Assembly: GCF_008704395.1 (NCBI RefSeq) | Contig: NZ_CP023695.1 | Location: forward strand, 6,634,001-6,698,000 | DNA: 64,000 nucleotides | Reading direction: 5' to 3' | Source: Streptomyces alboniger | Lineage (GTDB): Bacteria; Actinomycetota; Actinomycetes; Streptomycetales; Streptomycetaceae | In this document: piece after piece, positions 1 through 64,000 of the stretch | How the letters are laid out: each line of letters starts with the position of its first letter | Position numbering within the stretch: position 1 is the first letter of the stretch | The notes under the pieces: generated by a model | Seen by the model: only the letters and a program-made list of their open reading frames with translations | What the model was told of the DNA's origin: nothing | Databases searched by the model: none | Position numbers and translations under genes: made by a program

Positions 1-77
1 GGCGTGCCGGACAGGCGGCCCGTCTCCGGGTCCGCGGCCTCGATGATCCGCCGCTGGGCGGCCGTGGGTGGCTTCAC
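1..77 (-). CDS. Partial hypothetical protein (N-terminus only)
   Basis: A GTG at 77 (minus strand) opens a frame that reads MKPPTAAQRRIIEAADPETG and stays open to the window edge. A purine-rich GAAAGGGG lies about ten bases upstream and could serve as a ribosome binding site. Only about 25 residues are visible, so no function can be given. The spacing to the next gene suggests separate transcription. It is listed because the start context and amino-acid composition look genuine for a Streptomyces gene, but a chance frame cannot be excluded. Confidence 0.4.
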   Translation of the reverse strand, partial: MKPPTAAQRRIIEAADPETGRLSGT

Positions 78-185
78 CGCACCCGCACCCCTTTCCGCTG
101 TCCGCGTCGGTCGGCGTCGACTGCTTCCGATAGTGCCTTGTGCCACTGACATCAGGAGTTCGAGCGTTTCCGGCGATCTCCCGCC

Positions 186-791
186 CTACGGCCGCAGGTT
201 CCAGCTCGCCACCACCGGGCGTCCGTGTTCCGTGCTCAGACGGCTGATCGTGCCCGTGGCCAGGAGGAACATCGAACCGCCCGAGGCGGGCAGGCCGAGC
301 CGCCGGGCCGTGAGAACGCGCAGGAAGTGACTGTGGGCGAAGAGGACCACGCTGCCCTCGTTGTTGGCGAGCGCCGCGTCCACCTTGGCCAGCATCCGGT
401 CGGCGCGCTCGGCCACCTGCTCCGGGCTCTCGCCGGGGTGCTCGGGCGGGCCGGGGGCGACGCCGTCGGTGAAGAGGTACCAGCCGGGCCGGGTGCGGTG
501 GATCTCCACGGTCGTCACGCCCTCGTACGCGCCGTAGTCCCACTCGCTCAGATCCGGGTCGACGTACGCGTCCGGGAACCCGGCCAGCTCCGCCGTCTCC
601 CGCGAGCGCCGCAGCGGGCTCGTGAACGCCGCGCCGATCCGGAATCCGCCGACCAGCGGGGCGAGCGAGCGGGCCTGCTGCCTGCCGTTGTCCGTGAGGG
701 GGATGTCCGTCCAGCTGGTGTGCTGCCCGGTCAGGGCCCACGACGTCTCGCCGTGCCGGACGAGGAGAAGATCGCCCATGGTCGCGCCCAT
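186..791 (-). CDS. Histidine phosphatase family protein (phosphoglycerate mutase-like)
   Basis: This is a 201-residue cytosolic protein of the branch-1 histidine phosphatase superfamily. It has the phosphohistidine motif LVRHGE with catalytic His13 and Arg12, and the second catalytic histidine in VVLFAHSH at His153. Family members remove phosphate from small phosphometabolites or proteins, and the substrate cannot be read from sequence. ATG 791 is preferred over ATG 779 because GGAAG sits at suitable spacing before 791. It is smaller than true phosphoglycerate mutase and lacks that enzyme's context. It is separated from the upstream von Willebrand gene pair by a strong hairpin, so it is probably transcribed on its own. 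Confidence 0.85.
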   Translation of the reverse strand: MGATMGDLLLVRHGETSWALTGQHTSWTDIPLTDNGRQQARSLAPLVGGFRIGAAFTSPLRRSRETAELAGFPDAYVDPDLSEWDYGAYEGVTTVEIHRTRPGWYLFTDGVAPGPPEHPGESPEQVAERADRMLAKVDAALANNEGSVVLFAHSHFLRVLTARRLGLPASGGSMFLLATGTISRLSTEHGRPVVASWNLRP

Positions 792-846
792 CCTGTTCTT
801 CCGTCGGCGGCCGGACCGTCCGGCCCGGCCACCGACGAGACTGCCA

Positions 847-871
847 CGCCCCGCGGGCCACCCGCGGGGCG
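847..871 (-). terminator. Strong hairpin terminator of the VWA gene pair
   Basis: CGCCCCGCGGG and its exact complement flank a three-base CCA loop, giving an 11-bp perfect GC stem just after the stop of the 879-1667 gene. There is no long U tract, as is common in Streptomyces. Its position fits transcription termination of the minus-strand unit above. Confidence 0.6.
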
Positions 872-878
872 GGCGTGC

Positions 879-1667
879 CTACAGGCCCTGGGGCACCCGC
901 GCGGGGCGGCCCGAGCCGCGGGTCAGGGCGTATCCGCCGACGCCCGCGAGCGCCGCGAGAACGCCACCGCCCGCCGTCCACAGCCAGCGCGAGGACCACC
1001 AGCCCGAGGCCCAGCCGTCCTCGGGCTCGGTCGCGGCGGCGGGCGTCTGCCGGTCCGAGCCCGCGCCCGGCACCAGCGGCTCCGCCAGCGCGCCGTCGAC
1101 GGCCTGCGCGCCGCCCGCGTCGGTCGTGGTGACCTTCACCTCGGCCCGCACCGGCAGACCGAGGTCGTCGGCCTTCAGACCGGTGACGGTGAGCCGCATG
1201 TAGTAGGTGCCCGGCAGCGGGTCGTTCGCCCACTGCTCCGACCACGCCTTGACGGTACGCAGCGTGCAGGACAGCGAGACCGCACCGGCATCCTGAGCCG
1301 CCGTCCTCCTCGGCGTGCCGAGCCGGCAGGCCTGGCGGCGCCGCAGACCGTCGTACACATCGACCTGCCAGGTGGACGCAGCGTGCCGCGCGGCGGCCTC
1401 CGGGAGCTTCACCGTGGCGTGCACGGTGGCCCGCTGCCCGGCGTCCACGGGGAACGCCCAGTACAGGTAGTCGCCCGTGGACGCCTCCGCGGAGGCGTCC
1501 TGGTCGGGGCGGATCGCGGTGGCGGTGCGGAAGGAGGTGCCCGCCTCGGACGGGGCGCCGTCGGCCTCGCCGCCGCCGTCACCGTCGGCGGCGGCGGCCT
1601 GGGGAAGGGCCAGCAGGGCGGTCGCGGCCAGCAGGGCCGCCCGTCCCCATACACGTGTCGTACGCAT
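879..1667 (-). CDS. Secreted/membrane-anchored hypothetical protein, partner of a VWA protein
   Basis: A 262-residue protein with a Sec signal peptide (about residues 1-27, MRTTRVWGRAALLAATALL, then an AAA cleavage region). A mainly beta, Thr/Val-rich exported region follows, and a C-terminal membrane helix (about 225-250) ends in basic residues. It therefore probably sits outside the membrane with a short cytosolic tail. The start ATG overlaps the stop of the VWA gene by one base (TGATG), so the two are translationally coupled and probably act together. The exported part has two cysteines but no recognisable enzyme motif. I do not recognise a named family. Confidence 0.75.
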   Translation of the reverse strand: MRTTRVWGRAALLAATALLALPQAAAADGDGGGEADGAPSEAGTSFRTATAIRPDQDASAEASTGDYLYWAFPVDAGQRATVHATVKLPEAAARHAASTWQVDVYDGLRRRQACRLGTPRRTAAQDAGAVSLSCTLRTVKAWSEQWANDPLPGTYYMRLTVTGLKADDLGLPVRAEVKVTTTDAGGAQAVDGALAEPLVPGAGSDRQTPAAATEPEDGWASGWWSSRWLWTAGGGVLAALAGVGGYALTRGSGRPARVPQGL

Positions 1668-2968
1668 CAGTTGGTCCTCCAGACCGCGAAACGCCAGCGC
1701 GAGAGCCAGCCCCAGACCAGACCGGCGACGAAGCCCACGAGGACGAGCAGCCCGAGCAGCCACCAGCCGTGGCCGAGCCCGAAGGAGGCGACGTCCGAGG
1801 CCTCGTCGGGGGAGTCGACCAGGTCGACGGCCAGCTCGACCGGCATACCCGGCGTCTTCTTCACCGACGCGGGCGCGGAGAAGGAGTTGCTGACGCGCAG
1901 ACAGACCGTCTCGGTGGCGCCGTACTTGTCGTCCTCGTCGGCGTCGTCGGCCTCCGGCCTCGGATAGCGAAGCCCCGTGGAGATCACGTCGGTGCGGCCG
2001 TCGCCGGACTCCTGGCCGCGTACGATCTCGCGGCCGTTCGGTGTCTCGGCCCGCAGCAGCACGCCGTAGTCCTGGTGCACGGCACGGTCGGCCGACACGC
2101 TCACGGAGGCGCGCAGCTCTTTGCCCTCGGGCACGTCCACGCGGTACCAGCGGTGCTCGCCGAACTCCTCGCGGTCGGTGTAGAGACCGGACCTCAGCCG
2201 TGGCGCGTCCGTGCACTGGGCGGCGCCCTTCGCCTCCACCGGGGTGACCACCGGATCGGCGGCGCGGTCCACCAACTGCTTGACGCGCCCGGCCAGCTCG
2301 TCCGTGTGCCGGATCGAGGTGTACGTCCCGCCGGTGGCCTCCGCGATGCAGCTCAGCTGGTCGCGGGTCTTGGCGTCCGGCACCAGGCCGAGCGTGTCGA
2401 TGGTGAGGTGGATCCCCTTGGCGGAGATCTCCCGGGCCACGACGCACGGGTCGAGCGGCTGACAGGTGTCCTCGCCGTCGGATATCAGCACGATGCGGCG
2501 GCTGCGCCCGGCGGTGTCGTCCGTCAGGTCGTCGGCGGCCTTGAGCAGCGTCGGGCCGATCGGGGTCCAGCCGGTCGGCGCGAGCGTCGCCACGGCGGCC
2601 TTCGCGTCGGTGCGGCCCGCCTTGTCGAGCCGCTCCACGGGGTAGAGCAGCTCGGTGTCCTTGCAGCCCGTCTTGCGGTCGTCGCCGCGGTAGTTGGCGC
2701 CGAGGGTGCGGATGCCGAGGGCGACCTCGTCCGGAGTGGCGTCCAGGACCTCGTTGAACGCCTGCTTGGCGGCGGCCATACGGGACTTGCCGTCGATGTC
2801 GCGGGCCCGCATGGAGCCGCTGACGTCGAGGACCAGCTCGACCTTGGGGGAGGGCTGCGCCGGTTCGTCGTCGTCATCGGCGGCTGCGGGACCCGCCGTG
2901 ACGAGCCCGGCGGTCAGGGCGGCGAGCAGGGCGATGACCCAGGCCGCCGGCCGTTGTCTTGTGATCAT
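1667..2968 (-). CDS. Secreted VWA-domain protein with C-terminal membrane anchor
   Basis: A 433-residue protein with a signal peptide (about residues 1-31) and a von Willebrand A domain starting near residue 42. The domain carries a complete metal-ion-dependent adhesion motif DVSGS (48-52). A beta-rich region follows, and a C-terminal helix near 400-422 is followed by Arg-rich residues. VWA domains with MIDAS bind protein ligands through a divalent cation, so an extracytoplasmic binding or scaffold role is likely. It is one base from the partner gene at 879-1667. TAGTAT lies six bases before the ATG and no Shine-Dalgarno is visible, so a leaderless transcript is possible. Read-through from the upstream hydrolase, whose stop is nine bases away, is equally plausible. 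Confidence 0.85.
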   Translation of the reverse strand: MITRQRPAAWVIALLAALTAGLVTAGPAAADDDDEPAQPSPKVELVLDVSGSMRARDIDGKSRMAAAKQAFNEVLDATPDEVALGIRTLGANYRGDDRKTGCKDTELLYPVERLDKAGRTDAKAAVATLAPTGWTPIGPTLLKAADDLTDDTAGRSRRIVLISDGEDTCQPLDPCVVAREISAKGIHLTIDTLGLVPDAKTRDQLSCIAEATGGTYTSIRHTDELAGRVKQLVDRAADPVVTPVEAKGAAQCTDAPRLRSGLYTDREEFGEHRWYRVDVPEGKELRASVSVSADRAVHQDYGVLLRAETPNGREIVRGQESGDGRTDVISTGLRYPRPEADDADEDDKYGATETVCLRVSNSFSAPASVKKTPGMPVELAVDLVDSPDEASDVASFGLGHGWWLLGLLVLVGFVAGLVWGWLSRWRFAVWRTN

Positions 2969-2977
2969 CGCCGGATA

Positions 2978-3742
2978 CTATTGATCTTGGCGCGGATCCC
3001 CCAAAACGACCCGGCCGAGCAGCGGGAGCAGCCGGTCCCAGTGACGCTGGAGCGCGGCGGCGCTGAACGCGTCGGTGTCGGCCATGGTGAAGCCGTGGAC
3101 GCTGTCCGGATAGACCTCGATGGTATGCCCGACGCCCGCGGCGTCCAGCGCCCGCTCCAGCTCGCCGATGGCCTCGGGCGTCAAGTCCCCTACGGCGAGG
3201 CCGAGGTGGACCTCGGCGGTGAGCCGGGAGAGGAGGCGGTGCGGGCTGTCGGGCGCGTCGGTGACCAGGAACCCGGGGTGGAACCCCGCGACAGCGGCCA
3301 CCCGGCCGGGGTGGGCCGCTCCGGTGCGCATCGCCAGGGCGGCGCCCAGGCAGTAGCCGATCACGCCGAAGGGCCCGTCGCCCACCTCGGGCTGCGCGGC
3401 GAGGAAGTCGAGGTAGGCGTCGGCGTCGCGCAGGACGCGCTCGGTGGTGTGCGCCTCGACCAGGGGCATCAGCAGCGCGAAGACCTTCGGCCGGTCCTCC
3501 TCGCCGATGTGTCCGGGCAGCTCGACCACCGGCGCGCGGCCGTGGCGGTAGTAGAGGTTCGGAACGAGTACGTAGTAGCCGTGCCCGGCCAGTTCACGGG
3601 CTAGCTCCTCCACCACGGGCCGGACGTTGAAGGCGTCCGGGTACAGCAGCACGCCCGGGTGCCGCCCGGCTCCGTCGGGGAAGGCTGCGAAGGCGTCCGC
3701 CTCGCCGTCGGGGGTGGGTATCCGAAGGGACTTGGTGGGCAT
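2978..3742 (-). CDS. Dienelactone hydrolase family protein
   Basis: A 254-residue alpha/beta hydrolase of the dienelactone hydrolase family. The nucleophile motif GYCLG places the catalytic cysteine at 131. The rest of the triad is probably Asp185 and His216 (DSVHGF). Family members hydrolyse cyclic ester or lactone substrates such as dienelactone, but many homologues are general carboxylesterases, so the substrate is unknown. ATG 3742 was chosen because AGGAAG precedes it at normal spacing. The longer frame would add an unlikely Arg/Ser-rich leader. It lies between the MerR-HEAT regulator and the VWA gene on the same strand. The MerR gene ends 60 bases upstream, so co-expression is possible. 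Confidence 0.87.
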   Translation of the reverse strand: MPTKSLRIPTPDGEADAFAAFPDGAGRHPGVLLYPDAFNVRPVVEELARELAGHGYYVLVPNLYYRHGRAPVVELPGHIGEEDRPKVFALLMPLVEAHTTERVLRDADAYLDFLAAQPEVGDGPFGVIGYCLGAALAMRTGAAHPGRVAAVAGFHPGFLVTDAPDSPHRLLSRLTAEVHLGLAVGDLTPEAIGELERALDAAGVGHTIEVYPDSVHGFTMADTDAFSAAALQRHWDRLLPLLGRVVLGDPRQDQ

Positions 3743-3801
3743 GGCAGAACTTCCTTTCGTGGAATCAACCCGGCGATGGTACGCCCGACTTGACGTCAAG
3801 A

Positions 3802-4851
3802 TCACATACGTACGGGGCGCCGACTGACGTCACGTATCCCGAGAACATAGGCCGCGGTGACCGCGACGCCGCGGTCCTCGTCCCCCGCCAGATCCGCCAG
3901 GGCCCGCGACGCCGTGCTGCCCGGGATGTCCGCGAGCGCCTGCGCCACCCGGCGGCGTGCGGCCGGTCCGGGGCCACCGCGGGCGAGACGGTCGGTGAAC
4001 CCGGTGGCGATCTCCTCCGCCAGGGCCGGGCGAGCGGCCAGCACGCCCAGGGCGTCGGCCGCGTCCACGTCGTTCCTCTCCTCGACGACCATGTCGATGA
4101 GCGTCGGGACCGCCTCGGCCACGCCGCGTGTCCCGAGCGCCAGAGCCGCGTATCCGCGGACCACGGCATCGGGGTGCGCGAGGGCGTCCCGCAGCGGCAC
4201 GGCCGCCTCCTCCTCCGGCATCTCGGCGAGGGACTGCACGGCACGCTTGCGCACCTCGGCGTCGGGCGAGCCGAGGCCCTTCGCCAGCAGCGCCCCTCCG
4301 CCGTCGCCGGACTGCGCGAGAGCCCACCGCAGGGCCCCGGCGACGTTCGTGTCCGACTCGCTCAGCGCCGCCTCGACCAGCGCCTCCACCGGCACCGGAA
4401 CCTCCTCGGCCGAGGAGAGGGCCGCGCGCTGACGCCGGGCGGCGCTCTGCGACCCGAGCCCCTGGAGCAGCGCGACGATCTGGAGGACGCCCTCCCACCC
4501 GGCGGGCTCCGAGGCGTCGATCCGGCGGAGCCGGGTGAGCAGCTCCGTCTCCCGCGCGATGCGTTCCCGCGTCTGCCGGATCAGGTCGTCGACGAGCGCC
4601 GAGGGCGCGAAGCCGGGGTCGTCGAGGGCCCGTCCGACATCCCGCAGCGAAAGCCCCAGCGAACGCAGGCTCTCGATGTGGAAGATCCGCCGGATGTCGT
4701 CCTCGGAGTACTCCCGATAGCCGCCGTGGGTGCGGTCCGACGGGCACACAAGGCCGAGCGCCTCGTAATGCCTGAGCATGCGGGCGCTGACCCCGGACAG
4801 GCGGGCCACATCACCGATCAGCACTGCCTGTCGCTCCTCGCCGCCCGTCAC
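3802..4851 (-). CDS. MerR-family regulator fused to HEAT repeats
   Basis: A 349-residue protein. Residues 10-80 form a MerR winged helix (IGDVARLSGVSARMLRHYE and GGYREYSEDDIRR), followed by a dimerisation helix. From about residue 155 to the end it consists of HEAT-like alpha-helical repeats, with recurring Arg-Ala-Leu-Ala, DxxxxVR and AxxALG patterns. There is no cysteine-based metal site and no drug-binding GyrI-like domain, so the HEAT solenoid is probably the sensing or protein-binding part. Only 15 bases separate it from the upstream HEAT-only gene, indicating an operon. MerR proteins usually act on a stretched promoter spacer. None stands out in the sequence, so the regulon is unknown. 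Confidence 0.85.
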   Translation of the reverse strand: MTGGEERQAVLIGDVARLSGVSARMLRHYEALGLVCPSDRTHGGYREYSEDDIRRIFHIESLRSLGLSLRDVGRALDDPGFAPSALVDDLIRQTRERIARETELLTRLRRIDASEPAGWEGVLQIVALLQGLGSQSAARRQRAALSSAEEVPVPVEALVEAALSESDTNVAGALRWALAQSGDGGGALLAKGLGSPDAEVRKRAVQSLAEMPEEEAAVPLRDALAHPDAVVRGYAALALGTRGVAEAVPTLIDMVVEERNDVDAADALGVLAARPALAEEIATGFTDRLARGGPGPAARRRVAQALADIPGSTASRALADLAGDEDRGVAVTAAYVLGIRDVSRRPVRM

Positions 4852-4866
4852 CCACCACCGCGCATG

Positions 4867-5571
4867 TCATTCTGCCGGGCCCTCCCCGCCGAGCGCCACG
4901 ACGCGCCTCGCCTCCTCGACCGCGAACTCGAACCCGGCCTCCGGGTCGCGCAACAGCCGTTCCGTTGCGATCGCGTGCGCGCGCACCTCCGGGTCGGCGT
5001 CGCTCATCGCGGCGTCCAGCGCCGGCACGATCACCTCACCGAGCGCGATCATCGCCCGGCTGAGGCTCAGCCGCGTCTCGCGCCCGCCGCGCCCGAGCTG
5101 CCCCGACAGCGCGTGGGCCAGCGCGGACTTCTCCTCTTCGGGTACGAGCACGACCGCCGCCCGCCAAGCACTCCGCGCCACCTCGTCGTCGGCGTCGGAC
5201 AGCAGCTCCGGCGTGATCGCGGGCCACGCCCGCCGGTCCCCGATCTTGGAGAGCGTGTGCAGCGCCTGGCTCCGTGCCTGCGCGCCCTCCGCGCGGAGTT
5301 CGTCGAGCAGTCCCGGGAGCGTCGCGGCCGCCGGGTGGCGGGTGAGCGCCCACGTGAGCATTTCCCGCACCGAGAAGTCCGGCTCGCTCGCGCAGCGTTC
5401 GATGAGCTTGTCGACGCACCGAGGGTCGGGGGCCGTGCCGACCGCCATCGCCGCCCGCAGCCGTACCGACGAGCGGCTGTCCTCCAGCCCCTGAAGGGCT
5501 CGCGTCGTATCCGTCTCCGTATCCGTATTCGTGTCCGTATTCGTGTCCGCGTCCTGGATCGGCAGGGTCAT
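4867..5571 (-). CDS. HEAT repeat protein with Asp/Thr-rich N-terminal repeat
   Basis: A 234-residue protein built of HEAT repeats (about residues 27-225), with typical VRLRAAMA and VREMLTWALT helix patterns. It is probably a protein-interaction scaffold. ATG 5571 was chosen because AGGAGG sits eight bases upstream; a GTG at 5580 is the alternative. Residues about 6-21 are a low-complexity run alternating Asp/Asn/Glu and Thr, encoded by eight near-identical hexanucleotides. The protein is transcribed just ahead of the MerR-HEAT regulator, and the shared fold suggests the two may interact or descend from a duplication. The molecular role is unknown. Confidence 0.8.
   Translation of the reverse strand: MTLPIQDADTNTDTNTDTETDTTRALQGLEDSRSSVRLRAAMAVGTAPDPRCVDKLIERCASEPDFSVREMLTWALTRHPAAATLPGLLDELRAEGAQARSQALHTLSKIGDRRAWPAITPELLSDADDEVARSAWRAAVVLVPEEEKSALAHALSGQLGRGGRETRLSLSRAMIALGEVIVPALDAAMSDADPEVRAHAIATERLLRDPEAGFEFAVEEARRVVALGGEGPAE
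5507..5554. repeat. Hexanucleotide tandem repeat inside the HEAT gene
   Basis: Eight consecutive six-base units of the form GTATCC, GTCTCC, GTATTC, GTGTCC or GCGTCC code (minus strand) for the alternating acidic/Asn-Thr stretch at the start of the HEAT protein. Because the unit is two codons, gain or loss of copies would preserve the reading frame. Confidence 0.8.
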
Positions 5572-5618
5572 CGGGACCACCTCCTCGACGCAGTGAAGGC
5601 CTTCTCACCGTGTCAAGG

Positions 5619-6862
5619 TCAAACCACGCGGGCCTTCAGCTCCCCGCCCCCGAACGCTCCCGTCCCGTCCGCCTCCTTCCAGAAGGTCTCCAGCGCCGTC
5701 TGGTCCATCGCCCGCCAGTTCGGTGTCGAGAGGACCAGCGCGTCGCCGAGGCGGCGCCCGAGGTCCACCATCGTGCGGCCCGAGGGTGTGCGGTCCCCGT
5801 CGTACGCGTCCAGGGCGTGCGCCCAGGTGTCCGCCGCGCGCAGCGCGGACTCCAGGACCGTCGCGTCCTGGAGTGCCTTGACCGCGCCCGCGCCGGTGTG
5901 CGGCCGGGCCACCGCCGCCGCGTCGCCCACCAGCAGCACGCGGTCCATGGCGGACCGGGGCGCCGTGAAGTCGTACATGGGCTGGAGGAACAGTTCGTCG
6001 GACGCCGTCGCCCGCACCACCGCACCCCAGTACGGGGGCAGGAGGTCGTCGGCGACGTGCGCCAGATGCCGTGCGAGGGCCTCGGTGAGGCCGCCGGGCG
6101 GCAGCCCCGCCGGGCCGGTCAGCCGCAGGTCGAGGCCGAGCCCGAGGTCGAGGCCCGGGGGCGGCGCGGTGTAGAGGACCCAGTTGACGCGGTGGCCGCC
6201 GGCGTCGTCGGGGATGCGGTAGAGGACGACGTGCCCGCCGGGGAAGACCACGTACACGCACTCGTCCTCCGGCCACCACTCGGATCGGCGAGCCGGCTCA
6301 CAGGGTAGGCGCCGCGCCAGGCGAGATACCCGGCGTAGGCGGGCCGTACGTCACCGAACGCGCAGGTGCGGGCCACCGAGCGGTAGCCGTCGGCGCCGAT
6401 GGCGAGGTCGAAGCGCTCGGTGCCCCCGGCGGTCTCGACGCGGATTCCGTCGGGGCCGGGGCGCAGCGCCTGCACGGGGGTCCCCGCCCGGAAGGCGACC
6501 TCCTCCGGGATCCTGCCGCGCAGCTCCCGCCACAGCGGGCCCCAGTTGTACGCGCGGAAGGGGAAGGGCATCGCGGCGATCTCCCGGCCCACCGGGGCGG
6601 CCACGGCGTCGCGCACGTACCAGCGGCGCCGCAGCATCTGCACCCACGGCATCCCCGCGTCCAGGTAACCGGCGAACTCCAGCTCCGCGTACCGCCCGTC
6701 GTGCACCGCGAGCCCCAAGCCGCGCTCCGCCAGGTCCCCCGCCGTGCGCTCGTACACCGTGACCTCGTCGGCGCCCCCGCGGCAGGCGGCCAGCGCCGCC
6801 GCGCACCCGGCGATACTGCCACCCACGACGGCGACCTTGCCCCCACGCATCATGGGGGTCAT
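5619..6862 (-). pseudogene. FAD-dependent monooxygenase, frameshifted
   Basis: Two minus-strand frames together make one flavoprotein monooxygenase of about 414 residues. The N-terminal part (from 6862 down to about 6283) has the Rossmann motif VAVVGGSIAGCAAALAA and the mid-domain motif FDLAIGADGYRS. The C-terminal part (from about 6283 to 5619) begins in a different frame with EWWPEDECVYVVFPGG and contains the FAD-ribityl motif LLVGDAAA. Homology logic places the break near 6280-6285, where one base appears to be missing between GATCC and GAG. Either this is a real inactivating deletion or a sequencing error. If intact, the enzyme would hydroxylate an aromatic or similar substrate using NAD(P)H and oxygen. 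Confidence 0.8.
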
Positions 6863-6931
6863 CTTGGCAGCGGAAGTGAGTGCCTGTCAGCGCCACGCCC
6901 CGGGCGCGTCCGGTGGGGTGCCCCCGGAGTG

Positions 6932-8149
6932 TCAGCGGCCCTGGCGGTAGCCGCTCAGGAAGCGGCCGATGCGGCTGATCGCCGCGTCGAGATCGTCGGC
7001 GTGGGGGAGGGTGAGGATGCGGAAGTGGTCGGGGCGGGGCCAGTTGAAGCCGGTGCCCTGGACCACCTGGATCTTCTCCTGGAGCAGGAGGTCCAGCACG
7101 AACTTCTCGTCGTCGTGGATCGGATGGACCTTCGGGTCCAGGCGCGGGAAGGCGTACAGCGCGCCCTTCGGCTTGACGCAGGAGACGCCGGGGATCTCGT
7201 TCAGCTTCTCCCAGGCCCGGTCCCGCTGCTCGTGCAACCGCCCGCCGGGCGCGGTCAGTTCACGGATCGACTGGCGGCCGCCGAGCGCGGCCTGGATGGC
7301 GAACTGCGCGGGCGCGTTGGGGCACAGGCGCATGGAGGCGAGCATCGTCAGCCCCTCCAGGTAGTCGCGCGCGTGCTGCCGCGGGCCGGTGATGACCAGC
7401 CAGCCCGAACGGAAACCCGCCACGCGGTACGTCTTCGAAAGACCGCAGAAGGTGAGGACCACGAGATCCGGGGCGAGGGCGGCCACGCTGTGGTGCACGG
7501 CGTCGTCGTACAGGATCTGGTCGTAGATCTCGTCGGCGAAGACCATCAGGCCGTGCCGCCGCGCGAGATCGAGGATGCCCTCCAGGATCTCCTTCGGATA
7601 GACCGCGCCCGTGGGGTTGTTGGGGTTGATGATCACGACGGCCTTGGTCCTGTCGGTGATCTTCGAGGCCATGTCGTCGAGGTCGGGGTACCAGTCCGCC
7701 GCCTCGTCGCAGACGTAGTGGACGGCCTTGCCTCCGGAGAGGGTCGTCACCGCGGTCCACAGCGGGAAGTCGGGCGCGGGGATGAGGATTTCGTCGCCGT
7801 CCTCCAGGAGCGCCTGGACCGCCATCGTGACCAGCTCGGACACGCCGTTGCCGAGGAAGACGTCGTCCACCGAGACCTCGTCGAGGCCGAGCGCCTGATA
7901 GCGCTGGGCGACGGCGCGGCGGGCGGACAGGACGCCGCGCGAGTCCGTGTAGCCGTGCGCCTGCGGAAGCATCCGGATCATGTCCTGGACGATCTCCTCG
8001 GGCGCCTCGAAGCCGAAGAGCGCGGGGTTGCCGGTGTTGAGGCGCAGGACGCTGTGGCCCGCCTCCTCCAGGGCGTTGGCGTGCTCGATGACGGGGCCCC
8101 GGATCTCGTAACAGACCTCGCTGAGCTTGCTCGACTGCCGGAACTCCAT
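6932..8149 (-). CDS. Pyridoxal phosphate-dependent aminotransferase (AlaA/AlaC-like)
   Basis: A 405-residue fold-type I aminotransferase. The NPNNPTGAVYP motif and the downstream DEIYD bind the cofactor. SKTYRVAGFRSGW carries the Schiff-base lysine, and FRILTLPHADDLD is near the C-terminus. Length and motifs match the alanine/valine-pyruvate group (AlaA/AlaC), which transfers the amino group between alanine and 2-oxoglutarate. Exact donor preference is not provable here. It is divergently transcribed from an HxlR-type regulator. Two inverted repeats in the 84-base gap could control both genes. Confidence 0.88.
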   Translation of the reverse strand: MEFRQSSKLSEVCYEIRGPVIEHANALEEAGHSVLRLNTGNPALFGFEAPEEIVQDMIRMLPQAHGYTDSRGVLSARRAVAQRYQALGLDEVSVDDVFLGNGVSELVTMAVQALLEDGDEILIPAPDFPLWTAVTTLSGGKAVHYVCDEAADWYPDLDDMASKITDRTKAVVIINPNNPTGAVYPKEILEGILDLARRHGLMVFADEIYDQILYDDAVHHSVAALAPDLVVLTFCGLSKTYRVAGFRSGWLVITGPRQHARDYLEGLTMLASMRLCPNAPAQFAIQAALGGRQSIRELTAPGGRLHEQRDRAWEKLNEIPGVSCVKPKGALYAFPRLDPKVHPIHDDEKFVLDLLLQEKIQVVQGTGFNWPRPDHFRILTLPHADDLDAAISRIGRFLSGYRQGR

Positions 8150-8175
8150 GCGGTGCGCCTCCCGTGACGTGTGTT

Positions 8176-8192
8176 ACTTGGTTTTACCAAGT
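8176..8192. promoter_or_regulatory. Candidate HxlR operator 1
   Basis: ACTTGGT-TTT-ACCAAGT is a perfect 7-bp inverted repeat between the divergent aminotransferase and HxlR genes. It shares the TTGG-N-CCAA logic with a second site centred 21 bp away, two helical turns along the same face. Confidence 0.6.
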
Positions 8193-8198
8193 CGCCGC

Positions 8199-8211
8199 TT
8201 GGAAAGTCCAA
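8199..8211. promoter_or_regulatory. Candidate HxlR operator 2, overlapping the promoter
   Basis: TTGGA-AAG-TCCAA is a perfect 5-bp inverted repeat. It overlaps the presumed -35/spacer region of the HxlR gene, whose -10-like TAGACT lies at 8221-8226. Binding here would repress the regulator's own promoter. Confidence 0.6.
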
Positions 8212-8233
8212 CAACCTGTCTAGACTGCGTCAC

Positions 8234-8866
8234 ATGTCACCTCGCCGAAGCTACGACCAGTACTGCGCGGCGGCCCGGGCTCTGGACGCCGTCGGCGACC
8301 GCTGGACCCTCTTGGTCGTCAGGGAGCTGCTGGTCGGCCCCCGCCGCTACACCGACCTGCACGCCGACCTGCCGGGCGTCAGCACGGACGTGCTGGCCTC
8401 GCGCCTGAAGGACATGGAGCAGCAGGGCCTCACCACCCGCCGCCGACTGCCCCCGCCCGCGGCGGCGTACGTTTACGAACTGACCCTCAAGGGACGTCAG
8501 TTGCTGCCGGTCCTGGAAGCCCTGGCCGCCTGGGGCGTGCACGGCCTGGAAGAACGCAGGCCCACGGACGCGGTGCGGGCGCACTGGTTCGCGCTCCCGA
8601 TGCTGCGCACCCTGGCGCGGATCGGCGCCGAGGGAACGGTGGAGGTCGGCCTCGGCGAGGGCCGCTTCCACGTGCGCCTCGGGGACGGCGCCGAGACGTA
8701 CGGAGACGGCCCCGCGCCGGACGCCCCGGAGGTGCGCCTCGCGCTGGACGCGCAGACGTGCGTGGCGGTGAGCAGGGGCGAGCTGACGGTGGGCGAGGGC
8801 GTGCGGGCGGGCCGGATCGAACTCTCGGGCGAGGGCACCCTGGCGAAGGCGCTGCTCGCCACCTGA
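8234..8866 (+). CDS. HxlR-family transcriptional regulator with SCP2-like C-terminal domain
   Basis: A 210-residue protein. Residues 5-100 are a winged helix of the HxlR class, with a CAAARALDAVGDRWTLLVVR start and the YTDLHADLPGVSTDVLASRL recognition region. Residues 115-210 resemble the sterol-carrier/SCP2-type domain often fused to this subfamily, suggesting a hydrophobic ligand. ATG 8234 lies seven bases after TAGACT with no Shine-Dalgarno, so the transcript is probably leaderless. Two inverted repeats just upstream fit autoregulation and control of the divergent aminotransferase. The subfamily has no disulfide-sensing cysteine requirement, and only one or two Cys are present here. Confidence 0.85.
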   Translation: MSPRRSYDQYCAAARALDAVGDRWTLLVVRELLVGPRRYTDLHADLPGVSTDVLASRLKDMEQQGLTTRRRLPPPAAAYVYELTLKGRQLLPVLEALAAWGVHGLEERRPTDAVRAHWFALPMLRTLARIGAEGTVEVGLGEGRFHVRLGDGAETYGDGPAPDAPEVRLALDAQTCVAVSRGELTVGEGVRAGRIELSGEGTLAKALLAT

Positions 8867-8979
8867 GCGGTCCCGGGCATCCGGCGGGCCGTCTCGTACG
8901 CATCACCCGATGACTCGGGGGCAGTGTTCCAGCACGGCCTGGTTGACAACTTCTGCTTGCTGATCAACAGTTGGTGATT

Positions 8980-9963
8980 GTGGATCTGGACCTGGCGCTG
9001 GTGCGATCGTTCGCGATCACCGCGGAAGAGCTGCACTTCCGGCGCGCGGCCGAGCGGCTCTTCATCACGCAGCAGGCGCTGTCCCAGCGGATCCGGCGCC
9101 TCGAACTGCTGCTGGGCGTCTCGCTCTTCGTCCGCGGCAACCGCAGCGTCGCGCTCACCGAGGAGGGGCAGCGGTTCCTCGCGCCGGCCCGCCGGGTCAT
9201 GGAGGCCGCCGACGCGGCCGTCCAGGCCGTCCAGCCCCGTGAGCGCCGCCCGCTGCGGGTCGACGTGGTCGACGGACGGCTCGCCCCGCTCCAACTGGTC
9301 CGCAAGCTCCTTGAGGAGGACCCCGAGCTGCCGCTGAACCTGAGCATGCGGCAGTCGCTCGCCGCCGCGCTGCCCGCGCTGGCCAGGGACGAGATCGACA
9401 CGGCGTTCGGCCGGGTCCATGACGTGCAGGGCTGGTCGGCGGAGTTCTCGCACCGCCTCGTGCGCCTCGAACCGCTGCGAGCGCTGGTGCCGCGCACCCA
9501 CCCGCTGGCCGGCCGCGACGAGGTGCGGATCGATGAGCTGCGGAGCTGCGGCATCTGGCAGCCGCGCAACGGAGTGGCGTCGGAGTGGGAGCACTATGTG
9601 CGCCGCCTGGCCGACTCCTTCGGTCTCTCGCTCGCCTTCTCGGGCGCGGCACTGAGCGATGAGCACTTCCTGGAACACCTGTGGAGCCACGGCGAGATGG
9701 CGTGCCTGGCCGGGGCGGACGTCTCCTACGCCTTCTCGCCGGACATCAGGAGCATCCCGCTCGTCGACCCCACGCCGGTCTACCCGTGGTCGATGGTGTG
9801 GCGTCGGCAGGCGGGCCATCCGCTCGTCGACCGGCTGGTCGGTCTGGCCAAGCGGTCGGCCGGAGACTGGCTGACCCACGTGCCCGGGGAGATCTGGCTG
9901 CCGGCGCCCGACCGGGCCCTGCTGCGCGGCGCGGGGGTCGACGTGGACGCCGTCCGGGGCTGA
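8980..9963 (+). CDS. LysR-family transcriptional regulator
   Basis: A protein of about 327 residues with the LysR helix-turn-helix at residues 1-60 (ELHFRRAAERLFITQQALSQ) and a periplasmic-binding-like effector domain from about residue 85. GTG 8980 gives the family-typical opening MDLDLALVRSF. TTG 8971 and GTG 8974 are alternatives, and none has a clear ribosome binding site. A TTGACA at 8943-8948 and the imperfect palindrome ATCAACAGTTGGTGAT just before the start could belong to its promoter and autoregulatory site. It stands 284 bases upstream of napH, the first puromycin gene, in the same direction. It is the only regulator next to the cluster, but control of puromycin genes is not shown. 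Confidence 0.85.
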   Translation: MDLDLALVRSFAITAEELHFRRAAERLFITQQALSQRIRRLELLLGVSLFVRGNRSVALTEEGQRFLAPARRVMEAADAAVQAVQPRERRPLRVDVVDGRLAPLQLVRKLLEEDPELPLNLSMRQSLAAALPALARDEIDTAFGRVHDVQGWSAEFSHRLVRLEPLRALVPRTHPLAGRDEVRIDELRSCGIWQPRNGVASEWEHYVRRLADSFGLSLAFSGAALSDEHFLEHLWSHGEMACLAGADVSYAFSPDIRSIPLVDPTPVYPWSMVWRRQAGHPLVDRLVGLAKRSAGDWLTHVPGEIWLPAPDRALLRGAGVDVDAVRG

Positions 9964-10247
9964 ACCGGCCATCATCAAGAGGCGCGACACGCGGCGCCTG
10001 GCGTGAACTTGATCGTTTGTGCGGCGCGCGGCGCGGGTATCCGAGGGCGCCGCCGTCCCGGTGCGAGGCCGGTAGTACGGGCCGTAAGTACGTTCCAAAA
10101 CGCCATCGGATCACTGTGTCAAGCCCCAGCTGAGACGTCCGGATTCCGGCGATACTCTTTACGGTTTTTTGGGGCGCAAGAATTGCCCGGGTAATGTGCT
10201 GGTCGTTGATGCGAACTCACAGAAGCACCACTGGATATGGGGGAAAC

Positions 10248-11705
10248 GTGCTTCACCGGATCCAGAGAAAAAGAGCGATGACCGCAGGCGCGGTCGGTGT
10301 GCTCTTTCTCGCGCAGCTTGTGATTAGTTCCTCTTCGGCTGCGGCGGGGGAATCCGAGGTCACCCCGCCGCCGCTCTCCCAGGATCGGATAGAAAAGCAT
10401 CTGACGCGGTTCGAGCGCATTGCGGACGCGCACGGCGGCGACCGTGCATCCGGCACGCAAGGATATGCGGAATCGGTCGACTACACCGAAAAGCTGCTCA
10501 AAAAAGCGGGATACTCGACGCAGCGCCAGCAATTCCCTTTCCGCTACACCAGGACGCTTGAGGAAAAGCTGGTGCTGCGGGACGGCAGCACACCCGGAGT
10601 CGTGGTCAGCGGCTACTCGCAGTCGACCCCCCGAGGCGGCCTGACAGCACGGCCGACGGCGGTCGGCGGGGACACCGAGCGGCGGCAGGGCTGCCGCGCC
10701 GGCGCGTACGACGGAGTGCCGGCTGGCGGGCGGATCGCGCTCGTCGACGCCGGGGGCTGCTCGATGGACGACAAGCAGCGGGTGGCCGCCGACGCCGGCG
10801 CGGCCGCCGTAATCGTCGCCAACACCGGCCCCGGCGAACTGCACACCTGGCTGGCCGACCCCGAGGCGGCCCGCATACCCATCGGCGGCGTCACCCAGGA
10901 GACGGGCCGCCTCCTCGCCGCCGAGGCACGGGCCGGACGCACCGTCCAGCTCACCCTGCGCTCGCTCACCGAACGCCGTACCACCGAGAACCTGATCGCC
11001 GTGAGCCCCCGCGGCAACCCCGAGCACACCGTGGTCTCCGGCGCCCACCTCGACTCCGTGCCGGAGGGGCCCGGCATCAACGACAACGGTGTCGCCGCCG
11101 CCGTACTGCTCGAAAGCGCCCTGGCGGCCGCCAAGGACCACGGCACCCGGGCCGAGGACAACCGGCTGGTGTTCGGCTTCTGGGGCGCGGAGGAGTTCGG
11201 CCTGCTCGGCTCGCAGCACTACGTCGACTCGTTGACCCAGGAGGAGCGTGAGCGCACCGGGCTGTACCTCAACCTGGAGATGATCGGCAGCCCCAACTAC
11301 GGTCTCTTCACGCTGGATTCCAAGGCCACCGACCCCGTCACAGGACAGCGCCCGGCCCCCGGCTCGGACGAGATCGAGCGCGAGCTGACCGACGCGTTCG
11401 CCGCCCAGGGCCGCACCTCCCTGCCGGGACCCGCCGACGGGCGCTCCGACTACGTGGCGTTCCTGGGCGCGGGCATCCCCACCGGCGGGCTCTACGGAGG
11501 CTCGTTCGAGGCCAAGACCCCCGAGCAGGCCGCTCTGTGGGGCGGCACCGCTGGCCGGCCGTACGACCCCTGCTACCACCTGACGTGCGACAGGACGGCG
11601 CAGTACAGCCGCGAGGCGGCGACGCTGCACGGGCAGGCGTTCCAGACGGTGCTCACCCACTACTCCCGGCACCGGCTGGGAGAGGCAGCCGCCCACCATG
11701 GCTGA
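10248..11705 (+). CDS. napH: N-acetylpuromycin N-acetylhydrolase (secreted M28 metallopeptidase)
   Basis: A 485-residue secreted enzyme that removes the acetyl group from N-acetylpuromycin outside the cell, releasing active antibiotic. The signal peptide covers about residues 1-35. A protease-associated (PA) domain lies near 130-235. The M28 zinc aminopeptidase domain follows, with probable ligands and catalytic residues His267, Asp279, Glu315, Glu344 and His444 (GAHLDS, INDNG, WGAEEFG, NLEMIG, CYHLTCD). GTG 10248 is preferred because GGGGGAAA precedes it; ATG 10278 is an alternative. It is the first gene of the plus-strand puromycin unit and overlaps pur7 by eight bases. Assignment rests on motif content and on the known S. 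alboniger cluster order. Confidence 0.93.
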   Translation: MLHRIQRKRAMTAGAVGVLFLAQLVISSSSAAAGESEVTPPPLSQDRIEKHLTRFERIADAHGGDRASGTQGYAESVDYTEKLLKKAGYSTQRQQFPFRYTRTLEEKLVLRDGSTPGVVVSGYSQSTPRGGLTARPTAVGGDTERRQGCRAGAYDGVPAGGRIALVDAGGCSMDDKQRVAADAGAAAVIVANTGPGELHTWLADPEAARIPIGGVTQETGRLLAAEARAGRTVQLTLRSLTERRTTENLIAVSPRGNPEHTVVSGAHLDSVPEGPGINDNGVAAAVLLESALAAAKDHGTRAEDNRLVFGFWGAEEFGLLGSQHYVDSLTQEERERTGLYLNLEMIGSPNYGLFTLDSKATDPVTGQRPAPGSDEIERELTDAFAAQGRTSLPGPADGRSDYVAFLGAGIPTGGLYGGSFEAKTPEQAALWGGTAGRPYDPCYHLTCDRTAQYSREAATLHGQAFQTVLTHYSRHRLGEAAAHHG

Positions 11706-12156
11706 CGGGACCGCGCCCAAGCTGGTGGTGGGTGCGCTCATCAGCGATCCGCTCGGCCGGATCTTCGTACAGCGCCGCTCGGCCGACCGGCGCCTGTTCC
11801 CCGCATGCTGGGACGTCGTGGGCGGCGCCGTGGAGGACGGCGAGACCCACCACGAGGCACTGGCCCGGGAGATCGCCGAGGAGACCGGCTGGCGGCTGCG
11901 CCGGGTGCTGGCCCGGGTGGTGCACGAGAGCTGGACGGCGGACGGCGTACGGCACCTCGAGTCGGACTACGTCGTCGAGGTGGACGGGGACCTGTCGTCA
12001 CCCACGCTCGAACGGGACAAGCACCCGGAGTTCGCGTGGGTGGGGCCGCAGGACATCTCCCTGCTCGACGAGAACGTCCGGCGCGGCGCCGGCACCTTCA
12101 TCAAGGACACGGTCGCCGCCGGACACGACTGGCTCGCCGGATCCACGCGCCGCTGA
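11698..12156 (+). CDS. pur7: NUDIX hydrolase acting on 3'-amino-3'-dATP
   Basis: A 152-residue NUDIX protein with a complete box GGAVEDGETHHEALAREIAE followed by ETGW (GX5EX7REUXEEXGU). In the puromycin pathway this enzyme hydrolyses the toxic chain-terminating analogue 3'-amino-3'-dATP to the monophosphate and pyrophosphate. It thereby both advances the pathway and protects RNA synthesis in the producer. It starts inside the last codons of napH (eight-base overlap), so translation is coupled. The substrate assignment comes from published work on the S. alboniger cluster; the sequence alone shows only the NUDIX fold. Confidence 0.93.
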   Translation: MADGTAPKLVVGALISDPLGRIFVQRRSADRRLFPACWDVVGGAVEDGETHHEALAREIAEETGWRLRRVLARVVHESWTADGVRHLESDYVVEVDGDLSSPTLERDKHPEFAWVGPQDISLLDENVRRGAGTFIKDTVAAGHDWLAGSTRR

Positions 12157-12240
12157 GCCCTCCCGGCCGTCCTCAATACTTCGTTCTTCGTCATCGTCAC
12201 CGTCATCGGCAGAGGCAATCACGCGAGGGGGAAGTTCCGC

Positions 12241-13257
12241 ATGTCCACTTATTCACAGAAGCGTGCGCAACCGCGGCTGCGGGCCCTGATGGTCGGATTC
12301 GCAGGCCACCAGGGAAAGGAGTACTTACCGGTCGTCCGGGAGTACGCAGACATCGTCGGGGGCGTCGATGTCGCCCCTGCGGCGGGGGCGCTCGCCGATG
12401 ACTGGGGATTTCCGCGGTTCACCGGGATCGGCGAGGCACTCAAGCGGGTCGACTTCGATGTCGCGATGGTCACCGTGCCGCACAGCGAACATTTCCCGCT
12501 GTGCAGAGAACTGCTGCTGCACGGCAAGCACATCGTCAAGGAAAAGCCGTTCGCCGTCACCGAGGAAGAGGCCCGGCAGCTGATAGAGCTGGCCGAAGGA
12601 GCGGACCGCAGCGTTTACACGCTCCTCCAGCGCAATTTCAACCCGGTCTTCCAGTTCGCGCGGAAGAACCTGGCCCGCATCGGCGATCCCTACTGGTTCT
12701 CGTACGACTACCACTTCAACCTGGCGCAGCCGACGAGCGGTTGGCGCGCCTCCCGCGAACAGGCCCTCGGCGGGGTGCTGCTCGACATGGGCTACCACCT
12801 CATCGACGTGCTCAGCGGAATGTTCCCCGAACCGAGCCGCGTGAACGCCGCCTTCGTCCACCACTACCAGGAGATGCGCGACCGGCACCTGGAGGACCTG
12901 GTCAGCCTGATGTGCAGCTACCCGTCGCCGACCCTGTCCGGCTCGCTGCGCATCTCCCGGCACAACCACGAGAAGTCCGAACGCCTCTGCGTCCTCGGCA
13001 CCGGGGGCGCGCTGAACGTGGAACCCCAGGGCGCCACCCTGCACTCCACCGGCGGCCGCCTCCTCGAACGCTTCACCCGCCCCGGACCCAAGACCGACGC
13101 GGTCCGCGCCATGATCGCCCACTACCTCGGACACCTGGACGACCGGGACGTACGTGAGGACCACTTCCGTCGGCAACTCACCACCGTGCGCGTGATCGAC
13201 GGGATCTACCGGGAGCGGTCACGGGAGCGGAACGAACTCGCCGATCGGTACAGCTGA
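12241..13257 (+). CDS. pur10: NAD-dependent ATP 3'-dehydrogenase (Gfo/Idh/MocA family)
   Basis: A 338-residue oxidoreductase proposed to start the pathway by oxidising the 3'-hydroxyl of ATP. The N-terminal Rossmann fold is at residues 12-125, with the conserved KEKPFAV motif. The C-terminal sheet domain carries the catalytic-type motif GGVLLDMGYHLIDVL. Codon 29 is TTA (12325-12327), the rare leucine codon read by the bldA tRNA, so expression may depend on development. It lies 84 bases after pur7, the largest plus-strand gap in the cluster after the pur5-pur3 gap. The preceding gap contains GAGGGGGAAG as ribosome binding site. Confidence 0.93.
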   Translation: MSTYSQKRAQPRLRALMVGFAGHQGKEYLPVVREYADIVGGVDVAPAAGALADDWGFPRFTGIGEALKRVDFDVAMVTVPHSEHFPLCRELLLHGKHIVKEKPFAVTEEEARQLIELAEGADRSVYTLLQRNFNPVFQFARKNLARIGDPYWFSYDYHFNLAQPTSGWRASREQALGGVLLDMGYHLIDVLSGMFPEPSRVNAAFVHHYQEMRDRHLEDLVSLMCSYPSPTLSGSLRISRHNHEKSERLCVLGTGGALNVEPQGATLHSTGGRLLERFTRPGPKTDAVRAMIAHYLGHLDDRDVREDHFRRQLTTVRVIDGIYRERSRERNELADRYS

Positions 13258-13289
13258 TCCTCACCGTCCCGAGGCACCTGGAGAGAAAC

Positions 13290-15608
13290 GTGACGTTAAG
13301 CATCACTCTGACGCGCACACCGGGGGAGTATCTCGCCGCGGCCCTGGACCGCCCCGCCACCGCACCCGCCGCCGTCCCTGTGCTCGACCCCACGGGCCGC
13401 CATGTGTGGCCCCGCCGGATCGCCGCACGCCTCGGCCTGCCGCTGACCACCGCCCACGACCCGGACCGGCCCGCCGGCCCCGCGGCCGCGGCCGGTGACG
13501 CCACCCGTGACGAAGACGTCCTCCTGGGCGCCGCCCTCACCGAGCTGCGCACCGGCCGGGAGGAGCATCTCGTCGTGGCCGTCGCCCACGGCGACGACCA
13601 CGCCTTCGCCCACCCGGCGGCCGTCTACGCCCTCGCCAAGCGCGCCCGGCTGCTGTCGGCGGCGAACGAGGACGACATCCACCGGACCGTACGGGACACC
13701 GCGCCCCGCTTCCTGACCCTCGTCGGACCCGCCCGGCTCCTCGACTTCGGCCTCGTCACACGGATACGGGCCCGCTTCCCCGCCCTCGACGTCGGCGTCC
13801 TGTACGCGCACAGCGCCGCCAAGCTCAGCGAGCTGGTCCTCAAGACGCTCGTCTACCCCGAGGCCCCCGCCACCGCTGACGTGCTGATCGCCCCGCTCCT
13901 CAAGGGCGACGAGCCCCTGCGCAACGGACAGCTGACCGTCTACCCGCAGGACGCCGTCGACGCCGCCACCTTCACACGGCCCGCCCCCCGGCCCGGCGTC
14001 GCCACCGCCGAACCGCGGGATCCGGCCGAACCGGCCCCGATGCACCGCCTGTTCAGCGTCATCACCCACGGCAGCGAGGACTACCTGCGGCTCACCTCGC
14101 AGGACATCCTGTGCGGCCTCACCCCCGACCCCGCCGAACAGGCCGCGGCACGGCGGGAGTCACGCACCCTGCCCGCCTGCATGCACGGCGGCGACTGCGT
14201 CTATCCCGACGCGCGGCGCTGGGACCCGGCCGGCATCCCCGCCCAGATCGTCTTCGCCAACGCCTGCCTCACCCTCAAACTCGGCACCCAGCTCTTCGGC
14301 AGCCACAACCGCTTCACCGTCGCCCAGCGCTTCCTCGACTCCTGGGCAGGCACCTACATAGCCAGCCCGCTGCTCAAGGACGGCACCCCCGGCGAGAACC
14401 TGCTCTTCCACTACCTGCTCGACGAGGGCGCCACCGTCGGCGGCGCGGTCCGCCAGGTCAACGACAGCCTGCGGCGCTGGGGCGTCGACGCACCCGAAGT
14501 GCTCGTCATCGGCGACCCGGAGGCCCGCTACGCCCCCGCCGCGGCACGGCCGGTGCCGGACGCGGTGACCTGCCAGGAGGAGCCGGGCCGCGCCGAGATC
14601 ACCTTCGAGGGGAGGCTGCCCGCCTTCACCCGCGTCCCTCTCAAGGACCCCGACCTGCGCGAGGCCCACCGCGGCGGACAACTGCGCCTCGTCCCCGCCA
14701 AGCCGTTCGGCGGCAAACTGCCCCTCTACGGCACGTTCGGCGAAACCGCCGACGGAGAACCGGCCGCGCTGGTCTTCGGGTTCCAGGAACGCCGGCTCTC
14801 CGGCACCGAGACCTCGCGCACCCTCACCGCCGCCCCACGGCAGCGGACCGCGGCCGACCGCATCGTGCGCGCCGTGGAGCGCTACGAGAACCTCGCCGCC
14901 CTCGACATCAAGCTCGACAAGACCCGGTCGGTGCTCACCGACACCGCCAACAGCCTGCCCGCCGTGGCCCGCAGGACCAAGGACCACATCGCGGACCTGA
15001 CCCAGTCGGAGCCGCTGCACCGCGCCACCGAGCGCATCCTTGCCAACTGCGCCCGCCTCGACCGGCACCTGCTCGACACCCTGCTGCGCCTCACCGAGAC
15101 CCGCGAGTACCACTTCGTGGAGGCGTACCGGCCCACGTACGCCGTCGAAGAGGTCCGCAGCCCGTACGGCGAGTGCCGGTACTGCGGCGAGGCCACCCAC
15201 CGCTACACCAGCGCCCATGTGCTGCGCCCGTGGCTGTGCCGCCTGCTGATCAGCTGCCCCGTGTGCGGCGCCACCCAGGACACCGAGGACGCCACGGTCG
15301 GCATCGCCATCGAAGGGGACGCCGTCCTCGCGCCCGACAGCACGACCTCGCTGCGGGCCCGGATCACCAACGACGGAGACCAGGAACTCGACCTGCTCCT
15401 CGGGGCCCGCATCACCCGCGGCAAACCGCACGGCTTCCGGTTCGCCCTGAGCCCGGACCGGCTGACCGTCCCCGCGGGCGGCACCGCCACCTCCCACCTG
15501 ACCATCACCACCGGCCGGCCGACGTCCCTGCACGCCATGCTGCTGCGCTTCTACGCCGTCGGCCTGGGGCGCATCGACTTCGCGGGCCGCGATCTGCGGT
15601 TCCGCTGA
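13290..15608 (+). CDS. pur6: Pur6, assigned to tyrosine-aminonucleoside ligation; caspase/CHAT-like layout
   Basis: A 772-residue protein whose place and size match Pur6, the product assigned in S. alboniger to joining tyrosine to the aminonucleoside. I see no aminoacyl-tRNA synthetase, ATP-grasp or adenylation motif. Residues about 255-410 instead follow the order of clan CD cysteine peptidases and CHAT domains. His260 lies in VITHGSEDYL and Cys326 in IVFANAC. A later Gly-rich strand follows, with a closing VLVIGDPEARY. Near the C-terminus, Cys629/Cys632 (CRYC) and Cys656/Cys659 (CPVC) form a probable zinc ribbon, followed by an immunoglobulin-like beta region. Codon 3 is TTA. The start is GTG with GGAGAG upstream. 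Gene identity is secure; the mechanism is not. Confidence 0.85.
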   Translation: MTLSITLTRTPGEYLAAALDRPATAPAAVPVLDPTGRHVWPRRIAARLGLPLTTAHDPDRPAGPAAAAGDATRDEDVLLGAALTELRTGREEHLVVAVAHGDDHAFAHPAAVYALAKRARLLSAANEDDIHRTVRDTAPRFLTLVGPARLLDFGLVTRIRARFPALDVGVLYAHSAAKLSELVLKTLVYPEAPATADVLIAPLLKGDEPLRNGQLTVYPQDAVDAATFTRPAPRPGVATAEPRDPAEPAPMHRLFSVITHGSEDYLRLTSQDILCGLTPDPAEQAAARRESRTLPACMHGGDCVYPDARRWDPAGIPAQIVFANACLTLKLGTQLFGSHNRFTVAQRFLDSWAGTYIASPLLKDGTPGENLLFHYLLDEGATVGGAVRQVNDSLRRWGVDAPEVLVIGDPEARYAPAAARPVPDAVTCQEEPGRAEITFEGRLPAFTRVPLKDPDLREAHRGGQLRLVPAKPFGGKLPLYGTFGETADGEPAALVFGFQERRLSGTETSRTLTAAPRQRTAADRIVRAVERYENLAALDIKLDKTRSVLTDTANSLPAVARRTKDHIADLTQSEPLHRATERILANCARLDRHLLDTLLRLTETREYHFVEAYRPTYAVEEVRSPYGECRYCGEATHRYTSAHVLRPWLCRLLISCPVCGATQDTEDATVGIAIEGDAVLAPDSTTSLRARITNDGDQELDLLLGARITRGKPHGFRFALSPDRLTVPAGGTATSHLTITTGRPTSLHAMLLRFYAVGLGRIDFAGRDLRFR

Positions 15609-15664
15609 CCGCCCACCGGCCCGGCACCCCGGAGCCACGCCACTCCCCACGCCAGGAAGGACCC

Positions 15665-16954
15665 ATGACCACCGCCGACAAGCTCGCCCTCCTCGGAGGC
15701 ACCCCGGCCATCGACCGGCCGCTTCCCCACGAGATCTGGCCGCCCCGCGCGGACGAGGCCGAACTGGCCGCACTCACCGAGCAGCGCAACACCGACATCT
15801 CCATCAAGGGCAACAGCGGCCCCATCGGCCAACTGGAAGCCGAATTCCTCGCCTTCCTCGACCACGGCGTCCGCTACGCCGTCACCTTCAACTCCGGCAC
15901 CAGCGCCCTGCTCGCCGCCTACTTCGCACTCGGCGTACGCGAGGGGGTCGAGGTGGCGGGGCCCGCGCTCACCTACCACGCCGCGCTCAGCCCCGTCTTC
16001 GCCCTGCGCGGCGACGTGGTCCTCGTCGACATCGACCCCGTCAGCCGCGGCCTCGACCCCAAGGCCCTGGAAGCGGCGATCACCGAGAACACCCGGGTCG
16101 TCACCGTCGTCCACCAGTGGGGGCACCCCTGCGACATGGACGCGATCCTGGGCGTCGCCGAGCGCTACGGACTGCGCGTCCTGGAGGACTGCTCCCACGC
16201 CCACGGCAGCCGCTACAAGGGAAAGCCGGTCGGCACCTTCGGCGACGCCGCGGTCTTCTCCCTCCAGGCCAACAAGGCCGTCTACGCGGGAGAGGGCGGC
16301 ATCCTCGTCACCGACGACGCGCTGGTGCAGGACCGCGCCACCCTCCTCGGCCACTACCGGGACCGCTCCCGGGACTCGGTCATCGACGAGGAGCTGCGCT
16401 CGCACTGGGTGACCGGCTTCGGCCTGAAGCTGCGGATGTCGCCGTTCAACGCGATCGTCGCCCGGCACTCGCTCGCCGCCTTCCCCGCCCGCAAGGAGGC
16501 CCGGCACCGCTGTCTGCGCCACTTCGGCGAGTTGCTTCGCGAGGTGGACTACCTGGAGCCCATCACGGTCCCCGACCACGTCGACATGGGCGCCTGGTAC
16601 GGCTACAAGCCCCTCTACCGGCCCGAGGCGCTGGGCGGCGTCCCGCGCTCCGTACTGATCGAGGCCCTGCGGGCCGAGGGCATGGAGGTCGGCGCGCCGT
16701 CCGGCCCCCGGCTGGCCACCCTGCCGCTGTACGCGCGGCCGGAGAACCCCCTCTTCCCCGGCACCCCCAAGCGCGCCAGCGCACCGGAGCCCGGCTCGCA
16801 AGCCGCCCATGTCGAGCAGCACGCCCTGTCCTTGCCCACCTTCACCGACTGGCCCGAGGACGTGGCGCTGATCGAGGCCTACGCCGAGGCCTTCCGCAAG
16901 ATCGGACGGCACCGGGAGGCGCTGGCCGCCCACGCCGCCGAGACCTCCCGGTGA
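15665..16954 (+). CDS. pur4: 3'-keto-3'-dATP aminotransferase (DegT/DnrJ/EryC1/StrS family)
   Basis: A 429-residue PLP enzyme of the sugar aminotransferase family. NSGTSALLAAYFALG near residues 79-93 binds cofactor phosphate. EDCSHAHGSRYKG holds the Asp that contacts the pyridine nitrogen. SLQANKAVYAGEGG contains the Schiff-base lysine. In puromycin synthesis it places the 3'-amino group on the ribose after Pur10 oxidation. ATG 15665 follows AGGAAGG at good spacing and lies 56 bases after pur6. The length is at the upper end for the family. Assignment is by family plus conserved cluster order. Confidence 0.93.
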   Translation: MTTADKLALLGGTPAIDRPLPHEIWPPRADEAELAALTEQRNTDISIKGNSGPIGQLEAEFLAFLDHGVRYAVTFNSGTSALLAAYFALGVREGVEVAGPALTYHAALSPVFALRGDVVLVDIDPVSRGLDPKALEAAITENTRVVTVVHQWGHPCDMDAILGVAERYGLRVLEDCSHAHGSRYKGKPVGTFGDAAVFSLQANKAVYAGEGGILVTDDALVQDRATLLGHYRDRSRDSVIDEELRSHWVTGFGLKLRMSPFNAIVARHSLAAFPARKEARHRCLRHFGELLREVDYLEPITVPDHVDMGAWYGYKPLYRPEALGGVPRSVLIEALRAEGMEVGAPSGPRLATLPLYARPENPLFPGTPKRASAPEPGSQAAHVEQHALSLPTFTDWPEDVALIEAYAEAFRKIGRHREALAAHAAETSR

Positions 16955-17010
16955 CCCCCGGCACCCCGACAGCTTCCACGATCCCGTCACCCTCACAGGA
17001 AAGGTCAACC

Positions 17011-17697
17011 ATGACTGTCAAGGAATCCCCCGAGGCCGCCGCCAAGGTCCTCGAGCACGTCATGACCGGGGACGACCTGCCGGACGACTTCTCCCTGCTG
17101 GGCCGCGAGTGGACCCTGCACCGCGGCGTCTTCCCCGGCACCCTGACCGCCGCCACCGAGGTCATGGCCTCGATCGTGCCCTATCCCAAGGGCGGCTCCT
17201 TCCTGGAGGTCGGCTGCGGCACCGGCGTCATCTCCGTGACCGCGGCGCTCCACGGCAGCGACGTCACGGCGCTCGACATCAACGAGAAGGCGGTGGCGAA
17301 CACCCTCGCCAATGCCGAGCGGCACGGCGTCGAGGACCGGGTGCGGGTGCTGCACAGCGACCTGTACGCGGCGCTCGAACCCACCGACCGGTTCGACGCG
17401 ATCTTCTGGAACGTGCCCTGGACGTACGTGGAGGACGGCTTCCCGCTCTCCAGCGACCTGCACTCCGCGGTCTTCGACCCCGGCTACCAGGGCCAGTCCC
17501 GGTTCATCTCCGGGGCCCGCGACCACCTGGCCGACGGCGGCCGGCTGCTGATCGGCACGGCCGATCTGGGAGACCGCGAGCGGATCGACGCCTTCGCCGC
17601 CGAGGCCGGGATGACCGTCGAGATGCTGCGCCGCGTACGCCGTATCGAGGTCGTCCGGGTCATGGAGTACCACCTGCTCGAACTGCGCGCCAAGTGA
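17011..17697 (+). CDS. pur5: Class I SAM methyltransferase, puromycin N-methylation
   Basis: A 228-residue methyltransferase. Motif I is EVGCGTGVISV (residues about 67-77), followed by the acidic motif LDINEKA. FWNVPW replaces the NPPY-type catalytic motif of N-methyltransferases acting on planar amines or glutamine (HemK/RsmC-like). In S. alboniger it is assigned to dimethylation of the purine N6. The Asn-Val-Pro-Trp variant suits an exocyclic adenine amine. AGGAAAGG precedes ATG 17011. The gap to pur3 (82 bases) ends in a strong GGAGGAGG. Confidence 0.93.
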   Translation: MTVKESPEAAAKVLEHVMTGDDLPDDFSLLGREWTLHRGVFPGTLTAATEVMASIVPYPKGGSFLEVGCGTGVISVTAALHGSDVTALDINEKAVANTLANAERHGVEDRVRVLHSDLYAALEPTDRFDAIFWNVPWTYVEDGFPLSSDLHSAVFDPGYQGQSRFISGARDHLADGGRLLIGTADLGDRERIDAFAAEAGMTVEMLRRVRRIEVVRVMEYHLLELRAK

Positions 17698-17779
17698 GCC
17701 GGCCGCCCCGGCGGGCACTTCCCCCGGCCCGCCGGGGCGGCCCCCCGACCCCGTGTCCCGTCGAGGAGGAGGCACCTTC

Positions 17780-18601
17780 ATGCCACAGCAGGCCGACCTG
17801 GAACTGGCCATGCGACTCGCCGACACCGCCGACCGCATCACCACCCGCCGCTTCCAGGCGCGCGACCTGCGGATACGCGAGAAGCCCGACCGCACCCCCG
17901 TCACCGACGCGGACACCACCGTCGAGGCGGCCGTACGCGAGTCCGTGCGGGCCGCCCGGCCCGACGACGACTTCGCGGGAGAGGAGACCGGCGGCGAGGT
18001 GACCGCAGGACGCACCTGGATCGTCGACCCCATCGACGGCACCAAGAACTTCCTGCGCGGAGTGCCGGTCTGGGCCACGCTGATCGCGCTCCTGGAGGAC
18101 GGCAGGCCCACCGTCGGCGTCGTCGCCGCGCCCGCCCTGCGCAGCCGCTGGTGGGCGGCGGCCGGGCACGGGGCCTGGCTGCGGCGCGGGTCCGCCGGCG
18201 CCGAACCGCTGCGGCTGCACGTCTCCGGTGTCGCCCGCCTCGAAAACGCCTATCTGTCCACCACCAACACCCGTACCTGGGACGCCTTCCACTCGCGCGC
18301 GGCGTATCTGCGACTCGCCGACGCCTGCTGGGAGGACCGCGCCTTCGGCGACTTCCTCCAGCACTGCATGGTCGCCGAGGGCACGGTCGACATCGCGGCC
18401 GAACCGGTCGTGAGCCCCTGGGACATCGCCGCCCTCCAGATCCTCGTGGAGGAGGCGGGCGGCGTCTGCACCGACCTGCTCGGCGGCTCGCCCCAGCGCG
18501 GGACGGGTGCCCTGTCCGCCAACCCGGAGCTGCACCGGCTCGCCGTGGAGGCCCTCGCCGCCCCCGCGGCCGCCACGACCGGTGCCGCCACCATCCCCTG
18601 A
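17780..18601 (+). CDS. pur3: Aminonucleoside monophosphatase (inositol monophosphatase family)
   Basis: A 273-residue magnesium phosphatase. The metal-site motif DPIDGTKNF (residues about 85-93) and the second site VSPWDIAAL near 213 are intact, as is the upstream EET. In the pathway it removes the 5'-phosphate of 3'-amino-3'-dAMP, giving the aminonucleoside. It is most similar in style to the histidinol-phosphate phosphatase (HisN) branch of the family. ATG 17780 is preceded by GGAGGAGG. It is followed 37 bases later by pac, in the same operon. Confidence 0.92.
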   Translation: MPQQADLELAMRLADTADRITTRRFQARDLRIREKPDRTPVTDADTTVEAAVRESVRAARPDDDFAGEETGGEVTAGRTWIVDPIDGTKNFLRGVPVWATLIALLEDGRPTVGVVAAPALRSRWWAAAGHGAWLRRGSAGAEPLRLHVSGVARLENAYLSTTNTRTWDAFHSRAAYLRLADACWEDRAFGDFLQHCMVAEGTVDIAAEPVVSPWDIAALQILVEEAGGVCTDLLGGSPQRGTGALSANPELHRLAVEALAAPAAATTGAATIP

Positions 18602-18638
18602 CCCACGCCCCTGACCCCTCACAAGGAGACGACCTTCC

Positions 18639-19238
18639 ATGACCGAGTACAAGCCCACGGTGCGCCTCGCCACCCGCGACGACGTCCCCCGGGCCGTACG
18701 CACCCTCGCCGCCGCGTTCGCCGACTACCCCGCCACGCGCCACACCGTCGACCCGGACCGCCACATCGAGCGGGTCACCGAGCTGCAAGAACTCTTCCTC
18801 ACGCGCGTCGGGCTCGACATCGGCAAGGTGTGGGTCGCGGACGACGGCGCCGCGGTGGCGGTCTGGACCACGCCGGAGAGCGTCGAAGCGGGGGCGGTGT
18901 TCGCCGAGATCGGCCCGCGCATGGCCGAGTTGAGCGGTTCCCGGCTGGCCGCGCAGCAACAGATGGAAGGCCTCCTGGCGCCGCACCGGCCCAAGGAGCC
19001 CGCGTGGTTCCTGGCCACCGTCGGCGTCTCGCCCGACCACCAGGGCAAGGGTCTGGGCAGCGCCGTCGTGCTCCCCGGAGTGGAGGCGGCCGAGCGCGCC
19101 GGGGTGCCCGCCTTCCTGGAGACCTCCGCGCCCCGCAACCTCCCCTTCTACGAGCGGCTCGGCTTCACCGTCACCGCCGACGTCGAGGTGCCCGAAGGAC
19201 CGCGCACCTGGTGCATGACCCGCAAGCCCGGTGCCTGA
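18639..19238 (+). CDS. pac: Puromycin N-acetyltransferase (Pac), self-resistance
   Basis: A 199-residue GNAT-family acetyltransferase. It uses acetyl-CoA to acetylate the tyrosinyl amino group of puromycin and its precursors, which blocks ribosome action. The acetyl-CoA loop is VGVSPDHQGKGLGSAV (about residues 126-141), and the C-terminal NLPFYERLGF is typical of GNAT. As far as I can recall, the whole sequence is identical to the S. alboniger enzyme widely known as a selection marker. This is the strongest species indicator in the window. AAGGAG lies before ATG 18639. Pac and NapH form a mask/unmask pair. Confidence 0.98.
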   Translation: MTEYKPTVRLATRDDVPRAVRTLAAAFADYPATRHTVDPDRHIERVTELQELFLTRVGLDIGKVWVADDGAAVAVWTTPESVEAGAVFAEIGPRMAELSGSRLAAQQQMEGLLAPHRPKEPAWFLATVGVSPDHQGKGLGSAVVLPGVEAAERAGVPAFLETSAPRNLPFYERLGFTVTADVEVPEGPRTWCMTRKPGA

Positions 19239-19287
19239 CGCCCGCCCCACGACCCGCAGCGCCCGACCGAAAGGAGCGCACGACCCC

Positions 19288-20418
19288 ATGGCTCCGACCG
19301 AAGCCACCCGGGGCGGCCCCGCCGACCCCGCACCCGCCCCCGAGGCCCACCGCGGGGGACACACCGAACACGCCGACCCTGCTGAACACGCGGCGCAGTT
19401 CGGTGCCCAGGAGCGGATCCTGACGCTCGTATGGGGCTACATCTCCTCCGAGATCCTGGACCTGGCGACGCGCCTGGACCTCCCCGACCTGATGGGGACG
19501 GAGGAGCGCGCCGCCGCCGAGCTGGCCGCTTCCCTGGACACCGACCCCGTCGCCACGCTGCGCCTGCTGCGTGCCTTCGCCGCGCTCGGCCTGGCCGAGG
19601 AGACCGGGGCGGGACGCTTCCGGCTGACGCCGGCCGGCCACCGGCTCCGCACCGACGTGCCCGACTCGCTGCACGCCTTCGTCCGCCAGGGCATGGGCGT
19701 CTTCCGGCAGGCCTGGTCCCACTTCGACCACAGCATCAGGACCGGCGAACCCGCCTTCGACCAGGTCTTCGGGACCGACTTCTTCTCGTACCTCTCCGAA
19801 CGGCCCGAGCTGTCCGGCACGTTCACGTCCTCCATGCGCGAGGCCACCCGCACCATGAGCACCGCGCTCGCCAAGGAGGAGGAGTACGACTTCTCGTCGT
19901 ACGGCACCGTGGTGGACATCGGCGGCGCCGACGGATCCCTGCTGGCGGCCGTGCTGAGCGCGCACCCCGGCGTCGAGGGCGTGGTCTTCGACTCGCCGGA
20001 GGGGGCACGTGACGCGGCCGCGACGCTGGACGCCGCCGGGGTGGGGGAGCGCGGCCGCGTCGAGACCGGGGACTTCTTCACCCGGGTGCCCGGCGGAGGC
20101 GACCTCTACGTCCTCAAGAGCATCCTGCACGACTGGAGCGACGCGCGGTCGGCGGACATCCTGCGGACCGTCAGGGCCGCCATGCCCGCCCACGCCAGAC
20201 TGCTCGTCGTGGAGGTGCTGCTGCCCGACACGGTGGACAGCTCCGCGCATCCGCTCGGCTACCTCAGCGACCTGTACATGCTGGTGAACATGGGCGGGAG
20301 GGAGCGCAGCGAGCGGGACCTGCGCTCGCTGCTCTCGGACACCGGGTTCCGTACGACCCGGGTCCGCACGCCGCCCGGCCTCACGCCGTTCTCCCTCATC
20401 GAGGCCGCGCCGGTGTGA
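19288..20418 (+). CDS. dmpM: O-demethylpuromycin O-methyltransferase
   Basis: A 376-residue SAM-dependent O-methyltransferase of the plant-caffeate/TcmN type. An Ala/Pro/His-rich N-terminal tail of about 45 residues is followed by a winged-helix dimerisation domain (QERILTLVWGYISSEILDLA). The methyltransferase core has VVDIGGADGSLLAAVL near residue 210 and the catalytic-type His in LKSILHDWSD. In the pathway it methylates the tyrosine hydroxyl to give the O-methyltyrosine of puromycin. ATG 19288 follows AAAGGAG. Its last 23 bases overlap the end of the convergent pur8 gene. Confidence 0.95.
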   Translation: MAPTEATRGGPADPAPAPEAHRGGHTEHADPAEHAAQFGAQERILTLVWGYISSEILDLATRLDLPDLMGTEERAAAELAASLDTDPVATLRLLRAFAALGLAEETGAGRFRLTPAGHRLRTDVPDSLHAFVRQGMGVFRQAWSHFDHSIRTGEPAFDQVFGTDFFSYLSERPELSGTFTSSMREATRTMSTALAKEEEYDFSSYGTVVDIGGADGSLLAAVLSAHPGVEGVVFDSPEGARDAAATLDAAGVGERGRVETGDFFTRVPGGGDLYVLKSILHDWSDARSADILRTVRAAMPAHARLLVVEVLLPDTVDSSAHPLGYLSDLYMLVNMGGRERSERDLRSLLSDTGFRTTRVRTPPGLTPFSLIEAAPV

Positions 20419-21907
20419 CCGAGGCCGAGCCGGTCTCATCGGCCGCCTCGGTACGGGAGTCGATGAGCACCCAGGCGAGCACCGCCGTCAGCAGCAGCAC
20501 GCCGACGGCGAAGGCGATGGCCACGGTGTAGCCGTGCACCGTGCCGTCGACCGTGGCGGCGGGCGAGGTGCCGTGGTCGGCCAGGTAGGCGGCGGTGGCG
20601 CCGGTCGACACCGTGTTCAGGAGGGCCACCCCCAGCGCGCCGCCCACCTGCTGGGCGCTGTTGACCACGGCCGCCGCCGCCCCCGCCTCGTGCGGGGCCA
20701 CCCGCGCGGTGGCCGTGTGCATCGCGGGCATCATCATGCAGCCGATGCCGAGCCCGATGAGGATCTGCGCGGGCAGCAGATGCGTCAGATACACCTGCGG
20801 CGTGTCCGGTTCGAGCCGGGTGAGCAGCGCCATGCCGGCCGCGGCCGCCAACAGCGCGCCCACGATGAGCGTGCGCGGCCGGGTACGGGGCAGCAGCCGG
20901 GCCGCGATCAGCGAGGAGCCCACCGCGATCCCGAGCCCGAGGGGCAGGAAGGCGACACCCGTCAGCACGGGCGAATAGTCCAGGATCCCCTGGAGGTAGT
21001 ACGTCAGGAACAGAAAGAGGCCGAACAGACCGATCTGCGGCAGCCCCACGACCAGGAACGACCCGCCCCGCACCCGATGGGCCACCACCCCGGGCGGCAG
21101 CAGGGGATCCTGGACGCGCCGCTCGACCAGCGCGAACGCCACCAGCATCAGCACGCCGAGCACGAGCAGCCGGACGACCAGCGGATCGCCCCAGCCGCTC
21201 TCGGCCTCGGCGAACGCGTAGACGATCGCGACCAGTCCGCCGCAGCCGAGCAGCGTGCCGGGCAGATCGAGCCGCACGGCCCTGCCCGTCCGCCGGTCGC
21301 GCGGCAGCAGACGGCAGCCGAGCAGGGCGAGCAGCGCGACCGGCGCGTTGACGTACAGGCACCAACGCCAGTCGAGGTACTCGGTCAGCAGACCACCGGC
21401 CAGCAGGCCCACGGCCGCGCCGCCACCGCTGACCGCTCCGTAGACGCCGAACGCCTTGCCGCGCTCACCGGGTTCGGTGAACAGCGTGTTGATCAGCGCC
21501 AGCGCGGCGGGCGCGAGGGCCGCGGCGAAGACGCCCTGGAGGGCGCGGGCTAGGAAGAGGGTGCCCGGGTCGGGGGCCGCGCCGCCGAGCAGCGAGGCGA
21601 GCCCGAAGCCGAGGATCCCGACCGCGAAGATCCGTCTGCGCCCGAACGCGTCGGCGACCCGGCCGCCGAGCAGCAACAGGCCCCCGAAGGCCAGGGTGTA
21701 GGCGGTGATGACCCACTGGCGGCTCGTGTCGGACATACCGAGATCGCGCTGGACCGAGGGCAGGGCGATATTGACGACGGTCCCGTCGAGGACCACCAGC
21801 AACTGCGCGGCCAGGATGACCACAAGCCCCCACCAGCGGCGCGGATCCGGTCCCTGACAGGCGGCCGATTCCACAGGAACAGCAGAGATATCTGGCTTCC
21901 GCGCCAT
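20396..21907 (-). CDS. pur8: MFS efflux transporter of the puromycin cluster (DHA2 type)
   Basis: A 503-residue, probably 14-helix major facilitator of the drug:H+ antiporter-2 family. It has the DGTVVNIALPSVQRDL motif in the first helices, GGRVADAFGRRR (motif A) and GPxxGG-like VGLLAGGLLTEYLDWRW (motif C region). In S. alboniger Pur8 confers puromycin tolerance and is thought to export puromycin or its acetyl form. ATG 21907 is preceded by AGGAGG. It runs opposite to the rest of the cluster, converges on dmpM with a 23-base overlap of coding ends, and has its own promoter region upstream (21908-22117). Confidence 0.95.
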   Translation of the reverse strand: MARKPDISAVPVESAACQGPDPRRWWGLVVILAAQLLVVLDGTVVNIALPSVQRDLGMSDTSRQWVITAYTLAFGGLLLLGGRVADAFGRRRIFAVGILGFGLASLLGGAAPDPGTLFLARALQGVFAAALAPAALALINTLFTEPGERGKAFGVYGAVSGGGAAVGLLAGGLLTEYLDWRWCLYVNAPVALLALLGCRLLPRDRRTGRAVRLDLPGTLLGCGGLVAIVYAFAEAESGWGDPLVVRLLVLGVLMLVAFALVERRVQDPLLPPGVVAHRVRGGSFLVVGLPQIGLFGLFLFLTYYLQGILDYSPVLTGVAFLPLGLGIAVGSSLIAARLLPRTRPRTLIVGALLAAAAGMALLTRLEPDTPQVYLTHLLPAQILIGLGIGCMMMPAMHTATARVAPHEAGAAAAVVNSAQQVGGALGVALLNTVSTGATAAYLADHGTSPAATVDGTVHGYTVAIAFAVGVLLLTAVLAWVLIDSRTEAADETGSASVTPARPR

Positions 21908-22024
21908 GGACAGCAGCCTCCTGAAGGGGGAAAGGGCGTAGCACCCCCGACAGCCCAGCAAAGAGTGCGAAGCACTGTCCAACAACCATCGGTTCGCCGC
22001 CGACAACGAGCCGTTGTGGCCGCG

Positions 22025-22055
22025 TTGACAGGCCGGTGACCGGCGCCCGTAAAGT
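22025..22055 (+). promoter_or_regulatory. Possible promoter upstream of the pentapeptide gene
   Basis: TTGACA (22025-22030) and TAAAGT (22050-22055) resemble -35 and -10 hexamers, but the 19-base spacer is long. The site faces the pentapeptide-repeat gene and shares the intergenic region with the start of pur8. Confidence 0.3.
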
Positions 22056-22117
22056 GCGCTCCTACCGCGCAGCGCGGTATTCACCGTATTTCCGCGCCCA
22101 CGATTGGATTCCTCCAG

Positions 22118-22783
22118 ATGCCCCGCCACGTTCGCATCAAGGCGCCCGGCGCCCCTCGGTCGTTACCGGTCCTGCGCCCGGCGGTCATGCCGGGGGACGA
22201 CTGGGTGGACGACACCACGGTGAAGGGCGTCCGCTACGAAGGAGCGGTCATCGCGGGACGGAGCGCCGAGGCCGTGGAAGCGGAGCGGTGCCGCTTCGAG
22301 AACACCCGGTTCACCGGCACCGAACTGCGGCGGGCGGTGCTCTCCGACTCGTACTTCGAGACCTGCGACTTCGCCCAGGTGCGGGCCCGGGACGTGTCGC
22401 TGATCCGCTGCGCCGTCACATCGAGCCGCCTCACCGGCTCCTCCTGGGCGCCCGGCACCTTCCGCGACGTGCGCTTCGAGGCCTGCCGCAGCGATCTCGC
22501 ACTGTTCCGCTACTCGAAGTTCAACGCCGTGGTGTTCGCCGACTGCAATATGCAGGGCGCGGATTTCCAGAGCGCGGAATTCAACTCCGTACGTTTTGTG
22601 AACTGCGGTCTGCGGGGCGCGCAGTTCTCTCACGCGGTCATGCAGAACGTACGCTTCGAAAACTGCGACCTGGGCGAGGTCAACGGCGCGAAAAGCTTCA
22701 GGGGGGCGACAGTACAGGGGCCGGGCTCGATGGATCTGGCACTCCTCATCGCCCACGAGACAGGCGTCACCATCGAGGCATAG
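22118..22783 (+). CDS. Pentapeptide-repeat protein
   Basis: A 221-residue protein. From about residue 50 to 205 it reads as pentapeptide repeats of the A(D/N)LXX type (for example CRFEN TRFTG TELRR AVLSD and ADFQS AEFNS VRFVN), which fold as a right-handed quadrilateral helix. Some relatives mimic DNA and protect gyrase (Qnr, MfpA); most have unknown roles. There is no signal peptide. Codon 16 is TTA (22163-22165), suggesting bldA-linked translation. No clear Shine-Dalgarno precedes the ATG. It sits right after the puromycin cluster but is not part of the described set. Confidence 0.85.
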   Translation: MPRHVRIKAPGAPRSLPVLRPAVMPGDDWVDDTTVKGVRYEGAVIAGRSAEAVEAERCRFENTRFTGTELRRAVLSDSYFETCDFAQVRARDVSLIRCAVTSSRLTGSSWAPGTFRDVRFEACRSDLALFRYSKFNAVVFADCNMQGADFQSAEFNSVRFVNCGLRGAQFSHAVMQNVRFENCDLGEVNGAKSFRGATVQGPGSMDLALLIAHETGVTIEA

Positions 22784-22826
22784 CGCCCGGTCGGCACTTC
22801 CGGGCCGTGATTACACTGCTCACTTC

Positions 22827-23738
22827 ATGGATACGCTGAGAGAGGTCACCGCGAGCCGCTACGTCGCACCTCTGCGGACGGGTGGCTCCGTGCCCGGGGT
22901 CGTCGAGGCCGACGATCTGGGCACGTACGTCGTCAAGTTCACCGGGTCCGCCCAGGGCCGCAAGGCGCTGGTCGCCGAGATCGTCGTCGGTGAACTCGCC
23001 CGCCACCTCGGCCTGCGCTTCCCCGAGCTGGTCCTGGTCCACTTCGACCCGGCGGTCGCGGCGGACGAGCCGCACCAGGAGGTCCAGGACCTGCTGCACG
23101 CCAGCGCGGGCCTCAACCTCGGCATGGATCTCCTGCCGGGCGCCGCGGACTTCACTCCCGAGGCGCTGGACGTGGACCCGCTGGAGGCGGGCAAGGTGGT
23201 GTGGCTCGACGCCCTCACCGCGAACGTCGACCGCACGGTGCACAGTTCGAACCTGATGGTCTGGCCCACCTTCGGTACCCGGCCGCCGAAGCTGTGGCTC
23301 ATCGACCACGGCGCGGCCCTCGTCTTCCACCATCGCTGGGGCGCGTCCGCACCCGACAAGGTGTACGACTTCCGCCACCACGCCCTCGGCGGATACGGAC
23401 CCGACACGGCCGCCGCCGACGCCGAACTGGCGCCGCTCGTCACGGAGTCCGTACTCCGTGACATCGTCTCCCTGGTGCCGGAGGCATGGCTGGCGGACGA
23501 GCCGGGCTTCTCGTCCCCCGCCGAGGTGCGCGAGGCCTACGTCAGCTTCCTGCTGGCCCGCGCGCGGTCCTCGGCGGTGTGGCTGCCGAGGGACTTCCCC
23601 AGCCGGGGCGAACTCGCCGCCTCCGATGCCCGGCGGGCGGCCGCCATGGAGGCGGGCCGCCCGGCCTGGCTCAAACGAGTCCCCGACCTGCACGGGAAGC
23701 CGCCCGCGGAGCAGGACTGGTCGCGGCACATCGGCTAG
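22827..23738 (+). CDS. HipA-like kinase family protein (stand-alone)
   Basis: A 303-residue protein with kinase signatures of the HipA-like superfamily. TYVVKFTGSAQG holds the nucleotide-binding lysine near the N-terminus. LDALTANVDRTVHSSNLMVW is the catalytic loop with Asp and Asn. LWLIDHGAAL is the metal-binding Asp motif. No HipB-type antitoxin gene lies next to it, so a classic toxin-antitoxin role is unsupported. TACACT lies about nine bases before ATG 22827 with no Shine-Dalgarno, which suggests a leaderless transcript. It converges tail to tail with malate synthase, stops only two bases apart. Confidence 0.85.
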   Translation: MDTLREVTASRYVAPLRTGGSVPGVVEADDLGTYVVKFTGSAQGRKALVAEIVVGELARHLGLRFPELVLVHFDPAVAADEPHQEVQDLLHASAGLNLGMDLLPGAADFTPEALDVDPLEAGKVVWLDALTANVDRTVHSSNLMVWPTFGTRPPKLWLIDHGAALVFHHRWGASAPDKVYDFRHHALGGYGPDTAAADAELAPLVTESVLRDIVSLVPEAWLADEPGFSSPAEVREAYVSFLLARARSSAVWLPRDFPSRGELAASDARRAAAMEAGRPAWLKRVPDLHGKPPAEQDWSRHIG

Positions 23739-23740
23739 CG

Positions 23741-25360
23741 TCAGCGCAGCTGCTCGTAGGCCGGGAGCGTCAGGAAGTCCGCGTAGTCCTCGTCCAGGGA
23801 GACCTGGAGGAGGAGGTCGTGGGCCTGCTGCCACTTGCCTGCGACGAACGCCTCGTCGCCGATCTCGGCGCGGATCGCGGCCAGTTCGGCGGCGGCGACC
23901 TCGCGGGTGAGGTCCGCGGTGGCCCGCCGGCCGTCCTCGAAGACGACGCCCGCGTTGATCCACTGCCAGATCTGCGAGCGCGAGATCTCCGCGGTGGCCG
24001 CGTCCTCCATCAGGTTGAAGATGGCGACGGCGCCGAGTCCGCGCAGCCACGCCTCGATGTAGCGGATGCCGACCTGGACGGCGTTGACCAGACCGTCGTA
24101 CGTGGGCTTCGCGTCGAGGGAGTCGATGGCGATCAGGTCGGCCGCCGAGACGTCCACGTCCTCGCGCAGGCGGTCCTTCTGGTTCGGCTTGTCGCCGAGC
24201 ACCGCGTCGAAGGACTTCATGGCGATCGGGACCAGGTCCGGGTGCGCCACCCACGAGCCGTCGAAGCCGTCGGCGGCCTCGCGGTCCTTGTCGTTCTTGA
24301 CCTTCTCGAACGCGACCTTGTTGACCTCCGCATCCTTGCGGGACGGGATGAACGCCGCCATGCCGCCGATCGCGTGCGCGCCGCGCTTGTGGCAGGTGCG
24401 CACGAGCAGTTCGGTGTACGCGCGCATGAACGGGGCGGTCATCGTGACGAGGTTGCGGTCCGGCAGGACGAACTTCTCGCCGCCGTCACGGAAGTTCTTG
24501 ACGATGGAGAAGAGGTAGTCCCAGCGGCCCGCGTTCAGGCCCGACGCGTGGTCGCGCAGCTCGTAGAGGATCTCCTCCATCTGGTACGCGGCGGTGATCG
24601 TCTCGATCAGGACGGTCGCGCGGACCGTGCCCTGGGGGATGCCGACGTAGTCCTGCGCGAAGACGAAGATGTCGTTCCAGAGGCGCGCCTCCAGGTACGA
24701 CTCCGTCTTCGGGAGGTAGAAGTACGGGCCCTTGCCCAGCTCGATGAGGCGCTTGGCGTTGTGGAAGAAGTACAGGCCGAAGTCGACGAGCGCGCCGGGG
24801 ACCGGGCGGCCCCCGACCTGGAGGTGGCGCTCGTCGAGGTGCCAGCCGCGGGGGCGCATCACGACGGTGGCCAGCTCGCCGGCGTCCTTGAGGGCGTACG
24901 ACTTGCCGGTGCGCTCGTCGGTGAAGTCGATGCGGCGCTCGTAGGCGTCGGTGAGGTTGAGCTGGCCGAGGACCACGTTCTCCCAGGTGGGCGCGGAGGC
25001 GTCCTCGAAGTCGGCGAGCCAGACCCGGGCGCCCGAGTTCAGGGCGTTGATGGTCATCTTGCGGTCGGTGGGGCCCGTGATCTCCACGCGCCGGTCGTTG
25101 AGCGCGGCCGGGGCGGGGGCGACCTGCCAGGAGTCGTCCGCGCGGACCGCGGCGGTCTCCGGGAGGAAGTCGAGGGTGGAGGTGGTGGCGATCTCGGCAC
25201 GGCGCTCGGCGCGCCGGGCGAGGAGATCGTCACGCCGGGGCGTGAACAGCCGGTGCAGCTCGGCCACAAAGGCGAGGGCCGCGTCGGTGAGCACCTCTTC
25301 CTGCCGGGGCAGGGGCTCTGCGTCGACGATGGCCAGCGGCGACGGCGCTAGTGCGGACAT
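23741..25360 (-). CDS. aceB: Malate synthase A
   Basis: A 539-residue isoform A malate synthase, condensing glyoxylate with acetyl-CoA to malate. Signature residues appear in LADFEDASAPTWEN, MRPRGWHLDERH and RDHASGLNAGRWDYLFS, and the length matches the family. GGAAG precedes ATG 25360. Allantoin breakdown yields glyoxylate, and the allantoin genes lie nearby, so this copy is probably dedicated to purine salvage rather than to the glyoxylate shunt. A TTCC-N7-GGAA box about 150 bases upstream matches boxes before allantoinase, consistent with AllR control. Confidence 0.93.
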   Translation of the reverse strand: MSALAPSPLAIVDAEPLPRQEEVLTDAALAFVAELHRLFTPRRDDLLARRAERRAEIATTSTLDFLPETAAVRADDSWQVAPAPAALNDRRVEITGPTDRKMTINALNSGARVWLADFEDASAPTWENVVLGQLNLTDAYERRIDFTDERTGKSYALKDAGELATVVMRPRGWHLDERHLQVGGRPVPGALVDFGLYFFHNAKRLIELGKGPYFYLPKTESYLEARLWNDIFVFAQDYVGIPQGTVRATVLIETITAAYQMEEILYELRDHASGLNAGRWDYLFSIVKNFRDGGEKFVLPDRNLVTMTAPFMRAYTELLVRTCHKRGAHAIGGMAAFIPSRKDAEVNKVAFEKVKNDKDREAADGFDGSWVAHPDLVPIAMKSFDAVLGDKPNQKDRLREDVDVSAADLIAIDSLDAKPTYDGLVNAVQVGIRYIEAWLRGLGAVAIFNLMEDAATAEISRSQIWQWINAGVVFEDGRRATADLTREVAAAELAAIRAEIGDEAFVAGKWQQAHDLLLQVSLDEDYADFLTLPAYEQLR

Positions 25361-25505
25361 GAGCTGTCACTTCCTTCAGAGAGCTGCGCGGACGGTGCCG
25401 GGCGAGCCGCCGGGCAGACACGGTGACACTGAGTGCCACGGGAGCCGAGGTGCGGCTGCGGGGCCCCGTCCGAGGTAACGGGCCTTCTGGTCAGTGGATA
25501 CTAGT

Positions 25506-25520
25506 TTCCTCATGGTGGAA
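25506..25520. promoter_or_regulatory. Candidate AllR box upstream of aceB
   Basis: TTCCTCATGGTGGAA fits TTCC-N7-GGAA and is the same length and layout as two boxes before allB. A related TTCAATCGTTTGTTGAT (25522-25538) follows directly, paralleling the paired arrangement upstream of allB. Confidence 0.55.
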
Positions 25521-25586
25521 GTTCAATCGTTTGTTGATGTCGAGATTCTTTTCGTCGACAGAACGTGTCGCTGAGTGCCACGTCCA

Positions 25587-26249
25587 TCACTCCATGTGGG
25601 CCGCGGCCTCGCCGCCGCCCGACGGGGCGGTGCCGGGCCCAAGGCGCCCGAGGTCCCGCGGGGTGTCGATGTCGTACGCCTCGGCCACGTCCCCGCACTC
25701 CACGAGCGTGATCTCGCCCGCGTGCTCCCGCAAGTAGTCGCGTGCCCCCCGGTCGCCGACCGCACTCGTCCCGATCCCGGCCCAGTGCTCGCTCCCGAAC
25801 AGGACCGGATGGCCGCGCCGCCCGTCGTACGCGGCCGCCGCGAGGGTCGAGGGCGAACGGTAGGCGGCGCGTACGCGCCCCGTCGCCACCGCGCCGATCC
25901 CCGGCTGGTCGACGAGCGAGACCAGCGCGCCGCTCGCGCCCGTGCCGCGGAGCGAGGCGAGGCCGACCCTGAGCGAGGAGCCCATGCCGTCCTCCCAGTC
26001 CGGGTTGTCGACCACGACACAGCCGCGCAGCGAGGCACGCGCGCGTACGGCGTCGGAGGCGGCGCCGAGGACCACGTGCACCCGGGTGCATCCGGCGTCG
26101 CGCAGCACCCTTACCGCGTGCTCCACCAGGGGGCGGCCGTGATGCTCCAGGAGCGCCTTCGGCCGCCCGCCGAGGCGCCGCCCGCCACCTGCGGCGAGGA
26201 GCAGCCCGGCGACCTCGCCGGCCTGTACGTTCATCGGTTCCGTCGTCAT
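25587..26249 (-). CDS. MobA-like molybdenum-cofactor nucleotidyltransferase
   Basis: A 220-residue nucleotidyltransferase. The N-terminal LLLAAGGGRRLGGRPKALLE is the nucleotide-binding loop. VSLVDQPGI provides the metal-binding Asp, and GHPVLFG follows near residue 145. Relatives include MobA/MocA, which activate molybdopterin with GTP or CTP for enzymes such as xanthine dehydrogenase. That fits the neighbouring purine catabolism genes, though the nucleotide is not shown. The start is uncertain. ATG 26249 has AGGAGG only one base away, GTG 26264 has none, and ATG 26234 has it 16 bases away. Confidence 0.8.
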   Translation of the reverse strand: MTTEPMNVQAGEVAGLLLAAGGGRRLGGRPKALLEHHGRPLVEHAVRVLRDAGCTRVHVVLGAASDAVRARASLRGCVVVDNPDWEDGMGSSLRVGLASLRGTGASGALVSLVDQPGIGAVATGRVRAAYRSPSTLAAAAYDGRRGHPVLFGSEHWAGIGTSAVGDRGARDYLREHAGEITLVECGDVAEAYDIDTPRDLGRLGPGTAPSGGGEAAAHME

Positions 26250-26315
26250 ACCTCCTGGATACACCCCCGGCCCCGCGGGCCTGACCGGACGGGACCGCGG
26301 GGCGCGGGAGTGGCT

Positions 26316-27794
26316 TCAGGCCATCCAGGGGCGGCGGCCCGCGGTGTCGTTCGTGGGGCGCAGATCCCCCGCCGACGCCGCGGCGAGGCGCACCGCGGCC
26401 TGCTCCGACAGTTCCGGCGCCAGCGTGTACGGGACGCGGAGGCGGTGTTCGTGCGTCCCCGGGTCCGCGCCGAAGCGCGAGCCACCCTCGATCCGCACGC
26501 CGTGCGCGAGCGCCGCGCGGGCCAGCGCCGAGGCGACGGGCCGCCCCAGGTCCACCCAGAGCGAGAGCCCGCCCGGCGGCAACCGCCAGCGCCACTCGGG
26601 AAGATAACGGGCCAGGGACGCCGCGAGCGCGTCCCGCTGCGCCCGCAGCCGCGGCAGCCGCTCGCGCAGCACGTCGTCCATGTCCCTCAGCAGATGGAGC
26701 GCCACCAGCTGCTCGATGACGGGCGTCGCCATGTCGCTCGGCACGCGCTTGGTCGCCAGCTCGGTGATCAGCCTGGACCCGGCCCGTACCCAGCCGATCC
26801 GCAGCCCGCCCCAGTGCGTCTTGCTCAACGACCCTACGGTGACGACCTGTTCGCCCGCGCCGGGCGGCGCCAGCGAGGCGAAGGGGGCGGGCGGCGGCCC
26901 GTCGAGCGCGATGTCGGCGATCGTCTCGTCGATCAGCAGCCAGGTGCCCGTGGCGCGGGCCGTCTCCAGGACGCGTACGCGTTGCTCGCGCGGCATCAGA
27001 CTGCCCGTCGGGTTCTGGAAGTCCGGTACGAGGTAGGCGATGCGGGGCGCGGCCTGCCGCAGCGACGACTCGACGAGGCCGCTCTCCCAGCCGTCGTCCG
27101 TGACCGGCACGGGAACCGCGCGCAGGCCCGCGCCGCGGATCGCGTCCAGGGCGTTGGGGTACGAGGGGTTCTCCACCAGGATCCGGTCGCCCGGCCCGCC
27201 GAGGAGGGAAAGGGTCAGGGACAGCGCGTGCTGGGCGCCGGTCGTGATCAGGATCTGGTCGGGGAGCGTCGGCAGACCGCGCCGGGTGAACCGCTCGGCG
27301 ACGGCCGCTCTCAACTCCGGTATGCCGTAGGGGTGGTAGCCCGGCGTCGGCGCGTGCTCGGCCAGCATCGCGGACGCTCCCGCGAGCGCCGCGGTCAGCT
27401 CCGCCTCCGGGGCGCCGGGTGCCGCCACCGCCAGGTCGAGCACGTCGTCGCCCACCGGGAACACCGGGAACGCCGCCACGCTGGACGGGCGCCGGCCCTC
27501 CGGCAGCTCGGTCCAGGTGCCCGCGCCGCGGCGGCTGCGCGCGAAACCGCCCTCGCGCAGGGCGTCGTACGCCGCGGTGACGGTGGCCCGGCTCACCGAG
27601 AGGGCGGCGGCCAGTTCGCGCTCGGCGGGCAGCCGGGTGCGCAGGGGGATGCGGCCGTCGAGCAGGAGGGCGCGTACGGCGTGGGCGAGTGCGCGGTAGC
27701 CCGGGTGCTCACCGGCGGTGCCGGTCAGCAGGGCGGCCAGCTGACGGCTGCCCAGCCGCCGGTCCACTGGATGGGCCACCCATGCCTCTGCCAT
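26316..27794 (-). CDS. MocR-type regulator (GntR winged helix fused to aminotransferase)
   Basis: A 492-residue fusion. Residues 30-100 are a GntR winged helix (RLPAERELAAALSVSRATV). From 110 onward it is a fold-type I aminotransferase domain with NPSYPNALDAIRG, PDFQNPTGSLMP and a PLP lysine in VGSLSKTHWGGLRIGW. MocR proteins sense PLP or an amino compound bound to it and usually control a divergent gene. Here that is the UspA gene at 27894. TTGGCC half-sites fill the gap between them. AGAGGGAG precedes ATG 27794. Confidence 0.88.
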   Translation of the reverse strand: MAEAWVAHPVDRRLGSRQLAALLTGTAGEHPGYRALAHAVRALLLDGRIPLRTRLPAERELAAALSVSRATVTAAYDALREGGFARSRRGAGTWTELPEGRRPSSVAAFPVFPVGDDVLDLAVAAPGAPEAELTAALAGASAMLAEHAPTPGYHPYGIPELRAAVAERFTRRGLPTLPDQILITTGAQHALSLTLSLLGGPGDRILVENPSYPNALDAIRGAGLRAVPVPVTDDGWESGLVESSLRQAAPRIAYLVPDFQNPTGSLMPREQRVRVLETARATGTWLLIDETIADIALDGPPPAPFASLAPPGAGEQVVTVGSLSKTHWGGLRIGWVRAGSRLITELATKRVPSDMATPVIEQLVALHLLRDMDDVLRERLPRLRAQRDALAASLARYLPEWRWRLPPGGLSLWVDLGRPVASALARAALAHGVRIEGGSRFGADPGTHEHRLRVPYTLAPELSEQAAVRLAAASAGDLRPTNDTAGRRPWMA

Positions 27795-27808
27795 GCCAAC
27801 TCCCTCTG

Positions 27809-27832
27809 ATTGGCCCTGCTCTTCAGGCCAAT
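27809..27832. promoter_or_regulatory. Candidate MocR operator
   Basis: ATTGGCC and GGCCAAT form a perfect inverted repeat around a ten-base spacer, starting 15 bases before the MocR gene. A third TTGGCC half-site lies at 27874-27879, so this resembles the multi-half-site operators of MocR proteins. Confidence 0.5.
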
Positions 27833-27893
27833 GAGCGTACAGACTCCGGTTCGCACCGCTTCAGTCGGCTTTTTTGGCCTGGGAGGGATACCG

Positions 27894-28406
27894 ATGACAC
27901 GCATCGAGAGCGGAGAAGGACGCGTCGTCGTGGGGGTGACGGGCTCGCTCGCGAGCCTCGCGGCGCTGCGGGCGGCCGCCGAGGAGGCGCGGCGCGGCTG
28001 CCGCACCCTCGTGGCCGTGACGGCCTGGGCGCCACCGGAGGGGGAGGCGGTGTATCTGCGCCACCCCGACGCGGAGTGGGCGCGGCACTGGTGCGCCGAG
28101 GCGGGGGCCCGCCTCGACCGCGCCTTCGACGCGGCCTTCGGCGGAACGCCGCACGGGGTGCGGACCGAGCGCCGGGTCGTCAGGGACCGGCCGGGGCGCG
28201 CCCTGTGCTCGGTCGCCGCACGCCCGGACGACCTGCTGGTCGTCGGCGCCCGGCACGGCAGACGCCACGCGACCCGCGTGCACCGCTACGTCGCCGCCCA
28301 CGCGCACTGCGCCGTCCTCACGGTCCCGGCGCCGCCCGTGCCGAGGGGCCTGCGCCGGGCGCTGCGAAGGGTGACGGCGGAGGACTTCGCGCTGGTCGGG
28401 CACTGA
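27894..28406 (+). CDS. Universal stress protein (UspA-like)
   Basis: A 170-residue UspA-fold protein, made of a single Usp domain. VVVGVTGSLASLAALRAAAEEA is the N-terminal strand-helix. The C-terminal DLLVVGARHGRRHATRVHRY occupies the place of the ATP-binding G-2X-G-9X-G-S/T loop, but the consensus is only partly kept, so ATP binding is uncertain. ATG 27894 is preceded by GGGAGGGA. It is divergent from the MocR gene and converges on allR. Confidence 0.8.
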   Translation: MTRIESGEGRVVVGVTGSLASLAALRAAAEEARRGCRTLVAVTAWAPPEGEAVYLRHPDAEWARHWCAEAGARLDRAFDAAFGGTPHGVRTERRVVRDRPGRALCSVAARPDDLLVVGARHGRRHATRVHRYVAAHAHCAVLTVPAPPVPRGLRRALRRVTAEDFALVGH

Positions 28407-28430
28407 GGCCGGGAGCGGCCGCGGTCCTGC

Positions 28431-29246
28431 TTAGGCGCCCGGCCCCGAACTGACCAGGGCCGCCGACAGCTCCACCGCCACCTGCTGCAACACCGGCACG
28501 ATCCGCTCCGTCGCCGCCTCGGTCACCCGTCCCGCGGGACCGGAGATGGAGATCGCCGCCGCCGTGGGTGAGTTGGGCACCGACACGGCCAGGCACCGTA
28601 CGCCGATCTCCTGCTCGTTGTCGTCGACGGCGTACCCGGCGCGGCGGACCTCCTCAAGCGCGTCGAGGAACCCTTCCGCCGTGGTGATGGTCTTCTCCGT
28701 GGCCGCGGGCATCCCGGTGCGGGCGAGCAGCGCCCGCACCTCCTCCGGCGGCGTGTGCGCGAGGAGCGCCTTGCCGACGCCCGTGGAGTGCGGCAGGACC
28801 CGCCGGCCGACCTCGGTGAACATCCGCATCGAGTGCTTGGACGGCACCTGTGCGACGTACACGATCTCGTCGCCGTCGAGCAGCGCCATGTTGGCCGTCT
28901 CGCCGGTCTCCTCGACGAGGCGGGCGAGGTAGGGCCTGGCCCACGTGCCGAGCAGCCGCGAGGCCGACTCGCCGAGGCGGATCAGTCGCGGGCCGAGGGA
29001 GTAGCGGCGGTTGGCCTGCTGGCGTACGTAGCCACAGGCGACCAGGGTGCGCATCAGGCGGTGGATCGTCGGGAGGGGCAGGCCACTGCTCGCGGACAGC
29101 TCGCTGAGACCGACCTCGCCCCCCGCGTCCGCCATCCGTTCGAGCAGATCGAAGGCGCGCTCGAGTGACTGGACGCCGCCGCTCGCGGCGGGGGGCTTCG
29201 AGGCGGCGACTTCAGCAGGGGCGTCGTTGGCGCTTGACGTCGGCAC
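28431..29246 (-). CDS. allR: IclR-family repressor of allantoin catabolism
   Basis: A 271-residue IclR regulator. A winged helix at about 25-90 (LSELSASSGLPLPTIHRLMR) is followed by the IclR effector domain, with VLPHSTGVGKALLAH and GYAVDDNEQEIGVRCLAVSV lining the ligand pocket. AllR proteins usually bind glyoxylate or allantoate-related signals and repress the allantoin genes. GTG 29246 follows AAAGGA. It is divergent from allantoinase, and the gap between them carries three inverted repeats that may be its operators. The name is supported by context rather than by a unique motif. Confidence 0.87.
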   Translation of the reverse strand: MPTSSANDAPAEVAASKPPAASGGVQSLERAFDLLERMADAGGEVGLSELSASSGLPLPTIHRLMRTLVACGYVRQQANRRYSLGPRLIRLGESASRLLGTWARPYLARLVEETGETANMALLDGDEIVYVAQVPSKHSMRMFTEVGRRVLPHSTGVGKALLAHTPPEEVRALLARTGMPAATEKTITTAEGFLDALEEVRRAGYAVDDNEQEIGVRCLAVSVPNSPTAAAISISGPAGRVTEAATERIVPVLQQVAVELSAALVSSGPGA

Positions 29247-29429
29247 GGCGCGTTCCTTTCGGTGCTGGCGGGCAAGGAAGCAGCCTACCGGGCGGTTCTT
29301 CCCGGGGGCTCGCGCGCGAGGCGGCGTCGTCGCCGGTCAGGGGGACTTTGCCCGGGTCTTCCCAAGGTTGTCCGAGGCCCCTTGAAGCCGCCCTTGTGCG
29401 TAGCTACGTTCTGGCTGGCGGAATTCTAA

Positions 29430-29444
29430 TTCCATGTTGTGGAA
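29430..29444. promoter_or_regulatory. Candidate AllR box 1
   Basis: TTCCATGTTGTGGAA: perfect 5-bp arms in the TTCC-N7-GGAA layout, in the 314-base region between allR and allB. Confidence 0.6.
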
Positions 29445-29487
29445 ACGTCTAGACCCTTGACGCCGCGCGGCGGAGCGTGAAAACTCC

Positions 29488-29519
29488 TTCAACAGAACGT
29501 TGAATTCCGTTAAGCGGAA
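29488..29519. promoter_or_regulatory. Candidate AllR boxes 2 and 3 (abutting)
   Basis: TTCAACAGAACGTTGAA (29488-29504, perfect 6-bp arms) abuts TTCCGTTAAGCGGAA (29505-29519, perfect 5-bp arms). The second repeats the 15-bp TTCC-N7-GGAA layout. They lie about 40-70 bases before the allB start, suited to repression. The rest of 29247-29560 holds no gene. Confidence 0.6.
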
Positions 29520-29560
29520 ACAAAAGGTCTGTGAAGCGGAACAGAAGAGAGGGGACACGG

Positions 29561-30943
29561 GTGTCCGATCAGGACGTGAACGTGGACGCGGGCACGGGTG
29601 CGGGCGGCGCGGGTGTGGAGCTGGTGCTGCGCTCCACCCGCGTCGTCACCCCGGAGGGAACTCGCGCCGCCTCGGTCGCCGTCTCCGGCGGGACGATCGT
29701 GAGCGTCGACGCGTACGACACTCCGGTACCGGACGGCGTACGCGTCGAGGACCTCGGCGACGACGTCCTGCTGCCCGGCCTCGTCGACACGCACGTCCAC
29801 GTGAACGACCCCGGACGCACGGAGTGGGAGGGCTTCTGGACCGCCACCCGCGCCGCCGCCGCGGGCGGCATCACCACCTTGGTCGACATGCCCCTCAACT
29901 CCCTGCCGCCGACCACGACGGTCGACAACCTGCGCACCAAGCAGGACGTCGCCCGCGGCAAGGCGCACATCGACGTCGGCTTCTGGGGCGGCGCCCTGCC
30001 CGACAACGTCGCGGACCTCAAGCCCCTGCACGACGCGGGGGTGTACGGCTTCAAGTGCTTCCTCTCGCCGTCCGGCGTCGACGAGTTCCCCGAACTCGAC
30101 CAGGACCAGCTCGCCGCGTCCATGGCCGAGATCACCGGCTTCGGCGGGCTCCTCATCGTGCACGCCGAGGACCCGCACGAGCTGGAGGCCGCCCCGCACA
30201 CGAGCGGCCCCAAGTACGCGGACTACCTCCGGACCCGGCCCCGCATCTCCGAGGACACCGCGATCGAGGGACTCATCGCCGTCGCCAAGCGGATCGGCGC
30301 CCGCATCCACGTCCTGCACCTGTCCTCGTCGGACGCGCTGCCGCTCATCGCCGCCGCCAAGCGCGAGGGCGTCAAGGTGACGGTGGAGACCTGCCCGCAT
30401 TATCTGACGCTGACCGCCGAGGAGGTCCCCGACGGCGCCAGCGAGTTCAAGTGCTGCCCGCCCATCCGGGAGGCCGGCAATCAGGACCTGCTGTGGGAGG
30501 CGCTGGCCGACGGCACCATCGACTGCGTCGTCACGGACCACTCGCCCTCCACCGCCGAGCTGAAGACCGACGACTTCGCGACCGCGTGGGGCGGCATCTC
30601 CGGGCTCCAGCTGAGCCTGCCCGCGGTCTGGACCGAGGCCCGCAAGCGCGGTTACGGCCTTGAGGACGTGGTGCGCTGGATGTCCACGCGCACCGCACAG
30701 CTGGTCGGGCTCGACCGGAAGGGTGCCATCGAGGCCGGCCGCGACGCCGACTTCGCGGTTCTCGCGCCCGACGAGACCTTCACCGTGGACCCCGCGGAGC
30801 TGCACCACCGGAACCGGGTCACGGCGTACGCGGGCAAGACCCTCAGCGGCGTCGTGAAGTCCACCTGGCTGCGCGGCGAACGCATCCTGCACGGCGGCGA
30901 GTTCACCGAACCCGCGGGCCGACTTCTGGAAAGGAACAACTGA
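29561..30943 (+). CDS. allB: Allantoinase
   Basis: A 460-residue amidohydrolase that opens the hydantoin ring of allantoin to allantoate. [20 protein letters not shown] supplies the first metal histidines. FKCFLSPSG contains the lysine expected to be carboxylated. ETCPHYL and VVTDHSPS supply the remaining ligands. GTG 29561 (MSDQDVNVD) with a preceding AGAGGGG is chosen over the in-frame start at 29531. It is followed five bases later by allantoicase, so the two form an operon controlled from the AllR-box region. Confidence 0.95.
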
Positions 30944-30947
30944 AACA

Positions 30948-32063
30948 GTGGCGATACCCTCCTTCACCGGCGACGCGAGCCCCTACGGCGGCGGCGAGCC
31001 CTACGCCGACTACCGCACGGCCGACTTCCCCTTCACCCAGTACGCCAACCTCGCCGACCGGCAGCTCGGCGCCGGTGTGATCGCCGCCAACGACGAGTTC
31101 TTCGCCATGCGCGAGAACCTGCTGCTCGCGCACCCGGCCGTGTTCGACCCCGAGCACTTCGGGCACAAGGGCAAGGTCATGGACGGCTGGGAGACCCGCC
31201 GCCGGCGCGGTGTCTCGGCCGAGCACCCGTGGCCCACCGAGGACGACCACGACTGGGCGCTGGTGCGCCTCGGCGCCCCCGGCGTCATCCGCGGCATCGT
31301 CGTCGACACCGCCCACTTCCGCGGCAACTACCCCCAGGCCGTGTCCGTGGAGGGCACCAGCGTCGAGGGTTCGCCGACGCCCGAGGAGCTGTGCGGCGAC
31401 CACGTGAAGTGGACGACGCTCGTCCCGCGTACGCCCGTCGGCGGCCACGCCGCCAACGGCTTCGCCGTCGACGTCGAGCAGCGCTTCACGCACCTGCGCG
31501 TCAACCAGCACCCCGACGGCGGCATCGCCCGCCTGCGCGTGTACGGCGAGGTCGTCGCCGACCCCAAGTGGCTCACCGCGCTCGGCACGTTCGACGTCGT
31601 CGCCCTGGAGAACGGCGGCCAGGTCGAGGACGCGTCCGACCGTTTCTACTCCCCGGCCACCAACACCATCCAGCCGGGCCGCTCCCGCAAGATGGACGAC
31701 GGCTGGGAGACCCGCCGCCGCCGCGACACCGGCAACGACTGGATCCGCTACCAGCTCGTCCAGCAGTCCGAGATCCGCGCCGTGGAGATCGACACCGCCT
31801 ACCTCAAGGGCAACTCGGCGGGCTGGGCGGCCCTCTCCGTACGCGACGGGGGAGAGGGCGGCGAGTGGGCCGAGGCGCTGCCCCGCACCCGGCTCCAGCC
31901 CGACACCAACCACCGCTTCGTCCTGGACACCCCGGTCGTCGGCACGCACGTCCGCGTCGACATCTTCCCGGACGGCGGCATCTCCCGCCTGCGCCTGTTC
32001 GGTTCGCTGACCGAGGAGGGCGCGGCCAGGCTGGCGGCCCGCCACCAGGAGCTGGGCGGCTGA
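30948..32063 (+). CDS. alc: Allantoicase
   Basis: A 371-residue enzyme that splits allantoate to ureidoglycolate and urea. It has the family's two repeated beta-sandwich halves, each carrying DGWETRRRR (near residues 81 and 250) and a RVxxxPDGGI(A/S)RLR segment. The start is GTG at 30948 with GGAAAGG upstream inside the end of allB. Together with AllB and malate synthase it channels purine nitrogen and carbon into central metabolism. Confidence 0.95.
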   Translation: MAIPSFTGDASPYGGGEPYADYRTADFPFTQYANLADRQLGAGVIAANDEFFAMRENLLLAHPAVFDPEHFGHKGKVMDGWETRRRRGVSAEHPWPTEDDHDWALVRLGAPGVIRGIVVDTAHFRGNYPQAVSVEGTSVEGSPTPEELCGDHVKWTTLVPRTPVGGHAANGFAVDVEQRFTHLRVNQHPDGGIARLRVYGEVVADPKWLTALGTFDVVALENGGQVEDASDRFYSPATNTIQPGRSRKMDDGWETRRRRDTGNDWIRYQLVQQSEIRAVEIDTAYLKGNSAGWAALSVRDGGEGGEWAEALPRTRLQPDTNHRFVLDTPVVGTHVRVDIFPDGGISRLRLFGSLTEEGAARLAARHQELGG

Positions 32064-32081
32064 TCCGCCCCCGCCGAACGT

Positions 32082-32115
32082 GGGGCGCGCCGGGTGGACA
32101 GCCCCGGCGCGCCCC
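32082..32115. terminator. Hairpin terminator between convergent alc and SDR genes
   Basis: GGGGCGCGCCGGG pairs exactly with its complement across an eight-base loop. The stem is centred between the two stop codons and can serve both strands. Confidence 0.65.
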
Positions 32116-32128
32116 GCACCCGTTTCCC

Positions 32129-32869
32129 TTACGCGGCGTGACCGCCGTCCACCGACAGCTCGGTGCCCGTGACGTACGCGGCGTCGTCCCCGGCCAGATA
32201 GCCGACCAGGGAGGCCACCTCGGCGGCGGAGCCGAAGCGGCCGAGGGCCGTCAGGGCGCTCTGGCCGTCGGCGTAGGGCCCGTCCGCCGGGTTCATGTCG
32301 GTGTCGATCGGGCCCGGCTGGACCAGGTTCGCCGTGATCCGTCGCCCGCCCAACTCCCGTGCCAGCGCCTTGTTGAGGCCGATCAGCGCGGCCTTGCTGG
32401 TCGCGTAGAGCGTGCCGCCGGGCCCCGGGACCCGCTGGGCCATGCAGCTGCCGATGGTGATGATCCGGCCGCCGTCGCGCAGCCGACCGGCCGCCGCCTG
32501 CGAGGCCAGGAAGACCCCTCGGACGTTGACGGCGAGGACGCGGTCGATGTCGGCGAGCGTCAGGTCGCCGACGGGGCCGAGGACTCCGATGCCCGCGTTG
32601 TTCACCAGGATGTCCAGATGGCCGAGGTCGTCGGCCGCGCGGTCCACGGCACCCGCGGCGTCCCCCGGGTCGGCCGCGTCCGCCCGCACGGCGAAGCCGC
32701 GCCGACCCATGGCCTCGATCTTCGCGAGGACCTCGTGGGCCGCGGCTTCGCCGTGGACGTACGTGATCGCCACGTCGGCGCCCTCCTGGGCCAGGCGCAG
32801 CGCGATCGCCGCGCCCATGCCGCGGCTGCCGCCGGTGACGAGGGCAGTCCTGCCGGTGAGAGAAGACAT
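32129..32869 (-). CDS. SDR-family oxidoreductase
   Basis: A 246-residue classical short-chain dehydrogenase. The NAD(P) loop is TGGSRGMGAAIAL (12-24), NNAG is near 88, and the catalytic Ser (GSCMA) and YATSK are in place. VTGTELSVDGGHAA closes the chain. The ARG-rich loop suggests NADP preference. The substrate is unknown; annotation as 3-oxoacyl reductase-like would be over-specific. AGAGG precedes ATG 32869. It is divergent from a DHFR-like gene across 220 bases that hold no recognisable gene. Confidence 0.87.
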   Translation of the reverse strand: MSSLTGRTALVTGGSRGMGAAIALRLAQEGADVAITYVHGEAAAHEVLAKIEAMGRRGFAVRADAADPGDAAGAVDRAADDLGHLDILVNNAGIGVLGPVGDLTLADIDRVLAVNVRGVFLASQAAAGRLRDGGRIITIGSCMAQRVPGPGGTLYATSKAALIGLNKALARELGGRRITANLVQPGPIDTDMNPADGPYADGQSALTALGRFGSAAEVASLVGYLAGDDAAYVTGTELSVDGGHAA

Positions 32870-33089
32870 ATCCGTACCTCTTCCGCGTGGTGAATCGCTG
32901 TATCGCTGTGCGAGCGGTAAGTGCTTGCAGATTCAATGAAAGGTGTTCACGCGGCTGGTGGCTGGCGGTAAACGGACGCGACGGTCGGGTGCCTCGGGAA
33001 GGCGGAGGTCTCTCCGGCGGCGATGACTTCCGGTCGGTGGCACGGTCTGAGTAGGTGACAGAACAGCGGCCCGGAGAGAGGCGTTCGCC

Positions 33090-33698
33090 ATGAAGATCAC
33101 ATTCACCCAGTTCCTCACCCTCGACGGGGTCTTCCAGGCCCCCGGCGGCCCGGACGAGGACCGCAGCGGCGGCTTCGAGCACGGCGGCTGGTCGGTGCCC
33201 TACGGCGACGAGGACTTCGGCGCGTTCATCGATGAGGTGTTCGAACAGGCCGACGCGTTCCTGCTCGGGCGCGGGACATACGAGATCTTCGCCGGGTACT
33301 GGCCCGCGGTGACCGAGCCCGACAACCCGGTGGCCACCAAGCTCAACGCCCTGCCGAAGTACGTCGCGAGCACCACCCTGACCAGCGCCGACTGGCGCAA
33401 CACGCAGATCATCGGCCGCGACGACCTGGTCAAGGACGTCACCGCGCTCAAGGAGAGTCCGGGGCGCGAACTCCAGATGCACGGCAGCGGCAACCTCGCG
33501 CGGTCCCTGATGGCGCACGACCTGATCGACGTACTGCACCTGCTGACGTTCCCCGTCGCCCTCGGCACCGGCAAGCGGCTCTTCGCGGAGGGCGGTCTGC
33601 CCACGGCCTTCCGTCTCGCGCGGTCGCGTACGACGTCCACGGGCGTCGTCATCAGCACGTACGAGCGTGCGGGGCGGCCGGAGTACGGCAGCTACTAG
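33090..33698 (+). CDS. Dihydrofolate reductase-like protein (RibD C-terminal fold)
   Basis: A 202-residue protein of the DHFR-like/RibD-C group. It has an FLTLDGVFQAPGGPDED opening and LLGRGTYEIFAGYWP. MHGSGNLARSLMAHDLID and LTFPVALGTGKRLF form the NADPH side. These stand-alone proteins are common in Streptomyces and are probably small-molecule reductases. A role in folate or riboflavin synthesis is not indicated. GGAGAGAGG lies before ATG 33090. Confidence 0.87.
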   Translation: MKITFTQFLTLDGVFQAPGGPDEDRSGGFEHGGWSVPYGDEDFGAFIDEVFEQADAFLLGRGTYEIFAGYWPAVTEPDNPVATKLNALPKYVASTTLTSADWRNTQIIGRDDLVKDVTALKESPGRELQMHGSGNLARSLMAHDLIDVLHLLTFPVALGTGKRLFAEGGLPTAFRLARSRTTSTGVVISTYERAGRPEYGSY

Positions 33699-33831
33699 GC
33701 GAGGCCGAAGTGCGGCGGTCACCAAGCGGGGCCGACGAGGCGTCGTGGTGCGGTGAAGGAAGGTTAACTCCAGGAAAATTCACCGCACTTGACGTTGACA
33801 CCTCAACCTCTACGCGCGTCACACTTGCCCC

Positions 33832-34257
33832 ATGCGAATCCCCCCACGAATTCTCGGTGCCACCGCCCTCGCCGCCGCCCTGCTCGTCGGCGGCCCCGCC
33901 GCGGCCACCGCGGGCGCCACTCCCGCCGCGTCCCCCGCGCCCGTCTCCCAGTCCTCGTACGCCGTCACCGCGGTCGGCGACATCTGCTACTCCGCGCTGC
34001 CCGCCCAGGCACACGACACCCTCGACCTGATCGAGGCGGGCGGCCCCTACCCGTACCCGCAGGACGGCACCGTCTTCCAGAACCGCGAAGGCGAACTGCC
34101 GCGGCAGGGCTCCGGCTACTACCACGAGTACACGGTCGTCACCCCGGGCTCGGACGACCGCGGCGCCCGCCGCATCGTCACCGGCGAGAAGAGCCAGGAG
34201 GACTACTACACCGCCGACCACTACGCGTCCTTCGCCCTGGTCGACCACGGCTGCTGA
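33832..34257 (+). CDS. Secreted guanyl-specific ribonuclease (RNase Sa type)
   Basis: A 141-residue precursor of a small extracellular RNase that cuts after guanosine. The signal peptide is about residues 1-28 and the mature domain starts near residue 45. By alignment to RNase Sa from memory, catalytic residues are Glu99 (YYHEYTV), Arg110, Arg114 (RIVTGE) and His130 (DHYASF). Cys52 and Cys141 would form the family disulfide. No dedicated inhibitor (barstar-like) gene is adjacent. Export and the disulfide presumably keep it inactive in the cytosol. Confidence 0.92.
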   Translation: MRIPPRILGATALAAALLVGGPAAATAGATPAASPAPVSQSSYAVTAVGDICYSALPAQAHDTLDLIEAGGPYPYPQDGTVFQNREGELPRQGSGYYHEYTVVTPGSDDRGARRIVTGEKSQEDYYTADHYASFALVDHGC

Positions 34258-34294
34258 GCCCTCGCCCGGACCTCCCCGGGGCGGCGGCGCGCGG

Positions 34295-34501
34295 TCAGCC
34301 CTCCTGCCGGCTCTCCGCGGCGGCGAACAGCGCGATCGCCAGCACGATCATCGCGATGCTCGCGTACAGCTCGTAGCTCTCCAGAACGCCGAAGCGGCGC
34401 AGCAGACCCCACCCGTACCGCTCGTCGGAGAGGTCGTGGACCACGCCGCCCGCGCCCTGGACGAGCAGGAGGAAACCGAGAAATTCCAGTAGCCGCTTCA
34501 T
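34295..34501 (-). CDS. Small two-helix membrane protein
   Basis: A 68-residue protein with two predicted membrane helices, about residues 4-20 and 44-62. Short conserved-looking segments HDLSDERYGWGLLRR link them. I do not recognise a family function. It converges on the RNase gene. Its ribosome binding site GAGGA lies inside one arm of a 16-bp inverted repeat immediately upstream, so translation may be controlled by RNA structure. Confidence 0.7.
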   Translation of the reverse strand: MKRLLEFLGFLLLVQGAGGVVHDLSDERYGWGLLRRFGVLESYELYASIAMIVLAIALFAAAESRQEG

Positions 34502-34506
34502 GACGA

Positions 34507-34558
34507 GGATCCTCGCCCCGCGCCTTGCTCGCGCACATCCGCCGCGGGGCGAGGATCC
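34507..34558. repeat. 16-bp perfect inverted repeat over a start region
   Basis: GGATCCTCGCCCCGCG at 34507-34522 and its exact complement at 34543-34558 flank a 20-base loop. The proximal arm begins five bases from the ATG of the small membrane protein and contains its ribosome binding site. It may act as a translational control hairpin or as a terminator for leftward read-through. Confidence 0.6.
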
Positions 34559-34647
34559 GTCCGGCGTACGGGTCCGAAAGTCTGCGACCCGCGCTACTTT
34601 GGTCGGTGATCACACGCGGGGACCGCCCGCCGGCCCCACCGGGTGCG

Positions 34648-34653
34648 TAGATT
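34648..34653 (+). promoter_or_regulatory. -10-like hexamer of a probable leaderless histidine kinase transcript
   Basis: TAGATT ends eight bases before ATG 34662. No Shine-Dalgarno is present, a layout typical of Streptomyces leaderless mRNAs. Confidence 0.4.
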
Positions 34654-34661
34654 TGTCGACC

Positions 34662-35927
34662 ATGAGCGAAACCGAGTCCACGGAGCGCCCCGAGCGCCAT
34701 GCCCCGCACGGGCCTCTGGCCAGGAGCCCCTGGGCGCTGCCCTCCGCGATCGCCCGGGAGTTCGATCCGGGCAGGGCGAAGGGCAGGTCGCGGCGGACCG
34801 TGCGCGACTGGATCGCCGACTTCACCTGCTTCTTCGCGGCCGTCCTCATCGGGATGATCGGCGCCGACGCGGTCGCCGCCAACCCGCGGATCTCCCAGGA
34901 CCTCGCGGAGTTCGACCAAATCCTCGGGGCGCTCGCCTGCGCCGTCGTCTGGCTGCGCAGGCGCTGGCCGGTGGGCCTGGCCATCGCGATGGTGCCGGTC
35001 GGCATGGCCTCCGACACGGCGGGCGGCGCGGCGGCCATCGCCGTCTTCACCCTCGCCGTCCACCGGCCCTTCCGGTACGTGGCGTGGATCGGCGGCGCCT
35101 CGATCGCGGTCGTCCCCCTCGCGTACTTGATACGGCCCGACGCCGACATGCCGTACGGCGTGGCCGTCGCCTTCGGCGTCCTGCTCACCGTGACGGTCAT
35201 CGGCTGGGGCATGTTCGTACGCTCCCGCCGCGAACTGCTGCTCAGCCTGCGCGAGCGCGCCATCCGCGCCGAGAACGAGGCCGCGCTCCGCGCCCAGCAG
35301 GCCCAGCGGCTCGCCCGCGAGGCCATCGCCCGCGAGATGCACGACGTCCTGGCGCACCGCCTCACCCTGCTCAGCGTCCACGCGGGCGCCCTGGAGTTCC
35401 GACCCGACGCGCCCCGCGCCGAGATCGTCCGCGCGGCGGGAGTCATCCGGGAGAGCGCCCACGAGGCGCTGCAAGACCTGCGCCAGGTGATCGGCGTCCT
35501 GCGTGACGGCGACACCGACGCCCCGGGCCGTCCCCAGCCCACGCTCGCCGCTCTGGACGCCCTGGTCGCCGAGTCCCGCGCGGCGGGCATGAAGGTCGTC
35601 CTCGACAGCCGCGTCCCCGACCCCGCGGCCGTACCCGCCGCCCTCGGCCGCACCGCGTACCGCATCGCGCAGGAAGCCCTGACCAACGCCCGCAAGCACG
35701 CCCCCGGCGCCGAGGTCACCGTCACCGTCTCCGGCACACCCGGCGGGGGCCTGACGATCGCCGTGCGCAACCCCGCCCCGCCCGGCGACGTACCGAACGT
35801 GCCCGGCTCCGGGCAGGGCCTGATCGGACTGGCCGAACGGGCCCAGCTCGCGGGCGGCAGGCTCACCCACGGGCCCGGACCCGGCGGCGGATTCCACCTG
35901 GAGGCCTGGCTACCGTGGGCGTCATGA
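34662..35927 (+). CDS. Two-component sensor histidine kinase (HisKA_3 type)
   Basis: A 421-residue membrane kinase of the NarL-partner class. Four to six helices lie between about residues 50 and 190. The dimerisation box REAIAREMHDVLAHRLTLLS contains phospho-acceptor His227. A HATPase domain follows, with EALTNARKHAPGA and GQGLIGLAERAQLAGG. No extracytoplasmic sensor domain is evident, so the membrane part itself may sense envelope conditions. The stop overlaps the response regulator start by four bases (ATGA), marking the pair. Confidence 0.9.
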   Translation: MSETESTERPERHAPHGPLARSPWALPSAIAREFDPGRAKGRSRRTVRDWIADFTCFFAAVLIGMIGADAVAANPRISQDLAEFDQILGALACAVVWLRRRWPVGLAIAMVPVGMASDTAGGAAAIAVFTLAVHRPFRYVAWIGGASIAVVPLAYLIRPDADMPYGVAVAFGVLLTVTVIGWGMFVRSRRELLLSLRERAIRAENEAALRAQQAQRLAREAIAREMHDVLAHRLTLLSVHAGALEFRPDAPRAEIVRAAGVIRESAHEALQDLRQVIGVLRDGDTDAPGRPQPTLAALDALVAESRAAGMKVVLDSRVPDPAAVPAALGRTAYRIAQEALTNARKHAPGAEVTVTVSGTPGGGLTIAVRNPAPPGDVPNVPGSGQGLIGLAERAQLAGGRLTHGPGPGGGFHLEAWLPWAS

Positions 35928-36595
35928 AACCGATCAGGCTGCTCCTCGTCGACGACGACCCGCTGGTGCGCGCCGGGCTGTCCTTCATGCTCGGCGGCGC
36001 GGACGACATCGAGATCGTCGGCGAGGCGGGGGACGGCACCGAGGTCGCCCCGCTCATCGGTGAACTGAGCCCCGACGTCGTCCTGATGGACATCCGCATG
36101 CCCACGATGGACGGCCTCGCCGCCACGGAAGCGCTGCGCAAGCGCCCCGGCGCGCCCGAGGTCATCGTCCTGACCACCTTCCACGCGGACGAACAGGTCC
36201 TGCGGGCCCTGCGGGCGGGCGCGGCCGGGTTCGTCCTGAAGGACACGGCGCCCGCGGAGATCGTCGCGGCGGTCCGCGCGGTCGCCGCGGGCGAGCCCGT
36301 CCTCTCCCCGCGAGTGACCCGGCAGCTGATCACGCAGGCGACGGGCGCCGACCCCCAACTGGACCGCAGGCGCCGGGCGCTGGCCCGGCTCGACGCGCTC
36401 GGTGAACGCGAGAGGGAAGTCGCCGTGGCGGTGGGCCGCGGCGGCTCGAACGCGGACATCGCGTCGCAGCTCTTCCTCAGCGTGGCCACGGTGAAGGCGC
36501 ACGTCTCCCGCATTCTGACGAAGCTGGACCTCAACAACCGTGTGCAGATCGCGCTGTTGGCGCATGACGCGGGACTGCTCGACCAGGACGGCTGA
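35924..36595 (+). CDS. LuxR/NarL-type response regulator
   Basis: A 223-residue regulator. The receiver domain (1-120) has the acidic pair Asp10-Asp12, phospho-acceptor Asp56 (VVLMDIRMP) and the conserved Lys in GFVLKDTAP. The C-terminal LuxR helix-turn-helix reads NADIASQLFLSVATVKAHVS. It is translationally coupled to the kinase. ATG 35924 inside the kinase end is chosen; an in-frame GTG at 35915 is possible. Target genes are unknown. Confidence 0.9.
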   Translation: MKPIRLLLVDDDPLVRAGLSFMLGGADDIEIVGEAGDGTEVAPLIGELSPDVVLMDIRMPTMDGLAATEALRKRPGAPEVIVLTTFHADEQVLRALRAGAAGFVLKDTAPAEIVAAVRAVAAGEPVLSPRVTRQLITQATGADPQLDRRRRALARLDALGEREREVAVAVGRGGSNADIASQLFLSVATVKAHVSRILTKLDLNNRVQIALLAHDAGLLDQDG

Positions 36596-36644
36596 GCGGA
36601 CGCGGCCGGTCATCGGCGAGCCCGAACGGTGGTAATAGTCGTGC

Positions 36645-37127
36645 ATGACTGAACCACCTGCCCCCGCCGAGTCCCTCGACGCCGCCCCCGATCCCATCGA
36701 CCTCGCCATGGCCCAGAAGGTCCTGGACGCCCAGCCGTTCAGTCGGCTCGTGCGGGCGCGCATCACGCGGTTCGGTGAGGGGGCGGCCACCCTGGAGATC
36801 GCGGCCCGCGAGGAACTCCGGCAGCAGAACGGCTTCCTGCACGGCGGCGTGCTCGCCTACGCGGCCGACAACAGCATCACGTTCGCCGCGGGCACCACGC
36901 TCGGGCCCGCGGTGCTGACCTCCGGTTTCTCCATCCAGTACGTGCGTCCGGCGACCGGCGCCGAGCTCGTCGCCCACGCCGTCGTGGTGCACACGGGCCG
37001 GCGCCAGGCGACGGTCCGCTGCGAGTTGTTCAGCGTGGCGCAGGGGAGGGACGGGGCAGACGGGGGAGGCGCAGACGCCAGGACGCTGTGCGCCATCGCG
37101 CAGGGGACCGTGCTCTCCACGGCCTGA
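36645..37127 (+). CDS. PaaI-family hotdog-fold thioesterase
   Basis: A 160-residue hotdog protein. NGFLHGGVLAYAADNSITFAA carries the HGG motif and the acidic residue (Asp) of the PaaI/YdiI catalytic centre. YVRPATGAELVAHAVVVHTGRRQATVRCEL forms the sheet. It is expected to hydrolyse acyl-CoA thioesters of aromatic or short-chain type. TAATAG lies six bases before ATG 36645 without a Shine-Dalgarno, suggesting a leaderless mRNA. It converges on the dehydrogenase gene. Confidence 0.85.
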   Translation: MTEPPAPAESLDAAPDPIDLAMAQKVLDAQPFSRLVRARITRFGEGAATLEIAAREELRQQNGFLHGGVLAYAADNSITFAAGTTLGPAVLTSGFSIQYVRPATGAELVAHAVVVHTGRRQATVRCELFSVAQGRDGADGGGADARTLCAIAQGTVLSTA

Positions 37128-37160
37128 GCGGCGGGGCCCACAAGGGGCGCGTCGCGTGTC

Positions 37161-38165
37161 TCAGCCCGCCGGGATCTCGGTCATCCGCACCAACCGCCGC
37201 TCCCGCCGCGACAGTTCGCACGCCTCCGCGATCCGCAGCGCTCGCAGTGCCTCGCGGCCGTCGCAGGGGTTCGCCCGCTCGCCCCGTACGACCTCGACGA
37301 AGGCGGCCAGCTCCGCCTCGTACGCGGGGGCGAAGCGCTCCAGGAACCCGGGCCAGGGCTTGACCGGCGCGGGCGGGCCCGCCGGTTCCACGGAGGTGAG
37401 GGGTGTGCGGTCGTCCAGGCCGACCGCCAACTGGTCGAGATCCCCGGCCAGTTCCATGCGTACGTCGTAGCCCGCGCCGTTGCAGCGGGTCGCCGTGGCC
37501 GTGGCGAGCGTGCCGTCGTCGAGGGTGAGGACCGCCGCCGCCGTGCCGACGTCGCCCGCCTCGCGGAACATCGCGGGGCCCGCGTCGGAGCCGGTCGCGT
37601 ACACCTCGGTGACCTCGCGGCCCGTCACCCACCGCAGCACGTCGAAGTCGTGTACCAGGCAGTCGCGGTACAGGCCGCCGGACAGCGGCAGGTACGCGGC
37701 CGGGGGCGGCGCCGGGTCCGAGGTGATCGCGCGCACGGTGTGCAGCCGCCCGAGCCGGCCCGAGCGCACCGCCTCGCGCGCCGCCGCGTAGCCCGCGTCG
37801 AAGCGCCGCTGGAAGCCGAGTTGCAGGGTCGTGCCCGCCGCCTCGACCTCGGCGAGCGCGGCCAGCGTGCCCGGCAGGTCGAGCGCGATGGGCTTCTCGC
37901 AGAACACCGGCAGGCCGGCGCGCGCCGCCCTGCCGATCAGCTCGGCGTGCGCCGAGGTCGCCGCCGTGATCACCACGGCGTCCACCCCGATGGTGAAGAC
38001 GTCGTCCACCGAGGGCGCGGGCACCGCCCCGGTCCGCGCCGCGAGGCCGGCCGCCCGCACGGGGTCGGCGTCGGCGACGACGAGCGAGGTCACCTGGGGG
38101 TGACGACTCAGGGCCATGGAGTGAAATGTGCCGATACGGCCCGTTCCGATCAGTCCGATGCGCAT
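37161..38165 (-). CDS. Gfo/Idh/MocA oxidoreductase (inositol 2-dehydrogenase-like)
   Basis: A 334-residue NAD(P)-dependent dehydrogenase. The Rossmann motif is GLIGTGRIGTFHSMAL, EKPIALD has the conserved Lys, and GGLYRDCLVHDFDVLRWVTG carries the catalytic Asp-His pattern of the inositol dehydrogenase subgroup. It is divergent from a GntR regulator and a sugar uptake operon, so it probably oxidises the imported sugar or cyclitol. The iolG name is tempting but not proven, and no other iol genes are in the window. Confidence 0.85.
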   Translation of the reverse strand: MRIGLIGTGRIGTFHSMALSRHPQVTSLVVADADPVRAAGLAARTGAVPAPSVDDVFTIGVDAVVITAATSAHAELIGRAARAGLPVFCEKPIALDLPGTLAALAEVEAAGTTLQLGFQRRFDAGYAAAREAVRSGRLGRLHTVRAITSDPAPPPAAYLPLSGGLYRDCLVHDFDVLRWVTGREVTEVYATGSDAGPAMFREAGDVGTAAAVLTLDDGTLATATATRCNGAGYDVRMELAGDLDQLAVGLDDRTPLTSVEPAGPPAPVKPWPGFLERFAPAYEAELAAFVEVVRGERANPCDGREALRALRIAEACELSRRERRLVRMTEIPAG

Positions 38166-38203
38166 GACCCCACCCTCGCCATGCCCGGCCACCCTGTCAA
38201 TCC

Positions 38204-38232
38204 TTTGTCCTGACAAACCGGCTGTCCGGACA
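38204..38232. promoter_or_regulatory. Paired candidate GntR operators
   Basis: TTTGTC-CT-GACAAA (38204-38217) and TGTCCGGACA (38223-38232) are perfect palindromes sharing TGTC-NN-GACA, 17 bp apart centre to centre. They lie between the divergent dehydrogenase and GntR genes. Confidence 0.6.
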
Positions 38233-38282
38233 ACAGAACTTCAGAACTTCCCGTCATCACCCGCCGGGACTACGCTCGGCCC

Positions 38283-39074
38283 GTGTCCAAACCAGTCGCC
38301 AAACCAGCTCAGGACAAGCGGGTCGATGACCCCACCCTGACCCTCAGGCTCGGCGTCGACCGCAGCAGCCCGGTCCCGCTCTACTTCCAGCTGGCCCAGC
38401 AGCTGGAAGCGGCGATCGAGCGCGGCGCCCTGACCCCGGGCAGCCTCCTCGGTAACGAGATCGAGCTGGCCGGACGGCTCGGCCTGTCCCGGCCCACCGT
38501 CCGCCAGGCCATCCAGTCCCTCGTCGACAAGGGCCTGCTCGTACGGCGCAGAGGCGTCGGTACGCAGGTCGTGCACAGCCAGGTCAAGCGCCCCCTGGAG
38601 CTGAGCAGCCTCTATGACGACCTGGAGGCGGCGGGCCAGCGCCCCCAGACCCGGGTCCTGCACAACACCCTGGAGCCGGCGTCCGCCGAGGTGGCGGCCG
38701 CGCTCGGCGTCGGCGAGGGCGACGAGGTGCACCGCGTGGAGCGGCTGCGGCTGGCCCACGGCGAGCCCATGGCGTATCTGACCAACCACCTGCCGGCGGG
38801 GCTCCTCGACCTCGACACCGAGCGCCTGGAGGCCACCGGTCTCTACCGTCTGATGCGCGGCGCGGGCCTGACCCTGCACAGCGCCCGCCAGTCCGTCGGC
38901 GCCCGTGCCGCCACCGCGGAAGAGGCCGAGGGCCTCGCGGAACCGGCCGGTGCCCCGCTGCTCACCATGCGGCGCACGACGTTCGACGACACGGGGCGCG
39001 CTGTCGAGTTCGGCGCGCACGTCTACCGGGCCTCGCGGTACTCCTTCGAGTTCCAGCTGCTCGTACGACCGTAG
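38283..39074 (+). CDS. GntR-family regulator with UTRA domain
   Basis: A 263-residue HutC-subfamily regulator. A winged helix at about 25-95 (GNEIELAGRLGLSRPTVRQA) is followed by a UTRA ligand domain (about 110-260) that usually binds a sugar phosphate or related metabolite. GTG 38283 lies six bases after TACGCT with no Shine-Dalgarno, pointing to a leaderless mRNA. Palindromes upstream of it and upstream of the binding-protein gene share the TGACA core, which supports repression of the flanking sugar genes. Confidence 0.88.
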   Translation: MSKPVAKPAQDKRVDDPTLTLRLGVDRSSPVPLYFQLAQQLEAAIERGALTPGSLLGNEIELAGRLGLSRPTVRQAIQSLVDKGLLVRRRGVGTQVVHSQVKRPLELSSLYDDLEAAGQRPQTRVLHNTLEPASAEVAAALGVGEGDEVHRVERLRLAHGEPMAYLTNHLPAGLLDLDTERLEATGLYRLMRGAGLTLHSARQSVGARAATAEEAEGLAEPAGAPLLTMRRTTFDDTGRAVEFGAHVYRASRYSFEFQLLVRP

Positions 39075-39132
39075 GCGCGTGGCGGGACCCCGGGTGCGCG
39101 GCAAGGCCGTAGGTTCCAACTGGCTCACATTC

Positions 39133-39151
39133 GTCAGAATGTTCTGACAAA
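39133..39151. promoter_or_regulatory. Candidate GntR operator before the transporter operon
   Basis: GTCAGAATGTTCTGAC is a palindrome around TG, and TGTTCTGACAAA (39140-39151) matches the CTGACAAA arm of the site at 38204-38217. It lies about 80 bases before the first lipoprotein gene. Confidence 0.5.
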
Positions 39152-39227
39152 GCCATTGACGTTGCCGCGCGCCCGCCGCTAGAACTCCTCCAGCCGCACT
39201 CGGGCGGCCGGGAGAAGAGGTGGTCCC

Positions 39228-40214
39228 ATGCGTACTGCACGCACGGCCGCGGCCCTCGTCGCGGTGATCGCGCTCGCGGGGTGCAGCAGTTCCGGCGGCA
39301 AGGACGACGAGGAGCCGGGGGACGGCTCGGGCGGCGGCAAGGGAGTGGACACGCCACGCCTCAAGATCGCGATGGTCACGCACTCGGGCGAGGGCGACAC
39401 CTTCTGGGACATCGTCCAGAACGGCGCCAAGACGGCCGCCCGCAAGGACAACGTCGAGTTCCTCTACGCCAACGACAAAGAGGCCAAGGGACAGGCCGAG
39501 CTGGTCCAGTCGTTCGTCGACAAGAAGGTCGACGGGATCGTCGTGACGCTGGCCAAGCCGGAGGCGATGAAGTCCGTCCTCGCCAAGGCGGCGGACGCCG
39601 GCATACCGGTCGTCACGATCAACTCCGGAGCCGAGTTCTCGGCGGAGTCCGGCGCGCTCGGCCACATCGGCCAGGACGAGTCGGTCGCCGGTGAGGCGGT
39701 CGGCGACGAACTGAACAAGCGCGGCATGAAGAAGGCGCTCTGCGTCATCCACGAACAGGGCAACGTCTCCCTCGAACAGCGCTGCGCCGGCGTGGAGAAG
39801 ACCTTCGAAGGCACGGTCGAGAACCTGAACGTCGAGGGCACCAACGCGCCCGCCGCCCAGTCCTCCATCAGCGCGAAGCTCCAGGCCACCAAGGGCATCG
39901 ACGCCGTGGTCACGCTCGGCGCGCCGATCGCGGCCGTCTCCGTCAAGGCCAAGGAGGACGCAGGCAGCGAGGCCGAGGTCGGCACGTTCGACCTGAACGC
40001 CGAGGTCGTCAAGCGCCTCAAGGCCGAGGAGGTCGGCTTCGCCGTCGACCAGCAGCCCTATCTCCAGGGCTACCTCGCGATCGACCAGCTGTGGCTCCAC
40101 AAGACCAACGCCAACGTCATCGGCGGCGGCAAACCCGTCCTCACCGGCCCCACGATCGTCACCGAGAAGGACGTGCCGGAGCTGGAGAAGTACACCGCCC
40201 GCGGTACCCGATGA
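39228..40214 (+). CDS. Sugar ABC transporter substrate-binding lipoprotein 1
   Basis: A 328-residue periplasmic-binding protein of the ribose/inositol (PBP1, type I) group. The lipobox IALAGC places the lipidated Cys near residue 19. [38 protein letters not shown] and [20 protein letters not shown] are the sugar-binding lobes. It is closely similar to the next protein and in the same order, indicating a tandem duplication. It is followed by permease and ATPase genes. The ligand is probably inositol or a pentose/hexose, inferred from family and from the divergent dehydrogenase. Confidence 0.9.
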   Translation: MRTARTAAALVAVIALAGCSSSGGKDDEEPGDGSGGGKGVDTPRLKIAMVTHSGEGDTFWDIVQNGAKTAARKDNVEFLYANDKEAKGQAELVQSFVDKKVDGIVVTLAKPEAMKSVLAKAADAGIPVVTINSGAEFSAESGALGHIGQDESVAGEAVGDELNKRGMKKALCVIHEQGNVSLEQRCAGVEKTFEGTVENLNVEGTNAPAAQSSISAKLQATKGIDAVVTLGAPIAAVSVKAKEDAGSEAEVGTFDLNAEVVKRLKAEEVGFAVDQQPYLQGYLAIDQLWLHKTNANVIGGGKPVLTGPTIVTEKDVPELEKYTARGTR

Positions 40215-40309
40215 CCGCATGCGGGAACCGCGTGGTCGATACTTGGGCGGCCGGGGCCGGGGATCCGGACCGGCCGCACCGAGGAGCAGAACAAGAAGGG
40301 CACGGCGTC

Positions 40310-41323
40310 GTGGCAAGGGTTCAGACAGGGGTACGCGCGGTGGGGGCCGTGCTGGTTGCGGTGCTCGGGGCGTCTTTGGTGGGGTGCAGCAGCACGGGCG
40401 GCAAGCGCGCCGAGGACGCCCGCAAGGCAGCGGCGGCGGGCGGCAGGGCCGCGGTGGACACGCCGCGCTGGACCTTCGGCATGGTGACCCACTCGGGCGA
40501 CGGCGACACGTTCTGGGACATCGTCCAGAGCGGCGCCAAGCAGGCAGCCGTCAAGGACAACATCAAGTTCCTGTACGCCCATGACGACGAGGCCCAGCAG
40601 CAGGCCCAGCTCGTGGACTCCTACATCGACAAGAAGGTCGACGGGATCATCGTCACGCTGGCCAAGCCCGACGCGATGAAGGGCGCCCTGGCCCGCGCCG
40701 AGAAGGCCGGGATCCCGGTGATCACGGTGAACTCCGGCTCCGCGGAGTCCAAGAAGTTCGGCGCGCTCACCCACGTGGGCCAGGACGAGACGATCGCGGG
40801 CGAGGCCGTCGGCGAGGAGCTGAACAAGCGCGGCAAGAAGAAGGCGCTGTGCATCCTGCACGAGCAGGGCAACGTCGGCCACGAGCAGCGCTGCGAGGGT
40901 GCCAAGAAGACCTTCGACGGCAAGATGCAGAACCTGTACGTGACCGGCACCAACATGCCGGACGTCCAGTCCTCCATCGAGGCGCGCCTCCAGACCGACA
41001 AGTCGGTCGACGCCGTCGTCACCCTCGGCGCGCCCTTCGCGGACACCGCCGTCAAGGCCGCCGACAGCGCGGGCAGCAAGGCCGAGGTCGACACGTTCGA
41101 CCTCAACGAGAAGGTCGCCGCGGGTCTGAAGTCCGGCGACCTCGGCTTCGCCGTCGACCAGCAGCCCTACCTCCAGGGCTACCAGGCCGTCGACCTGCTC
41201 TGGCTGTACAAGTACAACGCCGACGTCCTCGGCGGCGGCAAGCCGGTCCTGACCGGACCGCAGATCGTCACCAAGGACCAAGCCGACGAGCTCGAGGAAT
41301 ACGCGAAGCGAGGGACCCGATGA
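40310..41323 (+). CDS. Sugar ABC transporter substrate-binding lipoprotein 2 (paralogue)
   Basis: A 337-residue binding protein, a paralogue of the preceding one throughout the mature part ([20 protein letters not shown] and [20 protein letters not shown]). The lipobox SLVGC lies near residue 24. GTG 40310 is chosen because it places a proper signal sequence at the N-terminus with AAGAAGG upstream. Its stop overlaps the permease start by four bases, so this copy is directly coupled to the transporter. The copy upstream is separated by 95 bases. Confidence 0.88.
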
Positions 41324-42375
41324 CCGCCACAGCGCCCGCGCCCGCTCCGGACACCCAGAGCGACGAGCGCCTGCTGAAGACCTCGCCGCTGAAGAAGCTG
41401 CTGGGCCGCCCCGAGCTGGGCTCGGTCGTCGGCGCCGTCGCCGTCTTCGTCTTCTTCGCGATCGTCGCGGACAGCTTCCTCCAGGCCACCAGCCTCGCCA
41501 CGGTGCTGTACGCCGCCTCCACCCTCGGCATCATGGCGGTGCCGGTGGCGCTCCTCATGATCGGCGGCGAGTTCGACCTCTCGGCGGGCGTCCTGGTGAC
41601 GACGTCCGCGCTGATCTCCTCGATGTTCAGCTACCAGATGACGGCGAACGTCTGGGTCGGCGTGCTCGTCTCCCTCGTCGCCACCCTCGCGGTCGGCGTC
41701 TTCAACGGCGTCATGCTCACCCGCACCGACCCGCCGAGCTTCATCATCACGCTCGGCACGTTCCTGATGCTGACCGGCATGAACCTCGGCTTCACCAAGC
41801 TGATCAGCGAGACCGTCTCCACCAAGTCGATCGCCGACATGGAGGGCTTCGCCTCCGCCAAGGACGTCTTCGCCTCCACCATCACCCTCGGAGGCGTCGA
41901 CTTCAAGATCACCATTGTGTGGTGGCTCGCCCTGATCGCGGTCGCCACCTGGATCCTGCTGCGCACCCGCGTCGGCAACTGGATCTTCGCGGTCGGCGGC
42001 GGCGAGGAAGCGGCCCGCGCGGTCGGCGTCCCGGTCGCCGCGACCAAGATCGGCCTCTATATGGGCGTCGCCTTCGGCGCCTGGATCTCCGGCCAGCACC
42101 TGCTGTTCTCGTACGACGTCGTCCAGTCGGGCGAGGGCGTCGGCAACGAACTGATCTACATCATCGCGGCCGTCATCGGCGGCTGCCTGATCACGGGCGG
42201 CTACGGCTCCGCGGTCGGCGCGGCCGTCGGCGCGCTGATCTTCGGCATGGTCAGCAAGGGCATCGTGTTCGCCGAGTGGAACCCCGACTGGTTCAAGTTC
42301 TTCCTCGGCGTGATGCTGCTCCTGGCCACCCTGCTCAACCACTGGGTCCGCAAGCGCGCGGAGGCGACGAAATGA
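41320..42375 (+). CDS. Sugar ABC transporter permease
   Basis: A 351-residue membrane protein of the BPD_transp_2 (RbsC) family with about eight to ten helices. Conserved loops [20 protein letters not shown] and [20 protein letters not shown] (the EAA-like coupling region) are present. It forms the channel for the imported sugar together with the ATPase 42372-43181. Four-base ATGA overlaps join it to the genes on both sides. It is a single permease, consistent with a homodimeric channel. Confidence 0.9.
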
Positions 42376-43181
42376 CGGAAGAGACCGACGCGACGCCCGT
42401 AACGGAGCGCACGCCGCTCGTCGAGCTGGACGACGTCAGTAAGTACTACGGCAACATCCGCGCCCTCGAAGGCGTCTCCCTGGAAGTCCACGCGGGCGAG
42501 ATCTCCTGCGTCCTCGGCGACAACGGCGCCGGCAAGTCCACCCTCATCAAGATCATCGCGGGGCTGCACCGGCATGACGCGGGCGCCTTCCGCATCGAGG
42601 GCGAGGACGCGAAGCTGGGCTCGCCGCGGGAGGCGCTGGACCGGGGCATCGCCACCGTCTACCAGGACCTCGCCGTGGTCCCGCTCATGCCGGTCTGGCG
42701 GAACTTCTTCCTCGGCTCGGAGCCGACGAAGGGCGTCGGCCCCTTCAAGCGCATGGACGTCGACCTCATGCGCGAGACGACGCGTGCGGAGCTGCTGCGC
42801 ATGGGCATCGACCTGCGCGACGTGGACCAGCCCATCGGCACGCTGTCGGGCGGTGAGCGCCAGTGCGTGGCGATCGCGCGGGCGGTCTACTTCGGCGCGA
42901 AGGTCCTCGTCCTCGACGAGCCGACCGCGGCGCTCGGCGTCAAGCAGTCCGGCGTCGTCCTGAAGTACGTGGCCGCCGCGCGGGACGCCGGGCTCGGGGT
43001 GGTCCTGATCACGCACAACCCGCACCACGCGTACTTGGTCGGCAACCGCTTCGTACTCCTGAAGCGCGGCACGATGTCGGGCTCCTACACCCGCGACGAG
43101 ATCTCCCTCGACGACCTGACCCGCGAGATGGCGGGCGGCAGCGAACTGGACGACCTCCGTCACGAACTGGAACGCCGCTAG
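42372..43181 (+). CDS. Sugar ABC transporter ATP-binding protein (single domain)
   Basis: A 269-residue ATPase. Walker A is GDNGAGKST, the signature is LSGGE, Walker B is VLVLDEPT, and the switch His lies in LITHNPHH. Ribose-type importers often have a double-length RbsA-like ATPase. This one has a single nucleotide domain, so it presumably acts as a homodimer. It overlaps the permease stop by four bases. The operon ends here, at a large inverted repeat. Confidence 0.9.
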
Positions 43182-43184
43182 CAA

Positions 43185-43318
43185 GCGCCCCGCAGGGGCG
43201 CGGGGAACTGCGCGACCAGCCACGGCCATGCCGCAGACGCGTCTGCGTGGTCTTCCCGCATGGCGACTGCGGCTTTTCATGGGCTGAGCGCGCAGTTCCC
43301 CGCGCCCCTGCGGGGCGC
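43185..43318. repeat. Large 30-bp inverted repeat with nested palindrome
   Basis: Bases 43185-43214 and 43289-43318 are exact 30-bp inverted complements. Inside the loop, CGCAGACGCGTCTGCG (43232-43247) is a perfect 16-bp palindrome, and GCCATGC/GCATGGC add another pairing. Each outer arm itself contains CCCCGC-A-GGGGCG. This kind of GCGCGGGGAACTGCGCG sequence recurs between Streptomyces genes. It may terminate the transporter operon in both directions or be a small non-autonomous repeat element. Confidence 0.75.
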
Positions 43319-43384
43319 AATAGCGGGCGCCCGCCGGGGTGCCCGTTGTGCGCGCCCCCGCGAGCGTGAGGCAGAATCGCCGCA

Positions 43385-44542
43385 ATGAGCACCTACCGCG
43401 ACCTCGCACACCGCGGCTCCGCCCGAGCCACCGTCCTGCGAACCGTGGGCACGAGGGAGCGCCGATCCCTCCTGACGGCGCCCCGCGTCCCCACCGTCGG
43501 CATCGACATCGGCGGCACGAAGGTGATGGCAGGCGTCGTCGACGCCGACGGCAACATCCTGGAGACGCTCCGCACGGAGACCCCGGACAAGTCCAAGAGC
43601 CCCCGCGTCGTCGAGGACACCATCGTCGAACTGGTCCTCGACCTCTCCGACCGGCACGACGTGCACGCGGTCGGCATCGGCGCGGCGGGCTGGGTGGACG
43701 CGGACCGCAACCGCGTCCTGTTCGCCCCCCACCTGTCCTGGCGCAACGAACCGCTGCGCGACCGCATCTCCGGGCGCCTCGCGGTCCCCGTCATGGTCGA
43801 CAACGACGCGAACACCGCCGCCTGGGCGGAGTGGCGCTTCGGCGCGGGCCGCGGCGAGGACCACCTCGTCATGATCACGCTCGGCACCGGCATCGGCGGC
43901 GCGATCCTGGAGGACGGCCAGGTCAAGCGCGGCAAGTTCGGCGTGGCAGGCGAGTTCGGCCATATGCAGGTCGTCCCCGGCGGCCACCGCTGCCCGTGCG
44001 GCAACCGCGGCTGCTGGGAGCAGTACAGCTCGGGCAACGCGCTGGTCCGCGAGGCCCGCGAGCTGGCCGCCGCCGACTCCCCGGTGGCGTACAACATCAT
44101 CGAGCGCGTCAAGGGCAACGTCCCCGACATCACCGGCCCGCTCATCACCGAGCTGGCCCGCGAGGGCGACGCGATGTGCGTGGAGCTGCTCCAGGACATC
44201 GGTCAGTGGCTGGGCGTCGGCATCGCGAACCTCGCCGCCGCCCTCGACCCGTCCTGCTTCGTGATCGGCGGCGGCGTCTCCGCGGCCGACGACCTCCTGA
44301 TCGGCCCGGCCCGCGACGCGTTCCGCCGCCACCTCACCGGCCGCGGCTACCGTCCCGAGGCGCGCATCGCCCGCGCCCAGCTGGGCCCCGAGGCGGGCAT
44401 GGTGGGCGCCGCCGACCTGGCCCGCCTGGTCGCCCGCCGCTTCCGCCGCGCCAACCGCCGCCGCGTCGAGCGCTACGAACGCTACGAACGCTACGCCGAG
44501 GCCCGCCGCACCGACGACCGCACTTCGCAGGGAACCCCGTAG
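43385..44542 (+). CDS. ROK-family sugar kinase
   Basis: A 385-residue ROK kinase. The phosphate loop is GIDIGGTKVMAG near residue 38, VDNDANTAAWAEW follows, and the catalytic EFGHMQV precedes the zinc motif GHRCPCGNRGCWEQY. A Glu/Arg/Tyr-rich tail of about 30 residues follows the domain. No DNA-binding domain precedes it, so it is a kinase and not a ROK repressor. It probably phosphorylates the sugar imported by the upstream transporter. A short N-terminal extension is unusual, and a later start near residue 28 is possible. Confidence 0.88.
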   Translation: MSTYRDLAHRGSARATVLRTVGTRERRSLLTAPRVPTVGIDIGGTKVMAGVVDADGNILETLRTETPDKSKSPRVVEDTIVELVLDLSDRHDVHAVGIGAAGWVDADRNRVLFAPHLSWRNEPLRDRISGRLAVPVMVDNDANTAAWAEWRFGAGRGEDHLVMITLGTGIGGAILEDGQVKRGKFGVAGEFGHMQVVPGGHRCPCGNRGCWEQYSSGNALVREARELAAADSPVAYNIIERVKGNVPDITGPLITELAREGDAMCVELLQDIGQWLGVGIANLAAALDPSCFVIGGGVSAADDLLIGPARDAFRRHLTGRGYRPEARIARAQLGPEAGMVGAADLARLVARRFRRANRRRVERYERYERYAEARRTDDRTSQGTP

Positions 44543-45142
44543 ATGACCGTGCCCCGCCAGCCCTCGTCCCCGGACCGCCCCGGCGCCCCCGAACCGGGCC
44601 GCGACGGGGGCCGGACCGAGGACCGCCGCCACATGATCCGCCGCCGCTGGCTGACGGCGACGATCATCGTGCTCCTCATCGGCATCCCCGCCGGATACCT
44701 GGTGACCTCCGCGAACCAGAGCCGCAACAGCGGCCGCGACAAGGAGGACAAGTACTCCGCGACCGGCCTCACCGAAGGCTGGCCCTCCAAGGTGCAGCGC
44801 CGCCTGTACGACGTGCCGATCCCGCCGTACTCCGCGGAGGTCGCCTACTACGAGACGAACAACTGGCGCACCAGCCGCCTCTACGTCCAGTTCCTCACCA
44901 GCAACGAGGGCCTGGCCAAGTTCCTCAAGCAGATCGGCACGAGCGAGAGCAAGCTCAAGGCGGACGACCGCACCATCAGCAAGCGAGACCGGAACGTCGT
45001 CGGCTGGGAGTTCACCGGCCCGGGCCCCTGGTCGGGCCTCACCCACGAACAGAAGGACCCGGCGCCGTCGCAGGACGTGGTCGTGGACCGCGCGAATCCG
45101 GAGCACCCGATGGTGTACGTGGTGTCGATGACGACGCCGTGA
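44543..45142 (+). CDS. Membrane-anchored hypothetical protein
   Basis: A 199-residue protein with a charged cytosolic N-terminus, one membrane helix (about 35-52) and an extracytoplasmic region of about 145 residues. That region contains EVAYYETNNWRTSRLYVQF and a C-terminal MVYVVSMTTP. It starts directly after the ROK kinase stop, so it is co-transcribed with it. I do not recognise the family. The Tyr/Trp-rich exported part could bind a ligand or wall component. Confidence 0.75.
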   Translation: MTVPRQPSSPDRPGAPEPGRDGGRTEDRRHMIRRRWLTATIIVLLIGIPAGYLVTSANQSRNSGRDKEDKYSATGLTEGWPSKVQRRLYDVPIPPYSAEVAYYETNNWRTSRLYVQFLTSNEGLAKFLKQIGTSESKLKADDRTISKRDRNVVGWEFTGPGPWSGLTHEQKDPAPSQDVVVDRANPEHPMVYVVSMTTP

Positions 45143-45279
45143 CGAGGGAAACCATCGGGGCCACCGACTTCAACCGCCGGGTCCGTCTGCTCGTCGAAGT
45201 ACCCGACCATACCGACGAGTTGGCGCCGGCCGAGGAACTGCTCGTGGCCGAGGGCTGCGTGGTGAGGGCGGCGTGGTGA
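45139..45279 (+). CDS. Very small ORF coupled to the preceding gene (doubtful)
   Basis: A GTG overlapping the previous stop (GTGA) opens a 46-residue frame, TETIGATDFN-like at its start and rich in Val/Glu. Only the coupling and a plausible composition support it. It could be a degenerate gene end. No function is suggested. Confidence 0.25.
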   Translation: MTRETIGATDFNRRVRLLVEVPDHTDELAPAEELLVAEGCVVRAAW

Positions 45280-45368
45280 GGGCGGCCATTGCCCACGAGG
45301 CCGCCCGGGTCGGGCAGCGCCGTGCCGGCCTCGTCGTCGAGGTACGGCTGCGCGGCCGAGACATGTCG

Positions 45369-45476
45369 GCTCAGCCGAGACCGACCGCTCAGCCGAGACC
45401 GACCGCTCAGCCGAGACCGACCGCTCAGCCGAGGCGGACCGTGCAGCCGGGGCCGACCGCTCAGCCGAGACCGGCC
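45369..45476. repeat. Six tandem copies of an 18-bp unit
   Basis: The unit GCTCAGCCGAGACCGACC is repeated with period 18 from 45369 to 45476. Copies 1-3 are identical and copies 4-6 diverge. The last copies run into the final codons of the ornithine cyclodeaminase-like gene, so the stop codon lies within the array. Confidence 0.85.
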
Positions 45477-46420
45477 CACCCCTCATAGACCGCTGCCGCC
45501 ACCCCCAGATCCTCCCAGGCCATCCCCGCCGACTTGAACAGCCGCGGGCGCCCCTCCGTGGGCTTTGCCTCGCCGCGGGCAAGCGCGGCCAGCGTCCGCA
45601 GGCGGGACATGTCGAAGGTGCCTTCGGCCGCCGCGAGCACCAGGTCGCCGCACTCCCGCGCCGCCACACCGTGCGACTCCGCCACCACCGTGGCGCGGCC
45701 CACGAGGGCGGCGTCGACCTCGCGGGCGTCCGGCTCGTGGGAGCCGACCGCGGCGACCGTCGCGTGCTCGGGGAGCAGGGCGCTGTCGAAGAGCGGGGTA
45801 CGCGCCGTGGTGCAGCAGCAGACCACGTCCGCGTGGGCCACGTCATCGGGCGCCGCCGCTGCCGCCGACAGACCCGCAGCGCGGCAGCGGTCGGTGAAGG
45901 CCGCGACCCGTTCCGCGTTCCGGCCGACCACGTCGACGTGCTCCAGGGAGGGCCGCACCGCCCGCACCGCCTCCACATGCCCCCACGCCTGCGGCCCCGT
46001 CCCGAAGACCAGCAGACGGCGAGCGCCGGACACGGCCAGATGCCGGACCGCGAGCCCGGACACCGCGGGGGTGCGCAGCGACGTCAGCGCGATGCCGTCC
46101 AAGAGCGCCAGGGGAGAGTGGGTCACCCCGTCCAGGAGGACGTACAGGCCCTGGATACGGGGGAGGCCCCGACCGGGATTGGCGGGTGTCACCGTGGCGA
46201 GCTTCACGCCCGTGTACGACGCGGTGGCCGACGGCATCATGAGCAGTTGACCACCGGGCACGTCCACGACACCGCGCGCGGGCTCCGCCTCCGGGTCAAG
46301 ACCCGAGACGAGGACCGCTTCCAGCGCGTCGATCGCGGCGGACATGGGGAGGAGACGGGCCATGGCGGCGGCGTCGAGGTAGGGCGTGCCGGCGGAGGGG
46401 ATCGGGGTCGGGTCGTTCAC
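45461..46420 (-). CDS. Ornithine cyclodeaminase/mu-crystallin family protein
   Basis: A 319-residue NAD(P)-dependent enzyme of this family. LLMMPSATASYTGVKLATVTP contains the conserved Lys. LTSLRTPAVSGLAVRHLA follows, and LVFGTGPQAWGHVEAV is the nucleotide loop. Family members cyclise ornithine to proline, reduce cyclic imines, or dehydrogenate alanine; which applies is unknown. GTG 46420 (MNDPTPIP) is chosen over longer basic N-terminal extensions. The C-terminal codons overlap an 18-bp tandem repeat, so the tail length may vary between strains. Confidence 0.85.
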   Translation of the reverse strand: MNDPTPIPSAGTPYLDAAAMARLLPMSAAIDALEAVLVSGLDPEAEPARGVVDVPGGQLLMMPSATASYTGVKLATVTPANPGRGLPRIQGLYVLLDGVTHSPLALLDGIALTSLRTPAVSGLAVRHLAVSGARRLLVFGTGPQAWGHVEAVRAVRPSLEHVDVVGRNAERVAAFTDRCRAAGLSAAAAAPDDVAHADVVCCCTTARTPLFDSALLPEHATVAAVGSHEPDAREVDAALVGRATVVAESHGVAARECGDLVLAAAEGTFDMSRLRTLAALARGEAKPTEGRPRLFKSAGMAWEDLGVAAAVYEGWAGLG

Positions 46421-46595
46421 GGGGGCCTCGCGGGTGGTCGGTGGGCGGGGGGCTTGGATAGGCGGTTTGATCGGTTTCCTGTCCACCCGGGCCCCTCGCA
46501 ACCCTCCCCACGACCGCTGTACGTGGCTCCCGCACCACGTGCTCGACGCCTCCTGGACGAGATCAACAATCCTGGTGACGGAGAAGGAACCGCTG

Positions 46596-46811
46596 ATGGC
46601 TCTGATTCATTCAACTGACCCCGACTTTCGGGTATGCCAGCTCAGCTTCGACACGCTGTTGGCGATCCAGCTGGAAGCGGAGGAACGATCCTGGGCAACT
46701 CGGTGGTCCTCGGTGGACCCGCTCCGCAGTCAGGTCAAGGATGGCGATGTCGTCCTCCAAGCGCTGATGGGGCTCGGGGATTCGAAATCTCCATCAGAGT
46801 CTCATTCCTGA
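46596..46811 (+). CDS. Small hypothetical protein
   Basis: A 71-residue frame, MALIHSTDPDFRVCQLSFDT onward, preceded by GGAGAAGGA at good spacing to ATG 46596. Its base composition is lower in GC than its neighbours. No domain is recognised. It could be a recent acquisition or the remains of a larger gene. Confidence 0.5.
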   Translation: MALIHSTDPDFRVCQLSFDTLLAIQLEAEERSWATRWSSVDPLRSQVKDGDVVLQALMGLGDSKSPSESHS

Positions 46812-46952
46812 CGGGTCTCTGGATCGAAGAATTCTGAAGCGCCGAGATTCTTCGCCGATGTAGGCGTGGCCGGCCCGAACACCATGACCTTGGCCTCCGG
46901 ACGCCGCAGCGCCCTCCCCCCTGAGCGCATCAGCTCCCTCAAGCCTGACCCG

Positions 46953-48125
46953 CTACAGGAACCGGCGGATAGGGGCGACAGCCACCTCGCGTAGGCGTTG
47001 CGCGGGGGAGCGGCGTCGCCAGCGGGCCTCCTCGATGCGTTCGCTGACCTGGAGGTCTTCGTCGAAGTGGTGGTCCAGGGTGGCGGTGAAGCCCTCGTCG
47101 AGGACGGCGAGCATGACCTCTTCGTCGTGGTCGAGGGAGCGGCGGTTGAAGTTGGTGGAGCCGATCAGGGCGGCGACCCGGTCGACGGTGATGACCTTGG
47201 TGTGCATCATCGTCGGCTGGTACTGGTAGATCTTCACACCGCAGGCCAGCAGCTCGGTGTAGTGGTGCTGGCCGCCCAACTGGCAGACCCGCTTGTCGGT
47301 GTGGGGGCCCGGCAGCAGGATCTCCACCTCGACGCCGCGCCGGGCGGCCGCGCACAGCAGCTCGATGAAGTAGGCGTCGGGTGCGAAGTAGGCCGTGGCC
47401 AGGCGGAAGCGTTGCTGGGCGGATTCGAGCATGACCCGGATCAGGGTCTGCATGTCCTGCCAGCCGAAGCTGGCCGAGCCGCGCACGACCTGGACGACCG
47501 CGTCGCCCTCGGGAGTGTGGCCGGTGAAACGGTCCCGGTCGTCGAAGAGGGTGTCGTGGCACTCGGCCCAGTTCTGGGCGAAGGCGGCGGCGATGCCGTC
47601 CACCGCGGGCCCGCGCACCTGGACGTGGGTGTCGCGCCACTCGTTCTCGTTGCGGGCGTCGCCGCACCACTCCTCGGCGATGCCCACCCCGCCGGTGAAC
47701 GCCGTGTGCTCGTCGACGACGAGCACCTTGCGGTGGCAGCGGTGGTTCTGTTTCAGCGGCGAGAGGTACAAGGGCTTGCGGAACCAGGCCACATCGGCCC
47801 CGGCGGCCTCCATCAGATCCAGCAGATCCTGTTCGATGAGGCGGCTGCCGAAACCGTCGAGCAGCAGCCGCACCCGCACCCCGGCGCGGGCCCGGTCGGC
47901 CAGCGCCCGCGCGAACTGGCGGGCTATCTCCCCGCGCCAGTAGACGAACGTCATCATGTCCACGGTGTGCTCGGCGCCCCGGATGGCGTCCAGCATCGCC
48001 GTGAAGATCTCGTCGCCGTTGCGCAGCGGCACCAGCGTGTTTCCCTCGGTGGCGGCGATGCCGATCAGCCGCTCCAGGCGGCGCCGCATCCGCTGCTTGC
48101 GCTCGGACGTCGTCGGAACCGCCAT
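46953..48125 (-). CDS. Phospholipase D-like / cardiolipin synthase-type protein
   Basis: A 390-residue protein with two HKD motifs, HRKVLVVDEHTAFTGG (near residue 132) and HTKVITVDRVAALIGS (near 308). It is therefore a complete two-motif phosphatidyltransferase or phospholipase D. There is no signal peptide and no N-terminal membrane helices of the ClsA type. The YFAPDAYFIELLCAAARRGV segment is typical of the ClsB-like branch. It probably acts at the membrane face on phospholipids. The start at 48125 follows AGGGTGAAG. Confidence 0.87.
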   Translation of the reverse strand: MAVPTTSERKQRMRRRLERLIGIAATEGNTLVPLRNGDEIFTAMLDAIRGAEHTVDMMTFVYWRGEIARQFARALADRARAGVRVRLLLDGFGSRLIEQDLLDLMEAAGADVAWFRKPLYLSPLKQNHRCHRKVLVVDEHTAFTGGVGIAEEWCGDARNENEWRDTHVQVRGPAVDGIAAAFAQNWAECHDTLFDDRDRFTGHTPEGDAVVQVVRGSASFGWQDMQTLIRVMLESAQQRFRLATAYFAPDAYFIELLCAAARRGVEVEILLPGPHTDKRVCQLGGQHHYTELLACGVKIYQYQPTMMHTKVITVDRVAALIGSTNFNRRSLDHDEEVMLAVLDEGFTATLDHHFDEDLQVSERIEEARWRRRSPAQRLREVAVAPIRRFL

Positions 48126-48330
48126 GGCTTCACCCTGCCGGTCGGAAACGGTCGCCCCCGCGCGTCCGGCCTCCGCCGGGGCGAGCCGACTGTACACACC
48201 GCCCACGGGCGTCCGATCAGCAGAGGTGGGAGTGAAAGCGAGGGCTCGGGGCACCCGGAGGGGGCGAGAGCGGTGCACGGCCCGGTCAGGCCGGTGCACC
48301 CGGACCCGTCCACAAGGAAAGGTGTCATCC

Positions 48331-48783
48331 GTGTCGCAAGTCGAAGAGTCCATCGAGGTCAACGTGCCGGTCAACACCGCGTACAACCAGTGGACCCAGT
48401 TCGAGACCTTCCCCGAGTTCATGGAGGGCGTGCAGCGGATCGAGCAGCGCGGCGACGCGCTCACCCACTGGGTGACGAAGATCGACGGGGTGGAGCGGGA
48501 GTTCGATGCCGTGATCACCGAACAGATCCCTGGCGAGCGCGTGGCGTGGACCACGGTGGAGGGAGAGGCCAAGCAGGCCGGCGTCGTCACCTTCCACCGC
48601 CTGGACGACGCGCGTACCAAGGTCATGCTGCAAATGGAGTTCGACCCCAAGGGCCTGGCCGAGACGGTCGGCGACAAGCTCGGCTTCGTCAAACGACAGG
48701 TCACCGGCGATCTGGGACGGTTCAAGACGTTCATCGAGCAGCGCGGTGGAGTGGAGACTGGTGCCTGGCGCGGCCAGATCTGA
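48331..48783 (+). CDS. SRPBCC family protein (cyclase/coenzyme Q-binding type)
   Basis: A 150-residue START-like protein. VEESIEVNVPVNTAYNQWTQ, FPEFMEGVQRIEQ and GERVAWTTVEGE are the recurring strands and helices of the SRPBCC fold, which encloses a hydrophobic ligand. These small stand-alone members are frequent in Streptomyces stress regions. The ligand is unknown. GTG 48331 is preceded by AAGGAAAGG. Confidence 0.85.
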   Translation: MSQVEESIEVNVPVNTAYNQWTQFETFPEFMEGVQRIEQRGDALTHWVTKIDGVEREFDAVITEQIPGERVAWTTVEGEAKQAGVVTFHRLDDARTKVMLQMEFDPKGLAETVGDKLGFVKRQVTGDLGRFKTFIEQRGGVETGAWRGQI

Positions 48784-49051
48784 CCCCACGCGCGATCTCC
48801 CGCGCGCGACCCCCATTGCCCGACCCCCAACACCTGACCCCGGGCACTCACCGAGGGCCCGGCCGATGTCCCACGGTGAGAAAATTGGTGTGCGGGACCG
48901 ACGGAACCGGGTAACGTCTTGGTCATGTTCTTCCAGACGCCGATTTACGAGTGAGAGCGTGACGGGCCCCTGCTGACGTCCTTCGATGTCGCCGCGCCCG
49001 TCCCCCACCGATGAATCCGTAGATCACCGCACACCATTTCCGGGAGAACCC

Positions 49052-49264
49052 GTGAGCAAGAACATCAACAACCCCGTGGGCATGGGCGGCGGCAAGCGCA
49101 AGAGGCTGTCCCGCGCCGAGCGGCAGAACAACGGCCCGCACCGCAACCTCGACCGCCAGGGTGCCGCCGACCAGAAGGCGGAGCTGGTGCGCAAGATGCG
49201 CGAGAAGGTGGGCGCGGCCGAGGGCGACGCCGGGCACACGAGCGGCGACGCCGCACAGAGCTGA
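49052..49264 (+). CDS. Small basic DUF6243-like protein
   Basis: A 70-residue, Lys/Arg- and Gly-rich protein, MSKNINNPVGMGGGKRKRLS at its start, with a helical middle (DQKAELVRKMREKV). It resembles the conserved Streptomyces DUF6243 family. The role is unknown, and the charge suggests RNA or DNA contact. GTG 49052 has GGGAGAA upstream. A strong terminator follows. The 268-base region before it (48784-49051) holds no convincing gene. Confidence 0.75.
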   Translation: MSKNINNPVGMGGGKRKRLSRAERQNNGPHRNLDRQGAADQKAELVRKMREKVGAAEGDAGHTSGDAAQS

Positions 49265-49297
49265 CGCACCACCGCCTCAAGGCGGCACCGCACGGGG

Positions 49298-49332
49298 CAG
49301 GGCCCGGACCGCGACGCGCGGTCCGGGCCCTG
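49298..49332 (+). terminator. Perfect 16-bp hairpin terminator
   Basis: CAGGGCCCGGACCGCG and its exact complement enclose an ACG loop, 33 bases after the DUF6243-like stop, followed by TTG. Confidence 0.75.
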
Positions 49333-49569
49333 TTGCCGTGCCGGGCATGGCCGGTCCCGCTCAGCTTGCTACGCGGTCGCCGTCACCCCTGCTGTACGCG
49401 GCGGTCTCGAAGGCGTTTTCCGGTTCGCTCCCGGGCGGTGGAGGCGTGGCGCCGGTCGTCCCGGGCGCCGCAGCGCCCTGGTGGCGTGAGCGCGCAACGC
49501 GGCGGAGAGGGCATCGGCGCTGGGCCGCGCGGAGGGTTCGGCCGGTGGGCAGTAGGCCCCTGGTGGTCG

Positions 49570-49690
49570 AACGACGCGTCCGACGAATTCCATGGTGCCT
49601 TCGGCCGTCAGCTTCGCCCGGTCGCCGGTGCGGTACGGCCGGGCGCCGGGGACACCGTGGGGATCGGGGACGAAGGACGGGCCGCCGGGC
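49570..49690 (-). pseudogene. Relic of an NRPS adenylation domain
   Basis: On the minus strand, SFVPDPHGVPGARPYRTGD followed by RAKLTAEGTMEFVGR reads as the A7 motif (YRTGD) and the beginning of the A8 region of an amino-acid adenylation domain. Before it the frame cannot be followed as a domain. After it the usual DxQVKIRG is missing and the sequence runs into low-complexity codons. It is too short to function. The rest of 49333-49957 contains no convincing gene, and the last 200 bases are AT-richer than the surroundings. Confidence 0.55.
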
Positions 49691-49957
49691 GGTGCCGGGC
49701 GCTTCTCGGCTTGGGCGTGCCCACGTCGCCACGTGGGACCGCCGGGGCTTCACAAATATGCAGCTTTCTTGCGTTTTCTGAACGTGATGAAACTGATGCC
49801 CTTGCTGGGGCAACCATGATCAACGGCACTCCGAGGTCACCCCATAGGCACCTTATGGAGGGATTGCCCCATCGATCTTTGCTTGTCGACTGCATAGTGT
49901 CGTCGCCTGATTACCCATTAAGGGAATCTTCATCTTTGTGTCTGAAACGGGTTCAGT

Positions 49958-52900
49958 ATGTGGAGACGCGCGCACTCGCGCGGAGTTACAGGGACGCTGG
50001 CAGGGCTCTTGACCGGAGCTTTGTTGGCGGGTGCCGCACCGGCGGCGCAGGCGGTTCCGGATGTGCGAGGCGAGACGCCCACAACAACCACGGGGGAAGC
50101 GGCACCTGACGGAGCGGCGACTGCGGAAGCCGCTCAGGACGAAGCCAAGCGCACCGGCAGGCCGGTCGAAGTGACATCAATGCGCGGAGAGTCGAGCGAC
50201 GTCTACGCCACAGCTGACGGGAACCTGGAAGCTCGGGAGTATGTGAGGCCCGTAAGGGCTCGGGCGGACGGTGGTTGGAAAGCTGTCGATACCGGCCTCG
50301 TGAAGGCTGCGGACGGCTCGGTGGCGCCGAAGGTGACCACGGTCGGACTGGAGTTCTCCGGCGGCGGGGACGAGCCGCTGGTGCGGATGACGAAGACCGG
50401 TCGCGAGCTCGCCCTCTCCTGGCCGGGGAAGCTGCCCGAGCCCACGCTCGACGGCAACACCGCCACGTACGAGAACGTGCTGCCGGACGTGGACCTGCGG
50501 ATGGGCGCCCAGGAGGACGGATTCACCCAGCTCCTCGTCGTCAAGTCCGCCAAGGCAGCCGCCAGTCCTGGGCTCGCCGCGGTGCGTCTGAAGCTCGCGG
50601 CCGACGGCCTGGAGGTGAAGGAGACCACCGAGGGCGGGCTTGAGGCGTCGGACATGGGCGCGCAGGGAGCGGTATTCGAGGCCCCGCGTCCGATGATGTG
50701 GGACTCCAGCCAGGGCGACGCCCCGATCAGGCAGAAGGCCACCGGGTCCCGAGCCAAGGCGCTGCGCAGCGCCGCCCCGCAGCAGGACTCGGAGCCCGCA
50801 GCCGCGGAGTCCGGCAAGCTCGCGCCGGTGGGTGTGGAGGTCCCCGTGAACGGCAAGGAGCTGGTGCTCACCCCGGATGAGGACGTGCTGAAGGGCAAGG
50901 GCACGACCTATCCGGTGTTCATTGACCCGCAGTGGTCCTCGCCGCGGGCAACGGCGTGGACGATGGCGTCGAAGTACTGGGCCGACTCGCCGCAGTGGAA
51001 GTTCAACGGCGAGAACAACGCGGGCATGGGGTACTGCAATTGGTACTACTGCATGCCGCATGACACCAAGCGGCTGTTCTACCGCATCCCGGTTTCGAAG
51101 TTCGCGGGAAAGTCGATCCTGTCGGCTGAGTTCGTGGTGAAGAACACCTGGTCGGCTTCCTGCTCGGACCGCTCGGTGGAGCTGTGGCAGACCGAGGACA
51201 TCTCCTCGTCGACGACGTGGAACTCGCAGAACGAACGCGGGTTCTGGAAGAAGGAGCTGTCCTCGAAGTCCTTCGCCTACGGAGCTGAAGGCTGTGCGGC
51301 CAAGGACGCGGAGTTCTCGGTGAAGTCGGCCGTGCAGGCCGCGTCCGACGACAAGGACCGGACGATGACGTTCGGTCTGCGGGCCGGCAGTGAGTCCGAC
51401 GCGTACGGCTGGAAGCGGTTCTCGAACAAGGCGTTCCTGCGGGTGAAGTACAACCGTCCGCCGTCTCAGCTGAAGATGTCACAGCTGCGCATGGAGTACG
51501 GAGGCGTCTGCGCGAAGCCGGGCAGCACACCGCGGGTGAGGACGCTGGGGAAGATCCGCGCCAAGAAGGTGAAGGACCCCGACGGGGACCGTGTCTCGGT
51601 GCAGTTCCAGGCCAAGTGGGATGCCGGTAACGGCAGGACCGGGAGCTGGAAGCCCGACCGCACTTCCGCCAAGAAGTCCGGTTCCGACTTCAACATCAGC
51701 CTTCCCGGGTCGATTCCCGAGAACAAGCAGGTCAATTGGTATGCGCGGGTCTATGACGGGGCGCAGTACTCGCCGTGGTCCTACGCGGGAGACCCGACCG
51801 CCTGCTACTTCGTCCACGACACCAAGGTGCCCAAGGGGCCCTCGATCACCTCGAACGACTACCCGGCCTCCGACTCGGAGGACCCGAAGGACCCGTGGTA
51901 CGACGGGGTGGGCAAGTACGGGAAGTTCGAGCTGAACGCCGCCGAGAAGGACGTGACGTCCTACCGGTACGGCATCAACGTCAACCCCAGCTCGAAGAAC
52001 AAGATCACCACAACGGGCGGTGCGGCCAAGACGCTGTCGGCGCTGCCCGCCGAGGCAGGCCCGAACTTCATCACCGCGCAGTCCTTCGACGCGGCTGGTA
52101 ACGGCAGTGAGATCCATACGTACGAGTTCCGGGTCAAAGCGGGCCAGCCCGACCGTGCGTCCTGGTCTCTGGATGAAGCCAAGGGAGCGAGCGAGGCCAA
52201 GGGGTCGACGCCCCCGCGCACCGCGCAGCTGCACGGCGGCGTCACGCCAGGGGCGACCGGTGTGCGCGGCTCGGCGGCCTCCTTCAACGGCACGGACGGC
52301 TACGCCGCCAGTGACCTTCCGGTCGTGGACACCAGCCGTGGCTTCGCCGTCTCGGCCTGGGCCAAGCTGTCGAAGATGCCCGAGGGCGCCGCGGTGATCG
52401 CTACCCAGCCGGGCAATCACAGCCCGGGCTTCGAGCTGTACTACACCCAGAAGTACGACCGGTGGGCGTTCAACCAGTACAAGTCCGACACCCCTGACGC
52501 GAGCATCGCCCGAGTCATGGCGGACAAGCCCGGCGGCGTCGGCGTGGACAAGTGGACGCACCTGGTGGGCTCCTACGACTCGGCGCGAGACGTCCTGGAA
52601 CTGTATGTGGACGGCAAACTCGTCGGCCAGGCCGCCTACGCCGATCCATGGGAGGCCCGCCGCGGCTTCCAGCTGGGCGCCGCTTCCTACGGCGGTGCAC
52701 CGTCGGCCTTCTTCCCCGGTGTGATCGACGAGGTGCAGCTGTTCGACAAGCCGCTCGCCCAGGACGAGGTCGACAAGCTGCGCGCGCACGAGACAGCAGG
52801 TGACCCCGGCCGTCCCGCGGTCGCGGTATTCGACCTGGACGAGAAGGCCGAAGCGAACGAGATCACCGGCTACGGTGGCGTGCTTCCGGCCGCGTACCAG

Positions 52901-54247
52901 GGCGGCGTCACCACCGGCGTGCAGGGCGTGACGGGCAAGGCGGCCAAGTTCAACGGCAGCGACGGCTACGCCCGGATCGGCAAGAACAGCGGCCCGCACG
53001 TGAACACCTCGCGCAGCTTCACCGTCTCGGCCTGGGCCAAGCTCAGCAAGAAACCGGACGGGGCAGCGATCATCACGGCACAGGCCGGGAAGAAGGCCTC
53101 CGGTTTCGAGCTGTACTACTCCTCCGCCTACGACCGGTGGGCGGTCAACCAGTACTCCGCCGACGCCGCTGACGCCAAGCCCATCCGGGCCATGCAGGCC
53201 GACGATGACCAGGCCCGCATCGGGGAATGGACCCACCTGGTGGGCGTGCACGACACTGTCGCCAACACCCTGACGCTGTACGTGAACGGAACCGAGGCCG
53301 GCACCACCGAGCTGGCCGGAGCGTTCTACGCCGATCAGTCCATGTACATCGGCGCCGGCTCCTACGACGGGCAGGTCAAGAGCCACTTCCCCGGCACCAT
53401 CGATGAGGTGCGCCTGCTGGACCGGCCCGTCTCGGCCGAGGAGGTGCGGCAGATGTTCAAGCAGCGCCCGCTGGTCAAGGGCCGCTGGAACTTCGAAACA
53501 GTGACCGGCGCCGACCCGGCCAGCACACCGGACTCCTCCGACGAAGACCGGCCGCTGAAGCTTCACGGAGGCGCCAAGGCCGGCGAAGGCATGGTCGACG
53601 AGCACGGTCTTGATCTGAATGGCACCAACGGGTACGCGGCTGCCAACGGGGTGCCGATGGGCACCAGCACCAGCTACACCGTGACCGCCTGGGCCAAGGC
53701 GGCCGCGCTCCCCAAGCGCCAGGTCGCGCTCCTGAGTGCGGAAGGCAGCCGACAGAGCGCGTTCACCGTGCGCTTCGTGCCCGCCAAGTCCGGCAAGAGG
53801 GGCCTTGAGGGTATGGGGCGCTGGGAGCTGGCCATCCCGGACAAGGACGACTCCGACCCCTCGGTCGAAAGCGTCGCCAACACCGAGTTCACCGATGCGA
53901 CGGACTGGAATCACCTGGCGGTCGTCTACGACGGTTTCACCAACGAGGTCCGTCTGTATGTGAACGGCGCGCTGCAAGAAGAAGCGTGCGGCGATGCCGA
54001 CGGTGACGGCGAGGCTGATGAGTCCGGCTGCCAGGACCTCATCTCGAGCGCGGAGGACACGCTGGCCTTCAAGGCGACCAAGTCGTTCCAAGTCGGCCGC
54101 ACCAAGACGGACGGCACCTGGGGCGAGTACTTCCCTGGAACCGTCGACGACGTGTGGAGCTTCCAGGGCGCCCTGTCCCAGGCCCAGATCCAGCGACTGG
54201 AGAGCCGCTGGGCCGACGTGCCCACCGAGGTCCCCACGGACGACTGA
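49958..54247 (+). CDS. Secreted three-LamG protein preceding the RHS toxin
   Basis: A 1429-residue exported protein. The signal peptide is about residues 1-32 (LAGLLTGALLAGAAPAAQA). A beta-rich region runs to about 320, and a DNRLRE-like domain (about 325-505) holds several paired cysteines. An Ig/fibronectin-like segment lies at about 505-730. Three concanavalin-A-like LamG domains start near 732, 954 and 1172. Each LamG has an FNGxDGYA strand and an SAWAK motif, and domains 1 and 2 are near duplicates. It probably binds glycans or proteins outside the cell. A 30-base hairpin separates it from the RHS gene, but both are exported and adjacent, which suggests a shared system. Confidence 0.88.
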   Translation: MWRRAHSRGVTGTLAGLLTGALLAGAAPAAQAVPDVRGETPTTTTGEAAPDGAATAEAAQDEAKRTGRPVEVTSMRGESSDVYATADGNLEAREYVRPVRARADGGWKAVDTGLVKAADGSVAPKVTTVGLEFSGGGDEPLVRMTKTGRELALSWPGKLPEPTLDGNTATYENVLPDVDLRMGAQEDGFTQLLVVKSAKAAASPGLAAVRLKLAADGLEVKETTEGGLEASDMGAQGAVFEAPRPMMWDSSQGDAPIRQKATGSRAKALRSAAPQQDSEPAAAESGKLAPVGVEVPVNGKELVLTPDEDVLKGKGTTYPVFIDPQWSSPRATAWTMASKYWADSPQWKFNGENNAGMGYCNWYYCMPHDTKRLFYRIPVSKFAGKSILSAEFVVKNTWSASCSDRSVELWQTEDISSSTTWNSQNERGFWKKELSSKSFAYGAEGCAAKDAEFSVKSAVQAASDDKDRTMTFGLRAGSESDAYGWKRFSNKAFLRVKYNRPPSQLKMSQLRMEYGGVCAKPGSTPRVRTLGKIRAKKVKDPDGDRVSVQFQAKWDAGNGRTGSWKPDRTSAKKSGSDFNISLPGSIPENKQVNWYARVYDGAQYSPWSYAGDPTACYFVHDTKVPKGPSITSNDYPASDSEDPKDPWYDGVGKYGKFELNAAEKDVTSYRYGINVNPSSKNKITTTGGAAKTLSALPAEAGPNFITAQSFDAAGNGSEIHTYEFRVKAGQPDRASWSLDEAKGASEAKGSTPPRTAQLHGGVTPGATGVRGSAASFNGTDGYAASDLPVVDTSRGFAVSAWAKLSKMPEGAAVIATQPGNHSPGFELYYTQKYDRWAFNQYKSDTPDASIARVMADKPGGVGVDKWTHLVGSYDSARDVLELYVDGKLVGQAAYADPWEARRGFQLGAASYGGAPSAFFPGVIDEVQLFDKPLAQDEVDKLRAHETAGDPGRPAVAVFDLDEKAEANEITGYGGVLPAAYQGGVTTGVQGVTGKAAKFNGSDGYARIGKNSGPHVNTSRSFTVSAWAKLSKKPDGAAIITAQAGKKASGFELYYSSAYDRWAVNQYSADAADAKPIRAMQADDDQARIGEWTHLVGVHDTVANTLTLYVNGTEAGTTELAGAFYADQSMYIGAGSYDGQVKSHFPGTIDEVRLLDRPVSAEEVRQMFKQRPLVKGRWNFETVTGADPASTPDSSDEDRPLKLHGGAKAGEGMVDEHGLDLNGTNGYAAANGVPMGTSTSYTVTAWAKAAALPKRQVALLSAEGSRQSAFTVRFVPAKSGKRGLEGMGRWELAIPDKDDSDPSVESVANTEFTDATDWNHLAVVYDGFTNEVRLYVNGALQEEACGDADGDGEADESGCQDLISSAEDTLAFKATKSFQVGRTKTDGTWGEYFPGTVDDVWSFQGALSQAQIQRLESRWADVPTEVPTDD

Positions 54248-54260
54248 GCCGACCGCTCAC

Positions 54261-54290
54261 GTGGTGGGCCCCGGTGCCGGGGCCCACCAC
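54261..54290 (+). terminator. Perfect hairpin after the LamG gene
   Basis: GTGGTGGGCCCCGG and its complement meet around TG, a 14-bp stem just after the stop. It could terminate or attenuate transcription into the RHS gene. Confidence 0.65.
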
Positions 54291-54397
54291 CCGTACTCCA
54301 CTTCTGTACCTGTTCAACGTCACCGACCCTGCCCGCATGCGACGGGCAGTCAGGCATGCCGTCCTACCGGCGGCACATAAGGGATCTGAATCACTTG

Positions 54398-57300
54398 ATG
54401 AACGGCATATCCAGACCACGCCGTGGCCGCAAGGGGCTGAGGCGAAGAGTGGCAGTGGCTGTGTCCGCCGTGATGGTGGGCACGCTGCTACAAGCAGCCA
54501 CCACTTCCACGGCGACCGCTGACAGCGGCGGACGCCCCGGTCTTCCCGCGGCGGAGAAGCCTGTCAAGGGCCGCGACGGTGCCCGGGCCGAACCGCGCAG
54601 GACAGACCACGGGCCGACGACGCCCGCACGGAAGCCGAAGGCCGCCTGGCCGCGCCCCGGCTCCGCCGTGGTGACCGTCCCGGATGCCGCACCGAAGGCC
54701 GCCGGCGCACCGAAGCGGGCCAAGGGCCTGCCGCTGTCCGTCGGCGCTCCGAAGGCTGCTGCTGCCCGCTCCGCCGGCCGTAGCGCCACCAAGCCCCGTT
54801 CCGCCGCGCGTGGCGGGGTCGATGCCCGGGTGCTGAGCCGGAAGGCAGCCGAACGCGCAGGTGTGAACGGCCTGTTGTTCACCCTCGAATCCGGGGGAGG
54901 CAAGGCCGACAAGGCCGGCACCGTCCAGACGAAGGTCGACTACTCCAGCTTCGCCGAGGCCTTCGGCGGCGGTTATGCCTCCCGCCTCACCCTGGTCGAG
55001 TTGCCCAGCTGCGCCCTCGAAGCGCCCTCGAAGGACAAGTGCCGCACCGGTAAGCCGGTCCGCACGGTCAACGACACCGAGAAGCAGACCCTGACCGCGA
55101 ACGCGGTCACCCTGCGCGCCTCCGGCCCGACCGTGCTGGCAGCGGTCGCCGAGGAGGGCGGGAAGAACAGTGACTACAAGGCGACCTCGCTGTCCCCGTC
55201 GGCGCAGTGGGACACGGATCTGCGTACCGGTGACTTCTCCTGGTCGTACGACATGCCGGTACCGGAAGTACCGGGCGATCTGAAGCCGAACGTGGGCCTG
55301 TCGTACTCCTCGGGCTCGATGGACGGACGCACCGGCAACACGAACAACCAGGCTTCCTGGGTCGGTGACGGGTTCGATCTGTGGCCCGGCTACATCGAGC
55401 GCCGCTACAAGGGGTGCGCCGATGACGGGCAGAAGAACGCGGACGGCAACAAGCCCGGTGACCAGTGCTGGGACTACGACAACGCGTTCATCACGTTCAA
55501 CGGCAAGGGCGGCGAGCTCGTCCCGGTCGGGGATGACGAGTTCAAGTTCCAGCAGGACGACGGCAGCCGCATCAAGAAGCTCTCGTCCACCAGCCGCGGC
55601 AACGGGGACAACGACGGTGAGTACTGGCGTCTGACCAACCCGGACGGTGTGCGGTACTACTTCGGCTACAACCGTCTGCCGGGATGGAAGGACGGCAAGG
55701 CCACCACCGACTCGGCGTGGACGGTGCCGGTCTTCGGCAACGACAGCAGCGAGCCCTGCCACAAGGACTCTTTCGCCGAGTCCTGGTGTCAGCAGGCATG
55801 GCGCTGGAACCTCGACTACGTCGTCGACCCGCGTGGCAATGCCATCGCCTACTACTACGACGAGGAGAAGAACTCCTACGGTCGCAACCTCAAGGCCGAG
55901 GACGACACTCCCTACACGCGCGGCGGCTCCCTGGAGCACATCGAGTACGGCCTGAAGTCCTCCTCCATGTACGGCGACAAGCCGCTGGCCAAGGTCGACT
56001 TCACCACGGCGGAGCGGTGCATCGTCGACAGCAAGACGGACTGCAAGGACATCGAGAAGGACGCCTTCTACTGGTACGACACGCCGTGGGACCTGAACTG
56101 CAAGGCGGGCAGCAAGTGCGACAAGGGCCGCCTGGCCCCGTCCTTCTTCACCCGTAAACGACTGACGGGTGTGACCACCCAGGTCCTCAAGGGCGACGCC
56201 TACAGCAAGGTCGACTCCTGGAAGCTGCGTCACCGCTGGGGCAAGGCCGATGTCGACTACCAGCTGCTGCTCGGTTCCATCGAGCGCACGGGCCACACCG
56301 CCGAGCCCGCCGTGACGCTGCCGCGGACCACTTTCTCCTACACCCAGCTCGAAAATCGCCTGGACAAGATCGGCGACGGATACGCCCCGTTCATCAAGGA
56401 CCGTCTGGCTACGGTCGCTGACGAGTCCGGTGGCCAGATCGACGTCGATTACTCGGCCCCGGCGTGCAAGTGGGACGCGCTGCCCACTCCGCACTCCAAC
56501 ACCACCCGCTGTTTTCCCCAGTACATCGGCGGGGACTCGGGGGACGACCCCGAGAAGCAGTGGTTCAACAAGTACGTGGTCACTTCCACGACCACTACCG
56601 ACCGCACCGGCGGCGCACCGGACGCCGTCACGACGTACGACTACCTGGGTGACGCGGCCTGGCACTACGACGATGACGACGGCCTGACGAAGAAGAGGTT
56701 CAAGACCTGGTCCCAGTGGCGCGGCTACGGCCACGTCCGTGTGAAGACGGGTGGCCAGGGCGGCGGCGACGCGCTGAAGACGCAGGAGGACTCCTACTTC
56801 CTGCGTGGCATGGACGGCGACCGCAAGGAACCCTCCGGCGGCACCAAGTCCGTCGACGTCGCGCTCGGCGACGACGAGGGCGAGCCGATCACCGACCACG
56901 AGTCCGCAGCCGGTGTCGAGTACAAGACCGTCACCTACTCCGGCCCGGGCGGCAAGGCGCTGTCCAAGACGGTGAACCGCCCCTGGCGCCACCAGACGGC
57001 GAAGAAGGTGCGTGACTGGGGCACGGTGACCGCCAACCTCACCGGTGTCTCCCACTCCAAGAGCTGGACCTCGCTGGACGACGGCGCGGGCAAGGACTGG
57101 CGCACCACGTCCGTTGCGACGGAGTACGACACCGCCGCGGGCCGCCCCGTGCAGGTCGACGACCGTGGTGACAGCACCACGGCTTCCGACAACCAGTGCA
57201 CCCGCACCACGTATGCCACCAACACCGACAAGAACATCCTGATGCTGCCGTCGCGCGTGGAGACGGTCACGGGCGCGTGCGCCGACACACCGGACCGCGC

Positions 57301-60300
57301 CAAGGACGTCGTCTCCGATGTGCGGACCGCCTACGAGGGCGGTGCGTATGGTGAGGCTCCCACCAAGGGTGATGCCACGGCGACCGCCACGTTGAAGAAG
57401 CACGACGGCTCCAAGGCCACCTATCTGGAGTCCGGCGCGACGTTCGACGACTACGGCCGTCAGCTGACGGCTACCGACCTGACCGCTGATGTCACCGTCA
57501 CCGGCAACGGCGACCCTGTCCGTAGTGTGCGCAAGGACGGCCGTACCACCACGACGAGCTACAGCCCGGCCACCGGCTTCGCGGCCAAGGTCACCGAGAC
57601 GACGCCCCCGGCGAAGGCCGCCGATCCCGACTCGGCGCAGACTTCGGTCACCGAACTGGAGCCGCTGCGTGGCCAGTCGCAGGCCACGGTGGACACCAAC
57701 GGCAAGCGCACCGAGCTGAGCTACGACGCGCTCGGCCGCTCGTCCAAGGTGTGGCTGCCCGACCGCCGCACCAGCCAGACCCCGAGCTACGAGTTCACGT
57801 ACTTCGTCGACGAAGGCAAGCCGGTCGCGGTCCGTACCCAGACCCTGAACAACAACGGCGGCCAGGTCCCCTCGTACACGATCTACGACGGCTTCCTGCG
57901 CGAGCGCCAGACCCAGGCGGTCGGCCCGGACGGCGGCCGCGTCCTCTCCGACACCTTCTACGACGAACGCGGCCTGACCGCCAAGACGTTCGCCCCCTAC
58001 TACACCGAGGGCAACCCGAACCGCGACCTGTTCAAGCCGGAAGACGCGCTGAGCGTCGAGTCCCAGACCCGCACCACCTACGACGGCCTGGGCCGCCCGG
58101 TCCAGCTGCGTCAGATCGCCGGCAACGGCGACGGCGGCAAGGTCCTGGCCACCACCAGGACCATCTACGGCGGCGATCGCACCACGATCATCCCGCCCGA
58201 AGGTGACACAGCCACCACCACACTCACCGACGCACGTGACCGCACCACAGAACTGCGCCAACACCACACGCGCAGCGGCACCGCGGATTACGACACCACG
58301 AAGTACGCGTACACGCCGCGCGGTGAACTGGCGAAGGTGACGGATCCGGCCGGCAACTCCTGGTCGTACGACTATGACCAGATGGGCCGTCAGACGAGCA
58401 CCGACGACCCGGACAAGGGCAAGACGACCACCACGTACGACGACCGCGGCCAGGTCACCAAGACCGAAGACGCCCGCAAGACCGTCCTGTCCCACATCTA
58501 CGACAACCTCGGCCGCAAGACCGAGCTCCGTGAGGGCAGCCCCACCGGGGAACTGCGCGCGAAGTGGGTCTACGACACCCTCGGCGGAGCCAAGGGCCAG
58601 CTGGCCGAGTCCACGCGCTACGTGGACGGGGCCGCGTACACGTCCAAGGTCACCATGCTCGACTCCCTCTACCGGCCGATGAAGTCCGCCGTGGTGATCC
58701 CCGAGAAGGAAGGCGCGCTGGCCGGCACGTACCAGACCGGCACCCAGTACCTGCCCTCCGGCCTCGTCGGAGGCGTGAGCTACTCCAAGGCGGGCTCCCT
58801 GCCCGGCGGCAGCTACAACACCACCTATGACAAGGAGACCCTGCGCCCCCTGTCCGTCCTGGGCGACGGCTTCAAGGCCGACACCAGCTACTCGTTGACG
58901 GGCAAACCGCTCCAGTACACGCTCGGTGCCTCGGGTGGGAAGAAGATCTGGGCCACCAACACCTACGAGTGGGGCACCCAGCGCCTGGCCACCTCCCGCG
59001 TCGACCGCGAGGACCAGCCGGGCGTCGACCAGCACGACACCTACCGCTACGACGAGGCGGGCAACGTCCTGTCCGTCTCGGACGTCTCGCGCACCGGTAC
59101 CGACACCCAGTGCTTCAACTACGACTACCTGCGCCGTATCACGGAGGCGTGGGCCCAGGGCGACAAGACCTGTGGCACCACCCCGGCCGGTGACAAGATC
59201 GGCGGCCCGGCCCCGTACTGGCACTCCTACACCTACGACAAGGCAGGCAACCGCCTCACCGAAACCCTCCACGACACCAGCGGCGCCACCGGCGACAAGG
59301 CCAAGGACACCGAGCGCACCTACGAGTACCCCAAGCCGGGTACCGCGCAGCCGCACACTCTGACCTCGGTCACCACTCAGCAGCCCGGTGGAACCGCCAC
59401 CAAGGACTCCTACGGCTACGACGCGACCGGGAACACCACAGCCCGCACCCTGCGCGGGGACACCCAGAAGCTGACCTGGGACGCCGAGGGCCACCTGGCC
59501 GAAGTCACCGAACCGGACGCCAGTGGCAACAGCAAGGCCAAGACCAAGGCCAAGGTCAAGACCAAGGCCAGCAAGACCACGGAGTACCTCTACGACACCG
59601 ACGGCAACCGCCTGATCGCCCGCACTCCGACGGAGACCACCCTCTACCTCGGCCACACCGAAGTCACCCTCCCCAAGGGCGCCTCGAAGGCCAAGGCCAC
59701 CCGCTACACCCCTCTGGGAGGCGGACACGAGGCCGTCACCGCTGACGACGGCACGGTCACCTTCACCACCGCCGATCACCAGGGCACCGGCCAGCTCTCC
59801 GTCGCCGCAGCGGACCTGAAGCTCAACCAGCGCCGCACGCTGCCCTTCGGTGGCCCGCGCGGCGAGCAGCCCAAGGCCTGGCCCGGCACGAAGACGTTCG
59901 TCGGCGGCACCGACGACACGACCTCCACCGGCCTGATCCACCTCGGAGCCCGCGAGTACGACCCCACCACCGGCCGCTTCATCTCCGTCGACCCACTCAT
60001 GGACCTGACGGATCCGCAGCAGATGAACGGCTACGCCTACGGCAACAACAGTCCGCTGGTGTACTCCGACGCAACGGGCATGTTCTCGATGTCCGGCGTG
60101 ATCGGTCTGATGCGGTCGGCGAAGAAGCTCTACAACAAGGCCGTCTCCTACTATCGCTCCCAGCGCTCGGACAGCAACGCCAGCCCCAGCTTCGGCGGGG
60201 GCGGCGGCAGAAACATCGGCGGAGGCTACTGGGGCGGCAGCGGGTCCGCCAGCAACGCCCTGTACACCGGCGGCGGTGGCGGCCGGATGACCCAGACGGA

Positions 60301-61357
60301 GTTCGGGCTCCCCTTCAATCCGATCCCCTTCCCCAAACCGCCCACGCCGAAGCAGTTCTTCAGCGACCTGACGGATCTGGTCACTCCTGACGTCGATGCG
60401 GCAAAGGGATGCTGGGACGAGCCCGGAGCCAACTGGGACTGTGGCTCTACCGCCGCGGAGGTTTTCCCGTTCGGCAAGATATTCAAGGCGCCGGCCAAGG
60501 CCTTGGCGAAGGCGCTCAAGAAGGCGAAGAGGGCAGAGGGATCAGCAGGGAGAGCCGGTAAGGGCGTATCCCGCGGCTGCAAGTGCTTCCTGGCCGGCAC
60601 CGACGTCCTGATGGCCGACGGTTCGACCAAGAACATCGAGAAGGTCGAACTCGGCGACAAGGTCCTGGCGACCGACCCGGAGACCGGCGAGACCAGCGAA
60701 CGCGAAGTCACCGCGACTATCGTCACCGACGACGACAAGCAGTTCACCGAACTCACCATCTCCACCCCTGACGGCCCTGAAAAACTGACCGCCACCTACG
60801 AGCACCCCTTCTGGTCGGTCAACCAGAAGGCCTGGGTCGAGGCCGGAGACCTCAAGCCGGGCGCGACCCTGCGCACGGACGACGGCCGCACGGTCACCGT
60901 GGCCGCCACTCGCCAGTACGGGGACCACCAGCGCACCTATAACCTCACCATTGCGGGGCTGCATACGTACTATGTGCTGGCGGGGGAGACGCCGGTCCTC
61001 GTTCACAACAGCAACTGCTCGATCGATGTTGATTTCGCATCGCAGTCGGGGGCCAAGATCGACCCTTCGGACAAGCGCGGCCAATACAGCATGGCTGGGC
61101 GGGCGCTCCAGAAGCATGCAGGGCGCAACGGGAACCCGAATGGATGGCCAACGCCGTCCGGGAGGCAGAACCCCGGCACATGGAACGCAACTGGCCAGGA
61201 CATGCTGGATGAGATCCTCACTCATCCGGGCGCGGCGGAGACGCGCGGGCGAGGGCGAATTGGAGGACAGTGGCAAGACGTCGTCGATATTCGCCTGCCG
61301 AACGGTCTTGGGGCACGCTTCACCCCAGGCGGCAGCTTCTCCGGATTCTTGGACTGA
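54398..61357 (+). CDS. Secreted RHS-repeat polymorphic toxin with HINT and C-terminal toxin domain
   Basis: A protein of about 2319 residues. The signal peptide is about 1-41 (an Arg-rich start, then VAVAVSAVMVGTLLQ). An SpvB-like beta-propeller opening (LKPNVGLSYSSGSMDGRTG) leads into many RHS/YD repeats (YDNLGRKTELREG, YDEAGNVLSV, YLYDTDGNRL). The RHS core is LGAREYDPTTGRFISVDPL. A Gly-rich linker is followed by a HINT domain (about 2061-2207) that begins CFLAGTDVLMADG and ends LVHN. The last ~113 residues differ in style and are the presumed toxin. HINT domains self-cleave to free the toxin. ATG 54398 gives a normal signal peptide; ATG 54356 is an in-frame alternative. A small gene in the immunity position follows after 15 bases. 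Confidence 0.9.
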   Translation: MNGISRPRRGRKGLRRRVAVAVSAVMVGTLLQAATTSTATADSGGRPGLPAAEKPVKGRDGARAEPRRTDHGPTTPARKPKAAWPRPGSAVVTVPDAAPKAAGAPKRAKGLPLSVGAPKAAAARSAGRSATKPRSAARGGVDARVLSRKAAERAGVNGLLFTLESGGGKADKAGTVQTKVDYSSFAEAFGGGYASRLTLVELPSCALEAPSKDKCRTGKPVRTVNDTEKQTLTANAVTLRASGPTVLAAVAEEGGKNSDYKATSLSPSAQWDTDLRTGDFSWSYDMPVPEVPGDLKPNVGLSYSSGSMDGRTGNTNNQASWVGDGFDLWPGYIERRYKGCADDGQKNADGNKPGDQCWDYDNAFITFNGKGGELVPVGDDEFKFQQDDGSRIKKLSSTSRGNGDNDGEYWRLTNPDGVRYYFGYNRLPGWKDGKATTDSAWTVPVFGNDSSEPCHKDSFAESWCQQAWRWNLDYVVDPRGNAIAYYYDEEKNSYGRNLKAEDDTPYTRGGSLEHIEYGLKSSSMYGDKPLAKVDFTTAERCIVDSKTDCKDIEKDAFYWYDTPWDLNCKAGSKCDKGRLAPSFFTRKRLTGVTTQVLKGDAYSKVDSWKLRHRWGKADVDYQLLLGSIERTGHTAEPAVTLPRTTFSYTQLENRLDKIGDGYAPFIKDRLATVADESGGQIDVDYSAPACKWDALPTPHSNTTRCFPQYIGGDSGDDPEKQWFNKYVVTSTTTTDRTGGAPDAVTTYDYLGDAAWHYDDDDGLTKKRFKTWSQWRGYGHVRVKTGGQGGGDALKTQEDSYFLRGMDGDRKEPSGGTKSVDVALGDDEGEPITDHESAAGVEYKTVTYSGPGGKALSKTVNRPWRHQTAKKVRDWGTVTANLTGVSHSKSWTSLDDGAGKDWRTTSVATEYDTAAGRPVQVDDRGDSTTASDNQCTRTTYATNTDKNILMLPSRVETVTGACADTPDRAKDVVSDVRTAYEGGAYGEAPTKGDATATATLKKHDGSKATYLESGATFDDYGRQLTATDLTADVTVTGNGDPVRSVRKDGRTTTTSYSPATGFAAKVTETTPPAKAADPDSAQTSVTELEPLRGQSQATVDTNGKRTELSYDALGRSSKVWLPDRRTSQTPSYEFTYFVDEGKPVAVRTQTLNNNGGQVPSYTIYDGFLRERQTQAVGPDGGRVLSDTFYDERGLTAKTFAPYYTEGNPNRDLFKPEDALSVESQTRTTYDGLGRPVQLRQIAGNGDGGKVLATTRTIYGGDRTTIIPPEGDTATTTLTDARDRTTELRQHHTRSGTADYDTTKYAYTPRGELAKVTDPAGNSWSYDYDQMGRQTSTDDPDKGKTTTTYDDRGQVTKTEDARKTVLSHIYDNLGRKTELREGSPTGELRAKWVYDTLGGAKGQLAESTRYVDGAAYTSKVTMLDSLYRPMKSAVVIPEKEGALAGTYQTGTQYLPSGLVGGVSYSKAGSLPGGSYNTTYDKETLRPLSVLGDGFKADTSYSLTGKPLQYTLGASGGKKIWATNTYEWGTQRLATSRVDREDQPGVDQHDTYRYDEAGNVLSVSDVSRTGTDTQCFNYDYLRRITEAWAQGDKTCGTTPAGDKIGGPAPYWHSYTYDKAGNRLTETLHDTSGATGDKAKDTERTYEYPKPGTAQPHTLTSVTTQQPGGTATKDSYGYDATGNTTARTLRGDTQKLTWDAEGHLAEVTEPDASGNSKAKTKAKVKTKASKTTEYLYDTDGNRLIARTPTETTLYLGHTEVTLPKGASKAKATRYTPLGGGHEAVTADDGTVTFTTADHQGTGQLSVAAADLKLNQRRTLPFGGPRGEQPKAWPGTKTFVGGTDDTTSTGLIHLGAREYDPTTGRFISVDPLMDLTDPQQMNGYAYGNNSPLVYSDATGMFSMSGVIGLMRSAKKLYNKAVSYYRSQRSDSNASPSFGGGGGRNIGGGYWGGSGSASNALYTGGGGGRMTQTEFGLPFNPIPFPKPPTPKQFFSDLTDLVTPDVDAAKGCWDEPGANWDCGSTAAEVFPFGKIFKAPAKALAKALKKAKRAEGSAGRAGKGVSRGCKCFLAGTDVLMADGSTKNIEKVELGDKVLATDPETGETSEREVTATIVTDDDKQFTELTISTPDGPEKLTATYEHPFWSVNQKAWVEAGDLKPGATLRTDDGRTVTVAATRQYGDHQRTYNLTIAGLHTYYVLAGETPVLVHNSNCSIDVDFASQSGAKIDPSDKRGQYSMAGRALQKHAGRNGNPNGWPTPSGRQNPGTWNATGQDMLDEILTHPGAAETRGRGRIGGQWQDVVDIRLPNGLGARFTPGGSFSGFLD

Positions 61358-61372
61358 GGGGAGGAGGAGAAG

Positions 61373-61624
61373 ATGCGCACAGTGAAGTTCGGTGAGTCGG
61401 AGATCGAAGTGATCGACTTCGAAGATGCCACTGCTGGGGAGCGGGTGATCGAGTTCCGCTATCGCGGCGACCCGACGGAGGCTTCCTTCGCCGCGATCGT
61501 CGTTCCGGACGGTGGGAGCTGGTCGTCAGCTCTACTGGCCATTGATCCGCAGGCGGGCGATGTCTCGGCTCCGCTGATGGCGGACCTCATGGAAGTTGCT
61601 CGCAGCCTGATCGAAGCGAGGTAA
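61373..61624 (+). CDS. Candidate immunity protein
   Basis: An 83-residue, clearly acidic protein (EIEVIDFEDATAGERVIEF) starting 15 bases after the toxin stop, with a strong GGAGGAGGAG ribosome binding site. No signal peptide is present, so it stays in the cytosol, where it could neutralise toxin that re-enters or escapes export. No family is recognised. The immunity assignment rests on position, size and charge. Confidence 0.7.
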   Translation: MRTVKFGESEIEVIDFEDATAGERVIEFRYRGDPTEASFAAIVVPDGGSWSSALLAIDPQAGDVSAPLMADLMEVARSLIEAR

Positions 61625-61640
61625 CTTCCGCAAATTTGAA

Positions 61641-61671
61641 GCCCCGTCAGGCGTGTCCTGGCGGGGCTTTT
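61641..61671 (+). terminator. Rho-independent terminator after the toxin/immunity pair
   Basis: GCCCCGTCAGG and CCTGGCGGGGC (one G-U type mismatch) flank a CGTGT loop and are followed by TTTT. Confidence 0.8.
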
Positions 61672-61703
61672 GCGTGGGGTGACGGCAGTAGTTGACGGCA
61701 ACG

Positions 61704-62110
61704 TCAGCGGACGAGCGGGGCGCAGGGCGGTGGTTCGTCGTCGTTGTTGCCTACAGCGCCGAGGCCCGTCAGGCCGTCAAGGGCGGTGCCGAGAGTATCG
61801 ATGGCCTGGCGCTGGAGGCGAGTCGGACGTGGGCGTAGACGCTGACGGTGACGCCGATGTGGGCGTGGCCGAGAAGTTCCTTGATCACGACGAGTACGAC
61901 GCCCTGTTCCAGGAGCAGCGTGGCGGTCGAGTGTCGGAGGTCGTGGAAGCGGATCGTCCGGAGCCCTGCGCTGTGGAGGTGGAGGCGGCGGGTGAGGTTG
62001 GTGGGGTCGAGCGGCTGGCCGAGGTGGATCTTGACGGAGCTGATGCATTCGGTGGGGAGGGCGATGCGGCGTTCAGAGGCGAGGGTCTTGGTGTTCAGGA
62101 CGGTCAGGCG
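61704..62110 (-). pseudogene. Tyrosine integrase C-terminal fragment, frameshifted
   Basis: The minus strand reads TKTLASERRIALP, then PLDPTNLTRRLH, then IRFHDLRHSTATLLLEQGV (catalytic His and Arg), LGHAHIGVTVSVYAHVRL (His and the tyrosine nucleophile), and finally, in another frame, RLQRQAIDTLGTALDGL to the stop. The first catalytic Arg region and the N-terminal domains are missing. Compared with intact actinophage-type integrases, about 30 residues between CISSVKIH and GQPLDP are deleted. It cannot be functional. Confidence 0.75.
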
Positions 62111-62392
62111 CTGGGTGCGCGTGGGCCGGAGGGGCGGGGGCTCCGCCTTCCGCGGCTCGCGGGCCACTCGGGATGCATGACGCATGGTGGCCAGCCGCGC
62201 GGAGCTGGCTCCCGGCGGCCTTCGGGCGGGACAGTCGGCCAGTGGCGGCGATGCCGTGGCATTCTGCCTCCGGAATCGGTGCGCACCGCCCGGTCCTGTC
62301 GGGACTGTACGGCGTCGTCCCTAAATGCCACGCAGCCGGAAGCCCCACCTGGTCAGGACCACGGAACCAGCCCCCCGCTCATAGGGGCGTCC

Positions 62393-62521
62393 ATGACAGA
62401 TGAGAGGGTCAGGCGAGTGAGTGAGACACCGATGAACACCCTGCAATACCGCTTTGACGGGCCAGAAGACGCCCCGGTCCTGATCCTGGGTGCCTCACTG
62501 GGTACCACCTGGCACAGGTAG
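62393..62521 (+). pseudogene. Truncated 3-oxoadipate enol-lactonase (PcaD/PcaL-like) start
   Basis: A 42-codon frame contains LQYRFDGPEDAPVLILGASL followed by GTTWH, the N-terminal strand and oxyanion segment of the beta-ketoadipate pathway enol-lactonase, and then stops. Normal proteins continue MWDRQ and about 220 further residues. The break lies next to the integrase relic, so recombination probably cut the gene. The surrounding 62111-62392 and 62522-62979 contain no gene I can support. Confidence 0.55.
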
Positions 62522-62979
62522 GCGAATGCGTCTCGTGGCGTCTAGGTAGTCCAGGTCGGGAGTGTTTGCCCTGCTTGGGTCCTTGTGGTTCAGGTGCGTC
62601 GACGCTGTTGGTGACTCGCGTGTGACTGCTGTGACTGATGTGGACCCCTGTCGGCTTGTATCCGCGGCGGTCCCTCGTGCGTCAGGTTTAGGCTAGGAAC
62701 GCGCTCGACACGCTCGGCCCGGATCCTGGCGAGGCCGTTGCACCGCTTCCTGTGGTCGGGCGTGCCTCTGATTGCCTGCTCGACTTCCTCGTGGGCGCTC
62801 GTGTCGCGTCTGGCGTCCAGGTGCGCCCGTCTGCCGAAGTCGGTACAGCCCCAGCCCTGGTCAGCTGCAGGTCGGCCCCGGATGACCAGGTGTCACAACG
62901 GCTGGGGTCCGAGCCCCGCTCCGGCGGTGGCTGGCGCAGTGACGCGCACGTGAAGTCTTGCTCCTGGGTCAGGGGTGAT

Positions 62980-63945
62980 TCAGAAGTCGGTGCCCAGCAC
63001 GGCGAGGGGGCGCCGGTCGAGCTGAGCGATGCGGACCTTCTCGCGCAGCCAGTGTGCGACTTCACCTTCCTGTTCGAGCAGGAGGACGAGTTCTCGTAGT
63101 TCACCGAGAACGATCACTCGCTGGTTCAGGGCCCGCTCGCTTTCCTTGATCGCCGGCCCGGCGAACCCGGAGGCCGATATGAACAGCGCGCGGACTTCCG
63201 AACGTCCGTAGACCCGAACGAGGTGGCGGCTCATTGCGTTGATCTCGACGGGTTCACCCCGCCACTTGATTTCCACGAGGTACTGGGCCCCGTCCATTTC
63301 CAGCGCGCCGTCGATCTGCTCGGCCACATGGCCGTCCTCGTCACGCAGGAGGAAGGATTCCCTGATCAGGACCCCCTCGGCCTTGAACACATCGTTCAGT
63401 ACGTCTTCGAGGGCGGTGCCCCGCTTCCGCGGGTCCGCTTCGTCGAAGAGTTTGGCGAGTCGGCCGCGAAGTGCTTGAAACTCCGCGCGCCGCCGAGCCA
63501 GACGTTCCGACTCGGCGGTGCGTGCCGCGAAGCGTGCTGCCCGTTCATCGTCACGCGCCTGGCTCATCCTGGTGAATGAGTCCTTGACGTTCACCAGGCT
63601 TCGCACGTTTGCCTGCAACCCTTGTGCCGGTAGTCGATCGTCCGGCCGCAGTGTGGAGAAGTCCTCGAACTCGATCGCCCGCTTGAGCAGCTCTCGTCGA
63701 ACCCCCAGGCCGGCGTCGCCTTGCTCGTTGATCTGGCTGAGCACGGTACGAACAATCTTGTATTTGCTAATCGTTGATCTGTCAGCGGCGAGCTGCTGCC
63801 GGTGTGCGGCGAGCAGCTGCTCACTGACGCCCGCTCCGCGCAAGAACCCGAGGACTCCGTCCTTGCTTCGGCTCAGCCGTGGCACCAGCTCGATCAGAAG
63901 CTCCAACAGCTCGGGAGGCCAGTGGTAGGCGTCATCGTGGGCCAT
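62980..63945 (-). CDS. PD-(D/E)XK restriction endonuclease-like protein
   Basis: A 321-residue protein. The N-terminal ~110 residues are helical (ELLIELVPRLSRSKDGVLGF, an effector-associated-domain-like start). A coiled, Arg/Ala-rich helix lies at about 115-170. The nuclease core follows, with Glu in RGTALEDVLNDVF, Asp in AEQIDGALEMDG and the EIK of YLVEIKWRGEPVE, the pattern of Mrr-type PD-(D/E)XK enzymes. The C-terminal helix may mediate oligomerisation. It could be a type IV restriction or a repair nuclease. No methyltransferase is adjacent within the window. Confidence 0.8.
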   Translation of the reverse strand: MAHDDAYHWPPELLELLIELVPRLSRSKDGVLGFLRGAGVSEQLLAAHRQQLAADRSTISKYKIVRTVLSQINEQGDAGLGVRRELLKRAIEFEDFSTLRPDDRLPAQGLQANVRSLVNVKDSFTRMSQARDDERAARFAARTAESERLARRRAEFQALRGRLAKLFDEADPRKRGTALEDVLNDVFKAEGVLIRESFLLRDEDGHVAEQIDGALEMDGAQYLVEIKWRGEPVEINAMSRHLVRVYGRSEVRALFISASGFAGPAIKESERALNQRVIVLGELRELVLLLEQEGEVAHWLREKVRIAQLDRRPLAVLGTDF

Positions 63946-64000
63946 TCGATATCCGCACCTTCACGTTGCAGCCGTTTCGCAGGCCCTTGCGGCCTGCGCT

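Follow-up and report, generated by a model that had tools for sequence, protein, structure and literature searches.

Pur6 of the puromycin cluster is a probable distant relative of BlsK, by way of blsK-slot proteins, in a wide family with four invariant cysteines

The attachment of tyrosine to the nucleoside of puromycin is assigned to the enzyme Pur6. The title of the 2004 paper on Pur6 calls it a tyrosinyl-aminonucleoside synthetase, and a 2024 study (PMC11641026) refers to the key step of puromycin amide formation as enigmatic. According to that study, residues 139-404 of Pur6 resemble gingipain R, C326 lies near gingipain C244, the protein has no activating domain, some clusters have tRNA-Cys genes at their ends, and cystocin, the cysteine analogue, is produced by a strain that carries a cst-type cluster. 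The study proposes that aminoacyl-tRNA is the amino acid source of Pur6 and that C326 takes part in an active intermediate. Pur6 and CstB, the cystocin synthase, share one branch, for which the fold, C326 and an aminoacyl-tRNA donor are thus proposed in PMC11641026; the words histidine, zinc, iron and BlsK are absent from its main text. Enzymes that depend on aminoacyl-tRNA were reviewed in 2026 (PMC12945691), with aaRS-like, GNAT, cyclodipeptide synthase and PEARL folds. AcmF, SbzA, the GNAT-fold transferases, the cyclodipeptide synthases and the PEARLs described in it make an amide or peptide bond from aminoacyl-tRNA, as Pur6 might, but unlike the case of Pur6, no caspase- or gingipain-like fold is named among them in its abstract and outline, and the words puromycin and caspase are absent from its main text.

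The other described system to be considered is blasticidin S. Another branch of the Pur6 family occupies the blsK slot of blasticidin-type clusters, and BlsK itself is identified with these slot-K proteins by gene order only. The donor of BlsK is reportedly Leu-tRNA, and its Fe-S cluster is said to be needed for activity. The title of the BlsK paper describes an Fe-S protein of blasticidin S biosynthesis, a tRNA-dependent aminoacyltransferase with a [3Fe-4S] cluster. The two enzymes differ in their acceptor and in their amino acid; leucylation in blasticidin caps an existing side chain (PMC5572114), whereas the Pur6 step forms the main amide. The open-access literature, which is the scope of our survey, yielded no statement linking Pur6 to BlsK, a link that the BlsK paper itself may discuss, and in it BlsK and blasticidin appear together only in a leucine review that cites the BlsK paper. 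As a side observation, Results 2.3 of PMC11641026 lists BlsL (blasticidin S) as an ATP-grasp protein, and PMC5572114 shows BlsL to be a methyltransferase.

The pur6 gene was analysed within a window of 64,000 nucleotides, the whole stretch of DNA under study. Its GTG start codon has a GGAGAG 4 bases to its 5' side, and the start position is common to Pur6 and its close relatives. The features of the gene are given below, with conservation counts from a 51-row alignment of Pur6 with 50 relatives, of which 45 are 15-24% identical to Pur6 and many are close to each other; one row is truncated.

13290..15608, + strand: pur6 ORF, GTG start, 772 amino acids plus stop
13557..14534, + strand: gingipain/caspase-like domain, residues 90-415
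14067..14069, + strand: codon of His260 (43/51 rows)
14112..14114, + strand: codon of Cys275, putative cluster/metal ligand (51/51 rows)
14178..14180, + strand: codon of Cys297, putative cluster/metal ligand (51/51 rows)
14196..14198, + strand: codon of Cys303, putative cluster/metal ligand (51/51 rows)
14265..14267, + strand: codon of Cys326, candidate fourth ligand or nucleophile (51/51 rows)
14850..15101, + strand: long helices, residues 521-604, from the secondary structure of the model; possibly a tRNA arm
15174..15266, + strand: CxxC...CxxC ribbon, residues 629-659 (C629 in 48/51 rows, C632 in 50/51, C656 in 50/51, C659 in 49/51)
15297..15605, + strand: Ig-like beta domain, residues 670-772

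A preliminary description of this sequence had proposed that Pur6 is a caspase/CHAT-fold protein with a zinc ribbon instead of a ligase, and this observation is correct and perceptive, although in part already published. The motifs it relied on are located where it had placed them: THGS at 259-262 (with H260), FANAC at 322-326 (with C326) and IGDPEARY at 407-414, so that the order of His before Cys expected of clan CD is present. The two CxxC pairs, CRYC at 629-632 and CPVC at 656-659, are likewise confirmed as the knuckles of a four-cysteine ribbon, for which the Pfam family Zn_ribbon_3 gives a weak match in 3 of 16 family members (best E 0.04). What it overlooked are three cysteines, C275, C297 and C303, which lie between H260 and C326 and are conserved as strongly as C326.

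No Pfam or NCBIfam family is found above its cut-off in Pur6, four Pur6-like proteins scanned against NCBIfam give no match, and a sequence search of the PDB yields none at E <= 10. Profile searches of the PDB reach a best E of 0.088 with the Pur6-branch alignment A2 (Transcription factor E) and of 0.12 with the blsK-slot rows. The Pfam families of C25, C14 and CHAT give no match to Pur6 at E <= 10 and are absent from the nine Pfam families matched at E <= 1 by 16 members. In the same 16 members, no ATP-grasp, adenylation or aaRS family is matched at E <= 1, and the doubt expressed beforehand about a ligase identity is therefore supported, Pur6 having no ligase or adenylation domain by sequence.

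The fold of the Pur6 model is clan-CD-like, with gingipains as the best match and separase and CHAT proteins following for the same part of the chain; a fold of this clan, as claimed in the preliminary description, is supported by this model match. It is important to note that gingipains rank up only in a second look at the fold matches, since the 50 best matches given by Foldseek include no gingipain and mostly concern the Ig-like end. No ATP-dependent ligase fold is found among the 50 entries of the list from this second look, which hardly tests the middle part of the protein (residues 420-620). Residues 327-342, immediately after C326 in the chain, are poorly modelled (pLDDT under 50). Pur6 shares with gingipains R and K (peptidase family C25, clan CD) the fold of residues 90-415, a His and then a Cys in matching order, and an Ig-like domain. 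It differs from them in having no match to Pfam C25, in its biosynthetic setting, in an insertion between His and Cys that carries three invariant cysteines, and in a His that is not retained throughout its family.

The conservation of these residues separates the cysteines from the histidine. H260, C275, C297, C303 and C326 are all invariant in the 22 aligned Pur6/Cst rows, and the motifs with H260 and C326 are therefore not due to chance. In the 51-row alignment, the only invariant residues are C275, C297, C303, C326 and G408, while H260 is lost in 8 rows. Two other alignment modes applied to 68 rows agree with this, with C275, C303 and C326 in all 68, C297 in 68 or 66, and H260 in 60. On the tree, the state of the His changes at least four times, with seven of the His-less rows included. 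The clan CD Cys-His dyad is thus not retained family-wide. Because C326 always occurs with C275, C297 and C303 while H260 can be lost, a Cys-His acyl-enzyme dyad is weakened as the mechanism of the family, and the parallel conservation of C326 with three other cysteines, rather than with the His, argues for a shared site. The earlier suggestion of an acyl-enzyme through C326 is accordingly possible rather than favoured. The four invariant cysteines, C326 among them, are the obvious candidates for holding an Fe-S cluster, and the four cysteines of the ribbon are the alternative candidates. A [3Fe-4S] cluster requires only three cysteines, so C326 may still be a nucleophile.

The link to BlsK is provided by the slot-K proteins. 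An hhalign comparison of Pur6 with them gives a probability of 95.2% and an E of 2.7e-8 over 496 columns (Pur6 138-772), and with one blsK-slot protein alone the E is 0.039. The 17 blsK-type loci used here were picked by neighbour content, many of their rows are close copies, and one of them, L079, is a 7-kb contig with a single marker. The slot-K proteins have about 21% identity to Pur6, and share with it the four cysteines, the His, the ribbon, the Ig-like end and a gingipain-like model; both Pur6 and BlsK work in nucleoside antibiotic clusters. One difference is that the annotated slot-K cluster also contains an ATP-dependent ligase. From these comparisons of sequence and gene order, Pur6 is probably a distant relative of BlsK by way of the blsK-slot proteins.

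Searches for further relatives indicate that this relationship is part of a wider one. A protein search with Pur6 returns 15 proteins, itself included, and a second with alignment A2 returns the same 15; starting from a Nocardiopsis kunsanensis relative, seven proteins are found including the query, two of them named as from Xenorhabdus, and a plasmid search with the Xenorhabdus relative gives no match. The number of genomes matched at E <= 0.001 rises with the breadth of the profile, from 1/396 and 6/392 with A2 (the Pur6 branch) to 13/394 with A4 and 61/394 with the still broader A5; the sets of genomes searched are partly shared, and some of the weak matches are confined to the ribbon and Ig part. 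From the 61 genomes matched by A5, 38 stretches were fetched, with the ribbon/Ig-only matches and G1155 (contig end) omitted. A Pur6-like ORF is present in 49 of 50 loci, which were chosen for having a match and so give no frequency; none was found in L102. Two copies of the queries (P0002 and P0018, from alignment A3) and the second piece of the L033 gene are left out of all counts. In L033, the Pur6-like gene lies in two overlapping frames (9247-10317 and 10193-11077), owing to a frameshift or a sequencing error.

In a tree of 55 rows, from which L033 is omitted, the Pur6/Cst rows form one group with a support of 99, and the blsK-type rows form another, separated from the Pur6 rows by a branch with a support of 100. 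Five rows from outside the blsK-type list are placed beside or among the blsK-type rows, and the deep branches are weak. The family in which Pur6 forms one branch is wide and mostly found in actinomycetes, which is reported here as new; in PMC11641026 the enzyme type is said to be specific for puromycin-like antibiotics, and the wider family contradicts that.

The neighbours of pur6 in the window bear on the origin of the activated tyrosine. Those to which a domain scan gives the functions below are listed with the gene names that we presume for them.

11698..12156, + strand: NUDIX protein, presumably pur7
12241..13257, + strand: GFO/IDH/MocA oxidoreductase, presumably pur10
15665..16954, + strand: DegT aminotransferase, presumably pur4
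17011..17697, + strand: methyltransferase, presumably pur5
17780..18601, + strand: inositol-monophosphatase-family protein, presumably pur3
18639..19238, + strand: GNAT acetyltransferase, presumably pac
19288..20418, + strand: O-methyltransferase, presumably dmpM

The other products among the ten neighbours (E <= 0.001) are a LysR regulator, an M28 peptidase and an MFS transporter. No activating-enzyme domain is found in these ten proteins (8971-21925, E <= 0.001), in agreement with the previous remark that no other gene of the cluster looks like a tyrosine-activating enzyme, and ARAGORN finds no tRNA gene in the 64,000-nt window. In Nocardiopsis, a tRNA-Cys gene that folds as a tRNA and ends in CCA lies about 650 bp beyond the Pur6-like gene; since a pattern search of that genome finds two further tRNA-Cys genes, the copy in the cluster is an additional one.

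Elsewhere in the family the picture is mixed. Of the 17 blsK-type loci, 11 have an ATP-grasp or AMP-binding gene within 9 kb, as do 17 of the 27 other loci and 1 of the 5 Pur6/Cst loci; these are raw counts by BLAST groups, without a random control and with Pfam applied to four ATP-grasp and three AMP-binding members, and they are lower bounds, as the gene picker apparently lost some true genes to frames on the opposite strand. Since many loci outside the Pur6 branch have such a gene, some family members need not use tRNA and may draw acyl groups from elsewhere. Neighbouring aaRS or tRNA genes are seen in few of the 49 loci, and as the neighbours were scanned with Pfam in part, there may be more aaRS genes among them. 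In L088, a complete ArgRS gene directly follows the Pur6-like gene and a tRNA-Cys gene is 5 kb away. Two strong ArgRS matches (100% and 60%) are present in this genome, as against one in each of two comparison genomes (49% and 44%); all three genomes also have weaker ArgRS matches, and at least one further tRNA-Cys candidate appears in the L088 genome by pattern search.

Considering the model fold match, the blsK-slot homology, the cysteine conservation and the ten neighbours without an activating enzyme, which are its computed basis, our best explanation is that Pur6 is probably a distant BlsK relative that acts as an aminoacyl-tRNA-dependent aminoacyltransferase and uses no ATP itself. The donor, the Fe-S cluster in Pur6 and the roles of each cysteine and of the other domains are what we infer beyond that basis. 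Tyr-tRNA would be made by the host TyrRS and bound by Pur6, and the tyrosyl group would pass from the tRNA ester to the 3'-amino group of the aminonucleoside to give the amide, with no ATP consumed by Pur6. The active domain would be the gingipain/caspase-like fold with its insertion, centred on H260, C275, C297, C303 and C326; by analogy with what the BlsK title reports for BlsK, this centre probably binds an Fe-S cluster, in which C326 would be a ligand or, beside a three-cysteine cluster, a hemilabile ligand or nucleophile. A likely role of the long helices, the CxxC ribbon and the Ig-like domain is to hold the tRNA. Between the two routes offered in the preliminary description, activated tyrosine from another protein is the better supported, the supplier presumably being the host TyrRS through Tyr-tRNA, and the acyl-enzyme route is weakened. 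More tentatively, and with slightly less than even confidence, we suggest that a caspase/gingipain fold has become an Fe-S aminoacyl-tRNA transferase, whose former catalytic Cys now sits in a four-cysteine cluster site beside the old His, and that Pur6, CstB and BlsK are three known faces of a large unnamed family in actinomycete biosynthetic clusters.

The same residues could be read in another way, in which C326 and H260 are a true clan CD dyad that takes tyrosine from Tyr-tRNA or a Tyr ester as a thioester on C326 and passes it to the aminonucleoside, while C275, C297 and C303 serve a separate site, with a structural zinc or a three-cysteine cluster. As three cysteines are enough for a [3Fe-4S] cluster, C326 would be left free; the order of His and Cys suits the fold, both are invariant in the 22 Pur6/Cst rows, and C326 lies near gingipain C244 in PMC11641026. 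This reading is possible but the less likely one, given that C326 is kept in 51/51 rows while H260 is lost in 8, with at least four changes on the tree for 7 of these, and that C326 patterns with the other three cysteines and not as a partner of the His.

The metal is a further matter, as both four-cysteine sets are compatible with zinc, the weak ribbon matches of Pfam are of the zinc kind, and the sequence analyses made here do not distinguish metals. Pur6 could then be a zinc protein that positions the tRNA, its conserved family cysteines binding zinc only and the Fe-S cluster of BlsK being elsewhere or BlsK-specific. We regard this as unlikely, since the BlsK cluster is reportedly needed for activity and a [3Fe-4S] cluster is named in the BlsK title. 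Least probable is that Pur6 itself activates tyrosine with ATP through an unrecognised site: although the 2004 title says synthetase and residues 420-520 are without an assigned fold, the scan of 16 members for ATP-grasp, adenylation and aaRS families is negative at E <= 1, the 50 fold-list entries, hardly covering the middle part, include no such fold, and a slot-K relative adjoins a separate ATP-dependent ligase.

The placement of Pur6 beside BlsK reduces the puromycin amide question to a short list: Tyr-tRNA or ATP, iron or zinc, and which cysteine. The useful addition is that Pur6 and the blsK-slot proteins are grouped in one wide family, defined by four invariant cysteines, which makes the mechanism directly testable. 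If the four cysteines do bind an Fe-S cluster, the caspase fold would serve here in a way that we met in none of the searchable papers. The family is also a marker of many uncharacterised clusters, and these may yield products with tRNA-derived amino acids.

Several loci deserve mention on their own. In L013 (5637-7601, 8848-10983, 15382-17964, 18016-19143), one cluster has two Pur6-like genes, one of them without the His; it also contains a full AlaRS and a short AlaRS-like gene, as well as an adenylation/carrier gene and a B12 radical SAM gene. Its AlaRS is not taken as evidence that Pur6-like proteins use tRNA, because L013 also has a gene of 375 aa that matches AlaRS weakly, as in the AcmD/AcmF pair (PMC12945691), and the AlaRS may serve that gene; the ArgRS of L082, 7-8 kb from its Pur6-like gene, was dropped as well, as it may be the ordinary copy of the genome. 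In L088 (7105-8979, 8889-11318 and 3827-3900, all on the - strand), the tRNA-Cys near the Pur6-like gene and its ArgRS has G after the anticodon, and two FemAB-like genes and an ATP-grasp gene are also nearby. Further tRNA calls come from L013, L033, L065, L066, L088 (Arg) and L097 and are not part of the argument. On plasmids, the Pur6-like gene of L107 (8938-10809, Streptomyces NZ_CP107895.1) belongs to an arginomycin-like cluster that includes beta-methylarginine genes, and L106 (6355-6744, Bombilactobacillus NZ_CP093367.1), from a lactic acid bacterium of Tetragonula carbonaria, matches Pur6 weakly (32% over about 131 residues) where small hypothetical proteins are annotated. In L032 (8741-11367), the Pur6-like gene stands back to back with a TIR-domain gene, with no biosynthetic cluster recognised around it. 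Genes of the Haem_oxygenas_2 family are near the Pur6-like gene in L029 (5896-11373), which has three, one of them matching below the curated cut-off, and in L014 (2315-11045), which has one.
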